IMG/VR virus record: IMGVR_UViG_3300023174_000121
Coordinates: 21,947 to 85,946 of that record
DNA from: a virus
Direction: 5' to 3' (one strand)
DNA: 64,000 nt
How positions within the stretch are numbered: the stretch's first letter is position 1; every line of letters starts with the position of its first letter. Shown here in pieces: positions 1-64,000 of this stretch. The position numbers were made by a program, and so were the translations under genes. The notes beneath the pieces were generated by a model. The model did no database searches. It was not told where the DNA came from and saw nothing but the letters and a program-made list of their open reading frames with translations.

Positions 1-876
1 ACAAATCCTGGATTTGATTATCTTGGAGCACACGTTTCATCTAATAGAGTATCTATCTATTTTTATAAAGGAGAACCAACATCACCTTTACCAAATAATA
101 CCGAAGGAAATAATTCATATTTGACAGGCAATGATTTTGGAACTTTGGAAGAGTTTTCTAAAAAAGATGCTAATTCTATTGCTAGACAAATTATTGAATT
201 GGTGGGATGGATTTATAGGGGCGAATTCGAATCGGGTCCAAGAGATGAAAATATTCGAACTGAAGTTGCAAAAACTGTAGAAGCACTACAAAAACTTAAT
301 TATAAAACACTCGGTTCAGGATTACTCTCTGCAACAGCAGATCAACTTGATACTTCTATAACTAAATTCAATTACATAAAGCCTGTTTTCTATGATAAAA
401 CAGATGAACAATACATATATGATACACAAGTCGCGAGCAAATTGGCTGCTGGACATGATATAGCAAGAACTGTATATAATGCTCAAACCGGAACATATGT
501 AGGCGGTGCACCAGCAAATGTGTTTGGATATGATTCTTTTGGAAGACCTATCTATGATTTAAATAATGATAATATGATTAATGATGCAGACTTTAAAACA
601 AGTCTTGCTGATATTCAAAAAATTATTCCTACAGCAACGGCGACAAATGTTGGAAATCTTGGAAGTTACGTTTCTTCTAATTCGGCTTATCCAGATTATA
701 TTTTGCGTGGATCAACCGCAACGTCTGGATCATCGGGTGCTTCAGGTGGAAGCACCGTTGTAGCTGGAAACAATAGTAATAATACAACAAATAATACTAC
801 TGTCGTTCGACAAGTATCTAGTGTTGATGTTTTAAGAGGAATGACTACTCAAACTGCACTTCCAGTAACTGGATAA
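1..876 (+). CDS. Virion structural protein, C-terminal part (5' end outside window)
   Basis: The frame is open from base 1, so the gene starts before the window; 291 residues are visible. It is a Ser/Thr/Asn/Gly-rich protein typical of phage fibre or neck proteins. Around visible residue 186 it has an EF-hand or dockerin-like calcium loop (DLNNDNMINDADF, with Asp/Asn at the ligand positions), followed by a low-complexity Ser/Gly/Asn linker. It is the only plus-strand gene at this end and converges on gp32. A TTG at 121 is not needed as a start. The exact virion role is unknown. Confidence 0.75.
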   Translation, partial: TNPGFDYLGAHVSSNRVSIYFYKGEPTSPLPNNTEGNNSYLTGNDFGTLEEFSKKDANSIARQIIELVGWIYRGEFESGPRDENIRTEVAKTVEALQKLNYKTLGSGLLSATADQLDTSITKFNYIKPVFYDKTDEQYIYDTQVASKLAAGHDIARTVYNAQTGTYVGGAPANVFGYDSFGRPIYDLNNDNMINDADFKTSLADIQKIIPTATATNVGNLGSYVSSNSAYPDYILRGSTATSGSSGASGGSTVVAGNNSNNTTNNTTVVRQVSSVDVLRGMTTQTALPVTG

Positions 877-900
877 AAAAAAGGAGAGCATTCGCTCTCC
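877..900 (-). terminator. Intrinsic terminator after gp32
   Basis: A 7-bp perfect stem (883-889 with 894-900) and a 4-nt loop. Read on the minus strand it is followed by eight T residues, so it is a strong terminator for gp32. In the plus direction the T tract is weak. Confidence 0.8.
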
Positions 901-923
901 TTTCACATAATATAAGTTTGAAA

Positions 924-1826
924 TTAGTCTTCTGCTAATTTCTCAAAGTAACTTAAAGATTCGTCATCGTCATCTTCTGATGCATCAGCAACAGTCTTCT
1001 TTGCTTTACTTGCTACTGGAGCTGCTGGTGCGCTCTTTGCAACGATAGAAGAGATTGAATCTCCATCGCTACCGCTATCAAGACCAAGAACTTTATTGAG
1101 TTTAGCTTTCAATTCGTCATACGATTTGAAATTCTTTGGATCAAGAAACTCTGACAATGCGTGTTCTTGTTTCCAAATGTTCTCAAGGTCATCATCATCT
1201 TGCGACAAAGGACCTGGACGATCAAACTCAGACTTGTCGTAGTTTTGATAGCCTTCAACTTTACGAATCTTCAGTTTGAAGTTAGCGCCTTCCCAAAGAT
1301 CGAATGGGTTCGTTGGTGCTTCATCTTCAAATTCAGGATTCATCAAATCGTTTAGCTTGTCGAAGATTTTCTTACCAAATTTATATAAAAATACTTTGCC
1401 TTCGTTCTCGGGATTAGAAGGATCTTTAATGACATAGATGTTGCTGATGTACTGCAACTTACGCTTCTGTTTACGCGCAACGTCTTTGTTTGAATCGATA
1501 CCAGAGTTCCAAAGAACAGTATTGTGTTCTGAGACTGGATCTTTTTTGTTTATTGATGTGAGGGAATTTTCAATATACCATCCACCTGGACCCTGAAAGG
1601 AGTGTGTATAATATTGAATCCAGGGAACGTCTTCGCCTTCTGGTGCAGGAAGAAAGCGGATTGTTGCGAAACCGTTGCCAGCTTTATCTACTGTGGGTTT
1701 CCAGAATCGAAGGTCTTCGTATGATTTTTTACCTTCTTCTTTGTTTGAGAGTTTAGAAACTTCTTGTGTTAGTTTCTCTAAGTCCTTGTTGCGGGACTTC
1801 TTTAGATCTGCAAATGATGATGCCAT
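924..1826 (-). CDS. 32: Single-stranded DNA-binding protein gp32
   Basis: A 300-aa homologue of T4 gp32. Visible matches are the core KAGNGFATIRFLP, the GPGGWYIENS segment, NPENEGKVFLYKFGKKIFDK and the WEGANFKLKI strand. It has a basic N-terminus for cooperative binding and an acidic tail (DDDDESLSYFEKLAED) that in T4 contacts other replication proteins. The protein has no cysteine, so the T4 zinc site (His plus three Cys) is absent; the corresponding stretch reads NKKDPVSEHNTVLW. It lies downstream of gp33, as in T4 (33-59-32). Confidence 0.95.
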   Translation of the reverse strand: MASSFADLKKSRNKDLEKLTQEVSKLSNKEEGKKSYEDLRFWKPTVDKAGNGFATIRFLPAPEGEDVPWIQYYTHSFQGPGGWYIENSLTSINKKDPVSEHNTVLWNSGIDSNKDVARKQKRKLQYISNIYVIKDPSNPENEGKVFLYKFGKKIFDKLNDLMNPEFEDEAPTNPFDLWEGANFKLKIRKVEGYQNYDKSEFDRPGPLSQDDDDLENIWKQEHALSEFLDPKNFKSYDELKAKLNKVLGLDSGSDGDSISSIVAKSAPAAPVASKAKKTVADASEDDDDESLSYFEKLAED

Positions 1827-1863
1827 AGTATGTTACCTCGTATTGAAATGTATAAATGTGTAT

Positions 1864-2028
1864 TTACTGCGTACTTAAAGTATATGTAGATTTCTCTACA
1901 ACTTTATTTATAAGGCTTTGTGCCTTATTCTTTGGCAATACTAATGCACAAAGTGTTTTGTTGCTTTTAGTCTTAGTATTGAGTTGTCGTTTTGTTGGAG
2001 TTGTTGATTGTAGAAGAACTGGAATCAT
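1864..2028 (-). CDS. Small protein of unknown function between gp33 block and gp32
   Basis: A 54-aa ORF starting at the ATG that overlaps the stop of the preceding gene (ATGA), which suggests translational coupling. It is Lys/Thr/Leu rich with no membrane segment or recognised motif. The gp32 late promoter lies within its coding sequence. Overlap and composition support it as real, but the family is not recognised. Confidence 0.5.
   Translation of the reverse strand: MIPVLLQSTTPTKRQLNTKTKSNKTLCALVLPKNKAQSLINKVVEKSTYTLSTQ
1905..1912 (-). promoter_or_regulatory. T4-type late promoter box upstream of gp32
   Basis: TATAAATA on the minus strand, about 80 bp before the gp32 start. It matches the T4 late consensus exactly. 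It lies inside the upstream 54-aa ORF. Confidence 0.6.
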
Positions 2029-2453
2029 TGCTCTTCGATTTTCAATGGACCAGAAACATTGATTTCGCAATCAACAGACACCCATCCATCTTGCTCTAAT
2101 CCCCATGTACCATCTTCTTCATATATTGAATTGAATGCTTCTCTATCTTCTTCTGGCATGTTGCTTGGAAATTCCCAATCTTCCCAAACACCATCTTGTG
2201 TTTCGAAATCATATACATCACCAAAGTCTTCGTATAGATCAGTTCCGACATCCGAATGATATGATGCTAACCATTGTTCGATAGTATAATCATCTGGTGC
2301 TGGTACTGTAAACGTTCCCCATCGCCAACCCATGTTTTGTTGAACCATGTAGTCGCCTTTTCTCCAATAACAAATGTCATTGATGCACTTTTTGTGTTCT
2401 GGAGTAATTACCCAAACTCTGTCATTTACTTCTGGTTCCATAAGTTTAATCAT
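2025..2453 (-). CDS. Acidic protein of unknown function in the gp59 position
   Basis: A 142-aa acidic, Trp-rich protein (several WRWG, WEDW and DGW segments). It overlaps the end of the gp33-like gene by 8 bp and lies between gp33 and gp32. In T4 that place is held by gp59, the helicase loader, but length and sequence do not match gp59. Function unknown. Confidence 0.7.
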   Translation of the reverse strand: MIKLMEPEVNDRVWVITPEHKKCINDICYWRKGDYMVQQNMGWRWGTFTVPAPDDYTIEQWLASYHSDVGTDLYEDFGDVYDFETQDGVWEDWEFPSNMPEEDREAFNSIYEEDGTWGLEQDGWVSVDCEINVSGPLKIEEQ

Positions 2454-2685
2454 CCTCTTCTAGTGGTAATCTTGCTTTTTGTGGAATCAATCTAGCTTTC
2501 ATTGCTTCGCTTTCAATCGTCGCTTTCATCTTTGGCGTAATGAGTGCTGCCGCAGTTTCTACTTCGATTTTCTTCCGTTCGCAATATTCTAGAATTGTGT
2601 CTAACATTGTAATCGGTTGTAGCTGTTTTTGCAAGGATTTGATTTCTCCTTCAAACTCTTTCTGAGTTAGAATTTTAAGATTCAT
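2446..2685 (-). CDS. 33: Late-transcription co-activator, gp33-like
   Basis: A 79-aa protein whose core (ILEYCERKKIEVETAAALI, then KMKATIESEA) resembles gp33 of T4-like phages. gp33 bridges the RNA polymerase flap and the sliding clamp to activate late promoters. The short C-terminal hydrophobic/acidic tail (RLPLEEDD) is where such proteins contact the clamp. The start has AGGAAAACT before ATG. The order 33-(x)-32 is as in T4. The homology call rests on short similarity plus synteny. Confidence 0.65.
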   Translation of the reverse strand: MNLKILTQKEFEGEIKSLQKQLQPITMLDTILEYCERKKIEVETAAALITPKMKATIESEAMKARLIPQKARLPLEEDD

Positions 2686-2709
2686 AGTTTTCCTATTGAA
2701 GAAAGGACA

Positions 2710-2738
2710 AGTATAACAGACTCTTACGCTGAAGTCAA
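2710..2738 (-). promoter_or_regulatory. Sigma70-like promoter for the gp33/gp32 operon
   Basis: TTGACT (2738-2733), 17-bp spacer, TATACT (2715-2710) on the minus strand, 24 bp before the gp33 start. The -35 lies in the last codons of the upstream glycosyltransferase gene. Confidence 0.75.
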
Positions 2739-3710
2739 CATTGCGTTTACCACGCGAGTGTAATCTTGCCAGACACTCTCTTTGCTATACGTTTTATATA
2801 ATGGCTCTAGAGGAGTAGTTCCATTTGCAATAATCTGCTTGATACTACTATTCTCAATCAATACGCTTGGTTCCAGATCCCAATAGTTCCGCATCTGATG
2901 GCTTCTTGTTACCGCGATTGGTCGCTTCGCTGCCAATGCATAGTCTGGGCTGCTTGCTAATCCGCATCCATCTAAGTAATCATAGAAATAACAATTAATT
3001 GTGTTTTGTGCTAATAGATCGATAATTTGTTGCGTATCTAAAAGGTCGTGCGTAATAATAACATCAATTCCTGGTTTTGTGATGATTTGCTTCACTTCGT
3101 TTGCGCGAGCATATGCATTGCTGCCTTTGTAACCGTGAATCAAATCTTCATAGAATCCTAAAGGAATATGCAATCTTAGTGTTGCTTCATCAAACTCTTC
3201 TTGCACCTTATGTGCGAGTCTAGCGATACCTTTGTGTGGAGGTCCGAAGCCTTGAAATCCAATGATTGGTTTTTCTGGTTCAACATAAGATACTGTTGGT
3301 GCTCCGGGCAATAAACGATTCGTTGTAAATACATGCTTCGTTTCTTTCACGCTAGGATCATCTGCGATGATAAATTGCCAACCATGATTTGCTTCTGGTC
3401 TAAACGAATCAGCGATTGGCTGACTCATATCATGCATGATTCTCGCATGTTTGATATGTGGAAATGGCGCTCGCATTTGAGGATGATCCATCCACGGAGT
3501 AGTACCTGGAGCATAATTGTAAATGACAACTTGCGGATCAAACGACAAAATTCTTTCTTGCGTTTCATGCATACTATCTGTGTAGATCATATCGAAATGC
3601 AATCCTGGATGTTGCAATAGCACTTTACCCGTAACGTCACCCATCAAGCCAATTCCACAAGCAGCTTTTGCTCCAAGTGTTTGTGTAACAAATAGAACTT
3701 TAGTTTTCAT
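2724..3710 (-). CDS. Glycosyltransferase-like protein (GT-B type)
   Basis: A 328-aa protein starting KVLFVTQTLGAKAACGIG, an N-terminal Rossmann strand with a Gly-rich loop typical of GT-B enzymes. The C-terminal half has the usual nucleotide-sugar domain pattern (GFQGFGPPHKGI, then IITHDLL...YDYLDGCGLASSPDYALAAKRPIAV). It resembles the product at 4672-5616 in its C-terminal half (SSPDYALAAKRPIAV versus SVDRALASRKPFGV), so the two are probably distant paralogues. ATGA overlap with the epimerase gene shows one operon. Acceptor unknown. Confidence 0.7.
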   Translation of the reverse strand: MKTKVLFVTQTLGAKAACGIGLMGDVTGKVLLQHPGLHFDMIYTDSMHETQERILSFDPQVVIYNYAPGTTPWMDHPQMRAPFPHIKHARIMHDMSQPIADSFRPEANHGWQFIIADDPSVKETKHVFTTNRLLPGAPTVSYVEPEKPIIGFQGFGPPHKGIARLAHKVQEEFDEATLRLHIPLGFYEDLIHGYKGSNAYARANEVKQIITKPGIDVIITHDLLDTQQIIDLLAQNTINCYFYDYLDGCGLASSPDYALAAKRPIAVTRSHQMRNYWDLEPSVLIENSSIKQIIANGTTPLEPLYKTYSKESVWQDYTRVVNAMLTSA

Positions 3711-4675
3711 TTTTGTTTTCCCACTTGCTCATAAATCCAGCCGTATGTAGTCTCTAGACCTTCGCGAAGATTTTGTTCTGGAGACCAATTCAATTTTTCT
3801 GCGATCAATTCATTGTTGCTATTGCGACCACGAACGCCAGTCGGACCATCAATGTGTTTCTTACGAATTGTCTTGCCAGCAATTTTCGCAACAAGATCGA
3901 CCGTATCATTAATGCTAATCATTTGATCTGCGCCAATGTTTACTGGACCATGAAATGTTTCACTCTGCATCAAACGGCGAACAGCTTCAACGCATTCTCC
4001 AATGTATAGAAAACTTCTTGTTTGTTCTCCGTCACCCCAAATTTCAATTTCATCACCGTCTTTTGCTTTTGCAATCTTTCTACAAACAGCAGCAGGAAAC
4101 TTTTCTTTACCGCCATCCCATGTGCCGTACGGACCAAAGATATTGTGAAACCGTGCTACTTTGTTTTGCATTCCATGTTGACGATTATATGCATGGAATA
4201 GTCTCTCTGAGAATAGTTTCTCCCAACCATACTCTGAGTCTGGATGTGCTGGATAAGCACTTGCTTCTCTGCAGTCTGGATTCTCATTCGTAGACTGCAA
4301 CTCTTCGTTATAGACGCAAGCACTACTACTAAAAAATACTTTTTTGATTCCCATCTCTTTGCATCGATGGAGTACGTTTAGATTAATGCTTGCGCTATTA
4401 TGCATAACGTCTGCGTCATAAAGATTCGTATTGATGTATCCAGCACCACCCATGTCTGCAGCCAGCTGATACACTTCATCGAAATGTCTATTGATGACAC
4501 GCCGAACTTCGCTTTGTTCTGTTAGATCCGCAAGAAAAAATTCATCTGCATTTAGATTTTTATATTCGTGTGTTTTCTTATCTGCAGCACGGACATAATA
4601 ACCTTCACTCTTCAGTCGGCTAACCATATGCCCGCCGATGAATCCTCCACCACCTAATACTAATGCATTTTTCAT
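3707..4675 (-). CDS. GDP-mannose 3,5-epimerase-like NAD-dependent epimerase
   Basis: A 322-aa extended short-chain dehydrogenase. It has the NAD loop GGGGFIGG (8-15), the segment LAADMGGAGYI, SSSACVY (116-122) carrying a Cys at the position of the GME catalytic cysteine, YGWEK (Tyr149, Lys153), RFHNIFGPYGTW and GVRGRNS. This set is characteristic of GDP-mannose 3,5-epimerases, which make GDP-L-galactose or GDP-gulose. With GMD at 8209 it points to two branches from GDP-mannose. Flanking genes are glycosyltransferase-like. Confidence 0.85.
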   Translation of the reverse strand: MKNALVLGGGGFIGGHMVSRLKSEGYYVRAADKKTHEYKNLNADEFFLADLTEQSEVRRVINRHFDEVYQLAADMGGAGYINTNLYDADVMHNSASINLNVLHRCKEMGIKKVFFSSSACVYNEELQSTNENPDCREASAYPAHPDSEYGWEKLFSERLFHAYNRQHGMQNKVARFHNIFGPYGTWDGGKEKFPAAVCRKIAKAKDGDEIEIWGDGEQTRSFLYIGECVEAVRRLMQSETFHGPVNIGADQMISINDTVDLVAKIAGKTIRKKHIDGPTGVRGRNSNNELIAEKLNWSPEQNLREGLETTYGWIYEQVGKQK

Positions 4676-5616
4676 TTTTCGATTATATCCTCATAAAGAT
4701 TTAAAAGATTAGTTGGATTCCATGCGTCATAGAATTCCTGAAGTGGCTCAACACCAGCAGTAATTATATCTTTAATTGATACTTTTGTCAAATCATTAAA
4801 ATCTCTTCTCACATGTGAAAGGAAACTAGAATGATTCACACCAAAAGGCTTTCTTGATGCTAATGCACGATCAACAGATCCAGAGACACCAGGAACATCT
4901 GGCGTCTGATACCAATAAAGATTGATATCATTTTGATTTAGCCATGAGATTAGATTTCTTTTTGAGAGAAAATCTCTAGTGAAATTAATTTTCACATTGC
5001 TATTTGCAAGTTCCAAACATTGATCCACTAATGCGCCAGAGAGTTTTCCGCTTGGATCAACAAACACTCCATCAGAAACATGCAGATTTAGAATTACATC
5101 TTCTGTGAATTGTTCATTGATTAATCGAATCAATGTTGGCAAGTCTTTAGTTCGATTACCAATTCCACTAGTTCCAATTCGAATCGTTCCTTCGGGCTTG
5201 CTATATTGAATGTCATCATAGTATGTAATTGGAGGAATTCCAGCAAACTCGCCCGATGCAAGAAAATCATTATGACCAGCATTTGGATCTGTATGTATGT
5301 AATGATCAACACCAGTGAATGTGTTTAGATGCTCATGCCCAAAGATTACAATCTGCTTTACAAGACCAGAATTTTTAATTGGACGAGTGATTCCACTATT
5401 CAACCAATTCATTGTGTGTGGATGATGATTGTAGATGATTGCTACTGTATTATTTTCTTCGTTTTCTATGTGATTGAACAAATCATCTTTGTTGTTTGTC
5501 GCAAGAAAAGTAAATTCGTATTTCTTTGAAGTCTTTAAAATTTCGAAGACAGAATCAGCATATTGATAGATGCCACACTCTTTAGATTCACCAGTAACTA
5601 ATAATACATTTTTCAT
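4672..5616 (-). CDS. Glycosyltransferase-like protein (GT-B type)
   Basis: A 314-aa protein with N-terminal VLLVTGESKECGIYQYADSVF, resembling the start of GT4-type enzymes acting on nucleotide sugars. The C-terminal half (GTSGIGNRTKDLPTLI, then WYQTPDVPGVSGSVDRALA) is the likely donor domain. It overlaps both neighbours by 4 bp (ATGA). Substrate unknown. Confidence 0.65.
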   Translation of the reverse strand: MKNVLLVTGESKECGIYQYADSVFEILKTSKKYEFTFLATNNKDDLFNHIENEENNTVAIIYNHHPHTMNWLNSGITRPIKNSGLVKQIVIFGHEHLNTFTGVDHYIHTDPNAGHNDFLASGEFAGIPPITYYDDIQYSKPEGTIRIGTSGIGNRTKDLPTLIRLINEQFTEDVILNLHVSDGVFVDPSGKLSGALVDQCLELANSNVKINFTRDFLSKRNLISWLNQNDINLYWYQTPDVPGVSGSVDRALASRKPFGVNHSSFLSHVRRDFNDLTKVSIKDIITAGVEPLQEFYDAWNPTNLLNLYEDIIEK

Positions 5617-6530
5617 TCAAATAACTCCACAGTGGGCTTTTTATAATTTGCATATGATGGGTATTGTATCAAATTTTCACAGATTTCAATTGCTTTCGTA
5701 TCATCAACAGTATCACTAAAAAATGAATTCGCTAAGTATTCTCCTTCACCCATCAAACAATCTCTCATCTTATGCGAAAAGCACATGAACGTCTTTTGAT
5801 AGTTATTCATGTTTTCTTTGATATGTGCATAAGTGAATGGACCACTATTCTTACCAATAATCAACTTAACGAACATGCTTAGAAATGCAATTTGATTTAG
5901 ATTTCCAGTAGGAGCAGAAAACAAATAATCAGTACATGTTACGTTTGGCAAATCAACATCAACTTTATGTGTAATGAGAAACTCTTTTTCTGGAAACTTT
6001 GTAGCAAGTCCAATAATAATATTTCGCATATCACCCATGCTACTTTGTTCGCTTTGTTGAACGCCGTTACAAACTAAAATGATTTCTTTAGGATCAACTC
6101 TAAACAAATAGTTATTTGCTTCTGTAAGATCAAACTTTCTAAAATCTATAGAAGGATGATAGTATGAATAATCACCCTTCATTTCTAAATTCAATGCTTG
6201 ATAGAATTCTTTCCACATGTCATGCAAACAATAAAAGTTTGCATGATCCTTTTCTTTTAGATGTTTACCAATCCAGCAACCAACCCAAGTGTTGATGTAA
6301 AGAATGTTCTCTACTTGTGCGAGTGGAGTAAACGTACCAATCGGATGAATTGAACTTAAAGAAACATGCTCACAATTCAAATCCGAAACAATGTTCGGAT
6401 GATTATCATGAGCATATCTAAAAGTTACTCCGTTGGGATATCTGCTAATGATATCCCTAACGTATTCCTTATTAATGAAACAGTCACCATTTCTCCAACG
6501 ATTGAAGAATGTTATGTTGGTGATGTTCAT
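5613..6530 (-). CDS. GT9-like glycosyltransferase-related protein, function uncertain
   Basis: A 305-aa protein in the sugar operon, overlapping both neighbours by 4 bp. A segment LIIGKNSGPFTYAHI resembles the donor-site motif of GT9 (heptosyltransferase-like) proteins, and EFLITHKVDVDLPNV fits a Rossmann half. Identity as an enzyme is inferred from context and fold pattern. Confidence 0.5.
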   Translation of the reverse strand: MNITNITFFNRWRNGDCFINKEYVRDIISRYPNGVTFRYAHDNHPNIVSDLNCEHVSLSSIHPIGTFTPLAQVENILYINTWVGCWIGKHLKEKDHANFYCLHDMWKEFYQALNLEMKGDYSYYHPSIDFRKFDLTEANNYLFRVDPKEIILVCNGVQQSEQSSMGDMRNIIIGLATKFPEKEFLITHKVDVDLPNVTCTDYLFSAPTGNLNQIAFLSMFVKLIIGKNSGPFTYAHIKENMNNYQKTFMCFSHKMRDCLMGEGEYLANSFFSDTVDDTKAIEICENLIQYPSYANYKKPTVELFE

Positions 6531-7756
6531 TTAGAGATGATTTCGAAGATTGGACAAGGAACAATAAACGCTCCACCTCCATCTAAAAATGCTTTCTCTC
6601 TTACTTGAAATTCGCTAATGAAGTGCCAAGGCAACACCAATGCATAGTCTGGTTTTGCTTTTCGCATTTCTTCTTCGCTAATGATGGGAATGTTTGATCC
6701 GATTGTTTTGTAACCAAACTTATATGGACTACGTTCTGCAATTGCTTTAACATGTGTATTGTCAATGCCAAAGTATTGAAGAAGTGTATTACCTTTGGTG
6801 CTTGCGCCATAGCCATATACGCTCTTACCGCTATGCTTTGCTTTCTCAATGAATTCAAGAACATCAATTTTCAAATCATCAAGTCGGTGCTTGAATGAAT
6901 TCCAAATGACTGGACTTGAAATGTCTACCACATTGTTCTCATAGTTTAGAATTGTTTCGACACGATAGTCGCAAACATCACGCAAAGGTGAGCTGCCGAA
7001 ACTACTGACTGGCGCACTTTCTTTTTGGAAATAAATTCTAAAACTTCCGCCGTTGGTGTCATTCAAACTACAGTCAACAACTTTAAAGCCATGCTGAGAG
7101 AACAACTTGTTAATACTCTTCAGATCATAGTAATAAACATGCTCATGGCAAATGTTATCAAATGCTAGTTGATTAATCATCAAAGGAGTATAACTCATTT
7201 GAAGAACTGCAACACCATCATCATCAAGAACATCATACATGTCTTGAACAAATGGATGCGGATCATCTAGGTCATAAAACATTGCAATGCAAGTAATGAC
7301 TTTTGCTTTCTTGCCAGAAAATCCAGCTTCAATCCATGCATCTTTGCTAAAGTAATCTTGCACAACTGTTGCGACTTTGCTGCTCTCTGCATAGAATGAA
7401 TCGTCGCAAGGATCGATACCAACTTTTTTTAGATTATCTGGAACAGCTTTCAATAGAGTTCCGTCATTACATGCAATGTCAAGCCAAACGTCATTGTCTT
7501 TCAACTTAACGCGGGATGTGATTTCTTTTACGATACCTTGCAATTCAAGCGTCATGCTTGTATTGATTGCACTACGATACCAATACCTACCCCACATAGT
7601 AGATGGTGGTGCAATGTCTGCTGGATTCAAGCGTGGTGCGCCCAACTCTTCGTCAAGATACAAATCTAGACTATACTTTTGGCGACCTTCCATTTCGCTA
7701 TCATCTTTGATGAAATCACTTACATAATGATTTCCAAGTTCAAGTAATTTTTTCAT
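6527..7756 (-). CDS. Sugar C-methyltransferase (TylC3/NovU-type), N-terminal zinc domain reduced
   Basis: Class I SAM methyltransferase with DIACNDGTLL as SAM motif, HEH in CHEHVYYYDL, and the C-terminal Methyltransf_14 domain (GYGASTKGNTLLQYFG). Family members methylate C-3 or C-5 of 4-keto-deoxysugars bound to nucleotides, fitting the GMD product. GGAG six bases before the ATG at 7756 supports a 409-aa start rather than the longer ORF to 7786. The usual N-terminal cysteine zinc cluster is missing. It overlaps the upstream gene by 17 bp. Confidence 0.85.
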   Translation of the reverse strand: MKKLLELGNHYVSDFIKDDSEMEGRQKYSLDLYLDEELGAPRLNPADIAPPSTMWGRYWYRSAINTSMTLELQGIVKEITSRVKLKDNDVWLDIACNDGTLLKAVPDNLKKVGIDPCDDSFYAESSKVATVVQDYFSKDAWIEAGFSGKKAKVITCIAMFYDLDDPHPFVQDMYDVLDDDGVAVLQMSYTPLMINQLAFDNICHEHVYYYDLKSINKLFSQHGFKVVDCSLNDTNGGSFRIYFQKESAPVSSFGSSPLRDVCDYRVETILNYENNVVDISSPVIWNSFKHRLDDLKIDVLEFIEKAKHSGKSVYGYGASTKGNTLLQYFGIDNTHVKAIAERSPYKFGYKTIGSNIPIISEEEMRKAKPDYALVLPWHFISEFQVREKAFLDGGGAFIVPCPIFEIISK

Positions 7757-8234
7757 TAGTTTCTCCATGGTAAGACTTTTCTTCAATCAATTCAGAATTG
7801 CAAAGTAGATTAATTTCTTTCTTAATTCTTGCACGTTCATCATTAGTTTTTGGAATCAATCTAGCGACATTGATAAAGTGTTCGCCATAAGATTGTGCAG
7901 CAATCAGATCACGAATATCATCTTCAAGATTCCAGATTTTGTAATTGACAACAAACAGTTCATTGAAAAGTTTATTAACAGTATCTTTCGTTTGCTTGTA
8001 TATATCTAGGGAAATTAAAAGACGATGTTCTTTATCAATATTGATTAGCTTCGCTTCATCTTTGATTTCAATCATTTTGATTTGAAGAATCGTAATTCGA
8101 TCAAACAAATCACCAATGCTTCCAGGAATATACACAGCTCCAGCAGGTGGAGATTTGATTAGAGTTTTTTCCAATGAACCAAATTCTCTTTTGTAAACTG
8201 TTTTACCTTTATCTGGACTTTCGTAGATTTGCAT
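7740..8234 (-). CDS. DUF6165 family protein
   Basis: A 164-aa protein with the family signature [30 protein letters not shown] and a C-terminal EEKSY. DUF6165 proteins occur in polysaccharide and sugar-modification loci of bacteria and phages; biochemical role unknown. GGAGAAACAAAAAA before ATG at 8234 sets the start. It overlaps gmd by 26 bp. Confidence 0.8.
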
Positions 8235-9252
8235 TTTTTTGTTTCTCCATTTCACTTTCACACATTTCGAATACCAAGTCTTTGAACGTGTACTCTGGCT
8301 TCCAGTCTAACACTTTCTTAGCTTTACTGCAATCACCGAAAATTGTTGGCACTTCTGCGGGACGATAGAAGTCTTTATTAACTTCAATAATTTTCGCACC
8401 AGTAGAAACATTGATACCGATTTCGCTAAGACCTTCGCCACGCCATTCAATTTTGAATCCGAGATACTCTGCAACATCTTCGCAAAAATCGCGAACCGAA
8501 TGCTCTTCATCGCTGGAGATAACATAGTCATCTGGTTTATCTTGTTGTAGCATCGCCCACATTGCACGGACATAATCTTTAGCGTGACCCCAATCACGGC
8601 GAGCATTTAGATTACCTAATTGAAGAATTGATTGCAAGCCTAGATGGGTACGAATCATTCCCTGAACGATCTTTCGAGTAACGAACTCTGGTCCACGTCG
8701 CGGACTTTCATGATTGAATAGAATGCCATTACATGCGAAGAGATTAAAACTTTCGCGATAGTTTACAACAATCCAGTAGCCGTAGAGTTTAGCAACAGCA
8801 TATGGCGAGCGTGGATAGAATGGTGTGGCTTCAGTTTGTGGAGTCTCTTTTACTTTGCCATACAATTCACTTGTTGATGCTTGATAAAATTTTACTTGTT
8901 TCTCTTTTGAGAGAGTCTTAACTGCTTCAAGCAATTTTAAAACACCGATTGCGTTTGCGTCACCAGTGTATGTTGGGCAATCATAGCTTACGCTAACGTG
9001 GCTTTGTGCGCCGAGATTATAAACCTCATCTGGCTTCACTTTAAAAACAATAGACTCTAGATTTGCAGAATCAGTCAAATCGCCATAATGAAGTTTAAGT
9101 CTATGTTGAATGAATTCAATGTTGCCGGCATTGATTCCTGTACTTGAACGTCTAACAATTCCATGAACTTCGTATCCTTTATCAAGTAGAAGTTCTGCGA
9201 GATAGCTTCCGTCTTGACCAGTAATACCAGTAATCAATGCAACTTTACTCAT
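8209..9252 (-). CDS. gmd: GDP-mannose 4,6-dehydratase
   Basis: A 347-aa enzyme with NADP loop [12 protein letters not shown] (9-20), RRSST, catalytic STSELYG (126-132), Tyr151 and Lys155 in YAVAK, and NHESPRRG. It converts GDP-D-mannose to GDP-4-keto-6-deoxy-D-mannose, precursor of fucose, rhamnose and other deoxysugars. First gene of the minus-strand sugar operon that runs to 2724. Full length, all active-site residues present. Confidence 0.97.
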
Positions 9253-9320
9253 AATTTTTCACCTCTAAAGAAAAACATTATTCTAACATACAACTATATA
9301 TCTAGCAAATTTTCTCAAAC

Positions 9321-9328
9321 AATAAATA
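9321..9328 (+). promoter_or_regulatory. Late-promoter-like box for plus-strand membrane genes
   Basis: AATAAATA, one mismatch from the T4 late box, 18 bp before the ATG at 9346 and followed by an AT-rich stretch and a GGAG site. The same AATAAATAAT string precedes the isolated plus-strand gene at 33656. Confidence 0.4.
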
Positions 9329-9345
9329 ATAAAAACGGAGAAAAT

Positions 9346-9630
9346 ATGGAATTTACCGACATTACTACTATCGTCGCTGATGTTGGATTTCCAATCTCAG
9401 CAGCAATTGCTGCTGGTTATTTCGTATTACTCTGTCTCAAATTCATTCTAGCTGGAGTCACCTCTTCTATCAAGTCATTAGAAGAGATTACAAAAAGCCT
9501 AGACAAAAGAATTGACATAATGAATTCCGAAGTAGAAAGAATTGACATTAAAATATCTCATGCTTTAGGATTACAGCCCAATTTTGGAAGAATTGCTCGG
9601 GCTAATCATAATGATGTTAGAAAAGATTAA
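9346..9630 (+). CDS. Small membrane protein with C-terminal coiled coil (holin-like)
   Basis: A 94-aa protein: one N-terminal membrane helix (about 12-37) followed by a charged helix with heptad pattern. ACGGAG seven bases before ATG at 9346 sets the start; the longer in-frame ORF from 9214 overlaps gmd and is rejected. It resembles the product at 10556 (both GFPI.AA...YFV, then coiled coil and LGLQ/LQLRG). Location beside a cell-wall hydrolase suggests lysis or holin function, but that is inference. Confidence 0.7.
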   Translation: MEFTDITTIVADVGFPISAAIAAGYFVLLCLKFILAGVTSSIKSLEEITKSLDKRIDIMNSEVERIDIKISHALGLQPNFGRIARANHNDVRKD

Positions 9631-9651
9631 AAACACTAGGGTCATTAGTCA

Positions 9652-9825
9652 ATGCCAAATACTAAAAGGCAAACGCATCATAGACAACCACATAAGTCTT
9701 CTTCCCCACAGGAGTCTGACAAAAAAGCACACACTGCTGGGATTGGCATACTTTTAATTTTACTCACCAACTATCAGGCTGAAATTAAACAAATTGTTTC
9801 GGCCCTACTAAAGGGTATAACATGA
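9652..9825 (+). CDS. Small membrane protein, 57 aa
   Basis: Basic, His/Gln/Ser-rich N-terminus, then a single hydrophobic segment (about 30-42, AGIGILLILL). The stop overlaps the next ATG (ATGA), showing coupling to the 244-aa gene. Function unknown; part of the four-gene plus-strand membrane cassette. Confidence 0.6.
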   Translation: MPNTKRQTHHRQPHKSSSPQESDKKAHTAGIGILLILLTNYQAEIKQIVSALLKGIT

Positions 9826-10556
9826 CTGCATTATTAAATAAAGTTTTTGAATATAAGAAACTACCTTTTATTCTTGGTGGTTTAATATTTGCATCTTCTC
9901 TGACACTTCTTTCTGTCTTTAAGACTGCTGAGACACAACTCACACAACTTGATAATGCACGAAAAGTTGCAAAAGAAATGTCTAAGAGTTCAGATGATCT
10001 AACTGCATATGCAAGATATTATGTCACTACTAAAAACGATAAATGGAAAATTGAATTTGAAAAAGTCTTAGCAATTCGTTCTGGTGAAATTCCAAACGAT
10101 GATGGACTAAAAAAATCTTTTAAAGATAAAGTCAAAGAAGTTGGATTTGAACAGAACGAACTCGATATGATTCTAAAGTCAGAACTCTTATCTAATGAAC
10201 TTGCAAAACTTGAAATCAAAGCATTTAAGAATATTGAAGATTATAAAGCAGAGAAAGAACCCGAAAAGAACGCAGAGAAATTAGGCATTCTTGCAGTACA
10301 GGCAGAAATGGCAATGTTTGGAGAAGATTACCAAAAGCATAAATTTCTTGTCATGGACGCTGCAAACGAATTCTATAATATTGTTCATGGTCGATTGAAC
10401 TCTGCATATAACAAATCAATGACGATTGCATGGGCTTTGATTTCTACAATTAATGTGTCTCTCCTAATGTTAATGATCTTCATTCAACATGGAAATAAAA
10501 TTGTAAAGAAACCAGTGCGTAAACCAAGAAAAGTAATTCCAAAAAAGGTAGAGTGA
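9822..10556 (+). CDS. Two-helix membrane protein with chemoreceptor-like sensor domain
   Basis: A 244-aa protein with membrane helices at about 13-32 and 203-222 and a soluble, mostly helical segment between. The segment DDLTAYARYYVTTKNDKWK...LAIRSGEIP closely follows the ligand-binding helix pattern of bacterial methyl-accepting receptors (LTRMARxYVxTG...I..IR.G..P). There is no HAMP, methylation or kinase-coupling domain; the protein ends in a short basic tail. It may sense or interfere with host receptors, or act in lysis control; neither is shown. Confidence 0.7.
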   Translation: MTALLNKVFEYKKLPFILGGLIFASSLTLLSVFKTAETQLTQLDNARKVAKEMSKSSDDLTAYARYYVTTKNDKWKIEFEKVLAIRSGEIPNDDGLKKSFKDKVKEVGFEQNELDMILKSELLSNELAKLEIKAFKNIEDYKAEKEPEKNAEKLGILAVQAEMAMFGEDYQKHKFLVMDAANEFYNIVHGRLNSAYNKSMTIAWALISTINVSLLMLMIFIQHGNKIVKKPVRKPRKVIPKKVE

Positions 10557-10840
10557 TGTATATTGTAGAGTTGATTAACAAGTATGGGTTTCCAATCATT
10601 GCTGCATTTGGACTAGCATACTTTGTTCACTACACTTGGATTTGGGTAACACTAGAAATAAAACCTGTTATTTCTAGTGCAAATAAATCACTCATCGATT
10701 TGATCGATAGAATAAGAACTCTTGATAATGATTTAATTCGACTCAATGAAAAGATCGACACAGTTCTACAACTTCGCGGCAGAACAATTGACGCAGAAAG
10801 AATAGCAGTAGACAAACAAATCAATAAAAATCAAGCATAG
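10556..10840 (+). CDS. Small membrane protein with C-terminal coiled coil, paralogue of 9346-9630
   Basis: A 94-aa protein with one membrane helix (YGFPIIAAFGLAYFVHYTWIW) and a coiled coil (LIDLIDRIRTLDNDLIRLNEKIDTVLQLRG). The ATG at 10556 shares its A with the preceding TGA; a GTG at 10553 is possible but less likely. The 3' end overlaps the convergent hydrolase gene by 10 bp. Holin-like by position only. Confidence 0.7.
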   Translation: MYIVELINKYGFPIIAAFGLAYFVHYTWIWVTLEIKPVISSANKSLIDLIDRIRTLDNDLIRLNEKIDTVLQLRGRTIDAERIAVDKQINKNQA

Positions 10841-11322
10841 AAAATGTGTTTGCCTATTTTGGTAATCACTTTCTTATTCCATCTAGGATTTACATAATTA
10901 GCATGATAATAAAGGGCATTGTCTAGCTTCTTTATTCTATGCCCACCAACAAGAATTCTATACGCAGCTTCTTTAGATGCGATAAATTCTTGTGAATCAT
11001 ATCTCATAAGCCGACTCTTCTTTTCACATACCCAAGAGAATTGACATGTTTTGTTAACTTTTTGATAGACTGTTTTGCAAACAGTATTACCAAACTTACC
11101 AGATTTAACTCTATTAAGAGTCACTTGCGCTACTGCAAGTTTACCCTCAAAAGATTCTGTTGCTGCTTCGTAATATATGTTTTGTGCTAAACAATTGATT
11201 TGTTGTTCTGTACTAGGAGTTATCAACTGATATTTGCTCTCTACAATTCCACTATCTACCGATAATATCAAACCAAAAAATAAAAAAGATCCTAGTAAGA
11301 CTTTTATAGTCTTTAGTATCAT
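10831..11322 (-). CDS. Cell-wall hydrolase, SleB/Hydrolase_2 family, with N-terminal signal or anchor
   Basis: A 163-aa protein with an N-terminal hydrophobic segment (about 5-25), then the Hydrolase_2 domain: CLAQNIYYEA (Glu52 in the catalytic position), GKLAVAQVTLNRVKSGKFG, CQFSWVCE, and the C-terminal ALYYHANYVNPRW...IGKHIFY. Such enzymes cleave peptidoglycan. The N-terminal segment suggests Sec export or a signal-anchor endolysin. A second lysin (GH19) is at 32983. Confidence 0.9.
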   Translation of the reverse strand: MILKTIKVLLGSFLFFGLILSVDSGIVESKYQLITPSTEQQINCLAQNIYYEAATESFEGKLAVAQVTLNRVKSGKFGNTVCKTVYQKVNKTCQFSWVCEKKSRLMRYDSQEFIASKEAAYRILVGGHRIKKLDNALYYHANYVNPRWNKKVITKIGKHIFYA

Positions 11323-11335
11323 CTACTTCCTTATC

Positions 11336-11648
11336 GAGTTTTGAAAGTGGTAGGTTATTCTGTTACGAGGAAACCTACCGAAACCCTAAGTGGTTATCAC
11401 GCCACTAATCTGTATTCGCTATCGTTTGCGTTTACTTGATTTGCTTCTACGGCCGAGTTGCCTCAACTCTACGGCTTTCGCATTGCCGTGTTGTCTGCAT
11501 CGATACTCTTTGCTCTGTCGAACCTAATTCGGGCCCATCATAAACATAATGTTTGGAACTTTTATTATGAGCATTATTATCTCATTCACCAGTAGACAAT
11601 ATGTTTATGGTGGACCCGGGGGAGAACTGCCCTCCCCGTCCAAAACTC
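11336..11648 (-). ncRNA. ssrA: Circularly permuted (two-piece) tmRNA
   Basis: Read on the minus strand the order is permuted. First comes an acceptor piece with a T-arm (GGGGAG, 7-nt loop, CTCCCC; 11637-11619) and CGGGTCC-ACCA ending at 11608. Next is a 71-nt intervening segment (11607-11537). The coding piece follows, beginning GGGCCCG (11536-11530) and then GGTTCGAC. GGGCCCG pairs with CGGGTCC as a 7-bp acceptor stem carrying a G3-U70 wobble, the alanyl-tRNA synthetase determinant. The resume codon starts the tag at 11429, and the stop lies in a hairpin loop (AGTGG...CCACT). GAGTTTTG (11648-11641) pairs with CAAAACTC (11343-11336), joining the two pieces. Further stems: ACGGC/GCCGT, GAGTTG/CAACTC, GGTAGGTT/AACCTACC. 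Exact mature ends are not determined. Confidence 0.93.
11397..11429 (-). other. tmRNA tag reading frame, ANDSEYRLVA
   Basis: GCA AAC GAT AGC GAA TAC AGA TTA GTG GCG TGA encodes ANDSEYRLVA. The AND start and the hydrophobic small-residue end match bacterial tags (E. coli ANDENYALAA), where the terminal residues direct proteolysis by ClpXP-type proteases. Confidence 0.9.
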
Positions 11649-11706
11649 ATTTTTCTTTGCTTCTTTCCTTTCAGAGTTTACAACAATACTTTTATTTAGT
11701 ATATCA

Positions 11707-12063
11707 TTATTTTACAAATGGTGCAAGGTTGGGTGATTTCCATCCCTCTGGCTTTAGCACTTTGCCATCTTCACGCTTTCGAACCTTTCCTGTGTCTTTA
11801 TCTATCTTGTCAAAATTGCTTCTTGCGACTTCACCCCATGCACCATTAACATCATAGCCTTTCATGTAGCAATAGCCAAGAATAACCCAAATCATATCCA
11901 TACATGCATCAAGTTTTTCTACTTCATCATCTTTATTGTTTGCTTGAATGAATTCATTAAACTCTTCAACAATTAGATTTCGATATAGACTTGCATTTGC
12001 TTTAGTCTTTTCTTGATCACACGCATCAATAAAAATTCGAACATCATCATACATTCTATTCAT
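11707..12063 (-). CDS. MazG-like nucleotide pyrophosphohydrolase
   Basis: A 118-aa all-helical protein with LIVEEFNEFIQA and EKLDACMDMIWVILGY, matching the EExxE/ExxD metal-binding helices of the MazG/PRA-PH group, plus a tail VRKREDGKVLKPEGWKSPNL common in phage members. GGAG six bases before the ATG at 12063 and overlap with the preceding stop define the start. Likely hydrolyses NTPs or alarmones. Confidence 0.8.
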   Translation of the reverse strand: MNRMYDDVRIFIDACDQEKTKANASLYRNLIVEEFNEFIQANNKDDEVEKLDACMDMIWVILGYCYMKGYDVNGAWGEVARSNFDKIDKDTGKVRKREDGKVLKPEGWKSPNLAPFVK

Positions 12064-12724
12064 ATAAAACTCCATCATATGCTTCACGGTAAGAAATAAA
12101 CTCTTTGATATAGTCATCGCGCTTTTTAATAAACACTTGCGGATGATCTGAATCAACTGCAATCATAATAACTAATTGAGTAACTGGAATTCCAGTACGC
12201 TCTTCATACATTACTGCATAAGCAGAGCATTGCATGAAATAGTTTTTAATATTAGCTTCTTTCTTTTGTTTAGAAGATGTTTTAAAATCAATGATTGAAA
12301 GTTTATTGTCATACTCTGCAATGCAATCAACACGACCAGCGACTTTCAAATGATGCGAATAGAGCGGAATCTCAATCGCATGGATGTTATTGATATGCTC
12401 ATCCATCAAAGGCTGCAATGATTTGAACATTACAAACGAATCTGGAATTGCTTTCTCTGCATACTTTTCTGAATTATTCAGATAGTCTTCACAGATTTTA
12501 TGCACTCTTGTTCCGCGACTCGATGCTTTAGTAGATATTCGATTTGCTTCCTCTTCACCAACTCTTTTACGCCAAGCAATAATATCTGCTTTGGTATGCT
12601 GTGATGTAATAGTTGTCACCGACGGATATAATTGTCCGTCGGGAGTTTTATAGAATCTTTTACCATTTACGGTTTCAGTTTCTAAGTCATAGTCAATTGC
12701 ACATGGCACATGATTAAATTTCAC
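12056..12724 (-). CDS. PD-(D/E)XK exonuclease (RecB/Cas4-like fold)
   Basis: A 222-aa protein with SVTTI, a GTRVHKICEDYL helix and the nuclease core GRVDCIAEYDNKLSIIDFKTS, which supplies the D...D-x-K catalytic residues; the helix FMQCSAYAVMYEE follows. Similar enzymes occur in T4-like phages and degrade or process DNA. Confidence 0.88.
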   Translation of the reverse strand: MKFNHVPCAIDYDLETETVNGKRFYKTPDGQLYPSVTTITSQHTKADIIAWRKRVGEEEANRISTKASSRGTRVHKICEDYLNNSEKYAEKAIPDSFVMFKSLQPLMDEHINNIHAIEIPLYSHHLKVAGRVDCIAEYDNKLSIIDFKTSSKQKKEANIKNYFMQCSAYAVMYEERTGIPVTQLVIMIAVDSDHPQVFIKKRDDYIKEFISYREAYDGVLYE

Positions 12725-12737
12725 TTTGCATAATCCA

Positions 12738-13520
12738 TTAATTTTGTATTGTGTCTTCGTATTGTAGTTTTGCTAATATGTAGTCTTTAACCAAAGAGGA
12801 TCGAACAATATCATCAGCAGTAAATTCGATTCTGGTGAATGCTTTCATGTGCATAGCAACGTCAAAGAATTTTAGAATACCTGTCTTGTCGTTTGATTTC
12901 CTTAGATCTGTTTGTCTATAGTCGCCACACCAAATAATTTTAGAGCGATATCCAACGCGAGTCATTACGGTATCAATCTCTTCGAAATTCATATTCTGCA
13001 TTTCGTCAACGATAATGATAGCATCATCAAATGACATACCGCGAATGAATGAAGTAGAAATGAATTCTACATAACCTTGCTCTGAAAGTCTAGCCCATGC
13101 ATCTTTACGTCCAAAGATTGTTTGGCAAATCTGTTGATATGGTTGCTGATAGATTTCCATCTTTTCAGTAACGTCACCAGGCAAATGACCAATCTCTCTT
13201 GATTGAACAGCGGAACGAACAACAATGATTTTATCAAATGGATTGTTCTTGTCGAGAACTTCCATTAATGATTTATACATTGCAATAAATGTCTTTCCTG
13301 TTCCAGCAACACCATGCAATGCTACGAAATAATCACCTCTATCATATGCATCAAAGAATAATTTTTGATTCTCTGTTAGTGGCTCAAACTTCTTTACATC
13401 ATCAAGTTTCAACTTCAATGTGTTATTAACTTGTCTTGGAGTTTTTGTTGACGTTTGTGGACCAGAAATTTCCAATTCATCAGATTGTGGAATTTTTGGT
13501 ACAGCAGGTTTTCTAGCCAT
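12738..13520 (-). CDS. phoH: PhoH-like P-loop ATPase
   Basis: A 260-aa protein with Walker A GVAGTGKT (70-77), VRSAVQSREIGHLPGD and Walker B IIIVDEMQNM. Widespread in aquatic phages; cellular PhoH proteins are RNA-associated ATPases and the phage role is unsettled. The N-terminal 45 residues are low-complexity. Confidence 0.95.
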   Translation of the reverse strand: MARKPAVPKIPQSDELEISGPQTSTKTPRQVNNTLKLKLDDVKKFEPLTENQKLFFDAYDRGDYFVALHGVAGTGKTFIAMYKSLMEVLDKNNPFDKIIVVRSAVQSREIGHLPGDVTEKMEIYQQPYQQICQTIFGRKDAWARLSEQGYVEFISTSFIRGMSFDDAIIIVDEMQNMNFEEIDTVMTRVGYRSKIIWCGDYRQTDLRKSNDKTGILKFFDVAMHMKAFTRIEFTADDIVRSSLVKDYILAKLQYEDTIQN

Positions 13521-13560
13521 TGAAGACCTCTTTCTAGTATTGTAATGAAGGGCTCCAACA

Positions 13561-13797
13561 TTAGAATGTATTTACATTCCCCTTAGGATGTGCAGCTTTA
13601 GCCTTAGCTAGAACTTCTCTAAATCCATTGTCTGGTTTACGAACTCCCAATCGGATTGGATCACCTAATGCTGGAGGGCTTAACATAACAGATTCGAATT
13701 GAGGATTCTCTTTTAGAAAATCATCTTTCTCACTCATTTTAAAGATTCTTTCGATTATCTCTCCAGATTCTTTATTTCTAAAATTATAAGTTGGCAT
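13561..13797 (-). CDS. Conserved small phage protein, FmdB-like N-terminus
   Basis: A 78-aa protein starting MPTYNFRNKESGEIIERIFKMSE, the beta-hairpin start seen in FmdB-type zinc ribbons, but without the cysteines. Similar proteins in T4-like phages end with a DPIRLGVRKPDNGFREVL-type segment, as here. The start at 13797 overlaps the upstream gene by 14 bp. Function unknown. Confidence 0.75.
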   Translation of the reverse strand: MPTYNFRNKESGEIIERIFKMSEKDDFLKENPQFESVMLSPPALGDPIRLGVRKPDNGFREVLAKAKAAHPKGNVNTF

Positions 13798-14314
13798 TAT
13801 TAATTCCTTGCGTAAACCAATTTGGCGCAGGACGTTTAGTCCATCTTGCAATGCGCGCCTTTTCATGTATATAGTATTTTTTGTAGGATATAATTGCGTC
13901 GCCGTTCACCTTGTATATATCTGGCATTGCAGGAGTTGGCTCAGACCAACCTTCTGTACCAATATTCTTAGGCACATTCTTATATAGAACAAAGCATAAA
14001 CCTGTACGTTCTACTTTATGCACCTTTTCATATCGATAAGTATACTCTTCGCATAGATCAATTAGAAGATTACTTAACCAAATGTAATTCTCTTTAGACT
14101 TTCTTGCCCATATAGCAGATGGATGATTCTTGTGGGTTGCTTTGTACATGATTGAATCATGTAGAGGATCAGCAAGCACATTATCAATGCCATCTAATGT
14201 ACGATGCGCTGTTGATAACAATTGTCCATATTCAAGAATCATCTTGACAACATGCTTGTCCAGATGCATTCTAGCGCAATTCACTGTGTCTTTATCTAAG
14301 TAAAAGATATTAAT
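13784..14314 (-). CDS. Pyr_excise-family protein, probable ATT start
   Basis: A 176-aa protein of the family annotated as pyrimidine-dimer glycosylase-like (CARMHLDKHVVKMILEYGQLLSTAHR, THKNHPSAIWARKS, YIHEKARIARWTKRPAPNW). The first ATG or GTG codons cut off the conserved N-terminus. The frame stays open upstream, and an ATT at 14314 gives (M)NIFYLDKDTVNCARM, the family's usual start, with AGAGGA 7 nt upstream. The start is inference; GTG at 14284 is the fallback. Actual enzyme activity is unproven. Confidence 0.82.
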   Translation of the reverse strand: MNIFYLDKDTVNCARMHLDKHVVKMILEYGQLLSTAHRTLDGIDNVLADPLHDSIMYKATHKNHPSAIWARKSKENYIWLSNLLIDLCEEYTYRYEKVHKVERTGLCFVLYKNVPKNIGTEGWSEPTPAMPDIYKVNGDAIISYKKYYIHEKARIARWTKRPAPNWFTQGINNANL

Positions 14315-14338
14315 TTTGTTTTCCTCTTACAAATGAAA

Positions 14339-14359
14339 AGTGGCGAATGAATCGCCACT
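14339..14359 (-). terminator. Intrinsic terminator
   Basis: 8-bp perfect stem AGTGGCGA/TCGCCACT (14339-14346 with 14352-14359), followed on the minus strand by TTTTC. It ends the 15071-14369 block and precedes the Pyr_excise operon. Confidence 0.65.
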
Positions 14360-14368
14360 GGTGTCTCA

Positions 14369-14569
14369 TCAATAGTTGTCATCAATAAATTTCGCGACTA
14401 TTGGGTGAATAACACCTTCAGCTAATCCGGTAGCAGCAATGATGTACTCAATAACTTCATTGCCGGTTAAACCGAGATCCCAAGCAGTTAGTATCAGGCT
14501 TTCAACTAATGGTACTGTGTCTTCTTTACGTCGTAGCAACATAATCTTCTGCGTACCGACGATCTTCAT
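14369..14569 (-). CDS. Small protein of unknown function
   Basis: A 66-aa ORF, mildly acidic and helical (LVESLILTAWDLGLTGNEVIEYIIAATG). It overlaps the previous gene by 44 bp; the internal ATG at 14542 would reduce this to 17 bp. A terminator follows directly. No family recognised. Confidence 0.55.
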   Translation of the reverse strand: MKIVGTQKIMLLRRKEDTVPLVESLILTAWDLGLTGNEVIEYIIAATGLAEGVIHPIVAKFIDDNY

Positions 14570-15071
14570 AGTCGGTTACGTCCGTGTCAATTTCATCCAA
14601 AATATCGATTGGTCCGCTTACGCTAACCATGTTCGACATAGCTGTTTCGAGCGAATCCTCTTCGAACTGAGGAATCTCTACAACCTTAGCTGGCTTCACT
14701 TTAGCAACTTTGGGTGCTTTCGCAACCTTCGGTGCTTTGGGAGTAACAGCTTTAGGCACTTTGGGCTGAACTGACTTCGGATTAGATTCTACTTTCGTAA
14801 ATGTTTCTGCATCAAAACCTCGAGCAGCAATCCATTCACGCATTTCTTGCACATTCATTAGTTCGTAACCAACGACATTACGACCATCGCGGTGTGTTTT
14901 GATTATCGCACCACGCTTCTTTGCTCGCCAGAGTTCTGTCGAAATCCGATACATGCAATCATATTGCAAATCTGTTTCAATCTGATTTGGACTACAAACC
15001 CAACCGTCACCACATTTAGCCATAAGGATGATTAGACGTTCGCAAGTACGGGGTGCTTTAACTTTAGCCAT
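14526..15071 (-). CDS. Protein with winged-helix-like N-terminus and Lys/Pro/Ala-rich linker
   Basis: A 181-aa protein. Residues 1-75 resemble a small winged helix (RLIILMAKCGDGWVCS, then LWRAKKRGAIIKTHRDGRNV). Residues 100-130 are a histone-H1-like repeat of KAPKVAK units, followed by an acidic C-terminus. It may bind DNA; the specific role is unknown. Confidence 0.65.
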   Translation of the reverse strand: MAKVKAPRTCERLIILMAKCGDGWVCSPNQIETDLQYDCMYRISTELWRAKKRGAIIKTHRDGRNVVGYELMNVQEMREWIAARGFDAETFTKVESNPKSVQPKVPKAVTPKAPKVAKAPKVAKVKPAKVVEIPQFEEDSLETAMSNMVSVSGPIDILDEIDTDVTDYEDRRYAEDYVATT

Positions 15072-15102
15072 GATTAAATTCCTTTTCTCAAAAATATATA
15101 AA

Positions 15103-15261
15103 TTACATCAAGCCGTAATGTACGGCGTCAAGATCATAAAAATGCTCGGCTTCAATCTGCGGGTTCTGATGAGGAACCTCTACATCTTCTTGGGCTTGAA
15201 GTAGAGCAACATGCAGCGCTTCGTAATTAACTAACTGAACAATCAACTGGTCGAGGGTCAT
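15103..15261 (-). CDS. Small acidic protein, 52 aa
   Basis: Starts at ATG 15261 with GGAG nearby; helical N-terminus (LDQLIVQLVNYEALHVALLQAQED) and acidic tail. First gene after the promoter at 15291-15319. Function unknown. Confidence 0.6.
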   Translation of the reverse strand: MTLDQLIVQLVNYEALHVALLQAQEDVEVPHQNPQIEAEHFYDLDAVHYGLM

Positions 15262-15290
15262 TTCAATCTCCTTTCTCATCCAATACAATC

Positions 15291-15319
15291 ATTATAACAC
15301 TGTGGATCTGCGAAGTCAA
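15291..15319 (-). promoter_or_regulatory. Sigma70-like early promoter
   Basis: TTGACT (15319-15314), 17-bp spacer, TATAAT (15296-15291) on the minus strand. A GTTGT...ACGAC near-palindrome lies just upstream. Confidence 0.85.
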
Positions 15320-15341
15320 GGCTTTTCTGTCTGTTGTTTTT

Positions 15342-15587
15342 TTACGACAAAAGGGCGTCAAAATCGAACTTCCGCATGACAGTCTTGCCTTGTACAACCA
15401 CTGGAAACTGCTCAGGATAGAACGTATCGCCGTATTCATCAATCTCCAGAAGTTTACCAGATGCGATCCAATCTTCAATTGAAAGTTTCATTTCAGTAAA
15501 CTCATTTAGGTATTGTCGGCATTCTTGCATTGAATCAAAAGTTTTTGATTTCAAACCATTCTTAAAGTAAGGCTTTGCTAAAAACAT
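15342..15587 (-). CDS. Small protein of unknown function
   Basis: An 81-aa protein, mixed alpha/beta composition, GGAGCTGCATAAA before the ATG. Its stop abuts the promoter at 15291-15319. No recognised domain. Confidence 0.6.
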   Translation of the reverse strand: MFLAKPYFKNGLKSKTFDSMQECRQYLNEFTEMKLSIEDWIASGKLLEIDEYGDTFYPEQFPVVVQGKTVMRKFDFDALLS

Positions 15588-15588
15588 T

Positions 15589-15669
15589 TTATGCAGCTCC
15601 AGTCAAAACTAATGTAATAACCGCTAACCAACCAGCAACAATAAATCCCAATACAATACGATCACTCAT
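15589..15669 (-). CDS. 26-aa single-pass membrane peptide
   Basis: The ORF encodes a nearly pure membrane helix (IVLGFIVAGWLAVITLVLTGAA). Its start overlaps the preceding stop (ATGAGTGA) and its stop lies one base from the next gene's ATG, so it sits in an exactly sized slot. Function unknown. Confidence 0.55.
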   Translation of the reverse strand: MSDRIVLGFIVAGWLAVITLVLTGAA

Positions 15670-15850
15670 TTACATTTTCCTCTTTATATTCCCATTGGCG
15701 AACATAAAAATGCACACCAAATGATTTCATAACATCTTCTGGATATCCAGCCCAAACAATCCATTCTTCAAAATTTTTATGTTTCTCGGAATCCCACACT
15801 TTAGGAAATCCGTATTTCCATCCAGAAGGTGGATCAACCCATACTTTCAT
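15662..15850 (-). CDS. Small Trp-rich protein of unknown function
   Basis: A 62-aa protein beginning VWVDPPSGWKYGFPKVWD. It shares one base with the gene upstream (stop/start at 15850) and overlaps the 26-aa peptide gene. No assigned function. Confidence 0.65.
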   Translation of the reverse strand: MKVWVDPPSGWKYGFPKVWDSEKHKNFEEWIVWAGYPEDVMKSFGVHFYVRQWEYKEENVNE

Positions 15851-16065
15851 TATTTAACTCCAAAATGATTTTTAATTGCACTTGCTGCACCAGAACTTGT
15901 CGTTTGGGTCGCATTACCTAATTCACAAACTGTAATGCATTCGTTTATAAGCAAATTAGCAAATTGCAATATAACTTTTTCATTTGCTAATACTGGTTCG
16001 CCTTTAGAGAATCCAGCAGAAAGAAATCCAGCTTCAAATGCCAAGTCTTTAATATTTTTATTCAT
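15850..16065 (-). CDS. MNERIK/HFGVE-family microprotein (copy 1)
   Basis: A 71-aa protein with the layout shared by a set of paralogues here: N-terminal MN.xIK, central FA.LLINECI (others FAELIVRDC) and C-terminal IKNHFGV. Copies at 16414, 17458, 17984, 18558 and 19533 share it. Function unknown; such proteins are common in phage accessory regions. Confidence 0.75.
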   Translation of the reverse strand: MNKNIKDLAFEAGFLSAGFSKGEPVLANEKVILQFANLLINECITVCELGNATQTTSSGAASAIKNHFGVK

Positions 16066-16396
16066 ATACTAACTCCATAAAATTTGTTTCCGCAGGGAGA
16101 ATTTCAACAACACAATCATGCACTTCTAATCCAGATACAATAAATTCTTTCAATATATTTTCTCCGTATTCAGTGGTACCGTACGCAAGTTTATTGCACA
16201 TGTAAACTGAACCAGAGTAGCCTTCAAAATAATATGACCGTGGATCTTCAGTAATTTTGATCACTCCAGAATTCAATCTCCAGCGCATATCAATATTACG
16301 CCATGATCCGAAGATTTTGTAAAGAATCTTGTCTCCTTCTGGAAGAACATTCCTCGTCACCTTAATCATCACCCATTTGTCTGGATAATACTGCAT
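16058..16396 (-). CDS. Protein of unknown function
   Basis: A 112-aa beta-rich protein with aromatic clusters (YKIFGSWRNIDMRWRLNSG, YYFEGYSGSVYMC). It overlaps the next gene by 8 bp. No recognised family. Confidence 0.65.
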   Translation of the reverse strand: MQYYPDKWVMIKVTRNVLPEGDKILYKIFGSWRNIDMRWRLNSGVIKITEDPRSYYFEGYSGSVYMCNKLAYGTTEYGENILKEFIVSGLEVHDCVVEILPAETNFMELVYE

Positions 16397-16413
16397 TATT
16401 TTTTCCTTATTTT

Positions 16414-16644
16414 TTATTCTTTAATTTCAAATCTATACTTGATCATCTCAATACATTTACCAACAGTCCAAGAAATATCACCAAAATCATCATTCTCGAA
16501 GTTTGAAACTCCAACCATTGCAACTTGTGCGAGGCAATCTTGTATTATCAGTTCGGCGAACCTTTGAAAATTATCACCTTGGATGTGTAGTTCATTTTTC
16601 GAAAATTCAGCCTGTTTAGCAAATTGTTTAATTCGTTCGTTCAT
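16414..16644 (-). CDS. MNERIK/HFGVE-family microprotein (copy 2)
   Basis: Starts MNERIKQFAKQAEF at 16644 (AGGA upstream; the longer ORF to 16692 is out of pattern), with central FAELIIQDCLAQ and C-terminal IKYRFEIKE. 76 aa. It overlaps the preceding GC-rich gene by 17 bp. Confidence 0.75.
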   Translation of the reverse strand: MNERIKQFAKQAEFSKNELHIQGDNFQRFAELIIQDCLAQVAMVGVSNFENDDFGDISWTVGKCIEMIKYRFEIKE

Positions 16645-17461
16645 GATTTTTCCTTGATTTTCGCTCTTTGATTGCTCCATCCAATTCTTCAATCTGTCTC
16701 AATCGTATATCGTCCATAATATTCCAACCAATATATTCGCATGTTATATTTCGTTGTGTCATTTTCCATAACGTATCACGATACTTTTGTAATGCATCAA
16801 TCACAACATCATAATCTCGTTCTGTGGATCGGGTGTTCTTCTCCTTGAGTTTGGCTTCTACTGTTCGGACTAATTCGTAACGCGCAAACCTTTTTACAAT
16901 TTCATCCATCTCTTCCTCCGTCAGCCCGACCCACTGGCGGCGCGGGTTGGTGTACAAGTCAACAATGCGTCTTGCCAGTTCTCTGCGGCTACGCTTACCG
17001 CCGCACTCATCCCAGTCAATAATGATTTTATAAACAGTCTCCAACGCATCCAGTCCGACCCACGGGCGCGGGGCGGTGTAGAGCGATGCAATCTTTTTCA
17101 GACGCGGATTGCCTTTCTCAAAACCCGATTCAAGTTGCTGCGCATCAACACACATGGTGCGCCCAGTTTCTTCGTGCTGAAACATCCACGCCACCGGCTC
17201 CTGCTGAGTCGCTTGCGTCTCCCTGAATTGCTCCGCCGTGTCGCACCCGGTTGCTTCTTGGAATTCAAACAGTTCTGTTAAGCCAAATTCTACTACCGTC
17301 TTTCCGTCGATAGTTAACTCTGGTTGCGCCAGCCTATCGCGTAGGGCGGTGATGGCCTTGTGCTGTCTTTGGGATTGTTCTTTGTTCCCGTAATCTTCAA
17401 TGACCGGCAGATTCCATTCCAACGCTTCCAGCGCCTGTTGCATAAGTTCGCGGTCAGTCAT
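16628..17461 (-). CDS. Mosaic phage accessory protein, GC-rich, probably acquired
   Basis: A 277-aa protein. The N-terminus (MTDRELMQQALEALE, then AITALRDRLAQPE) and the repeated RxWVGL segments (PRPWVGLDALE, RRQWVGLTEEEM) match a mosaic family common in proteobacterial, notably betaproteobacterial, phages and prophages. The middle (about 16900-17450) is visibly GC-rich against the AT-rich genome, and the last 60 codons return to local composition. Function unknown. Confidence 0.75.
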   Translation of the reverse strand: MTDRELMQQALEALEWNLPVIEDYGNKEQSQRQHKAITALRDRLAQPELTIDGKTVVEFGLTELFEFQEATGCDTAEQFRETQATQQEPVAWMFQHEETGRTMCVDAQQLESGFEKGNPRLKKIASLYTAPRPWVGLDALETVYKIIIDWDECGGKRSRRELARRIVDLYTNPRRQWVGLTEEEMDEIVKRFARYELVRTVEAKLKEKNTRSTERDYDVVIDALQKYRDTLWKMTQRNITCEYIGWNIMDDIRLRQIEELDGAIKERKSRKNHERTN

Positions 17462-17721
17462 GATTCAACTCCAAAATGTTCTTTAATCAATTGAGCATCA
17501 ACTCCAAAATGTTCTTTAATCAATTGATCAGTTTCCCAAAGTGGATCAGCTTCATGATAACTGTACTCGTGTCTATTAACAATGTCCAAACAGTCTCGCA
17601 CAATCAACTCGGCGAATTTATATAAATGATCCATATGATGGCCAGGATTCAATTCATTAGGCGCAGTCTTGTATTTGAAACTAAACACTTCTTGCGCTAA
17701 TTCTTTAATTCGTTCGTTCAT
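17458..17721 (-). CDS. MNERIK/HFGVE-family microprotein with duplicated C-terminus (copy 3)
   Basis: An 87-aa protein: MNERIKELAQEVF, KFAELIVRDCLD, then the C-terminal motif QLIKEHFGV twice in tandem. The duplication comes from a 33-bp-period DNA repeat (17465-17494 and 17498-17527). ATGA overlaps on both sides. Confidence 0.78.
   Translation of the reverse strand: MNERIKELAQEVFSFKYKTAPNELNPGHHMDHLYKFAELIVRDCLDIVNRHEYSYHEADPLWETDQLIKEHFGVDAQLIKEHFGVES
17465..17527. repeat. Direct repeat, 33-bp period, two copies
   Basis: Two identical 30-bp stretches offset by 33 bp, keeping the reading frame and duplicating 11 residues at the C-terminus of the microprotein. Confidence 0.9.
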
Positions 17722-17987
17722 CTTGGATCCATTCCTCCGTTACTAACAATGTCAGTATAACACGGATTATCTTTATTTTTCAAATAGTTCATAGCCTCTT
17801 CCCAACCTTCTTGAAAAGTATTCCAATGATCTTCCAAACTATCACTTACATATTCGCCACTAGGTTTGCGGCGTAAACTGTGTCCTGATGTTATTCCAAA
17901 GTTGGGATAACATACAGTTTCAAACACATGACGAATCGGGTCTTTGGGAAAGTCAACAGGATTACTTGTGTTTGTGTAATGTCTCAT
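17718..17987 (-). CDS. Protein of unknown function
   Basis: An 89-aa protein with a DHWNTFQEGWEEAMNYLKNK helix near the C-terminus. 4-bp overlaps with both neighbours. A possible internal promoter (TTGAAA, 18 bp, TATACT around 17755-17785) lies in its 3' part. No family recognised. Confidence 0.6.
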   Translation of the reverse strand: MRHYTNTSNPVDFPKDPIRHVFETVCYPNFGITSGHSLRRKPSGEYVSDSLEDHWNTFQEGWEEAMNYLKNKDNPCYTDIVSNGGMDPR

Positions 17988-18181
17988 TCTTCCTCCGAGA
18001 TATCAATATCAAAGTGTATAGCAATGCGTTCAGCATCACCATCAGTAAAGCATTGGTCAATACATTCACTGACAATCAACCGGGCGAATCGTTCAATAAA
18101 TTCTTCTTGCGTATCCCACTTATCATCGGAATCTTCTCTAGCAGCCTTTAACCAACATTCTCTAATTTGTTTGTTCATCAT
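17984..18181 (-). CDS. MNERIK/HFGVE-family microprotein (copy 4, divergent)
   Basis: A 64-65-aa protein: MNKQIRECWLKAARED, central FARLIVSECIDQC, C-terminal AIHFDIDISEEE in place of HFGVE. The start is ATG 18181 or 18178. Confidence 0.7.
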   Translation of the reverse strand: MMNKQIRECWLKAAREDSDDKWDTQEEFIERFARLIVSECIDQCFTDGDAERIAIHFDIDISEEE

Positions 18182-18558
18182 TAAGTCCTTACAGCCCGAG
18201 CCCGAGCCTCTAATACATTTTCAATATTGCCTTTAACAATCACATTGGTATAGGTATCTACACAACCGCTGGCATGATCTACCACACGATTATCAGGTTC
18301 ATGATAAGTTCTAATGCGTTCATTACCGGCAAGAAATCTTTCTTTGTCTTTGTGGAAATGCTGTTGAATTCGTGCCATACACACAGCCATAGCATTGCGT
18401 TTATTATCTTCACGACTGCGACTGTTAGTACCATTAGCACTGATGCCAGTAGGTTCGTGAATACAGCGGCAACAATTTTGGTGTTTATTCCTATGTTGGC
18501 CTCCTTTACCCGTACCACTGAACCATTCAAACCTAAATTGATCCTCGGTGATTTTCAT
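18181..18558 (-). CDS. Release-factor-like GGQ-domain protein
   Basis: A 125-aa protein consisting mainly of a class-I release factor catalytic domain: FEWFSGTGKGGQHRNKHQNC with the GGQ motif at 19-21, then HEPTGISANG, and a basic helix. GGQ inserts into the peptidyl-transferase centre and triggers peptidyl-tRNA hydrolysis. There is no stop-codon-reading domain, so it resembles rescue factors such as ArfB/YaeJ or stand-alone RF-1-domain proteins of phages. It could release stalled ribosomes alongside the phage tmRNA. Confidence 0.88.
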   Translation of the reverse strand: MKITEDQFRFEWFSGTGKGGQHRNKHQNCCRCIHEPTGISANGTNSRSREDNKRNAMAVCMARIQQHFHKDKERFLAGNERIRTYHEPDNRVVDHASGCVDTYTNVIVKGNIENVLEARARAVRT

Positions 18559-18851
18559 TATTCAATCCCAAAGTGTTGTTTAATCATTCTTGCAATTCCA
18601 CCATCTTGTAGAGGGTCACCAGAGTCACCGACTTCTGCACATTCACTGACAATCAACTCAGCGAACTTTTCTAATTCATCGTAGCCTACAGTAGTAGCAG
18701 GTTTATTGCCAAACCGAAAACACTCTGCTCTAGCCTGCGCTAAAAGTTGTTCAATTCGTTCGTTCATCATTCGTCCTTTATGTACAACAGTGGCGGAATC
18801 GTGAATGGCATCAACCAGTATTTTATGTTCGTCTGATGTAAGTTCATTCAT
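18558..18851 (-). CDS. MNERIK/HFGVE-family microprotein (copy 5), possible N-terminal extension
   Basis: The family core begins at MMNERIEQLLAQA with AAAGGACG just upstream and ends IKQHFGIE; central FAELIVSECAEV. The frame extends 27 residues upstream to an ATG at 18851 that overlaps the previous stop (ATGA), so either a fused short leader or two start sites are used. Confidence 0.72.
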   Translation of the reverse strand: MNELTSDEHKILVDAIHDSATVVHKGRMMNERIEQLLAQARAECFRFGNKPATTVGYDELEKFAELIVSECAEVGDSGDPLQDGGIARMIKQHFGIE

Positions 18852-19072
18852 TTAATTTGTTCCCATGTCAATCGAAATGCTTTGTAACAGAGCCATCGTT
18901 GGAATCGATTAGGTGGATTCTCAAGATATACATTGTAATGGATATTGTTTTTGATGCTATCGCCGAAATAGAATTTCCAATTTGGTTCTGGTGGAAGTTC
19001 AAATCTGTGAGTTTTGATACCCGTAGGTTGTATTTTACTCAAATCAACAATTACATCATTTTCTTTATCCAT
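18848..19072 (-). CDS. Protein of unknown function
   Basis: A 74-aa protein with an aromatic-rich C-terminus (WKFYFGDSI, RFQRWLCYKAFRLTWEQIK). 4-bp overlap with the next gene. No known domain. Confidence 0.6.
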   Translation of the reverse strand: MDKENDVIVDLSKIQPTGIKTHRFELPPEPNWKFYFGDSIKNNIHYNVYLENPPNRFQRWLCYKAFRLTWEQIK

Positions 19073-19075
19073 GAT

Positions 19076-19432
19076 TCAATCCCACTTGATCTTAGAATTA
19101 ACACGTTCGTATAGTTCGACTAGTTGATCCAATGTCCAAACATCATCAGTTTCAAATGTTTCAAGCCAATTACCAAATCTAGCCCAATCCTCACTCTGCA
19201 TAGGAGGTACACCTATTTCCTCACCATGCGGATCGTCAGTTCCTCTTACATCAATTCTACCACAACTATAATGTGTGGTAATTTCTTTAGACTCATATTG
19301 ATCACCAGCCTTAAGTCCACTAAAAGTAGAGTCCTCCTCCAGTGTGATCATTTTAGTTTCAACAAGGCCACGTTGTTCATACCAATTCATACTAACTGGA
19401 CCCATCCAATTAGTGCTATATCTGATTTTCAT
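19076..19432 (-). CDS. Conserved phage protein of unknown function
   Basis: A 118-aa protein with the pattern YSTNWMGPVSMNWYEQRGL, SCGRIDVRG and EDWARFGNWLETFETDDVWTLDQLVELYER. Related proteins recur in unrelated phages, from memory of the pattern. Translationally coupled to the 35-aa gene upstream. Confidence 0.75.
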   Translation of the reverse strand: MKIRYSTNWMGPVSMNWYEQRGLVETKMITLEEDSTFSGLKAGDQYESKEITTHYSCGRIDVRGTDDPHGEEIGVPPMQSEDWARFGNWLETFETDDVWTLDQLVELYERVNSKIKWD

Positions 19433-19536
19433 TCTTCAACTTCTACTGATTTACATTTGTGAAATGGCATAATTCGACCAAACCATCCAACGAGTTCACC
19501 GCAATTTTGGCAACAGTATGATGGATATTTCTTCAT
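19429..19536 (-). CDS. 35-aa cysteine-rich microprotein
   Basis: ATGA overlaps at both ends. Sequence KKYPSYCCQNCGEL...MPFHKCKS gives a possible one-metal zinc knuckle (Cys-x3-Cys plus His-x-Cys). Coding status rests on the two exact overlaps. Confidence 0.55.
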   Translation of the reverse strand: MKKYPSYCCQNCGELVGWFGRIMPFHKCKSVEVEE

Positions 19537-19712
19537 TCTTCAACTCCAAAATGTTGTTTGACCGAGCCGGGCGTAATCCAGGCGTTTTGTGGATCCATAT
19601 TATCCTCAACTAGTTGGGCAAATTCCCGGACCAGCAACTCGGCAAACTTGAAATCATCATAGTGTGCTGAGCCATATACTTGTTCAGCAAGTTCTTTAAT
19701 TCGTTCGTTCAT
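19533..19712 (-). CDS. MNERIK/HFGVE-family microprotein (copy 6)
   Basis: A 59-aa protein: MNERIKELAEQVYG, FKFAELLVREFAQL and C-terminal VKQHFGVEE. It is the shortest copy and overlaps the genes on both sides by 4 bp. Confidence 0.75.
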   Translation of the reverse strand: MNERIKELAEQVYGSAHYDDFKFAELLVREFAQLVEDNMDPQNAWITPGSVKQHFGVEE

Positions 19713-19870
19713 TCTTTATACACCAATGATTTCGATTTGTTCTGAGTTTCGGGACATACAAAATACATAATGTCCCGACCAATATAATCCTCTTCAACAT
19801 CAAGGAATTCTACGTCTTTGACCGAATGCTTATTCTGACATTCAGCACAATGGACATAAAAATTAGTCAT
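19709..19870 (-). CDS. Small zinc-ribbon-like protein
   Basis: A 53-aa protein from ATG 19870: MTNFYVHCAECQNKHSVKD with Cys-x2-Cys and a later Cys in MYFVCPET. The longer ORF overlaps the preceding gene in another frame and is not used. Probably a one-metal or degraded ribbon. Confidence 0.6.
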   Translation of the reverse strand: MTNFYVHCAECQNKHSVKDVEFLDVEEDYIGRDIMYFVCPETQNKSKSLVYKE

Positions 19871-20279
19871 GTCGTTTGCCCGAAAAGTAACCGTAATTGA
19901 CGCCGAGATTATATTCCAAATACTCGATGTCGCCGTTTGTTTCGTAAGCCTCATGCAGCCAACGAATCGCCATCTCACGATTTCGACAACCACAATCCAT
20001 CATCTTATAGATGGTTTCCTCTAGCCGCTGACCTGCTCGGATTTCATCTTCGATTCTATCATCTTCCTCGCGCTTGATGACCATAGCGAGGTACTTCAGC
20101 TCAGCTTCAAGCTGCGCCTCTGTCATCTTTGAAGTGTCCACGTGCCTAGGGCGAAAACCATGTGCATCTTTGTATGCATCCCAGAAGGTGCATGACAATT
20201 GCTCATGGCGTGACAGTTCTTCCCACGGAGTGTACTTGTATTCCATTACAGCATCGACGGTTTGATTAGCTTGGGTCAT
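19863..20279 (-). CDS. Conserved phage protein, helical
   Basis: A 138-aa protein starting MTQANQTVDAVMEYKYTPW (AAGGAAATCAAA before ATG 20279). The core SRHEQLSCTFWDAYKDAHGFRPRHVDTS recurs in many phage genomes, with no function assigned. The longer ORF to 20393 lacks a ribosome-binding site. Confidence 0.75.
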   Translation of the reverse strand: MTQANQTVDAVMEYKYTPWEELSRHEQLSCTFWDAYKDAHGFRPRHVDTSKMTEAQLEAELKYLAMVIKREEDDRIEDEIRAGQRLEETIYKMMDCGCRNREMAIRWLHEAYETNGDIEYLEYNLGVNYGYFSGKRHD

Positions 20280-20322
20280 TTTGATTTCCTTAAAGATTAG
20301 CCGAGAGTTTTCAAATACAACA

Positions 20323-20505
20323 TTAACTAGTCGAACCTGCTTTTGATAGACCAGCATTTCGAAGATTGGTTGCTTGCCTACCAATGTTAGCAATAGTATA
20401 CTTCATTGCTGGAAATGTTTGATTCCGCTTAGGAGTCTTTGGTTTAAATACGGTGACAAGAATGCCTTCTTCTGTCATGTACTGATGATCAATTAGTTTT
20501 GTCAT
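20323..20505 (-). CDS. Small basic protein of unknown function
   Basis: A 60-aa, Lys/Thr-rich protein. ATG 20505 overlaps the stop of the 36-aa gene upstream (ATGA), supporting expression. Confidence 0.55.
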   Translation of the reverse strand: MTKLIDHQYMTEEGILVTVFKPKTPKRNQTFPAMKYTIANIGRQATNLRNAGLSKAGSTS

Positions 20506-20612
20506 TGCCCATCTCCCAAGAGGAATTCTAGCATATCCAAATCGTATTCGTAAAATTCTTCTAGCATTTCGTAGAACTCTTCGCCGATTTGGCTGACATA
20601 TGCATTAAACAC
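20502..20612 (-). CDS. 36-aa acidic microprotein, GTG start
   Basis: The GTG start at 20612 is preceded by GGAG with six A residues between. The product is acidic and amphipathic (EEFYEMLEEFYEYDLDMLEFLLG). It is the first gene after the early promoter at 20645-20672. Confidence 0.5.
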   Translation of the reverse strand: MFNAYVSQIGEEFYEMLEEFYEYDLDMLEFLLGDGQ

Positions 20613-20644
20613 TTTTTTCTCCAGTTTCTCTCACCACAAGATCC

Positions 20645-20672
20645 ATTGTACGCTGATCTCCAGAAAAGTCAA
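20645..20672 (-). promoter_or_regulatory. Sigma70-like early promoter with shared downstream block
   Basis: TTGACT (20672-20667), 16-bp spacer, TACAAT (20650-20645), then GGATCTTGTGGTGAGAGA, a block shared by five promoters in the window. A perfect GTTGCG/CGCAAC palindrome at 20686-20701 is just upstream. Confidence 0.85.
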
Positions 20673-20995
20673 GGCTTTTCTTGGTGTTGCGCTGACGCAA
20701 CAAAATCGTCGGTGTCGGCGTCATCCCAGTGGTTTTCACACCAAGTTCGGTCAAGACCGTAGCTGACGCAATCGCGAACGTATTGGGCTTTTAGTGGATC
20801 AATTTTAGCAATTACTTGTTGCACAATTGACGTTTGAATTGGAATTTCTAATTGCTGTTGTCTTTGCTTTTCGTGTTCAAAGTATGCACCCAATCCGCAA
20901 AAGATTACAACAAATCCAATCGCACCAATTAAAACAATTCTCCAGCAATAATATAACAAAAGTCCAACTATTGCTGATGCAAAAATGATTTCCAC
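20669..20995 (-). CDS. Membrane protein of unknown function
   Basis: A 108-aa product if GTG 20995 is used (AGGA spaced 6-7 nt). Two adjacent membrane helices (about 2-40) and a soluble Gln-rich then acidic tail. The stop codon lies inside the -35 region of the following promoter, and its last codons contain the palindrome at 20686-20701. It follows a lipoprotein gene. Confidence 0.6.
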   Translation of the reverse strand: MEIIFASAIVGLLLYYCWRIVLIGAIGFVVIFCGLGAYFEHEKQRQQQLEIPIQTSIVQQVIAKIDPLKAQYVRDCVSYGLDRTWCENHWDDADTDDFVASAQHQEKP

Positions 20996-21003
20996 ATTAA
21001 TTC

Positions 21004-21321
21004 CTATTGGAGATATGGCTCGCAATGCACATTAACTGGTACCATAACTTTAGATCCAGTATCAGTTCGAACTGAAATGTATTCTACATTAGGACGCATC
21101 TTTGCAAATAAACATTGTTTTGCTGCTTGAATTGCTTCATTACGATCCATTGCATCTGGACCATTGTAATTATTTAGTTTGTATACTGGATTTACAATTG
21201 CAGCAACCTTTTGTGGTTCATTTCGCCCAATTGAATTGCCAATTTTAGATGAAGTCTCAAAGGTTGAAGCACAGCCAGTAAGTAGCGACACAACTAGAGT
21301 AGACGCGATCAATTTCCTCAT
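21004..21321 (-). CDS. Small lipoprotein
   Basis: A 105-aa protein with signal peptide MRKLIASTLVVSLLTGC: charged n-region, hydrophobic core and lipobox LTGC with Cys17. The rest is a small soluble domain with two further Cys. Likely exported and lipid-anchored. Immediately downstream of an early promoter, so possibly superinfection exclusion or envelope modification; inferred. Confidence 0.75.
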   Translation of the reverse strand: MRKLIASTLVVSLLTGCASTFETSSKIGNSIGRNEPQKVAAIVNPVYKLNNYNGPDAMDRNEAIQAAKQCLFAKMRPNVEYISVRTDTGSKVMVPVNVHCEPYLQ

Positions 21322-21355
21322 TTCGAACTCCTTTTCGGGTTTATTTGATTCTACT

Positions 21356-21384
21356 ATTGTCTAACAAATTTCCAGGAAAGTCAA
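21356..21384 (-). promoter_or_regulatory. Sigma70-like early promoter
   Basis: TTGACT (21384-21379), 17-bp spacer, GACAAT (21361-21356). The GTTGT/ACAAC palindrome is at 21402-21417. Confidence 0.7.
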
Positions 21385-21419
21385 GGACTATTCCACGTTT
21401 TGTTGTGTAAAAACAACAA

Positions 21420-21521
21420 AAACCAGCTCTATAGGACGCTCTATAGGCTGGTTTCGGCTCATAGGTGAGGGGTAAGTAAGGGGTCTGTTCTAAAACGCTC
21501 CTATGGCGCGTCCTAGGACTG
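21420..21521 (-). ncRNA. Tandem-hairpin structured element (copy 1)
   Basis: Two hairpins. The first, AAACCAGC...GCTGGTTT (21420-21454), contains CTATAG-6 nt-CTATAG, giving about 13 bp with one bulge. The second (21496-21503 with 21514-21521) overlaps the last codons of the upstream gene. On the minus strand the first hairpin is followed by TTTTTGTTGTTTTT, so termination is possible. A second copy with different but compensated stem bases is at 61825-61907. Confidence 0.7.
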
Positions 21522-21944
21522 GTCCATCGTGCGCCATTCGTCCGCCATTTTGTTAATCGCCAGCGGATCGTATGCATATGAGGTTGTGGATCCAGCCAGA
21601 AAAGAATCGTGCCCATGCAAATCTGCAGTTGTCAATGCACTAAAGTTTGTTGTATTCAATGCAGGAATTGGATCTTGAGGTTTCATAAAACTTTGTTGAA
21701 ATCCTGCTGTAACAAATGTATTGTTATCTTCATCGCGAACTGCATTCCAAACTGTATTTAAAGATTCATTTAATGAATCAGAAGCATCTACGATAGTTTG
21801 CTCCAAAGAATATAATACTGATTTGATAACTTTCAATTCAACATCACTTTCAAGTCCAGCAATAACAAGTTTAAAAATATTCTTAAAATCTTCGACTTTA
21901 TGAATACTTTCTTCAAGACTACTTAATTCATCATAGTGTTTCAT
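21513..21944 (-). CDS. Protein of unknown function, helical N-terminus
   Basis: A 143-aa product from ATG 21944 (AAGGAG upstream). A helical N-terminal half (HKVEDFKNIFKLVIAGLESD) and a Ser/Thr/Ala-rich C-terminus. It ends in the second hairpin of the structured element. No family recognised. Confidence 0.65.
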   Translation of the reverse strand: MKHYDELSSLEESIHKVEDFKNIFKLVIAGLESDVELKVIKSVLYSLEQTIVDASDSLNESLNTVWNAVRDEDNNTFVTAGFQQSFMKPQDPIPALNTTNFSALTTADLHGHDSFLAGSTTSYAYDPLAINKMADEWRTMDQS

Positions 21945-21957
21945 AGCAAACTCCTTT

Positions 21958-22230
21958 TTAATCATCATCGCCAATTGCATAAGTCACATCATATCCACCT
22001 TTACGATCTGTCCAACAATCGTCGTATGTCCATTCCCATCCAAGATCGAAGCCATTGTCTTCTGCGTAATCAATAACATCGATAGGATCAAGTGTTCCAT
22101 CTTCAAATGCTTTCAAATGCAATTCCATTTCATCTTCATCATCCGAATAAACGTCACGAATCAAATCTTCTGTAATTTCGATTTCATATTGTTTTTCGAC
22201 TTGATGCCATTCTGATTTAATCACTTTCAT
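21958..22230 (-). CDS. Acidic protein of unknown function
   Basis: A 90-aa strongly acidic protein (DDEDEMELHLKAFEDG, WEWTYDDCWTD), AAGGAG before the ATG. Similar acidic small proteins are common in phage early regions; target unknown. Confidence 0.65.
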   Translation of the reverse strand: MKVIKSEWHQVEKQYEIEITEDLIRDVYSDDEDEMELHLKAFEDGTLDPIDVIDYAEDNGFDLGWEWTYDDCWTDRKGGYDVTYAIGDDD

Positions 22231-22242
22231 AATGAACTCCTT

Positions 22243-22719
22243 TTAAGCTAATTTCAAACTTTTCAATCTATCAGCAGCGTAAGAAGCAGCAAATGCTTTG
22301 GGCTTTATCATCGGAATCACATTGCATGTTCCTTTTATAAATCCAATCGCTTCATTTATAACGCAAAAACTTCCATGCAAATCACTTGGATTAATATCCA
22401 AATGCACTTCTACATATCTATCTTCCAACACATCAGCAAGTTTTAAATATAACTCAGAAACTTTATAAACTTCATTCATTAAACGATATCTAGGTTTAGA
22501 AACTTTCTGATCGAAATCTCGTTCTCTTTGCACTTCACCAAATAGTTTGCATCCATGCTTACCATCTAGATGAATCACAATAGCAAGAATGTAATCCGCG
22601 TGCCATACTCCATTTACGTTAACTCTTTCAGAATCACAACCAACATAGATTTTTGTTTCTTCAGATTGATTTAAAATAAATTCTTTGACTTCTTCTATAT
22701 TGAGTTTATGATGATACAT
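22243..22719 (-). CDS. RNase H-fold protein, DUF458/YkuK-like
   Basis: A 158-aa product from ATG 22719: KIYVGCDSERV gives the first acidic strand, AIVIHLDG the next, VEVHLDINPS another, and KPKAFAASYAADR the final conserved segment, matching the DUF458 RNase H-like fold. The longer ORF to 22794 reads into the tRNA gene. Nuclease activity is inferred from fold. Confidence 0.75.
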   Translation of the reverse strand: MYHHKLNIEEVKEFILNQSEETKIYVGCDSERVNVNGVWHADYILAIVIHLDGKHGCKLFGEVQRERDFDQKVSKPRYRLMNEVYKVSELYLKLADVLEDRYVEVHLDINPSDLHGSFCVINEAIGFIKGTCNVIPMIKPKAFAASYAADRLKSLKLA

Positions 22720-22733
22720 TTTTCTTTTTAAAT

Positions 22734-22808
22734 TGGTGGGCCCACTAGGAATTGAACCTAGACTCAATCGATTATGAGTCGAACGCTTTACCATTAAGCT
22801 ATAGGCCC
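22734..22808 (-). tRNA. tRNA with CAT anticodon (Ile2 or Met)
   Basis: Cloverleaf with acceptor GGGCCTA/TGGGCCC, anticodon loop CTCATAA, T-arm CTAGG-TTCAATT-CCTAG, and encoded ACCA. The anticodon stem-loop CGACTCATAATCG resembles E. coli tRNA-Ile2 (lysidine-modified) more than elongator Met. Not an initiator, since pair 1-72 is G-C. Confidence 0.9.
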
Positions 22809-22820
22809 GTGAAATTTATT

Positions 22821-22849
22821 ACTATAACACTAAATTTATTTAATGTCAA
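22821..22849 (-). promoter_or_regulatory. Sigma70-like promoter between two tRNA genes
   Basis: TTGACA (22849-22844), 17-bp spacer, TATAGT (22826-22821). Located to transcribe the CAT tRNA and the genes after it. Confidence 0.7.
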
Positions 22850-22857
22850 TGTAATTT

Positions 22858-22940
22858 TGGTGGGGCTGGAGAGACTCGAACTCTCAAGCCGAAGCGTCTG
22901 GGCTTAAACCAGATGTGTTTGCCAATTTCACCACAGCCCC
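22858..22940 (-). tRNA. tRNA-Leu(TAA)
   Basis: Acceptor GGGGCTG/CAGCCCC with encoded ACCA; anticodon loop TTTAAGC; long variable arm as expected for leucine. Its 3' two-thirds overlaps the end of an HNH endonuclease gene. Confidence 0.95.
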
Positions 22941-23564
22941 ATGTAATAATTCGTTAGCCCTACTATAATTAGCTCCTTTTGGCGTCAATCCAAGTTTTAA
23001 CAATGCTTGTCTAATATTTTTAGTTGTATTTAATGCTTGCAAAAAATCATCATCAGAAACATATTGATCTTTTCTTTTATGTATGTTTTTCCCTTTCCAA
23101 GTTTCGGTAAATGAATGACAGTTAGGACATAATAGTTTCAAATTCTCCTTAACATTATTTTGATTATTCCCGTCTATATGTTCCAATTCTAATGTTATAG
23201 GTTTATCCAGCCATTTAGATAAACCACAATTTTCACAATTATGCCCACGTTCATTAATCAAAAATCCTTTATGATTTCCCAATTTACCATATTCGAATTT
23301 TGTATTTAAAAATTTATTTTTACTCCAAGCCATTCTTTTTTTAGTCTCTTCTGGTAGATTTTTATATCTCTCTGATCCAGAAATTCTTAAACCATTTTCA
23401 TATACTTTTTTTGTCGATTCTCTATTTTTAGATTTTATGGCTGGACAAGATTGTGATCTTTGTAAACACATTAAATTTCCCGAACCATTTTTATATGTGG
23501 CTACATTCCCACATCCATACGAGCATAAATCAGTAGTAATTATTGGATTTGCTATAAGTTTCAT
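22884..23564 (-). CDS. HNH homing-type endonuclease overlapping tRNA-Leu
   Basis: A 226-aa product from ATG 23564 (AGGAG upstream). Zn-binding N-terminal Cys pairs (CSYGCG), then an HNH core HNCENCGLSKW...LELEHIDGNNQNN...LLCPNCH. The C-terminal helix ALNTTKNIRQALLKLGL resembles a small DNA-binding repeat. The last 19 codons are read from tRNA-Leu, giving a C-terminus translated from tRNA sequence. A late promoter box precedes it. Confidence 0.88.
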   Translation of the reverse strand: MKLIANPIITTDLCSYGCGNVATYKNGSGNLMCLQRSQSCPAIKSKNRESTKKVYENGLRISGSERYKNLPEETKKRMAWSKNKFLNTKFEYGKLGNHKGFLINERGHNCENCGLSKWLDKPITLELEHIDGNNQNNVKENLKLLCPNCHSFTETWKGKNIHKRKDQYVSDDDFLQALNTTKNIRQALLKLGLTPKGANYSRANELLHGAVVKLANTSGLSPDASA

Positions 23565-23594
23565 AAAGCGACTCCTGTTAAAACGGTATACTTT

Positions 23595-23602
23595 ATTTAT
23601 AA
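23595..23602 (-). promoter_or_regulatory. T4-type late promoter box before the HNH gene
   Basis: TATAAATA on the minus strand, 31 bp before the HNH start. Late promoters before homing endonucleases are known in T-even phages. Confidence 0.6.
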
Positions 23603-23644
23603 AAAAACAAATGTATACCGTTCCACCACTCTCGCATTTTTGTA

Positions 23645-24133
23645 TCATATCACAATGTTTCCGTCGTTGTCAACTTCAATCCAAGTAGAGTCGCCCATGT
23701 AGCGAACTCTGCTTATGTATTCGTAATGTTCTGGTGCACCACAAGCCCAATCACTTGGACCATTGATGGTTAATCCAATGACGTTTGTTTGTTTGTTTAA
23801 GAATAGCCAATAGCATTGACCATGAAAGACTTGAAAGCTGTATTCAGCAGAATGTACTGCATCAGTAATATACAATCGACGTTTGATTTGTTCTGCTTGC
23901 TTTTGAAGCACGTTGACCATTTCCATGATTCGATCATATTCTTGTTGGGCATGCATTCTCGCAACATTAAGCATTAAATCTTTCTGCTGCTTTACTGGAA
24001 CTAACTCAAACTTTGGTGCACCTGCTTCTGTTGGATACTCTGTGATATTTCTATTCAAGAAGGTGACAAGACTATCTCCAATTTTACTATCAAAACTAGT
24101 TCTACCTTTGGATATATTAGACTTGTCACCCAT
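23645..24133 (-). CDS. DUF2452-family protein
   Basis: A 162-aa protein with EYPTEAGAPKFELVPV, a helix RMHAQQEYDRIMEMVNVLQKQ, and a C-terminal part FHGQCYWLFLN...ISRVRYMGDSTWIEV matching DUF2452. Function unknown; found in bacteria and phages. ATG 24133 follows the rubredoxin stop (TGATAATG). Confidence 0.75.
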   Translation of the reverse strand: MGDKSNISKGRTSFDSKIGDSLVTFLNRNITEYPTEAGAPKFELVPVKQQKDLMLNVARMHAQQEYDRIMEMVNVLQKQAEQIKRRLYITDAVHSAEYSFQVFHGQCYWLFLNKQTNVIGLTINGPSDWACGAPEHYEYISRVRYMGDSTWIEVDNDGNIVI

Positions 24134-24135
24134 TA

Positions 24136-24273
24136 TCACTCTTGTTCTAGGGGAACGTATTCGTCTTTATGACAACCGCAACTAGGGCAAAGATAAAACA
24201 TTGGCAAGTCTTCAAACTTACCATCAACTTCTTCATCATGAATATGGTTACACACTTGACATTCGTATTTCAT
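24136..24273 (-). CDS. Rubredoxin-like protein
   Basis: A 45-aa protein with both metal knuckles: CQVCNHIHDEE (Cys-x2-Cys) and LCPSCGCHKDEY (Cys-x2-Cys), separated by the rubredoxin segment DGKFEDLPMFYLCP. It would bind one iron or zinc. AGGAG before ATG 24273. Electron partner unknown; a structural zinc ribbon is also possible. Confidence 0.82.
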   Translation of the reverse strand: MKYECQVCNHIHDEEVDGKFEDLPMFYLCPSCGCHKDEYVPLEQE

Positions 24274-24297
24274 AAAAAAACTCCTAAAAAAATAAAG

Positions 24298-24373
24298 TGG
24301 CGCGGCTGGAGAGATTCGAACTCCCGACAGACCGGGTAGAAGCCGGTTACTCTATCCACTGAGTTACAGCCGC
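24298..24373 (-). tRNA. tRNA-Arg(TCT)
   Basis: Acceptor GCGGCTG/CAGCCGC, discriminator G, encoded CCA, anticodon loop CTTCTAC, T-arm GGGAG-TTCGAAT-CTCTC. Reads AGA/AGG, favoured in AT-rich phage genes. Confidence 0.96.
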
Positions 24374-24384
24374 ATTGTGAAAAC

Positions 24385-24413
24385 ATTATATAACACTAAT
24401 TCCTGGAAATCAA
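24385..24413 (-). promoter_or_regulatory. Sigma70-like promoter for tRNA-Arg and following genes
   Basis: TTGATT (24413-24408), 17-bp spacer, TATAAT (24390-24385), 12 bp before the mature tRNA 5' end. Confidence 0.75.
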
Positions 24414-25046
24414 GTCATCCACGAACTCTATCAATAACTGATGATGTTTGTAGTCATGCCATTTGGATTCTAAATATTGCCAAGGCTCTTCGTACCAATA
24501 TTTCATACTTTCTGGATGACAACCAATTAAGCCAACTCGCCGTTGTATGATTGCCATCGGATCTCCATTTGCATACCTAGCAATAACATCAAATTTTGAT
24601 TCGTCGCCTATGATAGCACATCCATCATAGAAAAACATATCTTGTTCAGAACCTTTCCAATTCACTTTTGCTATAGTAGCATATGATCGCTTTATCTCAG
24701 CATTGTCTCGTTTGATATATTGCACAACATCCATATCATTCACTATGTCAAAATATCTTGGAGCTGCCCAATACGCACCCATGCATATGCCTAGATAACG
24801 TCCACCCCAGAATACATAATCTGCAACTTTGTTTGCAACTTTTCTTTTGAAAAGATGATGATAAGAATTACTGTCGCCAATTCCACCAGGGAATATTACG
24901 CAATAGAATTGATTTAGATTTAATTCGCCAGCTAATTCGTTTATGTCAAATACTTGAACTTCATACTTTGAAGATAGTATTGCTGAGATTGCGACACAGC
25001 AATCTTGAGAACACTCTGGATGATTAATGAATAGTCCGACTTTCAT
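24396..25046 (-). CDS. BPL_N / class I glutamine amidotransferase-like protein
   Basis: A 216-aa flavodoxin-like alpha/beta protein: VIFPGGIGDSNSYHHLF, nucleophile elbow GGRYLGICMGAYWA with Cys in GxCxG, and His in GCHPES. This matches the biotin-protein-ligase N-terminal (GATase1-like) domain. The ligase part is absent. Its ATG starts with the final A of the tRNA-Gly CCA. Substrate unknown. Confidence 0.82.
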   Translation of the reverse strand: MKVGLFINHPECSQDCCVAISAILSSKYEVQVFDINELAGELNLNQFYCVIFPGGIGDSNSYHHLFKRKVANKVADYVFWGGRYLGICMGAYWAAPRYFDIVNDMDVVQYIKRDNAEIKRSYATIAKVNWKGSEQDMFFYDGCAIIGDESKFDVIARYANGDPMAIIQRRVGLIGCHPESMKYWYEEPWQYLESKWHDYKHHQLLIEFVDDLISRN

Positions 25047-25119
25047 GGAGCGGGATATCGGAATCGAACCGATGACCGAAGATTGGAAATCTGCTGTTTT
25101 GCCATTAAACTAATCCCGC
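25046..25119 (-). tRNA. tRNA-Gly(TCC)
   Basis: Acceptor GCGGGAT/ATCCCGC, discriminator T, encoded CCA, anticodon loop TTTCCAA, T-arm TCGG-TTCGATT-CCGA. The terminal A is also the A of the next gene's ATG. Confidence 0.95.
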
Positions 25120-25126
25120 ATTCACT

Positions 25127-25522
25127 TTATGCAATAAGTCTTTTCTGCTTCACTTTCTCTGCTGTTTCTTTTAATACAACTTTTAAATTTTCAACGTTTT
25201 TTAAAATCTCTGCTGCATCTTCCCGGACATTTGGATTGAATGCTTTAAAATTATCTCCATGACCAATCAATAGATGACAATCATTGTCCATGCATAGGGT
25301 GATTAGATTGCTTTCTTCCAATTCTAATTCTGGATGCAAATGAAATGGCTGAACGTGATGTACATTTAAATGCTCTTTAGAACCACACGCTGCACAAGAC
25401 GGATGCTTTTTAATAAATTTATGTTGAACAGTAGGCCAATGTGGACTTCTTTCTTGCGTGATTCCTTTGTCTTTATTGTCTAATTTCTTTTGACTCTTTT
25501 TTCTCCGCGCGGTTGTTGTCAT
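25127..25522 (-). CDS. HNH endonuclease
   Basis: A 131-aa protein, basic N-terminus, then CAACGSKEHLNVHHVQPFHLHPE (two zinc Cys and the HH of the HNH core), ESNLITLCMDNDCHLLIGHG. It sits between tRNA-Gly and tRNA-Thr; probably a mobile or free-standing homing nuclease. Confidence 0.88.
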   Translation of the reverse strand: MTTTARRKKSQKKLDNKDKGITQERSPHWPTVQHKFIKKHPSCAACGSKEHLNVHHVQPFHLHPELELEESNLITLCMDNDCHLLIGHGDNFKAFNPNVREDAAEILKNVENLKVVLKETAEKVKQKRLIA

Positions 25523-25546
25523 TTTTATTATCCTTTTTTAATTGTA

Positions 25547-25617
25547 TGCCCCTTGACAGAATCGAACTGCCAATTGATGATTACAAATCAACTGTTATAC
25601 CATTTAACTAAAAGGGC
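25547..25617 (-). tRNA. tRNA-Thr(TGT)
   Basis: Acceptor GCCCTTT/AAGGGGC, discriminator A, anticodon loop TTTGTAA, T-arm GGCAG-TTCGATT-CTGTC. CCA is not encoded here, unlike its neighbours (next bases TAC). Confidence 0.92.
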
Positions 25618-25637
25618 TTCGAAAACACACACATTGT

Positions 25638-25713
25638 TGGCTCCCCGACCTGGGATCGAACCAGGGACCGACGGATTAACAGTCCGGCGCTCTACCGCTG
25701 AGCTATCAGGGAA
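25638..25713 (-). tRNA. tRNA-Asn(GTT)
   Basis: Acceptor TTCCCTG/TCGGGGA, anticodon loop CTGTTAA, T-arm CCTGG-TTCGATC-CCAGG, encoded GCCA. Confidence 0.96.
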
Positions 25714-25745
25714 TGTATAGTATATAGCATTAAAAAAGAACAATT

Positions 25746-25833
25746 TGGCGGATAGTATAGGATTCGAACCTATGCGCCGATTTCTCAGCGACAGTTTAGC
25801 AAACTGCTCCTTTAACCACTCAGGCAACTATCC
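25746..25833 (-). tRNA. tRNA-Ser(GCT)
   Basis: Acceptor GGATAGT/ACTATCC, anticodon loop TTGCTAA, long variable arm, encoded GCCA. Confidence 0.96.
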
Positions 25834-25838
25834 TCGTC

Positions 25839-25928
25839 TGGCGGAAGCGGTGAGATTCGAACTCACGGAGCCTTTGCAGACTCTTCAGTTTTCAAGACTG
25901 ACGGATTAAACCACTCTCCCACGCTTCC
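25839..25928 (-). tRNA. tRNA-Ser(TGA)
   Basis: Acceptor GGAAGCG/CGCTTCC, anticodon loop CTTGAAA, long variable arm, encoded GCCA. Confidence 0.96.
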
Positions 25929-25934
25929 TGAAAT

Positions 25935-26011
25935 TGGTTGGTCTACCCGGATTCGAACCGGGAACTCTCAGATTAAAAGTCTGATAATCTGACCAATTGA
26001 GTTATAGACCA
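25935..26011 (-). tRNA. tRNA-Lys(TTT)
   Basis: Acceptor TGGTCTA/TAGACCA, anticodon loop CTTTTAA, T-arm CCCGG-TTCGAAT-CCGGG, encoded ACCA. Confidence 0.96.
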
Positions 26012-26016
26012 GTTGT

Positions 26017-26093
26017 TGGTGCCTCCACCTGGATTTGAACCAGGGACTTCCACCTTATCAAGATGGCACTCTGACCAACTGAGTTATAGAGGC
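26017..26093 (-). tRNA. tRNA-Ile(GAT)
   Basis: Acceptor GCCTCTA/TGGAGGC, anticodon loop TTGATAA, T-arm CCTGG-TTCAAAT-CCAGG, encoded ACCA. Confidence 0.96.
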
Positions 26094-26096
26094 AAT

Positions 26097-26171
26097 TGGC
26101 GGTCCCAGCGAGAATCGAACTCGCCTCTACGGCGTGACAAGCCGTTATACTAACCGATATACTATGGAACC
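26097..26171 (-). tRNA. tRNA-Asp(GTC)
   Basis: Acceptor GGTTCCA/TGGGACC, anticodon loop TTGTCAC, T-arm GCGAG-TTCGATT-CTCGC, encoded GCCA. Confidence 0.95.
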
Positions 26172-26176
26172 AATTA

Positions 26177-26251
26177 TGGTGGATCGTGACAGGATCGAAC
26201 TGCCGACATTCGCCGTGTAAAGGCGCTACTCTACCTCTGAGTTAACGATCC
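26177..26251 (-). tRNA. tRNA-Val(TAC)
   Basis: Acceptor GGATCGT/ACGATCC, anticodon loop TTTACAC, T-arm GGCAG-TTCGATC-CTGTC, encoded ACCA. Confidence 0.95.
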
Positions 26252-26257
26252 AAAATT

Positions 26258-26340
26258 TGGTGGAGGATGGGAGGATGGGAGGATCGAACTCCCACTAAAG
26301 GCTTGCAAAGCCCCTGTGCTCCCATTATCACTAATCCCCC
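26258..26340 (-). tRNA. tRNA-Ala(TGC) with an 8-nt tandem duplication of the 3' acceptor strand
   Basis: 5' strand GGGGGAT, anticodon loop TTTGCAA, T-arm GGGAG-TTCGATC-CTCCC. After the T-arm the acceptor strand ATCCTCC occurs twice (ATCCTCCC then ATCCTCC-ACCA). Removing 8 nt gives a normal tRNA; as written the molecule is 8 nt too long at the acceptor. Function uncertain. Confidence 0.85.
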
Positions 26341-26357
26341 AATACTGTTAAAGAACA

Positions 26358-26434
<77 letters not shown>

Positions 26435-26445
26435 AAATTTGTCAA

Positions 26446-26519
26446 TGGCTCCGGTGGAGAGAATCGAACTCCCACTAGTGGTTTTGGAGACCACCGCACT
26501 GCCATTATACTACACCGGA
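26446..26519 (-). tRNA. tRNA-Trp(CCA)
   Basis: Acceptor TCCGGTG/CACCGGA, anticodon loop CTCCAAA, T-arm GGGAG-TTCGATT-CTCTC, encoded GCCA. Confidence 0.96.
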
Positions 26520-26524
26520 ACAAA

Positions 26525-26593
26525 CCATATGGAAACACACTCCTCTCTTTGTTGTCGCCGCCTAGGTTCGGCTCAGAATGTGTTTCCATATGG
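26525..26593. repeat. 15-bp perfect inverted repeat 3' of tRNA-Tyr
   Basis: CCATATGGAAACACA (26525-26539) and its exact complement (26579-26593) enclose 39 nt. The right arm includes the CCA of tRNA-Tyr. A diverged copy of the same arms lies on the other side of this tRNA. Confidence 0.9.
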
Positions 26594-26677
26594 TGGGTAG
26601 CCAGGGAATCGAACCCCGTTGCCGCTAAGGACCACAGATTTACAGTCTGCTGCATTCACCAATGATGCTCGCTACCC
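26591..26677 (-). tRNA. tRNA-Tyr(GTA)
   Basis: Acceptor GGGTAGC/GCTACCC, anticodon loop CTGTAAA, long variable arm, T-arm GGG-TTCGATT-CCC, encoded ACCA. Flanked on both sides by related inverted repeats. Confidence 0.95.
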
Positions 26678-26715
26678 ATATTGAAACACACTAATTCTAA
26701 TGTGCTTGAATATGG
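26676..26715. repeat. Imperfect inverted repeat 5' of tRNA-Tyr
   Basis: CCATATTGAAACACA (26676-26690) pairs 13 of 15 with 26701-26715 around a 10-nt loop. Related in sequence to the repeat at 26525-26593. Confidence 0.8.
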
Positions 26716-26764
26716 TGTCACTCTCCTGACCACTTTTAACGGAGGGGGTAGAGCCTTGAGTGAC
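26713..26764 (-). ncRNA. 52-nt tRNA-like element with acceptor stem and ACCA
   Basis: Minus strand: GTCACTC (26764-26758) pairs perfectly over 7 bp with GAGTGAC (26723-26717), followed by ACCA (26716-26713). The 34-nt interior has no recognisable T-arm or anticodon arm. It could be a decayed tRNA, a minihelix substrate for CCA or aminoacylation enzymes, or a processing signal. Confidence 0.5.
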
Positions 26765-26803
26765 TTGTCTTAGACAGGCTTTATTCCTGGTTACTAACCA
26801 TTT

Positions 26804-26881
26804 TGGTGCCCAAGGTCGGATTCGAACCGACACGACCTTGCTTCTAAGGCAAGTACCTCATACCAATTGGGTTACTTGGGC
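26804..26881 (-). tRNA. tRNA with TAG anticodon, Leu-type, lacking a long variable arm
   Basis: Acceptor GCCCAAG/CTTGGGC, anticodon stem CTTGC/GCAAG with loop CTTAGAA (anticodon TAG, codon CTA, Leu), T-arm GTCGG-TTCGAAT-CCGAC, encoded ACCA. The variable region is only about 5 nt, unlike normal class II leucine tRNAs. Confidence 0.9.
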
Positions 26882-26898
26882 TTGTTTATATAGTCTTT

Positions 26899-27078
26899 TT
26901 ATCTAAATTGATTTTTAATATACTGATTTACCCGATTCGAATCTTCTGCATACATTTCTAATGGAGTCTTCATATCAAATGCTTTGTTTTTAGAAACCCA
27001 CCACTTTTCAACCAATGATTCTTTTCCAAGTAAAGCCATCAACATTCTATCGTACTTTGCTTTCATTTCAGAATTCAT
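26899..27078 (-). CDS. Small protein, antitoxin C-terminal-like (MbcA/ParS type) pattern
   Basis: A 59-aa ORF: MALLGKESLVEKWWVSKNKAF...TPLEMYAEDSNRVNQYI resembles the toxin-binding domain of Xre/MbcA/ParS antitoxins (G...W...KTPLEL). It is below typical length and no RES-type toxin is seen nearby. ATGA overlap with the next gene upstream. Assignment tentative. Confidence 0.55.
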   Translation of the reverse strand: MNSEMKAKYDRMLMALLGKESLVEKWWVSKNKAFDMKTPLEMYAEDSNRVNQYIKNQFR

Positions 27079-27335
27079 TTACTATACTCCGACATAAACT
27101 TCTCTAAGGGAATTTCACGAATTTCCGTTGAGTTAGCCCATCGATCAAAATTAGCAGCTGGTTCTGATACATCAACTACCCATGTACTTCCTGGACCATT
27201 ACCGCGAAGTCGAAAGTAACGACCATTTCTACTAAAACAACCACAATTATATTTTATAACATTACGCCAATTATCTCGATATGTTAATCCAAATCCATTT
27301 CTTTTGAACCAAGTTTTTATATCACTTTTCGACAT
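27075..27335 (-). CDS. Protein of unknown function
   Basis: An 86-aa product from ATG 27335 (GGGAG upstream), basic, with a double Cys (NCGCFSRNGRYFRLRG). Overlaps the MazG-like gene by 14 bp. No recognised domain. Confidence 0.6.
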   Translation of the reverse strand: MSKSDIKTWFKRNGFGLTYRDNWRNVIKYNCGCFSRNGRYFRLRGNGPGSTWVVDVSEPAANFDRWANSTEIREIPLEKFMSEYSK

Positions 27336-27615
27336 TTTGCTCACTCCCGAAAATCTTAGACCAGCATTTCAATTTTTGAAGTTTGTTTTCAATTGCACGA
27401 TCCACTGCTGCACCCTCAATCAATTGGCGTTCAGCCATCAATTCAATCATGCAAAGCAAATCACCGATTTCTTCTTCCAATCGTTCTTTGTTTGTTTGAA
27501 TTTCTTTTGGGTGTTTTGAGTCAAAACCAAATCGAAACACTTTACTGATTGCTTGTGTCACTTCAGCACATTCTTCCAATGCAATGAGCAACACTTCTTT
27601 ATCAATTTCATTCAT
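27322..27615 (-). CDS. MazG-like pyrophosphohydrolase
   Basis: A 97-aa helical protein: LIALEECAEVTQAISKVFRFG and RLEEEIGDLLCMIELM give the EExxE and ExxD metal ligands of the MazG fold. Second MazG-like gene in the window (other at 11707). Likely housecleaning NTPase or alarmone hydrolase. Confidence 0.85.
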   Translation of the reverse strand: MNEIDKEVLLIALEECAEVTQAISKVFRFGFDSKHPKEIQTNKERLEEEIGDLLCMIELMAERQLIEGAAVDRAIENKLQKLKCWSKIFGSEQNVEK

Positions 27616-27616
27616 A

Positions 27617-27928
27617 TCATAATCCAGATTGTATAAAACGCTTCACAATGTATTCTTTTGCTTCACTCAAATTTCGCACATTCACATTATGCGCTTCGTC
27701 GTTTAGCTTGTATCGAATATTAATCTTTCCTGCTGAATAAATTACAACTGCGCCATAAAAATATTTGTTCTGTCCAAACGGAACTACATAAGCATCCTTG
27801 TCTTCGAACCTACGCTTGTAGTATGTACCAGCACCATTGATTTTGTCAAGAGAACCAAAGCGGATAGTATCCAACAACTCTGATGCAATTGATTCTCTTG
27901 GGCCCATACCAGGTTTAAATGACTGCAT
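27617..27928 (-). CDS. Protein of unknown function
   Basis: A 103-aa product from ATG 27928, beta-rich (GTYYKRRFEDKDAYVVPF, FYGAVVIYSAGKINIRYKL). Overlaps the upstream gene by 14 bp. No domain recognised. Confidence 0.6.
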   Translation of the reverse strand: MQSFKPGMGPRESIASELLDTIRFGSLDKINGAGTYYKRRFEDKDAYVVPFGQNKYFYGAVVIYSAGKINIRYKLNDEAHNVNVRNLSEAKEYIVKRFIQSGL

Positions 27929-28061
27929 AAAAATCACCGTGTTTATGTTTAGGGTTCTTTTTACGCTTATCGCCAACAACCCGCATACGATACTTAGGAC
28001 TTCTGAGATCCTTAGAAACTAAGTTTCTAGGTTTACCAGAAGCTGGAATTTTAAAATTCAT
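27915..28061 (-). CDS. Small basic protein, 48 aa
   Basis: From ATG 28061: NFKIPASGKPRNLVSKDL, then KRKKNPKHKHGDFYAVI. Highly basic; possibly nucleic-acid binding. Overlaps neighbours on both sides in other frames. Confidence 0.55.
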   Translation of the reverse strand: MNFKIPASGKPRNLVSKDLRSPKYRMRVVGDKRKKNPKHKHGDFYAVI

Positions 28062-28299
28062 CACCATAATGTCCATAATCCTCGTCGGTTCCCCAACCAA
28101 TAGATGCTAGTGCATTAGCATCTGCTTCAGCATCGGAGAGAAAAGTTTCTTCCTCAAAAAAGATTTCTTCTTCCAAATCAGTCTTTATCGATTCAACCCA
28201 ATCAAGAGGCACACAGAACTTTGCTGCTACCTCTTCGACAGTATACTCTGCTTCAAGCATTTCCACAATGTCTGACCACAATTCTTTCATCTTACTCAT
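28051..28299 (-). CDS. Small HTH-like acidic protein
   Basis: An 82-aa product. YTVEEVAAKFCVPLDWVESI looks like a helix-turn-helix; the C-terminus is acidic. The product at 60671-60856 has a similar layout (SPEAVAAVFKLNLADVLSF, acidic tail), so the two may be paralogues. Confidence 0.6.
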   Translation of the reverse strand: MSKMKELWSDIVEMLEAEYTVEEVAAKFCVPLDWVESIKTDLEEEIFFEEETFLSDAEADANALASIGWGTDEDYGHYGDEF

Positions 28300-28314
28300 T
28301 TCTTCAATTCCTAT

Positions 28315-28659
28315 TTAAGCACCAGTCCAAGCAACTTGACCGAAGTCCCGAGCCATCGTGTTACCGCGAGCAAAATTCTTCGCAGGAGCATTCCAGCCAG
28401 CAGCCTTGAGAATGTCACCTTTAGTAAACTTACCCATGTCACGCAAACAAACAAACGAATGGACGCTACGCGATCCGCCGTTAGTCGTAATGATCTTAGC
28501 AAACTTGGTGCCGTACTCAATCGAAAGACCCATGCAAAACTGGATGCAACCTTGCTGTTTCCAAGGATCGTTATCTTCTGGTTTCACCCACTGAATGTAG
28601 TTCATACGGATGTGATCAAGATACTCTTCAAGGCCGTCGATTTTGAATTCGTTTGTCAT
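28315..28659 (-). CDS. Protein of unknown function
   Basis: A 114-aa product (MTNEFKIDGLEEYLDHIRM...). The segment GGSRSVHSFVCLRDMGKFTKGDILKAAGW recurs in phage small proteins. AGGAAGAA upstream. First gene after the promoter at 28694-28722. Confidence 0.65.
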   Translation of the reverse strand: MTNEFKIDGLEEYLDHIRMNYIQWVKPEDNDPWKQQGCIQFCMGLSIEYGTKFAKIITTNGGSRSVHSFVCLRDMGKFTKGDILKAAGWNAPAKNFARGNTMARDFGQVAWTGA

Positions 28660-28693
28660 CATTTCTTCCTGTTTATTCCCTACCACAAGATCC

Positions 28694-28722
28694 ATTCTAC
28701 GCTGGTTTGGGTTTACTGTCAA
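28694..28722 (-). promoter_or_regulatory. Sigma70-like early promoter with shared downstream block
   Basis: TTGACA (28722-28717), 17-bp spacer, TAGAAT (28699-28694), then GGATCTTGTGGT. Confidence 0.85.
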
Positions 28723-28754
28723 GGCTTTTCTCGGTGTCGTATTTTTACTACGGT

Positions 28755-28847
28755 TCAACCGAGGGTCTTGACAGAGCCGCCAACGGCAACCCCACACAAG
28801 ACTAGAGCAACAAAACCAACCATCACAACTGCTAAAAACGTAATCAT
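28755..28847 (-). CDS. 30-aa membrane peptide
   Basis: ATAGGAGTTTGAG before ATG 28847. The product is one membrane helix (ITFLAVVMVGFVALVLCGVAVGG). It fills the gap between two early promoters. Function unknown. Confidence 0.5.
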   Translation of the reverse strand: MITFLAVVMVGFVALVLCGVAVGGSVKTLG

Positions 28848-28885
28848 CTCAAACTCCTATCAATTTCTCTCTCACCACAAGATCT

Positions 28886-28913
28886 ATTATACTCTGATCG
28901 CGGCAAAAGTCAA
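28886..28913 (-). promoter_or_regulatory. Sigma70-like early promoter with shared downstream block
   Basis: TTGACT (28913-28908), 16-bp spacer, consensus TATAAT (28891-28886), then AGATCTTGTGGTGAGAGA. Confidence 0.9.
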
Positions 28914-28945
28914 GGCTTTTCTTGGTGTCGTTTTTTCGCAACAAT

Positions 28946-29260
28946 TCAAAAGGTGTTTAGGCTGGGCACTAGTTCAGCAATCAACTGACGCTCGCGCTGG
29001 TGTGCTGGCTTGCGTCCACGCACAATTTCGACAACCTCATACTTCCAGTCGCATTGTGCTAGTTCGCGGATTGCTACACACATAGCCCAGTCTTTGTTCT
29101 CACACTTTGCTCGGCTCACATGCTTCTGCCACCGTACTTTGACGGCGCGGAGGAATGCTCGTCCTGTTGCTACGGTGATACCGATGTAGGTGTCGCCCGT
29201 GTCTACGCAAGTCACGCGGTAGACCACGTGGTTTCTGTCTGATCGTTTCTTTCTTTCCAT
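28946..29260 (-). CDS. GIY-YIG nuclease-like protein
   Basis: A 104-aa product from ATG 29260: HVVYRVTCVDTGDTYIGIT gives the VY...YIG core, followed by a conserved Arg in AFLRAV and a helix with Glu in RQLIAELVPSLN. It is a single GIY-YIG domain without an obvious DNA-binding module. Own early promoter upstream. The ORF to 29398 includes that promoter and is not the gene. Confidence 0.75.
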   Translation of the reverse strand: MERKKRSDRNHVVYRVTCVDTGDTYIGITVATGRAFLRAVKVRWQKHVSRAKCENKDWAMCVAIRELAQCDWKYEVVEIVRGRKPAHQRERQLIAELVPSLNTF

Positions 29261-29267
29261 ACATACA

Positions 29268-29295
29268 AGTATACGCTGATCTCCAGGAAAGTCAA
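29268..29295 (-). promoter_or_regulatory. Sigma70-like early promoter
   Basis: TTGACT (29295-29290), 16-bp spacer, TATACT (29273-29268), only 8 bp before the GIY-YIG ATG, so the transcript may be nearly leaderless. A GTTGCT/AGCAAC palindrome is at 29333-29348. Confidence 0.8.
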
Positions 29296-29367
29296 GGACT
29301 TCCTGGGTGTTGCGAAAAAACGACACTTTTGTGTTGCTAAAAAGCAACAAGTATGGATTTGTTTTAA

Positions 29368-29559
29368 TTACTCCGCAAAGTCTTCGTATTCGTCCCATTC
29401 ATCTTCACGGATATTGTTGGGATCAATAAACTTTGTCTGATGCTTGAACTTTGTTTTTTGTTTTTTTGATTCGTTCAATCTAGGCTTTCCATGTGAACGA
29501 CCATCTTCGTTCTCATAAAAGTCCCTAAAGCCGCTATACTTTTTATTTGTCTTGGACAT
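29368..29559 (-). CDS. Small charged protein of unknown function
   Basis: A 63-aa product from ATG 29559: basic N-terminal half and acidic C-terminus (REDEWDEYEDFAE). Directly downstream of the DUF6433-like gene. Confidence 0.6.
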   Translation of the reverse strand: MSKTNKKYSGFRDFYENEDGRSHGKPRLNESKKQKTKFKHQTKFIDPNNIREDEWDEYEDFAE

Positions 29560-29563
29560 GGCG

Positions 29564-30004
29564 TTACTTTGATTCTCCAACAAAAAGTTCTGGTAGTGCT
29601 TCCTCGACTAATTTTCGAGTGATGCCTTTGTAAGTTAGTTTTTTATTCTTGACCATAAGAACTAGCTTTGCCTCTTCTGGAGAAACTGTTTCCAACAATT
29701 CAATGAAAAGTTTTTCTCGTTTGATTGTATTCAGATTGCTTTCTTTAAAGAAATACTGAAACTTTCGCATTTCCCTAGGCAATCGATTGTGACCCATGTT
29801 TTCTGGAGTTTCCATTTCTTTGTATGGAGGATCTCCTTCAGGCAAATCAAATTTAACGTCTTTATGATATGCGTACTTCAAAAGAGTTTTCAAGTCAGGT
29901 GTTAAGTTTGCAATCTGCTTTAAAGCATTCGTCCTCTTTTCTGTCGGTAATCCAGATACATGGATTAACAACTCTGGCAATGTCATCTTACTAATGTCCA
30001 TCAA
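29564..30004 (-). CDS. DUF6433-like T4-type phage protein
   Basis: A 146-aa helical protein (LPTEKRTNALKQI, HNRLPREMRKFQYFF, ETVSPEEAKLVLMVKNKKLTYKG) resembling a conserved protein next to replication genes in T4-like aquatic phages. ATGA overlap with RNase H. Function unknown. Confidence 0.7.
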   Translation of the reverse strand: MMDISKMTLPELLIHVSGLPTEKRTNALKQIANLTPDLKTLLKYAYHKDVKFDLPEGDPPYKEMETPENMGHNRLPREMRKFQYFFKESNLNTIKREKLFIELLETVSPEEAKLVLMVKNKKLTYKGITRKLVEEALPELFVGESK

Positions 30005-30867
30005 AATTCCTGTATGTGATCCATGAGCATTTTCATGCGATGTTGAATAAAATAATTAAAAATCTTCTCTCTTCCACGCTTTGGAGTAGTCTCGTATGTA
30101 TCTATGATTTTGCTTTGATATTCATCGGGAATCTTTGATAGATCGATTAGGAGTTCATTCCGTCGATAATTCCGCAATGTGATTTCATTACAAAATGATT
30201 CTGGTTCTTGAGTCAACCAAGTATTTAGTTTTTTCTCTGTTACAGGCTTCTGACGGGCTTCGCTAACGAATGTATCATCTGATGATAGAAAATTAGGAAT
30301 ACCGTCAGAACGATCACCTTTAATGATATGTTCTTTTAGAAACTCCGACGGACTATTAGTTCTAAGAAACTTCTTCGCCATTGGGCTATATTGCTCGACA
30401 TTGACAAACTTTTGCAATTGTAAAAAATCTTTGTCTGAAGATAGAATGAGTATATTCTCTGTCGCGTCGTTTTTGATGTATGTACCATACTTATGGCAGA
30501 GTGTTGCGATAACATCATCTGCTTCGGTTTTATCAACCTGGACAACTTTATATGGAAAGTATTCCTTGATTTCATCTCTGACTCGATTAAGGGTTTCGAA
30601 TATTAGATTCCAATCAAACGGTGATGCTTCTCGGTCTTTCTTGCGACTTGCTTTATAGTATGGAAAAAAGTCTCGGCGCCAATAACCTTTGTCATCACAA
30701 CAAATCGTTATGTCGCCATACTTTTCTTTGAATTTAACATTGTACATGCGAATGCTATTTAGCACCATGTGCCTTATCAAATTCTCGTCAATCGCATTTG
30801 ATGCATTTGAATTCACTTGCATCATCAGGTTAGAAATCATAACCTGATTCATATCAATCAGAATCAT
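30001..30867 (-). CDS. rnh: RNase H / 5'-3' exonuclease (T4 Rnh type)
   Basis: A 288-aa FEN-like nuclease. Acidic metal ligands in ILIDMNQV, ITICCDDKGYWRRDFFPYYKASR, DKTEADDVIATL and LSSDKDFLQL, then KGDRSDGIPNFL. It removes RNA primers on the lagging strand. Lies with primase/helicase-type genes in the phage replication set. Confidence 0.93.
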   Translation of the reverse strand: MILIDMNQVMISNLMMQVNSNASNAIDENLIRHMVLNSIRMYNVKFKEKYGDITICCDDKGYWRRDFFPYYKASRKKDREASPFDWNLIFETLNRVRDEIKEYFPYKVVQVDKTEADDVIATLCHKYGTYIKNDATENILILSSDKDFLQLQKFVNVEQYSPMAKKFLRTNSPSEFLKEHIIKGDRSDGIPNFLSSDDTFVSEARQKPVTEKKLNTWLTQEPESFCNEITLRNYRRNELLIDLSKIPDEYQSKIIDTYETTPKRGREKIFNYFIQHRMKMLMDHIQEF

Positions 30868-31007
30868 AGCATTCCTTCAAGAAACTCTTTTAGTTCTTGC
30901 TTGTGCTTTTTTTCAAGATCGGTTGCAATGCCGAATTTGATTTCAGCATTCAACCACACAATCCACTTTTCAATCAACTCTTTGTTGTCCATGATATATT
31001 CTTCCAT
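30864..31007 (-). CDS. Small protein, 47 aa
   Basis: ATG 31007; ends with an ATGA overlap with the RNase H start. Helical and charged (KELIEKWIVWLNAEIKFG). The coupling suggests a co-regulated partner, but function is unknown. Confidence 0.6.
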   Translation of the reverse strand: MEEYIMDNKELIEKWIVWLNAEIKFGIATDLEKKHKQELKEFLEGML

Positions 31008-31010
31008 TTC

Positions 31011-32126
31011 TTACGCTACCCTAACGATGATGGTATCAGAGTTTAGGCGACCTGTCAACAACGATTCCTTCGTGGAGAGTTCGCTCAGAATTTTCTTGAG
31101 TTTGATTTTACCAGCTTCAAGAAGTTCTTTGATCGTCACCTCAGGCTTTCGCAGTCGCTTGCCAATTGACGTTTCGACATTGAAGTTTTGTAGTGTGCTA
31201 CCTTTGACCGTCAAGCCTTTTGCATTCTCTGCATTGTACACACCAAGCAATTTTGTCTTAGTATTGTAAGCCCACACTTGACTTGCTCCAATGATCTTTT
31301 CTGGTGCAATCGACTTCAATCCTAACTCTGCAAATTCTTGTAAGTAATTGAGTTTTGCAACAACTACAGATGCTGGCTTTTCTTTTACAGTACGCTTCTT
31401 GCGAATTGGCTTGTTTGCAACTGCACTACGATTTGTTTCTGAAACCAAGGAATCGTAGAATTCTTTCACCTTACGCAATTGAACCTTAGTAAAGTTCGAA
31501 TAGCCTTCTTTGATATCAGCATCAGTAGAGTTCATCACATCTTCGAATTCTTTAGCTTTTCGAATGAAGAATTCGCACATGCGATTCAGTACAACAGTAG
31601 AGAGATTCTTCCCTTTAAAGTATGCACTAACATCAACTGATGATTTACATCCATTAGTAATGAAGTCATCAACGAGTCCTTCGACTTCACCAACTTCATC
31701 TTCTGCTTTTTCTTTAATCCGATCTTGAATCGATACAGTATGCACTGGCGCAACTGGTTGTACAGCAACTACTGTATCTTTAACTTGTTTCTTTGCAGAT
31801 GCGAGAATCGATTTGAATTCTTTAACGAACCGCTCTTTCACCTCTGGAGGCGGAACATAGCCCATGCATAGCATCCGAGCAATCCAACCAACTTGATTGG
31901 GAATTTTACCTTCAGCAATGATCAATGCAATTTCATCTTTTGGTCGATTTACACTTGTCATGTAATCGACCAGAAAATTCTTTGCTTGCTTGTTATCACA
32001 AAAATAGTTATACCAAGTCAATGCTCGCATTAGATCAATGCGCTCATAGGTTTGACCAGCTACCCAAGTTGGTTCTTTACCAATTTGGGTTGCATCAGCA
32101 CCAGGATTAACTTTAGTAAATTTCAT
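31011..32126 (-). CDS. Conserved T4-like phage protein of unknown function
   Basis: A 371-aa product from ATG 32126. The N-terminal half is helical (LMRALTWYNYFCDNKQAKNFL) with a Val/Pro-rich hinge, and the C-terminal half is beta-rich (SQVWAYNTKTKLLGVYNAENAKGL). Resembles a conserved hypothetical of T4-like aquatic phages in this position between replication genes. No catalytic motif. Confidence 0.65.
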   Translation of the reverse strand: MKFTKVNPGADATQIGKEPTWVAGQTYERIDLMRALTWYNYFCDNKQAKNFLVDYMTSVNRPKDEIALIIAEGKIPNQVGWIARMLCMGYVPPPEVKERFVKEFKSILASAKKQVKDTVVAVQPVAPVHTVSIQDRIKEKAEDEVGEVEGLVDDFITNGCKSSVDVSAYFKGKNLSTVVLNRMCEFFIRKAKEFEDVMNSTDADIKEGYSNFTKVQLRKVKEFYDSLVSETNRSAVANKPIRKKRTVKEKPASVVVAKLNYLQEFAELGLKSIAPEKIIGASQVWAYNTKTKLLGVYNAENAKGLTVKGSTLQNFNVETSIGKRLRKPEVTIKELLEAGKIKLKKILSELSTKESLLTGRLNSDTIIVRVA

Positions 32127-32134
32127 AGTGTATA

Positions 32135-32461
32135 TCAACCACCAATGTTAAATGAAACCGAACGAATAGCATCATAGCGAAACGCTCGCCATTCTTTCTT
32201 TTCTAAGTCTACAACAGCAATCGATTCTTGAGGCACAGCTCGCTTTGGAGCATCCTCAGCTTTCTTTGCAAACAGATTCGTTGGAATTAGATTCTCTTGC
32301 AATGTGCAAGTCATCTTACGAACCGATCCATCTTTCTTTAAAAATTCTACAACGACTTCGCCATGTTTCAATTGCGCTTTAAGCCAATCGCGGAATACTT
32401 GTTTCTCGGATTCGTTTGCAACCAGGTAATATGAGCCATCATTCTTCATCAAGTTCTCCAT
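32135..32461 (-). CDS. DUF2693-like protein
   Basis: A 108-aa protein with VVVEFLKKDGSVRKMTCTLQENLIP and VVDLEKKEWRAFRYDAIRSV, a small SH3-like or WYL-like beta barrel seen in phages. Follows the promoter at 32482-32510. Confidence 0.7.
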   Translation of the reverse strand: MENLMKNDGSYYLVANESEKQVFRDWLKAQLKHGEVVVEFLKKDGSVRKMTCTLQENLIPTNLFAKKAEDAPKRAVPQESIAVVDLEKKEWRAFRYDAIRSVSFNIGG

Positions 32462-32481
32462 AAAATATTCACCTCATCAGT

Positions 32482-32510
32482 ATAGTATCACGCTCCGCTT
32501 TCGCTGTCAA
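32482..32510 (-). promoter_or_regulatory. Sigma70-like promoter
   Basis: TTGACA (32510-32505), 17-bp spacer, TACTAT (32487-32482). A CCACGTT...AACGTGG inverted repeat lies directly upstream, within the 3' end of the glutaredoxin-like gene. Confidence 0.65.
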
Positions 32511-32763
32511 CCCCACGTTCTCCGGGAGACGGCTGCTTAACGTGGACGTTCAGATATTCAAACAACTCCCGCACACCACCAATATACTCTAGTCCGTCGT
32601 AAATGTGTGGCAAATGATTTGTGTCTGGAATCAATCTTAGCAATTGCTGCAACGTATAGTCTTCACCCAGAATAAAAACTTTGTAAGGTCTTCTACACAT
32701 TGATAATATCATTTCGACATTATTTGTCGCTTTGCTATTGTATGCTCCGTAGACATAAAACAT
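32488..32763 (-). CDS. Glutaredoxin-like protein lacking the redox cysteines
   Basis: A 91-aa thioredoxin fold: FYVYGAYN start, helix, YKVFILGEDYTL, cis-Pro region HLPHIYDGLEYIGGVRELFEYL matching the glutaredoxin GG motif. The CxxC site is replaced by SKATNN; a single Cys remains in the helix. Related to NrdC-type proteins that reduce ribonucleotide reductase, but this copy cannot do the normal dithiol reaction. The C-terminal tail spans the next promoter. Confidence 0.7.
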   Translation of the reverse strand: MFYVYGAYNSKATNNVEMILSMCRRPYKVFILGEDYTLQQLLRLIPDTNHLPHIYDGLEYIGGVRELFEYLNVHVKQPSPGERGVDSESGA

Positions 32764-32767
32764 ATAT

Positions 32768-32968
32768 CTATTTTCCTCGAACGTCTTTCACAATTGCACC
32801 AACTATAAAACTCAACCAAGACATTGCAGCAATTGATTCAAATTCAATAGGAATCGAAGTTCCAAATATAACGTTAATCGAAAAAATTGTTATCGTTGAA
32901 ACAATAATGCTTAGTGAAGCAAATCCTAAAATCAATCCAATTGCTGCGCCCCAACTATCAATTTTCAT
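32768..32968 (-). CDS. Small membrane protein, two helices
   Basis: A 66-aa product from ATG 32968 (AGGTG upstream). Two membrane helices (about 9-33 and 45-60). Immediately downstream of the GH19 endolysin gene, so it is a candidate holin; that role is inferred from position only. Confidence 0.6.
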   Translation of the reverse strand: MKIDSWGAAIGLILGFASLSIIVSTITIFSINVIFGTSIPIEFESIAAMSWLSFIVGAIVKDVRGK

Positions 32969-32982
32969 ATTTTCACCTTTTG

Positions 32983-33606
32983 TCATGCTAAAACCTCTAG
33001 TGCGTTGTTGTAATGTGCAAGTCTATCTTCTAAGCCTATGTAGCCACCATTGATTCTCTTTGTCATTGTCTTTATGTCGCCAGAGTCGGCTAATGCATTT
33101 AGATGACTAGCATTCCAGAACCAACATGCAGAGTGTATTGCATAGTGTGGCTCTAGCAACAAGTCTGGGTTCTCTAGTAAATGTGTTTCATCTTCAAATA
33201 ATGCAATAGAACATTTAGAGTAATTGTTTTTTCCAGTAATTTGTACGATACCGCGACCACGATACATGTAGCCGTCACCAGAGTCTTCGTCGCCATTACC
33301 CATCCGATTTGCATAAACTCTATTTGCAATCATCTCTGGTTTTCTTGCATATTGCTTTGCAAGTTCTGCTGTTGGAAAGTATTTACCGAAAATCTTTTTT
33401 AGTCCGTCTGCAGAGTAATTTAGATTTTCTTGTAGAACTGTGAATCCTGCTGATTCGTGTCCACATTGTGCAATGAATGCTGCAACTCTATTTGGTGTAT
33501 CAATTTCATATTGAGGTAACACATCCAATAACTGCTCATGCCACTCTTGTAAGTTTTTTACTTTTGGTAGCAACTGTTTTGTAACATCTTCTGTTAGAAA
33601 CTCCAT
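32983..33606 (-). CDS. Glycoside hydrolase family 19 endolysin
   Basis: A 207-aa chitinase-like lysozyme. Catalytic Glu51 in AQCGHESAGF; DGYMYRGRGIVQITGKNNY is the family signature; HSACWFWN and RINGGYIGLEDR follow. No signal peptide, so it needs a holin. Second peptidoglycan hydrolase of the window. Confidence 0.95.
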   Translation of the reverse strand: MEFLTEDVTKQLLPKVKNLQEWHEQLLDVLPQYEIDTPNRVAAFIAQCGHESAGFTVLQENLNYSADGLKKIFGKYFPTAELAKQYARKPEMIANRVYANRMGNGDEDSGDGYMYRGRGIVQITGKNNYSKCSIALFEDETHLLENPDLLLEPHYAIHSACWFWNASHLNALADSGDIKTMTKRINGGYIGLEDRLAHYNNALEVLA

Positions 33607-33620
33607 GATCTTTTTCCCCT

Positions 33621-33628
33621 AATAAATA
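33621..33628 (+). promoter_or_regulatory. Late-promoter-like box for the plus-strand gene at 33656
   Basis: AATAAATA, one mismatch from the late box, 28 bp before the ATG. Same string as at 9321-9328. Confidence 0.35.
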
Positions 33629-33655
33629 ATAGACTATTCTTTAAAAGGAAGAATC

Positions 33656-33850
33656 ATGTCAACAGTTTCTGAACTAAAAACATTTATAGATTGGATTCAA
33701 ATTTCGAAACGAGATTTTGTTCAAAAATTTATTCCAGGAAATGCAAACAAGGTGTTTTTAGAGAGTCTCATCAACGCAGAAAATGATTTTAATAATAAAT
33801 GGATTGACGCTTCCTATCAATTATTTATAGATTCCAGAAAGTCTTATTAA
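33656..33850 (+). CDS. Small plus-strand protein of unknown function
   Basis: A 64-aa helical protein; AAAAGGAAGAATC before ATG. The only plus-strand gene in a 50-kb minus-strand stretch. Convergent with, and overlapping by 4 bp, the gene at 33847. No family recognised. Confidence 0.6.
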   Translation: MSTVSELKTFIDWIQISKRDFVQKFIPGNANKVFLESLINAENDFNNKWIDASYQLFIDSRKSY

Positions 33851-34485
33851 TCCCATAGACCTTCGTAGTATTTCCCAAAGAGTCGATATCCGTTTCTGTT
33901 TCGTTCGGAGTGCGCTTTAAGTGCTTCCCAATCTGTTTTCATAGTATGATTAGGACCTTCTACCATTTTTGAAATATTTGGATCAGATTCTTCTTTGACG
34001 AAAATATAATTACATTCGCCAGTAGAGTATTGATCTTCCCAATCTTGATTCAACTTGCATTCAAATGCTTGAATCATTTCATCAAGAACCCAATCCCAAC
34101 GCTTGAAATGATTGTCATCAATACCATAGTCATCTTCTTTTTTGGGTACTGCTGTGCTTCGTAATTCTTCTGGAACGTCTTCATCATCAACAAATGGAGC
34201 GCCATTCTTAGTATCTTTTAATTGCTTGAGCATTGGAAGAATGATCTGTGCAAGTGTGCTATCCATTGACCAAGTATCCCACTTGTCAATCTTTATATAA
34301 TTAATTTTTGGATGCAAAAAATCTAAAAACTTTAGAAGTGCTTTGCTTGCTGGTTCAAGTCTATTAGACCATTTGACAATCATTGGATCATCGTAATCGA
34401 TTTCTTTTTTCCAAAAGAAAACCTTCTCCAAAATTGTGTATGGAGATAGCCAATGATCGCGATAATTATTAATATAAACTTTCAT
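33847..34485 (-). CDS. Conserved phage protein of unknown function
   Basis: A 212-aa protein with NYRDHWLSPYTILEKVFFW, KWDTWSMDSTLAQIILPML, and FKRWDWVLDEMIQAFE. This pattern recurs in T4-like aquatic phages without known function. ATGA overlap with the next gene. Confidence 0.75.
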   Translation of the reverse strand: MKVYINNYRDHWLSPYTILEKVFFWKKEIDYDDPMIVKWSNRLEPASKALLKFLDFLHPKINYIKIDKWDTWSMDSTLAQIILPMLKQLKDTKNGAPFVDDEDVPEELRSTAVPKKEDDYGIDDNHFKRWDWVLDEMIQAFECKLNQDWEDQYSTGECNYIFVKEESDPNISKMVEGPNHTMKTDWEALKAHSERNRNGYRLFGKYYEGLWD

Positions 34486-34931
34486 TCTTTATCTTCCCAA
34501 GGAGTATAGAATGCTTTCACTTTCATATCATCATTCCAATTACTTGCATATTCATTGTCCGTATCGCATAGCGTCATTGCTTCTTTTCTAGAAACAACTC
34601 GATGACTAACAATTGTCTCACCCAAATGCTCTTGACTAAATTCTTTAGCTTCATTGCAAGTTACTGTATCAAGTGCCCATAGAGATTTGTCGTTTCCTTG
34701 TTCATCTGTGCCGACAGGAACTTCTACCATGTACCTTTGTCGAAACATAGAAACAGTTTCAACAAGAACTAATTGAGTTTCTTCAACTTTTTTCATAGTC
34801 CAACTCCCATCTTTATTATCAATCCATTGAATTGTGTCGCCGATTTTCCAACCCAATCCGTCAAAAATCTCATCAGAAAGCGGAAGAATTAAGTCTCCTG
34901 TTTCTGGATCTTTTATGAGTTCAACTATCAT
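34482..34931 (-). CDS. AbrB/MazE-like N-terminal domain protein
   Basis: A 149-aa product from ATG 34931 (GGAG upstream). Residues 1-50 (DPETGDLILPLSDEIFDGLGWKIGDTIQW) match a swapped-hairpin AbrB/SpoVT-like domain used for DNA binding. The rest is of unknown function with a Cys pair. Confidence 0.65.
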   Translation of the reverse strand: MIVELIKDPETGDLILPLSDEIFDGLGWKIGDTIQWIDNKDGSWTMKKVEETQLVLVETVSMFRQRYMVEVPVGTDEQGNDKSLWALDTVTCNEAKEFSQEHLGETIVSHRVVSRKEAMTLCDTDNEYASNWNDDMKVKAFYTPWEDKE

Positions 34932-34961
34932 GGTACATTCTCCAAGGAAAAAAGTCAAAAA

Positions 34962-35258
34962 TCAGAAAATCATTCTTACCAAGCCTGTGGCGTCAATGGT
35001 GACAAGCAGAAGGTAGTTAGCGAGCATACCAAATGAGCGGCGAGACCAAGAACACCAGGCATAGATAGCACAACCAGTAATCCAAGCGGGATAAAGAGCC
35101 ATAAGTGGAGGGTTTGGTACTGTTCCAGCCATCGTAGCAGCACACCCAATACTAAGAGCCCAAGCAAGTAACTCCATAACAAACCTAACACGATTTGATT
35201 TGTAATCATCTCTGATCCAGTTTATTGTAGGTCCGAAAATGTTATTCATAGCAATCAA
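34962..35258 (-). CDS. Small integral membrane protein
   Basis: About 95-98 aa with three membrane helices (FVMELLAWALSIGCAATMA, PAWITGCAIYAWCS, ANYLLLVTIDATGLV). Start MNNIFGPTINWIRDDYKSNR is the conserved phage form; an ATG three codons upstream overlaps the previous stop. Function unknown. Confidence 0.65.
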   Translation of the reverse strand: MIAMNNIFGPTINWIRDDYKSNRVRFVMELLAWALSIGCAATMAGTVPNPPLMALYPAWITGCAIYAWCSWSRRSFGMLANYLLLVTIDATGLVRMIF

Positions 35259-36070
35259 TCTAAATGAAATACTCTTGGATGATCAATTAAAATTCGTTCT
35301 CTTAAACCATGCCAACGTTTATATGTGTCTATGTCTTTAGTCTCTATAGACTGTCTTTTCAAATGATTTAGTGTTTCTAATACACTTTCAAACTCAGGAA
35401 CTTGATATACAGAGTAATCATAAGGATTGCTATAAACCTTATACTCTTTATTTAGATGAAGAAAGGTAGAAAACAATCTTTCAACAATGAATGGAAACAT
35501 CGTCAATTCTTTGTCTCTGCTATAGTTTGCTGATGAACCATATATTCTAGCATCTTCACCAGTCAAATCTTCAAGTCTGGATTTCATATCATCTAGAAAG
35601 TCTAAGTAATCGCGCCAGAACACTTTTTTAGCAACAAAATAACTTGAATAGCAAACATTGCTTCCCATTACTTCATTTAAAACTTTTGTGTCATATCCAG
35701 CAGCTTTCAATGCTGATTCAGTCACTCGCTGAATTCCTTTGTGAAAGACTTCACCATGCTCCCACACGTTATGCGTCAATGCATCTACAACTCTAGCATG
35801 ATTGAAAACGTAAACATGATATCCGGGATTGTTATCAATCGCATTAGTAATTGTTTCAGCACTAAACCTTAGCTTCTCTTGCCATCTTGGACCAAACACA
35901 CCAAATGCATCTAGTCCCTTCGCATGGCCTTCTTCATAAATTCTTTTAAATGATTGATACTCTCTCAACTCAGGATGAAGATTCTCTGTATTGTCGAATG
36001 GAGTAAACAAAGGATCAACTCTTTCGATTTGATCCTTCTCAAAACAAATTTGAAAAACTTTGTAGTTCAA
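35255..36070 (-). CDS. Putative glycosyltransferase (DUF4422-like)
   Basis: A 271-aa protein. The core NVCYSSYFVAKKVFWRDYLDFLDDM followed by ELTMFPFIVERLFSTFLHLN matches the acceptor-side helices of DUF4422-type glycosyltransferases. Adjacent to another such protein. Assignment is by pattern only. Confidence 0.5.
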   Translation of the reverse strand: MNYKVFQICFEKDQIERVDPLFTPFDNTENLHPELREYQSFKRIYEEGHAKGLDAFGVFGPRWQEKLRFSAETITNAIDNNPGYHVYVFNHARVVDALTHNVWEHGEVFHKGIQRVTESALKAAGYDTKVLNEVMGSNVCYSSYFVAKKVFWRDYLDFLDDMKSRLEDLTGEDARIYGSSANYSRDKELTMFPFIVERLFSTFLHLNKEYKVYSNPYDYSVYQVPEFESVLETLNHLKRQSIETKDIDTYKRWHGLRERILIDHPRVFHLD

Positions 36071-36870
36071 TCTGAAATCCTCACGCCATTGGGTGCAATA
36101 TTACCATCAAGACCTAGCTTACCAATATTCTCAATTAGAGACAGATCCAAATGATGGAATAGCAAATGCTCAATATCAATATAACCTTTTTTCGCAAGCT
36201 GATCATTCATATGCTGAAACATGTCAACATAAATGTCCCGAATGTACGGCAATAGAAATGCATCAAAACTCCAAAGCCGTGACATATACTGTAGAGTCAC
36301 TCCACCAGTTGTGTCTGGACTAAATTGACTAGTGAATGGACCACGAATGATAATCTTATCTTTAGCATCCATGTGCTTTTGATAATTAAAAGTATCATTC
36401 AAAGTATAACGACCAGACATTTTAAAGATTCGTTTATATTTCTCTCGCCAACCTTCTTCAGCAACTCTATCGTAAAATGATCCATACATGACTAGTTCAA
36501 TCATGTTCTTTACGATATCGTGATTAGGAATGCTTTGAATCTGTTTAACAATCTCTTCTTCACTAAACGTGTAGAATTCGTCAATGTAATCTACAAGTTC
36601 AGCTTTCTCTTCAGAAGTTAAATCTTTGTATCCGCCATCAAGAATGATGATTTTAGTATCACACCTTTCGCGAATTGATTTACAAGTTTCAATCGTTTGT
36701 TTGAATCTTGTTTCTGTGTCATAGACTCCATGCTTTGCATGAATTGCTGATGACACTAGAAAAACACTTTCAGGATTGCTTTGGCTTTTTTGCTGGTCGC
36801 TTTGTTGCTGGAGCGACTGGTCCGTCGTTTGTAGGTTGTTTGTCTGCAACTGGTTCTGGTTTAACGTCAT
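36067..36870 (-). CDS. Putative glycosyltransferase-like protein with Gln/Asn-rich N-terminus overlapping clpP
   Basis: A 267-aa ORF. Recognisable protein starts near residue 36 (VFLVSSAIHAKHGVYDTETRF; IIILDGGYKDL). The first 34 residues are Gln/Asn/Ser-rich and are read from the clpP 3' end in another frame, a 101-bp overlap. No other ATG is available; a GTG at 36756 would remove the overlap. Resembles small nucleotide-sugar enzymes; uncertain. Confidence 0.55.
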   Translation of the reverse strand: MTLNQNQLQTNNLQTTDQSLQQQSDQQKSQSNPESVFLVSSAIHAKHGVYDTETRFKQTIETCKSIRERCDTKIIILDGGYKDLTSEEKAELVDYIDEFYTFSEEEIVKQIQSIPNHDIVKNMIELVMYGSFYDRVAEEGWREKYKRIFKMSGRYTLNDTFNYQKHMDAKDKIIIRGPFTSQFSPDTTGGVTLQYMSRLWSFDAFLLPYIRDIYVDMFQHMNDQLAKKGYIDIEHLLFHHLDLSLIENIGKLGLDGNIAPNGVRISD

Positions 36871-37459
36871 CTTTTTTCACCTTAGTTTTATTAGCAGACT
36901 TCTCTGCCTTTTTACCTTTCAATCGTTTAATTACTTCTTCACCGCTCATCCAGATATCTTTGTTGTTCAATATGGACTTGATTTCTTCTTCGGTTAAGAA
37001 TCCTTCATATGATCCGCGTAAAATCTTTTCAGACCACTTGCGTTCGTGCGTAATGTTGTCGTACATTTCACCACCCTTACCCATAGTGATACCAGAGTAA
37101 TTGTGAAACATGAACATGGAATGTTCTGAGATTTCATGTGTATCTGCTGGTAAGAATATCATAGTTGCTGCAGACATGCAAGCGCCTTCTACGGAACAAA
37201 TCACATGTGCTTGCGTTTCTCCAAGAACTCTCAAAAATTGAATTGCGGTAAACAGATCGCCGCCTTGAGAATTGATGTGAATTTTAACAATGTCCATCTG
37301 AGATGCATTTCGAATAGTTTCGAACCATTCGATATAATCTTCTGGACTAGTGATTTGACCAGTAAGATAGAATGTATATAATTGCGCTACTGCTTTTGGC
37401 TGTCTGGCTTTTTTGTTGTCGTTAAAATTAAAAATTGAAACGGGTTTATCATCTTCCAT
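36770..37459 (-). CDS. ClpP-like serine protease
   Basis: A 229-aa protein. HINSQGGDLFTAIQFLR, nucleophile Ser96 in EGACMSAATMIF, His119 in FMFHNYSG, then a C-terminal Lys/Pro/Ala-rich tail after residue 180. Part of the ClpP/SppA crotonase-fold superfamily. In phages this may assist head maturation or host protein turnover. Confidence 0.88.
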   Translation of the reverse strand: MEDDKPVSIFNFNDNKKARQPKAVAQLYTFYLTGQITSPEDYIEWFETIRNASQMDIVKIHINSQGGDLFTAIQFLRVLGETQAHVICSVEGACMSAATMIFLPADTHEISEHSMFMFHNYSGITMGKGGEMYDNITHERKWSEKILRGSYEGFLTEEEIKSILNNKDIWMSGEEVIKRLKGKKAEKSANKTKVKKDDVKPEPVADKQPTNDGPVAPATKRPAKKPKQS

Positions 37460-37467
37460 AATGTACC

Positions 37468-38022
37468 TTATTGTAGTGTGTTATCATTCAAACCATATTT
37501 ACATATGTAGTATGCATCTATTAAATCTGATGATGGATTCCATTGCTTATCGGTCATATTAAATAATTGTTTTAGTTTCACCTCATTCTGTTCTTCAAAC
37601 ACTTCTTGCATACGCTCTTTGTTAGCATTTCCTTTTCCGCTTGCAAATTTCTTAATGACTGTTGGCGGAATCGTTTGAAATGGAATTCCAAAACTCCACA
37701 TGCGATATTTCAAAACTCCTGTGTTCTCTGCAATGTGAAACACTCGACCCTTTGATCCCATAGAATAGTCTTCCATGTATACTTTGTCAACTTCATTCTC
37801 CATTATTCTATCAAGAAAATAACTGGAGATTGTATCATATCTCTGCATTTCGTTGTCGTATTCGAAAAGCATTCCATGAATATTTTCTGAATCTATTTCA
37901 TACTTCTTACTTTGTGTAAGAAAATAGAATGTACAATTATCAAATGAAAATTCTCCAGATTCTGTATTGTAAACACACAATGCTGGAGAAGTCATCGAAT
38001 AGTCGATTCCAGCAACAATCAA
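37468..38022 (-). CDS. RuvC-like Holliday junction resolvase
   Basis: A 184-aa RNase H-fold protein: GIDYSMTSPALCVYN (first Asp), VYMEDYSMGSKGRVFHIAENTGVLKYR (Glu), and SSDLIDAYYICKYG (final Asp pair). Likely resolves branched DNA during replication/packaging, the job of gp49 in T4, which is of a different family. Confidence 0.85.
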   Translation of the reverse strand: MIVAGIDYSMTSPALCVYNTESGEFSFDNCTFYFLTQSKKYEIDSENIHGMLFEYDNEMQRYDTISSYFLDRIMENEVDKVYMEDYSMGSKGRVFHIAENTGVLKYRMWSFGIPFQTIPPTVIKKFASGKGNANKERMQEVFEEQNEVKLKQLFNMTDKQWNPSSDLIDAYYICKYGLNDNTLQ

Positions 38023-38252
38023 TTATCTTCCCAGTCTTCAGAATTATCTTTAAAAGATTCTTCAACTAGTTTTTCCCAATCCTCTTCGTCTTCATCAAAG
38101 TCTAATTCTTCTTGACTATCGACAGCATTATTTTTATCTAAATCTGATCCACAAAATGAACATACTGTTGGCGGATCTCTAAATTCATCTCCCATCGGAA
38201 CTAACTTATATTCCGTATCACATGATTCGCAAAAAACTATAAAATTTGACAT
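38019..38252 (-). CDS. Zinc-ribbon protein with acidic tail
   Basis: A 77-aa protein with CESC (8-11) and CSFCG (31-35) as one zinc site, then a long Asp/Glu-rich tail. ATGA overlap with the resolvase gene suggests co-translation. Function unknown. Confidence 0.75.
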   Translation of the reverse strand: MSNFIVFCESCDTEYKLVPMGDEFRDPPTVCSFCGSDLDKNNAVDSQEELDFDEDEEDWEKLVEESFKDNSEDWEDN

Positions 38253-38262
38253 ATGTGTCCCT

Positions 38263-38898
38263 CTATTCGTAAGTAACTATGTTGGTGTCACCTAAAGCCC
38301 ATTTTGAATTTTGTTCGACAATATATTTCTTAGTGCAAACTTTAAAGTCTGGAAAACTCAATTCTTTAGGATTCGAAGCTGCATCCAAAAATATTGTACG
38401 ATTATTTGGTTGTGCCGCATATTGCCCATTATCTAGTTCGATAAAATTAAAAGACTTGTGGTCTTCAGGCCATTCTGCGTATGTAGTATCTAAAATATTT
38501 GAATCTGGAGCACCATTATCTACCGTGAATAGATATCCACCACTATGCCACTCTTTGTTCTTTGCGTAAAACTTTGCTGTCAAATTTGAAAGAAATGATT
38601 TCTTAATCACAGTAATATCGTGACTAAAGCAATCCCAAATCTGAAGATAATCTAAAGGAAGAAACTTCTTAGCATCTAAATTCTTATTTCGCGAAACGTA
38701 TGCATGAAGAGGCAACTTATCATATAGCGCACCATATCTTGGAAGATATGCTTCTATACGAAATGCTTGTCCGCGAATTGATTTGATTGAAACCCAAATG
38801 CAAGGCTCGTATTCAAAAAATCCTTTTTCAAAGTCATAAAGAAATTCTTTCCTAACATAACAATGTACTGGAGGAAGATTTGCTACGAGAAATGCCAT
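38263..38898 (-). CDS. Conserved T4-like phage protein of unknown function
   Basis: A 211-aa protein with EPCIWVSIKSIRGQAFRIEAYLPRYGALYDKLP, LDYLQIWDCFSHDITV, and FNFIELDNGQYAAQPNNR. The pattern is strongly conserved in T4-like aquatic phages near nrd genes. No known activity. Confidence 0.75.
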   Translation of the reverse strand: MAFLVANLPPVHCYVRKEFLYDFEKGFFEYEPCIWVSIKSIRGQAFRIEAYLPRYGALYDKLPLHAYVSRNKNLDAKKFLPLDYLQIWDCFSHDITVIKKSFLSNLTAKFYAKNKEWHSGGYLFTVDNGAPDSNILDTTYAEWPEDHKSFNFIELDNGQYAAQPNNRTIFLDAASNPKELSFPDFKVCTKKYIVEQNSKWALGDTNIVTYE

Positions 38899-38899
38899 A

Positions 38900-39133
38900 T
38901 TATTCCTTAATTACTTTTAAGTTTAGAACAAAATTTTCTACAACTAATTTTGTAATTGTTGCAAGCATTGCTACTTGATTTTCAATTTGCCATGGCTCAT
39001 TGAATTTTTCTAGAATAGATGCACCAATCAAACGATATGCATCTTCTTCATTAATAGTTAGCATTCCCCAATCGATCGGATCTTCCATTTCGATTTCTTT
39101 TGCTAAAGTCACAAGTGTTTCAAGTGTAATCAT
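38900..39133 (-). CDS. Small T4-like phage protein
   Basis: A 77-aa acidic helical protein from ATG 39133, overlapping the nrdB stop by 4 bp. DWGMLTINEEDAYRLIGASILEKF is typical of a small conserved protein next to nrdB. Function unknown. Confidence 0.65.
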   Translation of the reverse strand: MITLETLVTLAKEIEMEDPIDWGMLTINEEDAYRLIGASILEKFNEPWQIENQVAMLATITKLVVENFVLNLKVIKE

Positions 39134-40116
39134 GCTGCTTTGCCCCATACGTCATCCCATTTACCGCTCAATGCACCCTTTGCATAGTCGGTAGCACGGT
39201 TTTCAAAAAAGTTAGTGTGTGTTGGTGCATTAATCATTTCTTCAACCCATGGTAAAGGATTCTTTTTACGTTTAAAGATTCCTTTCATGCCAAGTGAAAT
39301 AAGTCTACGATCAGCAATGTATCTAATATATTCTTTAACGTCTTCTGAAGATAAGTTCTCCATCGGACCCATGCTAAATGCTAAATCAATAAACTTATCT
39401 TCTAGCTGAACCATTTTCTCTGCGATAGTATATATCTCTGATTTTAATTCATCAACCCAAATTTCTCTGTTTTCTTCAATGTAAGTTCTAAACAATTTAA
39501 TCATAGACTCAGCGTGTTGTGTTTCATCAACAATCGACCATGTAATGATTTGTCCCATGCCTTTCATCTTTCCATGTCTAGGAAAATTTAATAGCATAAT
39601 GAACGAAGAGAACAATTGCATACCTTCTGTGAATGCAGAAAACACAGCAATGTGCTTTGCGATAGATCCTTTGTTTCCATTCTTTGATGAAATATCTAAA
39701 ATATATTCGTGCTTCTCGCGCATTTGTTGATACTCTAGAAACTCACTATAAGTTGTTTCTGGTAGTCCTAGTGTTTCAATCAAATGTGAATATGCAGCAA
39801 CGTGTAATGCTTCTCTTGCTGCGAAGCCAAGCAACATCATTCTTACTTCTGGTTGAGGAAAATATGGCAAATAATTCCCAACATAACCACCAGCAACGTC
39901 AATGTCGCCTTGCGTGAAAAATCGAAATATATGTGTAAGAAATGACTTTTCTTGTTCTGTTAGCTTCTTCTTCCAATCTTTTACGTCTTCTGCCATTGGA
40001 ACCTCGGTATGCAACCAATGCGACTGCTCATGCTTTAGCCATGCGTCATATGCCCAAGGATAATTAAATGGTTTAAATTCATCTCTTCCCAACATTACGT
40101 TTTTTAACTTTGACAT
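39130..40116 (-). CDS. nrdB: Ribonucleotide reductase class I small subunit
   Basis: A 328-aa R2 protein. Metal ligands in QGDIDVAG, REALHVAAY (Glu102, His105), FTEGMQ and DETQHAES. Tyr109 lies four residues after His105, the spacing of the radical tyrosine. Makes dNTPs with NrdA at 42119. Confidence 0.95.
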   Translation of the reverse strand: MSKLKNVMLGRDEFKPFNYPWAYDAWLKHEQSHWLHTEVPMAEDVKDWKKKLTEQEKSFLTHIFRFFTQGDIDVAGGYVGNYLPYFPQPEVRMMLLGFAAREALHVAAYSHLIETLGLPETTYSEFLEYQQMREKHEYILDISSKNGNKGSIAKHIAVFSAFTEGMQLFSSFIMLLNFPRHGKMKGMGQIITWSIVDETQHAESMIKLFRTYIEENREIWVDELKSEIYTIAEKMVQLEDKFIDLAFSMGPMENLSSEDVKEYIRYIADRRLISLGMKGIFKRKKNPLPWVEEMINAPTHTNFFENRATDYAKGALSGKWDDVWGKAA

Positions 40117-40117
40117 T

Positions 40118-41116
40118 TTATCTCGCTCTAATTAAGTTATCTTTAAAAATATCCCAGCAACTCTTCCAAGTCCATCTCTTTGAAGACTCTTGTACTTTAA
40201 CTCTATTTAAATACAAACAGCCTTCAATGCATTCGTATAAACTATTTCCCACATATCCATTCACACTATTTAAAATAATATCTTTTGGTCCAGTAACATC
40301 ATATGCTGCAACTGGTGTACCAAGACTCATTGCTTCAATCATTACTATTCCAAATGTATCGTTTCTACTTGGAAAACAAAATACATCTGCAGATGCGTAA
40401 TGATTAGCTAATTCGACTCCAATCTTATATCCAACAAATTCTACTCTAGAATATCTCTTCTCTAATTCTTTTCTATATGGCCCATCACCAACAATGACAA
40501 TATTAAATTCATTTTCATATTGGCAAAGATCGTCTAAATTCTTTTCTTTTGAAACTCTACCAACATAAAGAACTTTTGGAACAATTTGTTTCAGATGTCT
40601 TACGCTTGGATTCAACTGTTCTCTATTTACACCTCTAGTCCATGGGATTATATCAGATCTAAAGCCTCTTGTCTTTAATTCATCAACCATAGAATTTGTG
40701 GTAGTTAAGACTCTACCAGAATGTTTATGAAACCATCTAACATAACGATAGGTTAATTTTGTGGGTATCTTATATATCGTATTCAGAAACTCTGGAAACT
40801 TCGTATGATAGCTTGTATTATAAAAGTATCCATTTCTGTCGCACCAAATTCTTGCTGCTAAACCTACGGGCCCTTCCGTAGCAATGTGAATGTGATCTGG
40901 ATTAATCTCTTCAATTCTTTTTCCGATTCCTCTAGGCCAAGCGATTTTAACTTCAGCATAACCAGGACAATTAATATAATGGAACTGCCCGGGATCAATA
41001 TAAACAAAATCGTACCCATCAGAATCAGCGCATATTTCAATATTGTTAAAAGTCGAGACAACCCCATTTATTTGATCCTTTAGATTGTCTGTGACAATTA
41101 AGATTTTTTTACGCAT
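40118..41116 (-). CDS. GT4-family glycosyltransferase
   Basis: A 332-aa GT-B enzyme: ILIVTDNLKDQINGVVSTF, DHIHIATEGPVGLAARIWC, YHTKFPEFL, and the donor domain VLYVGRVSKEKNLDDL...GDGPYRKEL...FCFPSRNDTFGIVMIEAMSLGTPVAAYDV with the EX7E glutamates. Closest by pattern to alpha-mannosyl or diacylglycerol-glycosyl transferases. Paired with an LpxH-like hydrolase, suggesting lipid or envelope modification. Confidence 0.9.
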   Translation of the reverse strand: MRKKILIVTDNLKDQINGVVSTFNNIEICADSDGYDFVYIDPGQFHYINCPGYAEVKIAWPRGIGKRIEEINPDHIHIATEGPVGLAARIWCDRNGYFYNTSYHTKFPEFLNTIYKIPTKLTYRYVRWFHKHSGRVLTTTNSMVDELKTRGFRSDIIPWTRGVNREQLNPSVRHLKQIVPKVLYVGRVSKEKNLDDLCQYENEFNIVIVGDGPYRKELEKRYSRVEFVGYKIGVELANHYASADVFCFPSRNDTFGIVMIEAMSLGTPVAAYDVTGPKDIILNSVNGYVGNSLYECIEGCLYLNRVKVQESSKRWTWKSCWDIFKDNLIRAR

Positions 41117-41256
41117 TTACCTTCTACCTTAAATGTATCAAATTTTAACCAATATTTTAAAGTGCTTAAACTATGTTCACATGATTCTTTTGTTTCAAAT
41201 TCTAAAGATAATCTACCAGGTATGTCATTCGGATTCGTCGAGTGTACCGCTATCAA
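41098..41256 (-). CDS. Small protein, 52 aa, TTG start
   Basis: Frame between the LpxH-like and GT4 genes. The region IPGRLSLEFETKESCEHSLS, then LKYWLKFDTFKVEGKC looks protein-coding and fills the gap, overlapping both neighbours. The start TTG 41256 is the only option found, so the N-terminus is uncertain. Confidence 0.4.
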   Translation of the reverse strand: MIAVHSTNPNDIPGRLSLEFETKESCEHSLSTLKYWLKFDTFKVEGKCVKKS

Positions 41257-42016
41257 TAGTAGTAACCACATTTGAGTCTCCTTTAGTATATGTTAAGATT
41301 TCCCATCTTCCATCTACATGTTCAACTAATGCAGTCAATGATTCAACCCAGTCACCATCATTCATATAGATTATACCATCTATTGTTTTAATCTCTGCAT
41401 GATGTATATGCCCACATATAACGCCATCGAATCCACGTTTCTTGCAATACTCTGCTAAATTTCTTTCGAATTGAAAGATAAAGTCTACTGCTTTCTTTAC
41501 TCTATGCTTAAGGTATTTGCTAAGACTAAAGTACCCAAAACCAAGACGATGGCGTATCCAATTGTATTTGCTATTAATCGATAAAATAAAGTCATATGCT
41601 TTATCCCCTAAAAATGCTAGCCAAGGTGCAAGTCTAGTAATACCATCAAATAGATCACCATGAGTTACTAGATATCTTTTACCATCAACACCTAGATGTT
41701 CATATTGATTATGAATCTCGATACGACCAAATGCAAGTTTATATTGCATGAATGGACGTAAGAATTCATCATGATTACCAGCAATGTAAATTACTTTACT
41801 GCCATCTTTGCTATAGTTTAAAAATCTACGAATTACATTAGAGTGACTTTGTTTCCAATGTAATTTGTTTTGTTGTATTTTCCATCCATCAATGATATCA
41901 CCAACAAGATATAATGTATCACAACTATTTTTTTTTAGAAAATTGTTTAGTCTATCAGCCTTACATTCTTTAGATCCCAAATGAACATCAGATATGAAGA
42001 TTGATTTGTAATGCAT
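41225..42016 (-). CDS. LpxH-like metallophosphoesterase
   Basis: A 263-aa calcineurin-like enzyme with all metal motifs: FISDVHLGS (D-x-H), VGDIIDGW (GDxxD), AGNHDEF (GNHD), VTHGDLFD and GHIHHAE. Similar to UDP-2,3-diacylglucosamine pyrophosphatase (lipid A step) and its paralogues that often neighbour GT4 genes in bacteria. Substrate not proven. Confidence 0.88.
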   Translation of the reverse strand: MHYKSIFISDVHLGSKECKADRLNNFLKKNSCDTLYLVGDIIDGWKIQQNKLHWKQSHSNVIRRFLNYSKDGSKVIYIAGNHDEFLRPFMQYKLAFGRIEIHNQYEHLGVDGKRYLVTHGDLFDGITRLAPWLAFLGDKAYDFILSINSKYNWIRHRLGFGYFSLSKYLKHRVKKAVDFIFQFERNLAEYCKKRGFDGVICGHIHHAEIKTIDGIIYMNDGDWVESLTALVEHVDGRWEILTYTKGDSNVVTTIDSGTLDESE

Positions 42017-42028
42017 TTTACTCCTTTG

Positions 42029-42118
42029 TTACCAGTGATGCCATGCGTTGAGTATGATATGTATGCAGGTGATCATTTCGACTATGCGAAATAACCACCA
42101 TATGTAAACATTATTCAT
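42029..42118 (-). CDS. 29-aa Trp/His-rich membrane peptide
   Basis: ATG 42118 follows the NrdA stop directly (TAAATG). The product is hydrophobic (YIWWLFRIVEMITCIHIILNAWHHW). An AAGGAG site for the next gene follows its stop. Function unknown. Confidence 0.45.
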   Translation of the reverse strand: MNNVYIWWLFRIVEMITCIHIILNAWHHW

Positions 42119-43924
42119 TTACCCCTCACATGCTAAACAAGTATCTCCTTCAATAAGTGCTTTCATATCTAATTCTTTGATTGCTTCACGTTCGATTCGT
42201 TTTGCAACTTTGTCTGCTTTACCGATCTTCTCAGAACGACAATAGTAAAGCGTCTTTAAACCTTGCTTCCATGCTTGAAAGTGTACAGCATGTAAATATT
42301 TGATATTAACATCTGGTCTAAAGAATAGATTCAATGATTGTGCTTGATCTATGTATTCTTGTCTATCTGCAGCATGACTGACTAGCCAACGCTGATCAAT
42401 CTCCATAGAAGTCTTGAATACATCCTTTGTCCAATCATCCATCCATGTCAAATGTTGACAAGATCCATCATTTGCAATAATGCTCGACCATATTTCATTA
42501 TATTCATCACCACTAATTGAAGCATTGTCATTTCCGTGCTGAAGATATTTTTCGATAACTCTATTCAACCATTTATTCTTATTTAACGAAGATCCCGAAA
42601 GAGTATCTTGCCGATAAGCATTAGCCCGATAAGGCTCAATACTAGGGCTAGTGTTCCCCATAATGATGGAAGAACTAGCATTAGGAGCAATGGCCATAAG
42701 ATGACTAAATCGTAAGCCAGTACCAACGGCGTCAGGCGCTTCACCTCGTATTTTGCCCAATTCAAGATTTGCATTGTTTAATCCTTCTCTAATGTGTTTA
42801 AAAATTTGTCTATTTCTTCCTACTGCGAGTGCTGATTCGAACGGTGTGTTATTTCGTTGTAAATAAGCATGGAAGCCAAGAGCACCGATGCCAATACTCC
42901 GCTCACGACTGGCAGAGAACCTTGCACGTTCCACGGCTGTAGGCGCATTATCAATGAAATACTGAAGAACATTGTCAAGCATTTCAGCAATATCACGCAA
43001 GAAAGTTGGATGGTCTTTCCATTCATCAAAATACTCCAAATTAACAGATGATAAGCAACACACGGCAGTTCTAGTTCTATCTGTAGCTAGAATAATTTCT
43101 GAGCATAGATTACTTTGTTTGATTGACAAGCCTAAGTCTTTTTGAAACTGTGGCATTGCTCTATTGCTTGCGTCAATGAAGTGTAGATAAGGCTCACCAG
43201 TTTGCATACGAATATCAAGAATGCGCTGCCACAAGTCTTTAGCAGAAACTACTTCTCGCACCTCATTGCTATGTGGATCACGCAATTCCCAAGAATCATC
43301 AAAGTTCTTATCCAGCATTGAATTTTCAATGATCTTCATGAATGCGTCTGGAATATTGATTCCATGATGTAGATTCAAGCAACGAAGATTAGGATCGCCC
43401 GTAGGCTTTCTCATTTCAAGAAATAGAAGAATGTCAGGATGAGAAATATCAAGGTATGTAGCGTAACTACCGCGACGAGTCCTACCTTGTCTATAAGCGA
43501 GAGATGATGCGTCATATGTGCGAAGGTGTGGCATGACTCCAACCGACTTATCATCCGAACTACGAATGCCGATACCAATTCCAACTCCACCTCCTAGCAT
43601 TGAAAGCCAATTCACCTCAGCAAGACAGTCTACCAATCCTTCTGCACTATCATGTAGGAACGGAAGAAAGCAGCTGATAGGCAAGCCACGCCTAGAGCGA
43701 CCAAAACTAAGAATGGGAGTAGAATAACTAAGCCAATGCCTGCTAGAATAATCGTACAGACGCTGAGCATGATCTTTATTCGATCCAAAAGCGTTTGAAA
43801 CATATGCAAATCTCTCCTGTGGTGACACTTCATCTTCTCGCATGTACGATTCTTTGAGTCTCTTAATTCCCAATTCATCAAAGAGCGAGTCTCTACTATA
43901 GTCTAAAACAATTTCATTTTTCAT
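42119..43924 (-). CDS. nrdA: Ribonucleotide reductase class I large subunit, short form
   Basis: A 601-aa protein with SNLCSEI (radical-site Cys region), NLHHGINIPDAF, the GALGFHAYLQ segment and a C-terminal CLAC redox pair at 596-599. No N-terminal ATP-cone, so no allosteric activity switch. Full R1 core otherwise present. Confidence 0.95.
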   Translation of the reverse strand: MKNEIVLDYSRDSLFDELGIKRLKESYMREDEVSPQERFAYVSNAFGSNKDHAQRLYDYSSRHWLSYSTPILSFGRSRRGLPISCFLPFLHDSAEGLVDCLAEVNWLSMLGGGVGIGIGIRSSDDKSVGVMPHLRTYDASSLAYRQGRTRRGSYATYLDISHPDILLFLEMRKPTGDPNLRCLNLHHGINIPDAFMKIIENSMLDKNFDDSWELRDPHSNEVREVVSAKDLWQRILDIRMQTGEPYLHFIDASNRAMPQFQKDLGLSIKQSNLCSEIILATDRTRTAVCCLSSVNLEYFDEWKDHPTFLRDIAEMLDNVLQYFIDNAPTAVERARFSASRERSIGIGALGFHAYLQRNNTPFESALAVGRNRQIFKHIREGLNNANLELGKIRGEAPDAVGTGLRFSHLMAIAPNASSSIIMGNTSPSIEPYRANAYRQDTLSGSSLNKNKWLNRVIEKYLQHGNDNASISGDEYNEIWSSIIANDGSCQHLTWMDDWTKDVFKTSMEIDQRWLVSHAADRQEYIDQAQSLNLFFRPDVNIKYLHAVHFQAWKQGLKTLYYCRSEKIGKADKVAKRIEREAIKELDMKALIEGDTCLACEG

Positions 43925-44608
43925 TCAACCCTCTCTTATACTTTTAATTATTGGAAATACTTTTGCAATTACTTCTGCACATGCTCTTGCAATTTCTGCG
44001 TGTTCAAGCTGTGTTCCATTTCCATCTCTGAGTTCGATGTAGTGGATCCAAGATCTAAGTGTTCCGTTGACGTAGAGTCTTGAGAGCGTGTTTCCTTCAG
44101 GAAGAACCACTCGCGCCTGCTCCTTTGCGATGCCATTACTAATCGCCCAACTGTACGCATTGATAGCCTCTCTAATTACATTATCTTGAAGTTTATTCCA
44201 CTGCTTCTGTAACTCAGCATCATCAGTCTTTATGCTATTCTGTCTATTTTTTACGTCTTGGAGTCTAGCTTCTCTAAGTACGAAATTGAGTTCCTTAGTT
44301 GGGTCAGCATATCGCTGGCTAAATTCTTGGAACGAGAAACTTCTGTGTCGCAGGAGCTGTCTTGCAATGTCTCTTGTAGTTTCGATTTCGAGACAAACTG
44401 AGACCATTTCGAGTGGGCTCCAGTGCTTGTTTCGTATGAGGTATTTGATGAGTTTTTCTGAAGTGTCGCTATTGGACTGATTGCTTGGATTCGATACTCG
44501 CGCACAATACGCAACGAGTTCTTGTAGGTTGGGTAGTTCAAATTCAACTCCGTCTAATTTATCAGGATCAACTGCTTGCTGCGAATAACTAACTAATTTT
44601 ACTGTCAT
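43925..44608 (-). CDS. thyX: Flavin-dependent thymidylate synthase
   Basis: A 227-aa product from ATG 44608. ThyX motif RHRSFSFQEFSQRY; C-terminal SWIHYIELRDGNGTQLEHAEIARAC. Replaces ThyA for dTMP synthesis using FAD and methylene-folate. Confidence 0.97.
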   Translation of the reverse strand: MTVKLVSYSQQAVDPDKLDGVEFELPNLQELVAYCARVSNPSNQSNSDTSEKLIKYLIRNKHWSPLEMVSVCLEIETTRDIARQLLRHRSFSFQEFSQRYADPTKELNFVLREARLQDVKNRQNSIKTDDAELQKQWNKLQDNVIREAINAYSWAISNGIAKEQARVVLPEGNTLSRLYVNGTLRSWIHYIELRDGNGTQLEHAEIARACAEVIAKVFPIIKSIREG

Positions 44609-45630
44609 ACCATTCTCCATTCATTATAACACAATAATGCTTCCGCGTTCTGAAAAGTATTTTTATTTATTGTATTGAGGATCTCTTCCTCACTCTTCCC
44701 AGCTAGTACCATCTCATTAATATCTTTTTCTTTAAAAGATTTGGGCCAGATACAGATTTTTGCTGAAGCATCAATAGCACTTTTCATTTCTCTAACGATC
44801 TCTTTGTTTCTTGGTTCATTGTCATAGATTAGAACAATGTTCTCATTTGAATCCATGACTTTGATTGCATACTTTAGATTTGAGTTTCCAACGGCAACAG
44901 CATTTGGAAGAAACAAACTATCAATAGCACCTTCGGTAACGTATATAGAATCATTTTTATTGATGTGATTCATATTGAATAGCATCGGCAATTCATCTTT
45001 GATTCTCAATACAAGATATCTTTGCTTTTCACCACGAATACCACGACAAGATAAGCCAACCAATTCATTTTCACCATCATAGAATGGAAAAACAATTCTT
45101 GGCTCTTCGGTTACAATCTTCGATTCATACTCTGGCGAAAACGATTTGAGTTTTTGTACATTGTCAACAAAATACAATTCACTAAATTTTGCTTTAGGAA
45201 TTCTTCGCTTGTTTGCATAAACAATAGCTTCATGCATAGAATCAAGTTCAGACAAAGGAATAAGAATGCCTTTAAAGTTTTCAGACTTGTTACTTCCAAA
45301 CTTTACTGGCTTAAATACGAATCCGTGCTCTTTGTGTGGCTTTCTTCCAGTCTCGCCTTCTTTATATCGCTCTAAGCAATATTCTTTGTAAAGATTTGGA
45401 TCTACAGCTTTAATTAGATTACCTAGAGTAGTGCTTGCAGAACAATTATGGCATTTGTAAAACATGCCACCCTTTTGCGCGAATATGTATCCGCGAGCCT
45501 TTGTTCTATTTGTTTGGGAGTCTCCGCAAATTGGACAGCGGAAGTTATATAGATAATCGCTTTTACGAACGAATTTATCTAAACGAACGGAAATACATCC
45601 GATGTATTTGTGATCGATCCACATGCTCAT
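44605..45630 (-). CDS. 61: DNA primase, gp61-like
   Basis: A 341-aa protein with zinc finger CPICGDS (32-38) and CHNC (60-63), then a TOPRIM domain: YVTEGAIDSLFLPNAVAVG and LIYDNEPRNKEI. Makes RNA primers with gp41 helicase. Promoter upstream at 45664-45692. Confidence 0.95.
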   Translation of the reverse strand: MSMWIDHKYIGCISVRLDKFVRKSDYLYNFRCPICGDSQTNRTKARGYIFAQKGGMFYKCHNCSASTTLGNLIKAVDPNLYKEYCLERYKEGETGRKPHKEHGFVFKPVKFGSNKSENFKGILIPLSELDSMHEAIVYANKRRIPKAKFSELYFVDNVQKLKSFSPEYESKIVTEEPRIVFPFYDGENELVGLSCRGIRGEKQRYLVLRIKDELPMLFNMNHINKNDSIYVTEGAIDSLFLPNAVAVGNSNLKYAIKVMDSNENIVLIYDNEPRNKEIVREMKSAIDASAKICIWPKSFKEKDINEMVLAGKSEEEILNTINKNTFQNAEALLCYNEWRMV

Positions 45631-45663
45631 AATATTGTCTGCGCTCTGTTACAAGTATCTTAC

Positions 45664-45692
45664 AGTATAGCGCATCTTGAGAGGAGAGTCAA
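45664..45692 (-). promoter_or_regulatory. Sigma70-like promoter for the primase/thyX/nrdA operon
   Basis: TTGACT (45692-45687), 17-bp spacer, TATACT (45669-45664), 34 bp before the primase start. Confidence 0.8.
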
Positions 45693-45693
45693 G

Positions 45694-46131
45694 TCAATGG
45701 AAAAGTTTCGCTAACCCTTCAAGTTTTAGTTGCGACACGATCCAGACAGCAACCCCAATTCCTCCAGCAACCATCCAACGCCACTCTAGTAGCTTCTTGA
45801 ATTCGCCATCTTCTTTTTTGTTATGTTCGCTAATATCATTTCGCAAGGACTTGATTTCGTCCATGATTCTACGTTCAGTCAGTTCAACCTTATCCGACAA
45901 TTCTCTACTAATTGTGGTAATTCTTGAGTGCAATTCTTTTACATCCGTGTTGGTGTCTGACTTTCGTTTTTCCATATCTTGGTATATTTGTGCGATCATC
46001 TTGTCGTTATTATCAACAAGTTTTTCGATCAATGTATCTATTTTATTACAAAGTTGGGTGAGTGTCAAGACTTTTTCCTTCAACACCTCAACGTCAACTC
46101 TTAAGGATTCTTGTATTTCGTTTGCAGCCAT
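45694..46131 (-). CDS. Coiled-coil protein with C-terminal membrane helix
   Basis: A 145-aa protein. Residues 10-110 form long heptad helices, followed by a membrane helix WRWMVAGGIGVAVWIVSQL. Lies next to the spanin genes; may take part in lysis or membrane anchoring. Similar tail-anchored coiled coils occur in phage lysis cassettes. Confidence 0.7.
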   Translation of the reverse strand: MAANEIQESLRVDVEVLKEKVLTLTQLCNKIDTLIEKLVDNNDKMIAQIYQDMEKRKSDTNTDVKELHSRITTISRELSDKVELTERRIMDEIKSLRNDISEHNKKEDGEFKKLLEWRWMVAGGIGVAVWIVSQLKLEGLAKLFH

Positions 46132-46133
46132 TT

Positions 46134-46403
46134 TTAGTCGCTAGCCTTTTCATAGATTTGTTTTTGTTTTTGATACCATTCAATCCACGAATCAGTCTTA
46201 GCTGAACACTCATGATACAACGAATAATTTTGTGATACTGTCTTTGCTACATCACTTAATTTTGCTTCGGCTTCTATTTTTTTCAAAGATGAACATTTTT
46301 CTAGAATGTATTTATTTGCTTCTGGAAATCTGGCAACTATTGGAACAGGTTGTGTTGCACATCCAACAACAAACAATAATAAAAATAATGAAATCTTTTT
46401 CAT
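46134..46403 (-). CDS. Outer-membrane spanin (o-spanin-like lipoprotein)
   Basis: An 89-aa protein with signal KKISLFLLLFVVGC, lipobox VVGC with Cys15, then a mostly helical periplasmic part. Overlaps the i-spanin-like gene by 4 bp, the usual Rz/Rz1 arrangement. Confidence 0.8.
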   Translation of the reverse strand: MKKISLFLLLFVVGCATQPVPIVARFPEANKYILEKCSSLKKIEAEAKLSDVAKTVSQNYSLYHECSAKTDSWIEWYQKQKQIYEKASD

Positions 46404-46825
46404 TGCTTAAATCCTTCTGAAGAATCATTTAATGATTTAATAAACTCTTGTGGGATTTCACATTTAGAATCATATTTCACAACTTCTTTATCAATGTATT
46501 TCACAACTTCTTCACCACGTTCTTTGATGATCTGTTTCTTTGTTACAATTTTTTCTACTATCTTTATATTTTCTTTTATAGATTGAACTTCACTACTTGC
46601 TAATTTGACTTCTAGTTCTTTTACTTTTGCTTCCCAAATATCTCTTTCACTATTGATACCAATCATTAAACAACTAAAACATAAAATAAAAATACCAATA
46701 AATTTAATAACAATCTTATAAAGATTGTTTGGAATGAACAACGAAATTACAATTACAAGAATTCCAAGTAGAAAACTTAATTGTGAAACCCAGTTTGGTA
46801 CATGCTCTAATAACCACATTATCAT
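46400..46825 (-). CDS. Inner-membrane spanin (i-spanin-like)
   Basis: A 141-aa protein with two N-terminal membrane helices (about 10-32 and 37-54), then a periplasmic coiled coil (IVEKIVTKKQIIKERGEEVV). With the lipoprotein it would disrupt the outer membrane in the last step of lysis of a Gram-negative host. Confidence 0.78.
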   Translation of the reverse strand: MIMWLLEHVPNWVSQLSFLLGILVIVISLFIPNNLYKIVIKFIGIFILCFSCLMIGINSERDIWEAKVKELEVKLASSEVQSIKENIKIVEKIVTKKQIIKERGEEVVKYIDKEVVKYDSKCEIPQEFIKSLNDSSEGFKQ

Positions 46826-46840
46826 AATAATGCTCCGTCT

Positions 46841-47971
46841 TTATACCGATAGTTTTTGATTCTGAGTCATGAAGTTCTTTTTACGCATAACAGTCTTTGC
46901 GACTAAATCCAACTCTTGAGAGTTTCTGTCCCAATTCAAAACGAATGGCATATTGATATTTGTTCTCATATCATTAAGTACAGCTTCAGCATCTGGACCT
47001 AGCTTTGAAATTTTCTTTCCATACTTCTCATAAGACTTTCTAAAAAGATCAGTCAATTCATCTGGAGTGATTTGTTTGACATTTCTTGCATCATTTACAC
47101 GATCCAAAAAGTGTCTTGTGAAATTAACATCTATGCCTACAGCTTTGAATAACTTGTCTGCATAGACTTCAATAGTTTTTAAATCTGCTTGAGTGATTTC
47201 TTTTGGCTTATTATCAAATTGCTCAGTAAACATTCCACTTTTACCATGACGTAAAAAGATCATTGATCCAGTCTTTTCATCTTGTAGAATGATTGGCTTC
47301 TTTGGATACTTTCTTCCAAAGTCTCTAATTGCATTACCAACATCATCTGAACCGACATACTTTTCATACTTTACGAATTTCTTTTTGCCCATTCTCGCAT
47401 TGTTAAATCTTTGCTGATCAACAACGAATACATCATTTTGTGCAAATCTGCGCATCATTACTTTAGTTGGTCGAGGAGGATCGCCTTGTGTTCCAGCAAT
47501 ATTGCCACCACCAACATTATTTGCTGGTGCGTCTTCATTCTTTTCTTTTCCTTGACAATGCGCTCTTTGTGAAAACCCTTTTGGATTGTTGCAATCAATA
47601 CTTCTTTTATATTTTTGCGACCACTTCTCATTTATAAGTTCTGATTTATTACAATAGTTCATAAAACGCTCTTCAAGATTTTCTTCAGTAAGATTCTTTT
47701 CTTCTTTTATAAGAAACAATGCTGCAGCGTATGATGCTAGTTTTGTTTTTCCAAATGGCAACACACCCAAAACCCTTTTAAGTTTCAACATCAATAAATC
47801 AAACTTAGTAAAAGACTCTTGCTCTTCTGCTGTTCTACGATCATACGCTTTCTTAATAAGATTGCCTTCAGCGTCAATTACGCCAGTCTTATATGCATCC
47901 CAGTTTTCGAATGGAGTTGTCAGTTGACGCAATACTCTATAAACAAGATATAAGTCTACTAAATTTGCCAT
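46841..47971 (-). CDS. Conserved T4-like phage protein, probably virion-associated
   Basis: A 376-aa protein. N-terminus DLYLVYRVLRQLTTPFENWDAYKTGVID, FTKFDLLMLKLKR, then ASYAAALFLIKEE. A motif CNNPKGFSQRAHCQG lies mid-protein and a basic C-terminal domain follows. The N-terminal pattern is conserved in T4-like aquatic phages beside structural genes. Function unknown. Confidence 0.7.
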   Translation of the reverse strand: MANLVDLYLVYRVLRQLTTPFENWDAYKTGVIDAEGNLIKKAYDRRTAEEQESFTKFDLLMLKLKRVLGVLPFGKTKLASYAAALFLIKEEKNLTEENLEERFMNYCNKSELINEKWSQKYKRSIDCNNPKGFSQRAHCQGKEKNEDAPANNVGGGNIAGTQGDPPRPTKVMMRRFAQNDVFVVDQQRFNNARMGKKKFVKYEKYVGSDDVGNAIRDFGRKYPKKPIILQDEKTGSMIFLRHGKSGMFTEQFDNKPKEITQADLKTIEVYADKLFKAVGIDVNFTRHFLDRVNDARNVKQITPDELTDLFRKSYEKYGKKISKLGPDAEAVLNDMRTNINMPFVLNWDRNSQELDLVAKTVMRKKNFMTQNQKLSV

Positions 47972-47973
47972 CT

Positions 47974-48330
47974 CTAAATCTTCTTCTTTAGTTGATTGTA
48001 TAAATTTAAATCTAAAACATCCATATTTTCCGGAGCATCATAATTTAGGTAAAGAAAAAACGCATTGATGATATCGTGATTCTTTTTTTGAATCTTGAAT
48101 CTCAACATAGTTACAGTAGCTTCAACACCAAAAACATTTGAAAGAGAAATTATATGGTTTAATATCAATCTTTCTTTTAAGTCTTTTTTATCTGAGTATC
48201 TATTTACAAGTCTTTTAATGTATTTGATAGTTTGCAAATCATCAAGAAACTCTAAAATAGATACACAGTTTGGATTTACATAATTTTTTACTGCATATTC
48301 ATCAAAATTATCATCAGTCAAAACAATCAT
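47974..48330 (-). CDS. DUF7207-like phage protein
   Basis: A 118-aa protein: PNCVSILEFLDDLQTIKYIKRLVNRY, LKERLILNHIISLSNVFGVEATVTMLRF. Conserved in T4-like aquatic phages directly after the preceding type of gene. Function unknown. Confidence 0.75.
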   Translation of the reverse strand: MIVLTDDNFDEYAVKNYVNPNCVSILEFLDDLQTIKYIKRLVNRYSDKKDLKERLILNHIISLSNVFGVEATVTMLRFKIQKKNHDIINAFFLYLNYDAPENMDVLDLNLYNQLKKKI

Positions 48331-48333
48331 AAA

Positions 48334-48861
48334 TTAGAATGTGCTTAATGCAGCCCTCTTAGTGACACCTGCACTTGTTGTGACGTAAATATAGTTTGCG
48401 TCCCAAGTAATTGTTCCAACCTGCCAATTGACAGATGAACTTGCTGGTGTATTCGCTGTACGAATTCTAACTGAGTCTGCATTAATATCAAGCGCAGACG
48501 TTGGAGAATTTGTAAGAATTCCAATTCTATCAGTAGATGCTTTAACATAAAACATATTCTCTTGATTGTCTGATTTGATTTGTGTATCAGACGCAGCACC
48601 ACTACTATTAATAACTACGCCTGTGCTAATAGTTACTGTGTTTGATGCAGTGAATGTGAAATTATTTGCGACTAATGTTGTATCACCAGTTGCAGTTAAA
48701 GCAATTGCATTTACGCTTACTGGTGATGTTGTTCCAAAAAAATCACCAATAGTAATTTTTTTGCTAATTGGGGATCCTAAAGGATCATCAATAATTAACA
48801 ACAAGTCTTCTTTTGTTGGTACAGTCAATGCGGCTAACTGCGTTACCTTCTTATCTGCCAT
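48334..48861 (-). CDS. Virion structural protein, fibre-like repeats
   Basis: A 175-aa protein starting MADKKVTQLAALTVPTKEDLLLIID, the usual N-terminus of phage fibre/appendage proteins, then Ser/Thr/Asn-rich beta repeats and IGILTNSPTSALDINADSVRI, a pattern of bacterial and phage fibre knobs. Likely a tail fibre or neck whisker. Confidence 0.7.
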   Translation of the reverse strand: MADKKVTQLAALTVPTKEDLLLIIDDPLGSPISKKITIGDFFGTTSPVSVNAIALTATGDTTLVANNFTFTASNTVTISTGVVINSSGAASDTQIKSDNQENMFYVKASTDRIGILTNSPTSALDINADSVRIRTANTPASSSVNWQVGTITWDANYIYVTTSAGVTKRAALSTF

Positions 48862-48923
48862 TCTTTTCTCCTAATGTAAACCCAATTGAATGGGAATGCT
48901 ACTACCGGGACTCGGACCAAAAT

Positions 48924-48947
48924 GGGTGATAGTTTTACCTATCACCC
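48924..48947 (-). terminator. Hairpin between structural genes
   Basis: 9-bp perfect stem GGGTGATAG/CTATCACCC with a 6-nt loop; followed on the minus strand by ATTTTGG, a weak T tract. May attenuate transcription between 48963 and 48861. Confidence 0.5.
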
Positions 48948-48962
48948 CATAAGATAAAGTTT

Positions 48963-49769
48963 TTATACTGTAATCAATAGTGCGTTTGCAGATGTTGTGT
49001 TTGCAGACTGACCAACTGAAGACATTGTGACGCGGAAGATCGCATTCGATAGTCCACCACCACCAGCAGCAATTGTATTGTTTGCAATTGTCAATGTTGC
49101 ATTGGTTGTGTTTGTGTATGTACCAGTGTTTGTTAGATCCACGAATGCTGCATTTGCATTCGCTGCGCGCTGCCAACGGTAGTTGATTGTATTTCCAGTA
49201 GGCTGAATTGTTGCAACAATTGTAAACGATGCTGCCGAATTGTTGGCTGCCGAGTTTGCACTTGGTTGTGTAACAATAGTAATGAAACTGTCTGGGAATG
49301 TTGCATCGTCATCTGTATCATTGTAAATATTCGGGAATGCAACTAATGTCTCATACTTTTTACGAGAATTACCATGCATGTCGGTATATCGAATAACGTT
49401 TACCCAACCAGCATGTGTGTGTGAATCAGCTCTAGCTTCATTTGAATCGACACCAAATGTGTAGATTGTGTTTGCTAATTGTGAACTTTGAACTGTTGCA
49501 CTATTAGCTGTTAACCATTTTGGTGTGTCTCTTCCATAAATAGTTGTAGCAACGTTAGCAGCTGTCCAAGCAGGTTCAAATGTCAATGATGTATTGCTTG
49601 CAATTGATAGAATTTTGCGGCTTGAGCCATTAATTAAAATTGTACTACCAACTTGAAGTTCTGTTGTAAAAACAGTTCCAGTTCCTGTTAAAATTGATGT
49701 ATTAACTGTGTTATTTGCAAAAGCAGTTCCAGTTAATGTGAAAGTGTCTCTTTGTCCCCATAGTGCCAT
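48963..49769 (-). CDS. Virion structural protein with Ig-like domain
   Basis: A 268-aa protein with N-terminus MALWGQRDTFTLTGTAF and an Ig-like C-terminal part (INYRWQRAANANAAFVDLTN, then TLTIANNTIAAG) typical of phage surface domains. Preceded by a late promoter box at 49824-49831. Confidence 0.75.
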   Translation of the reverse strand: MALWGQRDTFTLTGTAFANNTVNTSILTGTGTVFTTELQVGSTILINGSSRKILSIASNTSLTFEPAWTAANVATTIYGRDTPKWLTANSATVQSSQLANTIYTFGVDSNEARADSHTHAGWVNVIRYTDMHGNSRKKYETLVAFPNIYNDTDDDATFPDSFITIVTQPSANSAANNSAASFTIVATIQPTGNTINYRWQRAANANAAFVDLTNTGTYTNTTNATLTIANNTIAAGGGGLSNAIFRVTMSSVGQSANTTSANALLITV

Positions 49770-49782
49770 GGTGGTCTCCTTT

Positions 49783-50277
49783 TTAGTATCCTAGTTTTCT
49801 TAATTGCGAAATTGTATTCATACTATTTATATGGCGAACTCCAACACCACCTTTAGCAATCCACTCTTTAATGTTCTTTTCGTAATCGTCAATTAAAAGA
49901 TTTGGTCTTCCATCTTCACTTACTGCATATTGTTGTTTATCTTCTCTTGGAACAAGAAGAATTTTTTCTACATGACCCAAATGTTTTCTAACCCATTCAA
50001 TCTTTTCTGGCTTACATGTAATCATGCGCTTAGATGGAGTCGATAGAATATATGGATTATGTGGACGAATGAATCTCCAAAGTGTTAGTGCATCTGGCAT
50101 AGGCTCTAGATTCGCCCAAAACTTTGGAACTTGTTTCATTGCTTCCCACTTAGCATTCTTTTCTTCTTCTGGAAAAGGTTTTAGTCCAGCAGCAGCTAAC
50201 ACTTTATTAGCACCACCGACGAAGTTAACCAAAACCTGATCCATGTCACAATAAATTTGAGGCAATTCATTCGTCAT
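49783..50277 (-). CDS. HAD-family 5'-nucleotidase-like hydrolase
   Basis: A 164-aa protein: motif I YCDMDQVLVNF (Asp nucleophile pair), then ILSTPSKR and LLIDDYEKNIKEW (motif IV). Resembles 5'(3')-deoxyribonucleotidase-type HAD proteins common in T4-like phages. The downstream late promoter lies in its 3' end. Confidence 0.8.
   Translation of the reverse strand: MTNELPQIYCDMDQVLVNFVGGANKVLAAAGLKPFPEEEKNAKWEAMKQVPKFWANLEPMPDALTLWRFIRPHNPYILSTPSKRMITCKPEKIEWVRKHLGHVEKILLVPREDKQQYAVSEDGRPNLLIDDYEKNIKEWIAKGGVGVRHINSMNTISQLRKLGY
49824..49831 (-). promoter_or_regulatory. T4-type late promoter box inside the HAD gene
   Basis: TATAAATA on the minus strand, about 55 bp before the structural gene start at 49769. 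Confidence 0.55.
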
Positions 50278-50278
50278 T

Positions 50279-52036
50279 TTAACTCTTCATCTCTGGATTA
50301 ATTTCAATTGGCTCTTTCTTTCCAGTCAATTGATCGCCCTTTTCGACGTTTGCTTTGCTTGGAGTTTCTTCTTCTTTCTTCATCATTTTCTTTTTAGCTA
50401 AGTCTTTAACACGCTTCACAACTCTAGATGCTTCTGAAACAACTTCTTCATTAGCTGAAACATTTCCAACAGTTTTGATTTTAACTTTAGCATCAACACC
50501 TAAGTCTTTAAACGCTTTGTTGAATTTCTTCTCTAAAGGCTTTCCACCAGATTTGAATTCTGGAATCTTCTCTTCTTTTTTCATATTATCAGAACCAGTA
50601 GCAAGCCATTTAGCAACACCAGTTTTTGTCACTTGTCCCTTCATCAATTTTTTTGTTTCTTGATTGATTGGCTGACTTTCATCTGTCAATTGCTTTTCAG
50701 CTTTATTCAATTTTTGATTATACGAACGCTCTAAACTGTCTGATTTTGGACTACCATTTTGTTCTAATTGAACTTCTTCTTTCTTAACGTCATGTCCATA
50801 TTTCTTTTTATACCAATCTGGCATACCATTCTTTTGACGGAAGTATCTAACTGTCGCAGCATCATTAGCTTGATCGCGATATTTGTTCTCTGCATTAGTA
50901 TTGTGACCTTTCATTGCTTCTGCAGCTTTGTGTGCGTCTTTACCAATGTAAATTAATTCAGCATCACTCTTCTTGTGATAGTCATGGCCTTCTAATGGAT
51001 GACGCTGTGATGGGCGTCCTTCATCCAATTGTGTTTCTTCATTAGTTTTTGATCTAACAATTCCGTTACCACCTTTTTCTTTTACCGATGATAAAAACTT
51101 ATGTGCATCATCTTTTGATTTATAATGTGCAACTGCAATTTTTGGATCAGTTTTTTTCATTTTATACAAAACAGAATGTTGTTCTTCTTTAAGTTCAATT
51201 TCTTCTTTTTTCATGCCCATGCGATTGACACGATTCTTTGCAAGACCAGAAACAAACTTAATACCTGCGTCTGAAAGTGTTTGCAATTCTGGCTTACCCA
51301 ACTTATCTAACATAGAAATAAGTTTCTTATAGTTATCGCTAGACGGATCAATTCTATCAATCTTAGAATACTCAGCTTTCATTCTACTAATTTGTGCTGA
51401 ACTAATTCCTTCTTGCAATTTAACTTCTTCATCCATATCATCTGGATCACTTTCATCTTTTCCTTTTGCAGTCCATTTAACGGATGATTGCTTCTTTCCG
51501 TCAACTTTTCTTGCAATTTTATTCTTGTCATCAAACCATGTATATGAACCATCAGAATTTTGTTTAACACGATGACCCATATTCATGTGTGCTTTCATTG
51601 CTGCATCATTTTCATCTAAAGTCTCGGACTCAGCAACTTTCTTTTTCACTTCACCAGTCTTTGGATTTACATGATCGCCTTTGCTTACGCCAGACTTATA
51701 AACTTTTTCGCCAGTTGTTGGATGAACAAAATAGTCACCTCTCTTTGGATCATATCCAATAGATTTGACTTTGTATTGTTCGCCACCTTCTTCTAAATCT
51801 TGATCTTCATCCATATTTCCATTAGATGCAAGTCTTTCTTTACGTCTTTGTGCGGCAAAGTCCGCACCTTGTGGTTTCTTTTTATTGCGTAAAGCAGAAA
51901 GATCCTCACCATCAATCTTGCCATTCTTATTCTTGTCGATTTTCTTTTGCTTGTCGCTTAGTTCTTCAGACAATACACCTTTAACTGCGTCCAAAAGACC
52001 TTTAGGCAATCCCATTTTATCTGCTAGTGTTGACAT
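50279..52036 (-). CDS. Modular virion-internal protein, 585 aa, with L-x-E linkers
   Basis: A string of small modules separated by sites of the form L/I-x-E: DLEE, TLDE, KLQE, ELKE, QLDE. T4 gp21 prohead protease cuts after such motifs. Modules include an EF-hand loop (DKNKNGKIDGEDL, about 34-46), a YDPKRGDYFVHPTTGEKVY unit and a DQANDAATVRYFRQKNGMPDWYKKKYG unit, the last known from other marine T4-like phages. Lys/Glu rich. Likely packaged in the head and cut during maturation; inferred. Confidence 0.65.
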   Translation of the reverse strand: MSTLADKMGLPKGLLDAVKGVLSEELSDKQKKIDKNKNGKIDGEDLSALRNKKKPQGADFAAQRRKERLASNGNMDEDQDLEEGGEQYKVKSIGYDPKRGDYFVHPTTGEKVYKSGVSKGDHVNPKTGEVKKKVAESETLDENDAAMKAHMNMGHRVKQNSDGSYTWFDDKNKIARKVDGKKQSSVKWTAKGKDESDPDDMDEEVKLQEGISSAQISRMKAEYSKIDRIDPSSDNYKKLISMLDKLGKPELQTLSDAGIKFVSGLAKNRVNRMGMKKEEIELKEEQHSVLYKMKKTDPKIAVAHYKSKDDAHKFLSSVKEKGGNGIVRSKTNEETQLDEGRPSQRHPLEGHDYHKKSDAELIYIGKDAHKAAEAMKGHNTNAENKYRDQANDAATVRYFRQKNGMPDWYKKKYGHDVKKEEVQLEQNGSPKSDSLERSYNQKLNKAEKQLTDESQPINQETKKLMKGQVTKTGVAKWLATGSDNMKKEEKIPEFKSGGKPLEKKFNKAFKDLGVDAKVKIKTVGNVSANEEVVSEASRVVKRVKDLAKKKMMKKEEETPSKANVEKGDQLTGKKEPIEINPEMKS

Positions 52037-52081
52037 TTTACTATCTCCTGTATTTTTTAATCTGAATTACTTATATTAAGG

Positions 52082-52666
52082 CTATACGAATAGTGATGGC
52101 GTTTCATACGCACCAGAAATATCGAAATGGCTTGTGTTTGATGTTGCGCCAACTGGTGTGTTGGCTTTCCACGCAAGGTCTGTTGTGCTACCGGAATAGT
52201 AAAATAACATTGTTGTATTTCCCGTTGTATCGAGATCCGTAATACCCGCTATATGGTATTTTGTATCTCCAGTTACCTGATGTAATGTTCCACCTCGTTG
52301 TGTCATCGTTGAGCTTGATGCAAAAGGCAATGTGCATTGAAATTGACTGTTTGCACCAAAATCTGTTGTGTTTGCAAAACTTACGTTCACTCTAAAGTGG
52401 ACAATCGCACCTTGTTTGACATAACTTCCTGTTGATACTGTGCCAGATAATGTATTACCAGATACAGTTTTGAATTGTGGGTCAAATGATGAACTGATCG
52501 AAGAAATGCCAAAAGGTATGCCACCAGGCGTTGTGCCATTAGAAAGTCTCAGTGGCGTTGTGCCATCTACATCATAGAATACTTCACCAATTGTACCGAT
52601 GTAAGTATTAGCCCGTGTGCCACCCATTTTGTCGGTGAATATTTTAAATGTTGAATTAGTTGTCAT
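52082..52666 (-). CDS. Virion structural protein, fibre-like
   Basis: A 194-aa Ser/Thr/Gly-rich beta protein. GTIGEVFYDVDGTTPLRLSNG is the segment seen in phage appendage proteins. Likely tail fibre or base-plate decoration. Confidence 0.65.
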   Translation of the reverse strand: MTTNSTFKIFTDKMGGTRANTYIGTIGEVFYDVDGTTPLRLSNGTTPGGIPFGISSISSSFDPQFKTVSGNTLSGTVSTGSYVKQGAIVHFRVNVSFANTTDFGANSQFQCTLPFASSSTMTQRGGTLHQVTGDTKYHIAGITDLDTTGNTTMLFYYSGSTTDLAWKANTPVGATSNTSHFDISGAYETPSLFV

Positions 52667-52692
52667 TGTATCTCTCTCGTATTACTCTCGTA

Positions 52693-55600
52693 TTAACTAT
52701 CTACTTTGGAACCAGCACGCCATTGATAGCATGACCAATAGTTTGCTTTCCACTTAGGACCTGGATTATCGCAACCATGTCTTGCTCTATAACTTGCTCT
52801 ACGTTCAGGATCGTCACGTTTGATTTCCATATTAGGATCACCAAATCTAACAATCACAACATCACCATTTGGTCCCATAGTATAAACGCCAAACTTTTTA
52901 TTTTCGCCTGGTGTTCTAAAAGGATCATTTAATTTAACAGTTTTACCTTGATAATCTGCTTCAACTAAAATATTTTCCCAATCTACAGTTTCGACAATCT
53001 CATCTTTACAATCACCACAACATGAAGTTTCTTCATCAAAAATCTTTTTCTTTCTTTGTGTAGTGATATCATTCAATGTATTCATCACACTATTTGCTGA
53101 ATATTTAGCCGTAATGATATCTGGGCTTTGTCCTGGAGTTGCTCTTGCATAAGACATTCTTAGTGCATCTGTTCCCCATTCTAATGCTTCAGCGAATTTA
53201 GAGAACTCTTCATTCTTTTTTACTTTAGATGCTAAGTCACTATCCGCTCCACCCCAGGTACCTTGACCTTTTGTAATGAATGAATTAACTCTAGCAAATG
53301 CCCATTGCTGTGGTGTAGTTCCTGGACGATGACCACCTTGCCATGCAGCCATACCACGATTGTAGACTTGTTTCAATATGCTATATGAAATGCCAGACTT
53401 TTCAGCTTTCTTTTGAAGCCCCTCAATTTCTTCGATGATTGGTCTAAATTCTTCATATGCTGAACCATAATCACTTGCTGGTGCATCCATTGTGTATTGG
53501 TCAAGAACGGAATCATCGATTTCACCAGAATATTCTCCATCGTCATCTTCTTCGTCACCCATTTCAAAATTATCTTCAAATTGCAAATAGTCTGATGCAG
53601 TTGCAATGTAATCAGCAGCCTTTGTAATCTTTGAAAGAACCCACTGATCTGGTTCTTCGTCCATTTCATCAAGCATATCTAATAAATCGTTTGCATCTTC
53701 AATCATGTTTGCTAATTCGATTTGAGCCATTTCGATTCCATCCATTTCTGGAGAATCTTCGTAATTATCTTCATAATCATCCATAGACTCTTTAACTACT
53801 TTGAAATAGTCTTCAGCGTCTTTTTTACTCTTAAATGTTCTAGTCTCGCTTGATAGTTTTCCTGTCACTTTCCACTCAGTTCCATTTCCAGACTTTCCTG
53901 CTGGAGTAGAAATCTTTTCAATCTTTGGTGTAGACTTTGATGCTGGAGTAATATACTTTTTAAATTTATCATCAACAGATTCTTTTTGCAATTGCTTTCT
54001 TGTCATTCCAAATAGACTATCAGAAGATAGAACCATATCTAGAAGTGTAGATAGCAAATCATTTGTTGCAGACTTTTCTTGTGTGCTTAATTGATCGCCA
54101 GATTTTAGTTTCTCCATTGAACGCTTGAGAACAGATAACATCTTTGTGTCAGCTAATCCCATGCGAACTAATTGGTCTAGTCTTGATGATTCTTTTCTAT
54201 CCATAGATTCACCATACATCTTTTTAAATTTAAGTGTGTGTTTTGATTGAGGCATTCCTTTTTCTCTCGCTTCTTTATCTCCTGGCGCATCTTCATAGCC
54301 AGACTTATCTGAATCTGATTTTGGTCCATTCTTTTCAAAATGAGCTGATCGTAATTCTTTTGTATTTTTATCTAGTCCAGCATAATATTTTTTAGGCTGA
54401 GTGCCTTCTTTACTTTTAATATCTGGATCTTGAGCAACTTCATTCAAATTAAAAGTTAGAGAAAATAACTCATCCATTGTGCTTTCTCTTTTCATCAATG
54501 CTTTTTGTTTTCTTTGCATTTCTTTTTGTCTTTCAGCACCAACTAATCTTGCTGCAAGTTTTTTAATTCCCGGCAACATCTTCTGTAGTCTTGTGTCTAC
54601 GCTAATCTTTTCGCCTGTGCTTAATGATGCATAATTCTTCCCGCCAGTAATTCTAGCCCTAAACAATTTGTATGCATCTTTAACTGCACGACCTTTTAGG
54701 CGTTTAGGATCAGCAAATCGTTTCGCTTGAGCAAGTCTTGTTCTAAGTAAACGCTTCTGCATTCTCTTAAATCTTTGACCTCTTGCAAGTCTTTGTGAAT
54801 AGCCCAAAATAGATTCGTTTTTCTCGTCTTCTTTTTTCTTTTGATCGTGAGAATTAATCATTGCTGTCAATCTCCTTTCTCTATCTTGTGCTGCAGCGTA
54901 TGGCTTGTTTCGTTCTCTTTCTTTTTCAATTGCTCTCTGTATTTTTTGTGCAGCAGTTAGTTTAATCTTTGCTTCATCTAAGTCTTCTTTTACTACTTTC
55001 TTTGGATTATTACCTGGTCTCTTCACTTTGATTTGTCCCGATGAAAGACCAGTCTGAAACTTTTCCATGTGCTTCTTTGCTTCAGCACTAGAAAACATTG
55101 GTCCTAGATGTTTATGAAATTGTTCTAAATCACCCTTTTCTGCAGCAGTTCTCATTGCTGTTCCAGACATTCCATGCGATCTATCAGAGTCTTCTGGATG
55201 ATGAATAGTGATAGAAGTCCATCTATTGTCTCCCATCTCTTTAATCTTACCAGCTTCTAATGATGCCTTTAGTCCTTGTGCAAAATCTTTTCTATCGTGT
55301 CCGACTAGAATGTGTAAATGCTTTTCACCAGTCTTAGGTAAAGCATTGTATGCATTAGCAATAGTTTCTCCACCAGACTTTACCAAATGCGTTTGTAGAT
55401 TAGACTGCTTCCATTGTTTGGAAAGAATATCTTTTCTTTCTTCTCCAGAGTAAAGATCAGCTTTATTTGAAACGCCAATATGCTTTGCGCCAGGCAATTT
55501 CTTTAAAGCTGCACCAAGATCAAGTGCATGTCCCATGTGCGATATTGGAGAAAATCCAGTCAAAGGAATAACACTAGCGTGATGTACATCGTCTTTCTTT

Positions 55601-57072
55601 TCTAAAATAGGATTAAAACTTTCTTTTGCTAAACTAGTAGTAACCCATGGATCCATGATCACTAATGTTTTACCTCTTTGCATTACATTGCTATTATTAA
55701 AATCCATAATATCAATACTAAAATCTAATTTACGACCAGTCGATATAATCGATTTCATCGTTTCATAAAACTTTGCATATTTTTTATATTCTGGATTTAG
55801 TGGTTTATTCTGTTCAGCATCATCTACCATATCTAAAATCATATCATCATAATCTGGATCTAGTTCTTGCAATCGTTCCATTGCTATTTGTCGAAACTGT
55901 TCACCATCCATTTCAAATGTTGCATGATGCTGTCCCTGAACTTCTACAAATTTTGGTAGATGTGGATTGCTTTTATTCTTTTGACAATAATCATAAAATG
56001 CTAGAAAAGTATTGTCAGCAGTTTTAATGTCACCAGATTCTGGTACTAGTATTTTAATAACTGGTCCTGTCTTTTTAGCAAACACTTGTGCATCTGTTCC
56101 ATCGCCAAGTTGGCCATAACCCAATTTGTGCATATGGGCGCGAATCAAATCGACATGTTTTTTATGATCAAATTCATTTAATGTGTTTTCAGCAACAGTA
56201 TCTTTAACTCCAAGCTGCTTTCTTAAAAGTTCTAATGCTGGCTTGTTATTGATATGTTTATTTGTTTTAGTTACATCACCCTTAAACTTATCATAAATTG
56301 CTTGATGATGTGACTTAGGTATGTGCTTTTTAATTAGTTGTACAATACCTTGAAAAGAATGTAATTGTTTAGCATCAGCATTTGATCCAAACAATGTTTT
56401 TGTCATTTTTTCAATGCTATTTTCCCAAGCAGCGTCTTTATTTGTTCTTGATCCAACGCCATATAGGATTGAAAATTTGTGTTGATCTGTTCCAACAGCA
56501 TTTAATAGTTGCTTATGATGTACGCCTTTGATACCAAGTTTTGTATCACTCCAATCGGCTGAATGTGCAAACTGATCAAACTCTGAAGGCTCATGGTCAC
56601 TATATGCAGACTTCTCAAAATCTAGCTGATGATGTTCTCCACTATCATGGCGCATAATTGCATGATGTTCTGCACCACCACTCTTCATTCCAACGTATGT
56701 GTATTTGCCGAACTTTTGCCCAGGAGTTAAATGCTGTGCTATTGTTGGCATATGTTCTTGTGGAATCTTTACGTCAATGTCACCAGCTTCTTTTTTATGT
56801 GTAGTAAACTCAACATCAGAAATACTTTTGTTCATTAGACTTTTAGTCGAACCAGAATACGTTGTTCCAGTTGCTAATGCCTTTGCGTCTTTACCAAATA
56901 GATCTGCACCGTATGCTTTATTAAATGATTGATGCATTGCATGAAGCATATCATATGTATCTTTTTGAACTTGCGCTCTATTTTCTGGAGTGATTTTAAT
57001 TGGAACAGCAGTCTCACCAGTCTTTAATTTGACATTGCCACCTTCATCTAATATTTCTTTAAACGACAACAT
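52693..57072 (-). CDS. Giant multi-enzyme virion polyprotein, 1459 aa
   Basis: Domain order. 1-10 leader ending LDE. About 11-298: pol-beta-like nucleotidyltransferase (YSGSTKSLM at 73-80, GDID with Asp98/Asp100, third Asp in QLDFE). 301-490: protein-kinase-like domain (GDGTDAQVFAKK loop, SIDIMDFNNSNVM catalytic loop, VIMDPW). About 497-690: HxGH-type nucleotidylyltransferase (GFSPISHMGHALDLG, and SHGMSGTAMR). Then a basic helical region (about 700-870), small Lys-rich modules and a Cys-rich C-terminus (GCDNPGPKWKANYWSCYQW). Domain joints at 300, 491 and 700 end in L/I-x-E, like prohead-protease sites. Activities inferred from motifs. Confidence 0.72.
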   Translation of the reverse strand: MLSFKEILDEGGNVKLKTGETAVPIKITPENRAQVQKDTYDMLHAMHQSFNKAYGADLFGKDAKALATGTTYSGSTKSLMNKSISDVEFTTHKKEAGDIDVKIPQEHMPTIAQHLTPGQKFGKYTYVGMKSGGAEHHAIMRHDSGEHHQLDFEKSAYSDHEPSEFDQFAHSADWSDTKLGIKGVHHKQLLNAVGTDQHKFSILYGVGSRTNKDAAWENSIEKMTKTLFGSNADAKQLHSFQGIVQLIKKHIPKSHHQAIYDKFKGDVTKTNKHINNKPALELLRKQLGVKDTVAENTLNEFDHKKHVDLIRAHMHKLGYGQLGDGTDAQVFAKKTGPVIKILVPESGDIKTADNTFLAFYDYCQKNKSNPHLPKFVEVQGQHHATFEMDGEQFRQIAMERLQELDPDYDDMILDMVDDAEQNKPLNPEYKKYAKFYETMKSIISTGRKLDFSIDIMDFNNSNVMQRGKTLVIMDPWVTTSLAKESFNPILEKKDDVHHASVIPLTGFSPISHMGHALDLGAALKKLPGAKHIGVSNKADLYSGEERKDILSKQWKQSNLQTHLVKSGGETIANAYNALPKTGEKHLHILVGHDRKDFAQGLKASLEAGKIKEMGDNRWTSITIHHPEDSDRSHGMSGTAMRTAAEKGDLEQFHKHLGPMFSSAEAKKHMEKFQTGLSSGQIKVKRPGNNPKKVVKEDLDEAKIKLTAAQKIQRAIEKERERNKPYAAAQDRERRLTAMINSHDQKKKEDEKNESILGYSQRLARGQRFKRMQKRLLRTRLAQAKRFADPKRLKGRAVKDAYKLFRARITGGKNYASLSTGEKISVDTRLQKMLPGIKKLAARLVGAERQKEMQRKQKALMKRESTMDELFSLTFNLNEVAQDPDIKSKEGTQPKKYYAGLDKNTKELRSAHFEKNGPKSDSDKSGYEDAPGDKEAREKGMPQSKHTLKFKKMYGESMDRKESSRLDQLVRMGLADTKMLSVLKRSMEKLKSGDQLSTQEKSATNDLLSTLLDMVLSSDSLFGMTRKQLQKESVDDKFKKYITPASKSTPKIEKISTPAGKSGNGTEWKVTGKLSSETRTFKSKKDAEDYFKVVKESMDDYEDNYEDSPEMDGIEMAQIELANMIEDANDLLDMLDEMDEEPDQWVLSKITKAADYIATASDYLQFEDNFEMGDEEDDDGEYSGEIDDSVLDQYTMDAPASDYGSAYEEFRPIIEEIEGLQKKAEKSGISYSILKQVYNRGMAAWQGGHRPGTTPQQWAFARVNSFITKGQGTWGGADSDLASKVKKNEEFSKFAEALEWGTDALRMSYARATPGQSPDIITAKYSANSVMNTLNDITTQRKKKIFDEETSCCGDCKDEIVETVDWENILVEADYQGKTVKLNDPFRTPGENKKFGVYTMGPNGDVVIVRFGDPNMEIKRDDPERRASYRARHGCDNPGPKWKANYWSCYQWRAGSKVDS

Positions 57073-57073
57073 T

Positions 57074-58063
57074 TTAATCTCTCTTTTTTAAATTTTTAGC
57101 AGCATCTGACGCTCTATATTCTCTAAATGTGTCACTTGTCACTTTAAATCTTGGTGCATGTGGATTTGCTTCAGAAGGATGAATAACAGCACCTTCTGTT
57201 CCAGATCCCCATTTTGGTTTAATATTCAATCCTTTTACATGCGAATCTACTTTATCCGACACTTTCTTTTTGATAACATCAAACTTAGCAAGTTCAAGTG
57301 CTTTTTCTTCTTTATTTGTTTTTGTTGTTCTAGCTTTGATTAATTCGTGATTCAATTTATCGAATTCTTTTCTTTCATGGCTTACATCAACATTACCTTT
57401 AGTGTGATCTACTTTATCATCATCGAAATTGATGTTTGCGTCTGATAAATTCTTTTTAAAATATTCAATATCAAGATTTTTATTCTCTGGTAATTTAGAA
57501 TGAATTACGAATTTACCAACTTTACCCATGTGATGGGTAGCATAAGATGTTCCAACGAATTTAATTTCGCCTTCATGTTCACTTGGCTTTCCCCATGGCT
57601 TATAAAATGATTCACCTCTTACTTTAACTTCTTCGCCAGTTTTTTTATGCAAATCATTTAGATATTTTACTAATTTATGATTTGACTGCAATGTTCTATG
57701 AATGTGTGCAAATGCTTTTGCTGCTGTATAATCTGGTTCTTTTCCAGTTACTTCAGCTCTCTTTTTAACTCTATTTGAATAATCTTCTGGGTGACGCATT
57801 TTGTCATTTCCAGAACCTGTCGATTGTGTATAAAATCCTTGATCATCATAGCCAATCATCATTGATTGACCATCTGTCTTTTCTGTTGTAGTGTGAATGT
57901 GGACTTTATTGTCGTGAGTCAGATTTTGAAACTGCTCATGGTCCATTGTTGTAATGTGAGGTAAGCCTTGGCGAATAGATTCGGTAATTGTTTCCGATCT
58001 ATCTTCTTTCAATAGTCCTGCTTTTTGAAGCCAAATTTTGCTTTTAAATTCTTTCAAGTACAT
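57074..58063 (-). CDS. Ligase-type nucleotidyltransferase (RNA/DNA ligase-like)
   Basis: A 329-aa protein. Motif I EKTDGQSMMIG (Lys nucleophile), EVKVRGESF, EIKFVGTSYATHHMGKVGKFVIHSKL (motif III-like), EGAVIHPSE (motif IV) and RFKVTSD (motif V Lys). These are the covalent nucleotidyltransferase motifs of polynucleotide ligases. The leader GLLKE/TITE has L-x-E-like sites. Directly upstream of the giant polyprotein gene and behind a late promoter. Confidence 0.7.
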   Translation of the reverse strand: MYLKEFKSKIWLQKAGLLKEDRSETITESIRQGLPHITTMDHEQFQNLTHDNKVHIHTTTEKTDGQSMMIGYDDQGFYTQSTGSGNDKMRHPEDYSNRVKKRAEVTGKEPDYTAAKAFAHIHRTLQSNHKLVKYLNDLHKKTGEEVKVRGESFYKPWGKPSEHEGEIKFVGTSYATHHMGKVGKFVIHSKLPENKNLDIEYFKKNLSDANINFDDDKVDHTKGNVDVSHERKEFDKLNHELIKARTTKTNKEEKALELAKFDVIKKKVSDKVDSHVKGLNIKPKWGSGTEGAVIHPSEANPHAPRFKVTSDTFREYRASDAAKNLKKRD

Positions 58064-58123
58064 ATAGAGATTGCCTTAGCCTTATCTGTTGCAGGTTTAC
58101 CTTAGTCTAACTGCGTTATGCTT

Positions 58124-58131
58124 TATTTATA
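58124..58131 (-). promoter_or_regulatory. T4-type late promoter box for the ligase/polyprotein block
   Basis: TATAAATA on the minus strand, 61 bp before the 58063 start, followed by an A-rich stretch. Confidence 0.65.
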
Positions 58132-58137
58132 ATATTA

Positions 58138-59160
58138 TTAAAGTTCGATTTTAATTAAACCCGTTCTTGTCGCCATTAGTTTTTGTGGATAGATACCTAA
58201 TCTTACGCCATTATATCTTTTGTTTTTATATTCAAAACCGCGACCAGCCCTAAATGTTGCACCAAAAACTGGTAAAAAGTTTCCAGTAAAGTGACTTAAA
58301 TTCCCAGATAATCCCATTCCACCATCAAATGTCAATTCTGTACTTTTACCACTAACAGTAAATTTTGCATGACCTTGGCCAATTGCTTGAACATGTTGTA
58401 ATGAAAATGCTTTACCAAATTCTGGTCCATAGATTGATAGATTTGACAATCTAATATCTTTAAATGTACCCATAACTGGTGATGGTAATTGATCTTTATC
58501 GCCAAGAATATTAACAACATTACCTAAAAATTTTTGAACTAGAGGATGATTATAAATTTCTTCTCCAGCAAGTTCTGATAATCCACCATATTGCTGAAAC
58601 GCTTCAGCTCCACCAGCTTTTTTATGTGACAAGTATATCGATCCTTTAACTAGAGGCGTTTTTATGTCTTTACATAGAATAATATCTGCTTTAGGATCTC
58701 CCCTTACTCCGCCTAGACGTTTTAGAGTTTTGTCAACTTTAATTGCATACGCAATATCTTTGTATATTGTGCTGTCGCCTTTTAATTTTATGTCAACTTT
58801 ACCGCCACATTCTAAAATGTAATTATTGATTGCTTCGACAACTTCATCTTCGTATTGTGTGCTATTAGCATTCGTTGGTTTTCTAATTTTGTTGATTTCG
58901 ATCATTCCTTCGACCGCACCAATTTTAACCTTAGCAAGTTTCAATCCAGAAATTTCATATAATTTTGTGTCTATAATCTTAAACTTTGTCTCTGCTTTTA
59001 ATTGTTTTACTATGACAAGACCAGTTTTAGCTGTTTTATATAAGTTTCCAATTAAGCCTTTCTCAATTTCATACTCAATTTCTTTATATCTTTTATTGTC
59101 AGTAACGTACTTTGTGAAAGATAGTCTTCCGTCGGTTGCTTTGGATGCTAAGTGTGCCAT
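58138..59160 (-). CDS. Virion-associated protein with nuclease-like core
   Basis: A 340-aa product from ATG 59160. RGDPKADIILCKD then GSIYLSHKKAGGAEAFQQYGGLSELAG resembles the D...x-x-K core of restriction-type nucleases (PD-(D/E)XK), a pattern known in T4-like phage structural regions. The C-terminus is beta-rich (GGMGLSGNLSHFTGNFLP). Possibly an injected nuclease or capsid-assembly factor; inferred. Confidence 0.55.
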   Translation of the reverse strand: MAHLASKATDGRLSFTKYVTDNKRYKEIEYEIEKGLIGNLYKTAKTGLVIVKQLKAETKFKIIDTKLYEISGLKLAKVKIGAVEGMIEINKIRKPTNANSTQYEDEVVEAINNYILECGGKVDIKLKGDSTIYKDIAYAIKVDKTLKRLGGVRGDPKADIILCKDIKTPLVKGSIYLSHKKAGGAEAFQQYGGLSELAGEEIYNHPLVQKFLGNVVNILGDKDQLPSPVMGTFKDIRLSNLSIYGPEFGKAFSLQHVQAIGQGHAKFTVSGKSTELTFDGGMGLSGNLSHFTGNFLPVFGATFRAGRGFEYKNKRYNGVRLGIYPQKLMATRTGLIKIEL

Positions 59161-59184
59161 GTCTTTATTCCGTCCAATAAAAAA

Positions 59185-59208
59185 AAGCCTGTATTTGATT
59201 ACAGGCTT
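59185..59208 (-). terminator. Intrinsic terminator after 59231-59566
   Basis: 9-bp perfect stem AAGCCTGTA/TACAGGCTT (59185-59193, 59200-59208), followed on the minus strand by eight T residues counting the stem end. Confidence 0.75.
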
Positions 59209-59215
59209 ATTTATG
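59208..59215 (-). promoter_or_regulatory. Late-promoter-like box overlapping the terminator
   Basis: CATAAATA, one mismatch from the late box, abuts the terminator stem. Transcription would start inside the first arm, so the new transcript would not form the full hairpin. Confidence 0.45.
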
Positions 59216-59230
59216 TCTCGGGATTTAAAG

Positions 59231-59566
59231 TTATCGGCGCATTGATGCTTGGTCTTTTGCTTCATCGTCTGTAAAGATTGGAACTGCATTCGACTTATGC
59301 AACGTACCAATGCCAATCATTTTGTTGCCAGTATAGACTTTTCCATGAATTGGCTTTGTCGCAGCACCAACGCCAGAATCATAACTCTTTGCGTTATGTA
59401 TTTCTCTATGAGGCAAAGGAGCAACTTCGTATTGTTTGGATTCTGCTTTGACTACAATCTTTTTTGGACTATACTTGTCGAGCAGTTTATTCCAATCAGC
59501 TTCAAGTTCTCTCTGCTTTGCATTAGGCTTGCGCCGCTTGGATTTCTGATGTGTATAGACTATCAT
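59231..59566 (-). CDS. Conserved basic phage protein of unknown function
   Basis: A 111-aa protein: RKPNAKQRELEADWNKLLDKY, then SYDSGVGAATKPIHGKVYTGNKMIGIGTLHKSNAVP. Related proteins occur in many unrelated phages. 4-bp overlap with the gene upstream. Confidence 0.75.
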   Translation of the reverse strand: MIVYTHQKSKRRKPNAKQRELEADWNKLLDKYSPKKIVVKAESKQYEVAPLPHREIHNAKSYDSGVGAATKPIHGKVYTGNKMIGIGTLHKSNAVPIFTDDEAKDQASMRR

Positions 59567-59760
59567 TGTAGATCCGCAAGAACACCTTCATAATCTTCTG
59601 GATCCATAATGTATTCCAAAATAGTTTTAATTGACGCCTGCAATTGCAAACTATTATCGATGGGCAGATCTTTGTTCACTTCGAATAGATGAAGCAAATA
59701 TGCGACTGTCAAATCTTTAACCGAATCTTCTGTAACTTCTAGATTAACGTTAATATTCAT
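59563..59760 (-). CDS. Small acidic protein of unknown function
   Basis: A 65-aa acidic helical protein (VKDLTVAYLLHLFEVNK). ATGA overlaps on both sides. No family recognised. Confidence 0.6.
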   Translation of the reverse strand: MNINVNLEVTEDSVKDLTVAYLLHLFEVNKDLPIDNSLQLQASIKTILEYIMDPEDYEGVLADLQ

Positions 59761-60017
59761 TCTGTTGTATCTCCATTTTGTGAAAGCATGTATTTACTAA
59801 GGGCTGCATCTGCTGCAGAAAAACTTGTGACGTTTAGAATTCCAAGTTCTACTTGTTTGGATATGATATACCACTTTGCGGTTTCAAGCAACTCCATAGC
59901 ATATGAAATATCATCATCATCCATTTCAGCATGCCATTGTTGCATCACTTCATCACTTGCAAACAAAAGAAAATCCAAATTGTCTTGATCGTATTCTGAC
60001 ATTTCTTCGAATTTCAT
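59757..60017 (-). CDS. Small acidic protein of unknown function
   Basis: An 86-aa product from ATG 60017 (AAGGAG upstream), acidic (HAEMDDDDISYAMELLETAKW). The longer ORF to 60062 is rejected for lack of a ribosome site. Function unknown. Confidence 0.65.
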   Translation of the reverse strand: MKFEEMSEYDQDNLDFLLFASDEVMQQWHAEMDDDDISYAMELLETAKWYIISKQVELGILNVTSFSAADAALSKYMLSQNGDTTE

Positions 60018-60031
60018 ATAACTCCTTTGAA

Positions 60032-60448
60032 TTAAACTGTAACTTGATAAGGAGCATTCCACTTACCAATGTTAACATGCACATAATATGCGGTATCAAA
60101 GTAATCGATTTGTGCATCACTATTGTTATAGTAATCAGCAGAGTAAAGAATTGGAATAATTTCTTCCAACGCTTGCTTTGCAGCACCAGAATAATGACTC
60201 TGATAGTGGTAAGTATTCACTTGCTCATAGTCGGTTTTATTAGGAACAAATCCGCGAGCAACCTGATAAAAGTCTTTCGAACAAGTCTCATTGGAGTTAC
60301 CAATGAAATCAATTGGACCACTCTTGATGGTCAAGCAAATCGAGGAATGATTGTGCACCGACAAAGAACCTTTGATGCCATACTTTTTTAGAACAGGCTT
60401 TAGCTTGGCAGCAATCTTTGCTTTCTTTTCTTGGTTCATGTAAGCCAT
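60032..60448 (-). CDS. LPD29-like phage protein
   Basis: A 138-aa protein: IAAKLKPVLKKYGIKGSLSV, HNHSSICLTIKSGPIDFIG, and a C-terminus YFDTAYYVHVNIGKWNAPY. Matches the small alpha/beta family found in phages and plasmid polymorphic proteins (LPD29 type). Function unknown. Confidence 0.65.
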   Translation of the reverse strand: MAYMNQEKKAKIAAKLKPVLKKYGIKGSLSVHNHSSICLTIKSGPIDFIGNSNETCSKDFYQVARGFVPNKTDYEQVNTYHYQSHYSGAAKQALEEIIPILYSADYYNNSDAQIDYFDTAYYVHVNIGKWNAPYQVTV

Positions 60449-60449
60449 T

Positions 60450-60665
60450 TCAAATGTCTCCAGCAATAATGGTAATACGCTCAAGGATATCGGCTCGCAA
60501 CAACTTGCGCCGCGCTTTTGGAACTTGATTAATAAGATTGTGCTGAACGTATGATCCTAGATAACCAAGAGCAAAAATTCGCGCATCGGTATCTGAAAGA
60601 CCCTTTGACTTTTCACGTTTGACAATAACGTCAATCAACATCTCCATTTCAGTTTTCACTAACAT
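60450..60665 (-). CDS. Small helical protein of unknown function
   Basis: A 71-aa product from ATG 60665, basic C-terminus (VPKARRKLLRADILERI). ATG 60674 is an alternative. Sits between two coupled small genes. Confidence 0.6.
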   Translation of the reverse strand: MLVKTEMEMLIDVIVKREKSKGLSDTDARIFALGYLGSYVQHNLINQVPKARRKLLRADILERITIIAGDI

Positions 60666-60670
60666 TCCAA

Positions 60671-60856
60671 TCACTCCCGAAAATTATCAAAACCGCGCTG
60701 AATTTCTGGATCACCAAGAACAGCCGCTTCGTAGGCCTCAATGTAATCATTGTAGAATGACAACACATCAGCAAGGTTTAACTTGAAAACCGCAGCAACG
60801 GCTTCTGGCGACCAACCACAATCAAACGCATCAGCAATATCTGTACAAGTAATCAT
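60671..60856 (-). CDS. Small HTH-like acidic protein
   Basis: A 61-aa product from ATG 60856 (GGAG upstream). CGWSPEAVAAVFKLNLADVLSF resembles a helix-turn-helix; similar to 28051-28299. First gene after the promoter at 60894-60922. Confidence 0.6.
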   Translation of the reverse strand: MITCTDIADAFDCGWSPEAVAAVFKLNLADVLSFYNDYIEAYEAAVLGDPEIQRGFDNFRE

Positions 60857-60893
60857 CTCTGGACTCCGCTGTTTCTCTCTCACCACAAGATCC

Positions 60894-60922
60894 ATTGTAC
60901 GCTGGTTCTGGTCTGCTGTCAA
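60894..60922 (-). promoter_or_regulatory. Sigma70-like early promoter with shared downstream block
   Basis: TTGACA (60922-60917), 17-bp spacer, TACAAT (60899-60894), then GGATCTTGTGGTGAGAGA. Confidence 0.88.
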
Positions 60923-60931
60923 GGCTTTTTT

Positions 60932-61165
60932 TTACAGAATTTCGAAGTGGTCATCGCCCTCGACGCGGTAGACGGGAACCTTCTTACCGTAGGCCATGAT
61001 GAATCCCAATTCACCTTCTGCGTAAATTCCATGCGGACAGGTTTCGAAAGTCACTTCCCGCACAATTTCGCAACAACCCCACCGCCACGTCGGCAATTTC
61101 ATCTTAAAGAAATTTGTATTGTCATGATGATGGACAACAATCGTGGCTTTGGTGGTTTTCATCAT
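60932..61165 (-). CDS. Small protein of unknown function
   Basis: A 77-aa mixed protein (TWRWGCCEIVREVTFETCPHG). Start at ATG 61165 or 61162. It ends just before the early promoter. Confidence 0.6.
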   Translation of the reverse strand: MMKTTKATIVVHHHDNTNFFKMKLPTWRWGCCEIVREVTFETCPHGIYAEGELGFIMAYGKKVPVYRVEGDDHFEIL

Positions 61166-61166
61166 T

Positions 61167-61406
61167 TTAGCCGACCACTACAACGCGAGGGAAAGTTTTA
61201 TTGTCACCAAACATTGTGCCCTGCATGGGAGCGGTGAAGTAGTCGGTTTTGAATTTCGTATCCTCCTCATCTTCCCAAACCCGCTTGATGAATTTCGCAC
61301 GGAAGAGACCATCGCTCTGGATTCCGACAACTTCGCCAACCATGTAGCAGCTATCGATTCCGTTGAAATCGAAGGACATTACCTTATCGCCTACTTTCAT
61401 TTTCAA
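61167..61406 (-). CDS. Small beta-rich protein of unknown function
   Basis: A 79-aa protein with KVGDKVMSFDFNGIDSCYMVGEVVGI, an SH3-like barrel pattern. Function unknown. Confidence 0.6.
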   Translation of the reverse strand: MKMKVGDKVMSFDFNGIDSCYMVGEVVGIQSDGLFRAKFIKRVWEDEEDTKFKTDYFTAPMQGTMFGDNKTFPRVVVVG

Positions 61407-61414
61407 TTCCTCAA

Positions 61415-61519
61415 TTACTTAGCTAGGGCGTCAACAAGAGCAGTCATCAGAAAGAGTGTCGCAACACCCACGAAACTCATTAGAAACAAGTCTAGGATTT
61501 TTTCTTCGATCTTACGCAT
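61415..61519 (-). CDS. 34-aa membrane peptide
   Basis: ATG 61519 one base after the previous stop (TAAAATG). Helix LFLMSFVGVATLFLMTALV. Similar tiny membrane peptides occur at 15589, 28755 and 42029. Confidence 0.5.
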   Translation of the reverse strand: MRKIEEKILDLFLMSFVGVATLFLMTALVDALAK

Positions 61520-61520
61520 T

Positions 61521-61709
61521 TTAAGCAGCCTTTGGAGCAAACAGTTTGCTCATTTCGATACACACAACGCGATAGGCGCGGACTTCTTCGTCAGTCATCT
61601 CTTCGCGGTTGCGTGGCACAGCCATGAATTCAAGGGTTTCGAGCAACCCAGGCAAGCACCAGGTTTCTTTGAATTCTTCAACAACGATCATAGCTTCTTT
61701 GAAATTCAT
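61521..61709 (-). CDS. Small protein of unknown function
   Basis: A 62-aa product from ATG 61709 (AAAGGAAC upstream). Helical, acidic (MTDEEVRAYRVVCIEMSKLF). First gene after the promoter at 61746-61773. Confidence 0.6.
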   Translation of the reverse strand: MNFKEAMIVVEEFKETWCLPGLLETLEFMAVPRNREEMTDEEVRAYRVVCIEMSKLFAPKAA

Positions 61710-61745
61710 TTTCTGTTCCTTTGTTTCTCTCTCACCACAAGATCT

Positions 61746-61773
61746 ATTGTACTCTGATCGTGGAAAAAAGCAA
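61746..61773 (-). promoter_or_regulatory. Sigma70-like early promoter with shared downstream block
   Basis: TTGCTT (61773-61768), 16-bp spacer, TACAAT (61751-61746), then AGATCTTGTGGTGAGAGA. A 16-nt perfect palindrome GTTGTAAATTTACAAC lies upstream at 61803-61818. Confidence 0.75.
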
Positions 61774-61824
61774 GGACTTTTTTGGTGTCGCACAAATACA
61801 ACGTTGTAAATTTACAACAGTTTT

Positions 61825-61907
61825 ACGGCGCTATAGGAGCGTCTATAGGCGCCGTGTAGGGTAGTGTCGGTGGGTTAGTAAGAATCGCCTGGAGGCGCTT
61901 CCAGGCG
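61825..61907 (-). ncRNA. Tandem-hairpin structured element (copy 2)
   Basis: First hairpin ACGGCGC (61825-61831) with GCGCCGT (61849-61855), enclosing CTATAG-6 nt-CTATAG. Second hairpin CGCCTGGA/TCCAGGCG (61886-61893, 61900-61907). Same architecture as 21420-21521, with different but paired bases in the outer stem. It lies between gp41 and an early promoter. Confidence 0.7.
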
Positions 61908-61932
61908 GGTTCTAGAGGTGGGCGTTAAAGTC

Positions 61933-63351
61933 TCATACCTTAAGATTTGAAAAATCTCTTTTATTTTTCAATGACTTACCAATTGTGCTTTTATCAAAGA
62001 TTGGAGTATCGTCTTCTTTATTGTCGTATTGACCGCTATCTGATATATTGTTTTGCGATGAATTAGGTGCATCATAAAGTTTCATCTTTGCTCTATCAAC
62101 TCCAATTACAAATCTTTTATTTGTTGTTGGATCCGAATAACGATTCTTTAATTGCTTTACCATAATTTGATTCGCTTCTGCCAATTCTTCTGTTGAAATT
62201 AATGCAAACATTAAATCAGCAGTTGCAGGAAGACCAAAAGACTCTGATGTATCTTCCAATCCAACATCGGAATTAGAATATCCACTTCTTGTCGTTTGTG
62301 TAGCAGAAACAATTGGAACTCTGTTCTCTACAGCAAGACCACGCAATTCTTCTGCAATCGATTTGATGTATGTATACGAATTAACATTTGATCCATGTTT
62401 CATTCTTGATGATGCACAAATATTCAAATAGTCAATGTAGATAATATCGGGAATGAATTGTCGTTTCAATTTCAATTCGTTTAGCAGATGACTAAAGTTT
62501 GTTGCACTTGCACTTGCAGTCGGATACTCTTTGATGATTAGCTTGCCTTTAGTCTTTTCTTTCACTTCTTGAATTCGTTTTAGATATGTTGCTTTAGGCA
62601 TTGCAACTAGATGATTCAATTCAATGTTAAGTAGATTAGCATCAATTCGTTCTGCAATTCTTTCTTCTGCCATCTCTAATGTAATGTACAGTACGTTCTT
62701 TCCCATTGTGAGATTAGCTGCTGCACAATGACACATAAAAAGACTTTTACCGACACCAGTGCCAGCAAGAACAATGTTTAATGATTTCTCTGCGAGACCG
62801 CCTTTTGTAATTCTATTGAGGTAGTCCAAGTCGAATGGGATTCGCTTTTCAACTCTATGGTAGAATTCGTAGCGTGTTTCAGCGTCATCAATAAAATCAT
62901 GACCAATGTGATTATCAAAAGAAACGGATAGCGCATCTGCAAGTATTTTTGGAATTGAACCTTTATCTAATTTTTCGACTTTGTTTTTACTATCTAGGAT
63001 TTGAATGCTTTGCATGATCCCATTGTAAATTGCTTTTTCTTGACAAAAAGTTTCTGTTGCATCAATCAACCATTTTGTGTCTGACGTATCATCACTAGTG
63101 CAAACTTCTGAGATTAATTCAATAGTTCTTTTATGATGATCGTCAGTCAGATTTACTTTGTTGTCAATTTCAATGCTCAATGCCTCTTTTGAAGGCATTG
63201 AGTTATATTTAACAACATAGTTTTTTATCTCTTCGAAAAGAATTTTCTCTGAGGAATCTTGGAAGTATTCGCTTTTAATGAAAGGTAAAGTTTTTCTTGT
63301 GTATTCCTCATCAGTCAACAGGTGTTTCAGTATTTTCTGCTCTAAGTTCAT
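61933..63351 (-). CDS. 41: Replicative DNA helicase, gp41/DnaB-like
   Basis: A 472-aa RecA-fold helicase: Walker A AGTGVGKS (196-203), LEMAEERIAERIDANLL, Walker B IIYIDYLNIC, SATQTTRSGYSNSD (arginine finger region). Works with gp61. Order uvsX-x-41 as in T4. Confidence 0.96.
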   Translation of the reverse strand: MNLEQKILKHLLTDEEYTRKTLPFIKSEYFQDSSEKILFEEIKNYVVKYNSMPSKEALSIEIDNKVNLTDDHHKRTIELISEVCTSDDTSDTKWLIDATETFCQEKAIYNGIMQSIQILDSKNKVEKLDKGSIPKILADALSVSFDNHIGHDFIDDAETRYEFYHRVEKRIPFDLDYLNRITKGGLAEKSLNIVLAGTGVGKSLFMCHCAAANLTMGKNVLYITLEMAEERIAERIDANLLNIELNHLVAMPKATYLKRIQEVKEKTKGKLIIKEYPTASASATNFSHLLNELKLKRQFIPDIIYIDYLNICASSRMKHGSNVNSYTYIKSIAEELRGLAVENRVPIVSATQTTRSGYSNSDVGLEDTSESFGLPATADLMFALISTEELAEANQIMVKQLKNRYSDPTTNKRFVIGVDRAKMKLYDAPNSSQNNISDSGQYDNKEDDTPIFDKSTIGKSLKNKRDFSNLKV

Positions 63352-63652
63352 TTTTGTACCTTTTCTCAGCTGCGTTTATTGATTCCAACAAAAGATCATT
63401 TAGAATTGTTCCAACAACTTTTTCGAAGTTTTCATCACTCTTTAGATTTTTATATTCTTCTGGTAGAATATCATAATTGAAGCTGATTGTAAATGTTCCG
63501 TCAGGATTCTCTTCATCTCCAAAACTAATTTCTCCAAAGTTAAATTCTATATCAGCATACTCTCCAGTCAAAATTTTAATAGTAGCGACGGTATCTCTGT
63601 CTTTGTACTTAATGTCTGTTTCAGTTACTTGATAATCTTCATTCATTTTCAT
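63311..63652 (-). CDS. Conserved protein in the gene-40 position
   Basis: A 113-aa product from ATG 63652 (or 63646). Beta-rich N-terminus ([21 protein letters not shown]) and helical C-terminus. Lies between uvsX and 41, where T4 has gene 40, but no sequence match to gp40 is visible. Overlaps gp41 by 41 bp. Confidence 0.65.
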
Positions 63653-64000
63653 GTTCTTCTTCCTCAACTCTGTCTTCGTCAACAATAGATTCTTGACCAT
63701 ACAAAAATTCTTTCTTACATGCTTCGTCAATTAAATCAAGAATTTCTTTTGTGTAATACTTTTCAGGCTCATCATTAATTGATTTGCCAAAGACTTTGTT
63801 TCCGTTTGGCAATTCATATCGTGTAGATACTTTCTTAATGATGTTATACTTCTCAGCAATATCAAGTAGACCATAATAGCGATCCAGACCTTTGCTATAA
63901 GTTAATCGAATCTCTACTGCAGAATGCTCTTTGGTGAATCGACTCTTCTGCATTCTCGCTCTAATGATATTGCCTACAACTTCAGTACCATCTTTGTCTT
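63639..64000 (-). CDS. uvsX: UvsX recombinase, C-terminal part (continues beyond window)
   Basis: The frame is open to the right edge. [54 protein letters not shown] and [21 protein letters not shown] are characteristic of the C-terminus of T4-like UvsX, followed by an acidic tail. The ATP-binding core lies outside the window. Confidence 0.92.

Follow-up and report, generated by a model that had tools for sequence, protein, structure and literature searches.

Does the region between the MazG-like and endolysin genes of an uncultivated phage with genes of T4-like type encode a working tmRNA made in two pieces, and where did its parts come from? An earlier note, made from the letters alone, had recognized a circularly permuted tmRNA on the minus strand of the 64,000-nucleotide stretch analyzed here (the window). 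Two Rfam 15 covariance models match the window above their cut-offs: RF04321 (tmRNA_permuted) with 81.9 bits against a cut-off of 47 (E=3.8e-14; model positions 1-213 of 213) and RF01849 (alpha_tmRNA) with 51.2 bits against a cut-off of 50 (E=2.3e-11). These E-values put the window tmRNA far above chance, although the RF01849 score barely exceeds its cut-off, which we counted against a working tmRNA. We also counted against it the result of ARAGORN, which reported 17 tRNAs over the window and missed the tmRNA at 11349-11690; the program nevertheless called permuted tmRNAs in ~45 related loci of our first batch, a result independent of the pattern survey described below, and it calls the copy of locus L034, whose tRNA-like domain is the same as that of the window copy. 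The covariance-model check suggested in the earlier note was thus positive, and the ARAGORN check succeeded in relatives but not in the window itself. The features of the locus and its neighbors are as follows.

11349-11690, minus strand: two-piece tmRNA, tag ANDSEYRLVA (direct reading and Rfam)
11608-11690, minus strand: acceptor piece ending in ACCA, 5' end approximate (RF04321 and RF01849 alignments)
11680-11684, minus strand: GUUGU, 5' strand of a probable inter-piece helix, partner ACAAC at 11494-11490 (RF04321/RF01850 model helix)
11641-11646, minus strand: P2 5' strand GUUUUG, partner CAGAGC at 11517-11512 (RF04321 alignment)
11619-11637, minus strand: T-arm, 6-bp stem GGGGAG/CTCCCC, alpha-type loop GGCAGTT
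11608-11618, minus strand: acceptor 3' strand CGGGUCC and ACCA (pairing in relatives)
11537-11607, minus strand: 71-nt intervening segment, TGAT at 11540-11537 facing ACCA (helix statistics, fold)
11530-11536, minus strand: acceptor 5' strand GGGCCCG, opening the coding piece (alignment, relatives)
11517-11529, minus strand: D-loop region AATTAGGTTCGAC (D-loop/T-loop covariation)
11455-11489, minus strand: two hairpins ahead of the resume codon, ACGGC/GCCGT and GAGTTG/CAACTC (fold)
11400-11429, minus strand: tag frame ANDSEYRLVA, resume codon GCA at 11429-11427 (direct reading)
11397-11399, minus strand: stop codon TGA, then TAA (direct reading)
11389-11406, minus strand: stop hairpin AGTGG/CCACT (both arms changed relative to AGCAG/CTGCT of L035 and L127)
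11349-11386, minus strand: 3' pseudoknot region, stem GGTAGGTT/AACCTACC, loop CCTCGTAACAGAA (viral-contig pattern)
10831-11322, minus strand: endolysin/cell wall hydrolase, downstream neighbor (phrog_938, E=7e-22)
11707-12162, minus strand: MazG-like pyrophosphohydrolase, upstream neighbor (phrog_671, E=2e-33)
12056-12724, minus strand: exonuclease (phrog_298, E=5e-82)
12738-13520, minus strand: PhoH-like gene (phrog_170, E=5e-82)

The permuted order that had been proposed is read directly in the sequence: the T-arm and CGGGTCC-ACCA (11637-11608) lie upstream of the coding piece that starts GGGCCCG (11536-11530), and the intervening segment lies between them. A standard one-piece tmRNA needs the 5' acceptor strand before the tag and the 3' strand after it, the reverse of what is found here, and was rejected. 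The other parts described beforehand are likewise present, namely a 7-bp acceptor stem with a G3-U70 wobble, paired edges of the intervening segment (TAAACATA, 11607-11600, with TATGTTTA, 11548-11541), a GCA resume codon that begins the ten-codon tag, and a TGA stop inside a hairpin loop. The extent needs revision, since the element had been placed at 11336-11648, whereas the coding piece ends near 11349 and the acceptor piece extends to about 11690, a limit set from the conserved helix strand at 11684-11680.

A helix joining the far ends, GAGTTTTG (11648-11641) with CAAAACTC (11343-11336), had also been proposed. The two strands are complementary, yet relatives do not keep them as a helix: L037, L035, L116, and L127 retain the 3' sequence with a different 5' side (GGTATTTCGGAC), and L034 is without the 3' side. 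Because the two sides vary separately in these five loci, we rejected this helix. The 3' strand is the endolysin gene's leader; the GUUUUG of the 5' strand pairs with CAGAGC as P2 instead.

For comparison, ~280 IMG/VR phage loci were gathered through searches with the neighboring exonuclease and endolysin and with a 3'-end pattern. The pattern survey gave 136 permuted tmRNAs in 135 loci, at least 119 of them distinct; the count of 136 takes in the window, the record it comes from, and a few rows that had been parsed wrongly and were later excluded, and the share of copies with the 3' pattern is a biased figure because one batch was selected on it. Base pairing is kept in more than 100 relatives. 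All seven acceptor-stem pairs are present in 118 of 119, G3-U70 is invariant in 119, and pairs 4 to 6 covary. The intervening helix, scored as the first eight bases of the segment against the eight bases preceding TGAT, has a mean of 7.42 of 8 pairs over 78 distinct helices, compared with 4.98 for shuffled partners (maximum 5.36 in 1000 trials), and TGAT stands opposite ACCA in 64 of the 78; this helix is maintained by compensatory change. P2 is fully paired in 107 of 112 relatives (mean 5.94/6), although shuffling the partners already gives 5.33/6. An extra helix between the two pieces, GUUGU/ACAAC upstream of P2, is likely; its strands are complementary and varied in relatives but score only weakly better than shuffles.

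The D-loop and T-loop change together. All 51 copies with AG in the D-loop, six of which have one base more there, carry G at T-loop position 2, and all 65 with GG, one of which has an additional base, carry T; these are tallies over related sequences, not independent events. This covariation would correspond in place to the tRNA 18-55 contact, and the loops switch between copies that share most of the body (L034 versus L037 and L065 versus L066). Covariation is strong in the acceptor stem, the intervening-segment helix, and the 18-55 tertiary contact. Only 3 of 119 copies (the window, L034, and L156) have a T-stem of 6 bp where 5 bp is usual, a rarity that was counted against a working tmRNA. 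The three 6-bp stems span two different T-loop types.

Every one of the 117 distinct tags starts with AND or ANE and finishes with AA or VA. Third codon positions show much silent variation, and tag ends and reading frame are under constraint in the relatives. In the window, the tail GTGGCG with CCAC replaces GCAGCC with CTGC, both arms of the stop hairpin having changed together. RF04321 has exactly one match in each of 27 whole records. An exact pattern from the window's own coding piece found no match in viral contigs, DNA similarity of the window tmRNA to annotated phages gave none, and none of 26 records reached through a 1459-aa protein, most of them fragments, has a tmRNA. Two-piece tmRNAs are common and structurally maintained in uncultivated T4-like phages, far beyond the few annotated cases, and a standard tmRNA finder can overlook such genes.

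With two Rfam models, pairing kept across relatives, and a conserved tag and neighborhood, the locus is very probably a phage-encoded two-piece tmRNA that acts in trans-translation with host proteins. Anatomy, pairing, tag, and place are shown by the comparisons described here; expression, processing sites, charging, tagging, and benefit are modeled on bacterial tmRNA, for which these steps are established. The precursor would be transcribed together with the neighboring genes, and the intervening segment would fold back on itself, forming a helix past the acceptor stem, and be excised by host tRNA-processing enzymes, RNase P cutting before G11536 and 3' processing exposing ACCA at 11608. In the mature RNA, two pieces would be held together by the acceptor stem and P2, probably with the help of a further helix. 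Charging by host AlaRS would rely on G3-U70, and with host SmpB and EF-Tu the RNA would enter stalled ribosomes, where translation would resume at GCA 11429, the tag would be appended, the ribosome freed, and the tagged product passed to host proteases. Host SmpB is presumably used, since no SmpB was found in 27 phage records (the window's and 26 others). The likely benefit is that ribosomes stay available while mRNAs are cut during infection.

Could the RNA instead be a decoy that competes with the host tmRNA for SmpB or ribosomes and so alters host quality control? There is a precedent in the tag-less tmRNA of mycobacteriophage DS6A, reported to act as a decoy in E. coli (PMC11915505), and the window tail RLVA is unlike the ALAA usual in relatives. 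A decoy, however, needs neither an intact and constrained tag frame nor a resume codon, stop codon, and stop hairpin, all of which are present, and we regard this explanation as quite unlikely. Similarly improbable is a decaying copy, acquired from a host or another phage, whose function has been lost in this phage. The score of 81.9 bits, low next to 90-160 in relatives, the failure of ARAGORN on the window copy, and the mosaic composition described below would fit decay, but all stems are intact, the acceptor stem, intervening helix, and stop hairpin carry matched changes in both arms, and the tRNA-like domain is identical to that of L034. That the element merely resembles a tmRNA and instead serves the endolysin mRNA as a structured leader or in its processing is very improbable: it directly precedes the start of the endolysin gene at 11322, and detached copies of its 3' pseudoknot stand ahead of other genes, but two tmRNA models match over the full length, G3-U70 is invariant, the tag is conserved, and in other phages other genes follow the tmRNA.

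A working phage tmRNA in two pieces is not new in itself. The earlier note took a permuted copy in a T4-like phage to be novel, a claim that fails because phage two-piece tmRNAs were already reported in 2022, including that of the T4-like myophage Melnitz (PMC9004378). In that study, 53 two-piece forms, mostly aquatic, were counted among 133 unique phage tmRNAs, and 17 of 47 related contigs had one (PMC9004378). Pelagibacter phage HTVC008M, itself T4-like, also has a permuted tmRNA, unannotated (NC_020484.1:145161-145370, L319; RF04321, 90.6 bits), and both gp23 and RF04321 match in Melnitz as in HTVC008M. The HTVC008M tmRNA overlaps the end of the annotated gene I899_gp194. Methylophilales phage Melnitz (MZ577095) resembles the window in having the permuted tmRNA downstream of PhoH and a homologous exonuclease, with SmpB not found. 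Unlike the window copy, its tmRNA carries the tag ANDNYVPVDYALAA and is close in sequence to the alpha-type L112, and a glutamine riboswitch has been claimed in Melnitz, while Rfam finds none in the window. HTVC008M shares the neighborhood and differs in its tag, ANFNEYALAA. No permuted tmRNA was found in T4, P-SSM2, or ACG-2014d. Xanthomonas phage Rb1 (PQ569993.1:16300-16605, L314) has an unannotated one of 103.4 bits with the tag ANDDNFRPALRLAA, adjoining tRNA-Phe; the Rb1 genome is 91 kb, and gp23 was not found in it.

Gene order in the window is PhoH, exonuclease, MazG-like, tmRNA, and endolysin. The order in HTVC008M is PhoH, endolysin, exonuclease, a hypothetical gene, and then the tmRNA, and in Melnitz PhoH, a small gene, the exonuclease homologue, two small genes, and then the annotated SsrA. 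The window exonuclease is 47% identical to the gene at the same place in both phages, and the position of the tmRNA is common to phages of different hosts. The window's exonuclease, helicase, primase, and ribonucleotide reductase genes are of T4-like-phage type; gp23 (PF07068) is not in the window's 86-kb fragment and is in 14 of 27 tmRNA-bearing records. The 17 tRNA genes cluster at 22734-26881, all on the minus strand. At 9214-10840, two plus-strand phrog_18771 genes (function not known) flank an unmatched 244-aa gene, running against the main gene direction.

What sets the window copy apart is that it joins parts of different origin. Its tRNA-like domain differs from that of L034 at 0 of 46 sites, and the remainder at 115 of 329, about 35% (Fisher p=1.9e-8). 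Between L034 and L037, 17 of 46 domain sites and 19 of 309 sites elsewhere are different (p=6.8e-8); both tests assume independent sites and overstate significance. The 71-nt intervening segment between the domain halves is 97% identical in L034 and L037. The window tag and 3' end match L037 at 97-99%. Ahead of the tag lies a segment of yet another, third type, which most resembles those of L203, L302, and L280. The siblings that have the tag and 3' end of the window (L037, L116, and L127) have RF01850 (betaproteobacterial) as their best older model; for the window copy it is RF01849 (alphaproteobacterial), whose T-loop GGCxGTx and matching D-loop it has (GGCAGTT). Unlike RF01850, the window has an alpha-type tRNA-like domain and the 3' loop CCTCGTAACAGAA where that model has CCUUGuuACcaAA; unlike RF01849, it matches weakly outside the tRNA-like domain and has a longer intervening segment. 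The window copy is thus a mosaic, an alpha-type tRNA-like domain on a body with beta-type siblings, and the tmRNA parts have been exchanged separately, by a route that we infer below.

The pattern around the 3' loop occurs in at least 120 viral contigs. Two exact patterns for the 3' pseudoknot, run with no positive control, gave 0 matches in bacterial and archaeal genomes, a distribution that suggests a virus-maintained lineage.

Several related loci contain a further gene. In L209, L211, L236, L249, and L262, a complete tmRNA is followed by an antisense open frame and then by a second, displaced 3' end. The encoded proteins have matches to phrog_314 (homing endonuclease; E as low as 1.4e-19), with GIY-YIG just over cut-off in one and NUMOD3 over cut-off in another. 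A search with this family gave 50 loci (L323-L372). A phage tmRNA tag lies directly upstream and antisense of the endonuclease in 47 of them; two of the other three end at a contig edge, and one is a 26-residue match. Beyond the endonuclease, 41 of the 50 have a displaced pseudoknot, sometimes with an old tag tail. Occupied tmRNAs often have the tag tails LMAA, LMVA, or RIAA. Each of 10 whole records has one strong endonuclease copy, near and convergent with its only tmRNA, and one of them has an additional weak second copy. At the junctions, the left side carries the new tag tail and pseudoknot, and the right side, in several loci, a remnant of the resume region with the old tail (AGTAAA-GCAAAC ... 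GCATTAGCAGCCTAA). The association between endonuclease and tmRNA is well supported. In annotated phages the family has distant relatives, with identities reaching about 43% at most, and a structure prediction (pLDDT 65) was too weak for a fold search. The literature consulted, largely without subscription journals, gave no earlier description of a tmRNA-adjoining endonuclease family, and the gene next to related tmRNAs looks like an undescribed selfish DNA-cutting gene; the family has the look of a homing element that targets tmRNA genes and provides them with a new 3' end.

A modular lineage maintained by viruses is a tempting but tentative reading of the permuted tmRNA in these aquatic T4-like phages, and we consider it less likely than not. 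On this reading, the tRNA-like domain, tag tail, and 3' pseudoknot would pass from phage to phage with the aid of dedicated GIY-YIG endonucleases. An endonuclease gene would enter a tmRNA gene where the tag is encoded, carrying along a new tail and pseudoknot, and the former 3' end would remain as a leftover. Exchange of this kind would have produced the mosaic allele of the window. The endonuclease gene was not found in the window's own record, and we infer both its mobility and its connection with this allele. Through the mosaic build and the associated endonucleases it becomes testable why phages keep a tmRNA and how recombination can rebuild a split RNA gene with its function intact.

The pseudoknot also occurs by itself. 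In L233, L255, and L268 (with a second copy near L268:8038), it is detached, behind a small gene, with no adjoining tmRNA parts, and sits just before the ribosome-binding site of the next gene; the detached pseudoknot may serve a separate function, for instance protecting RNA ends.
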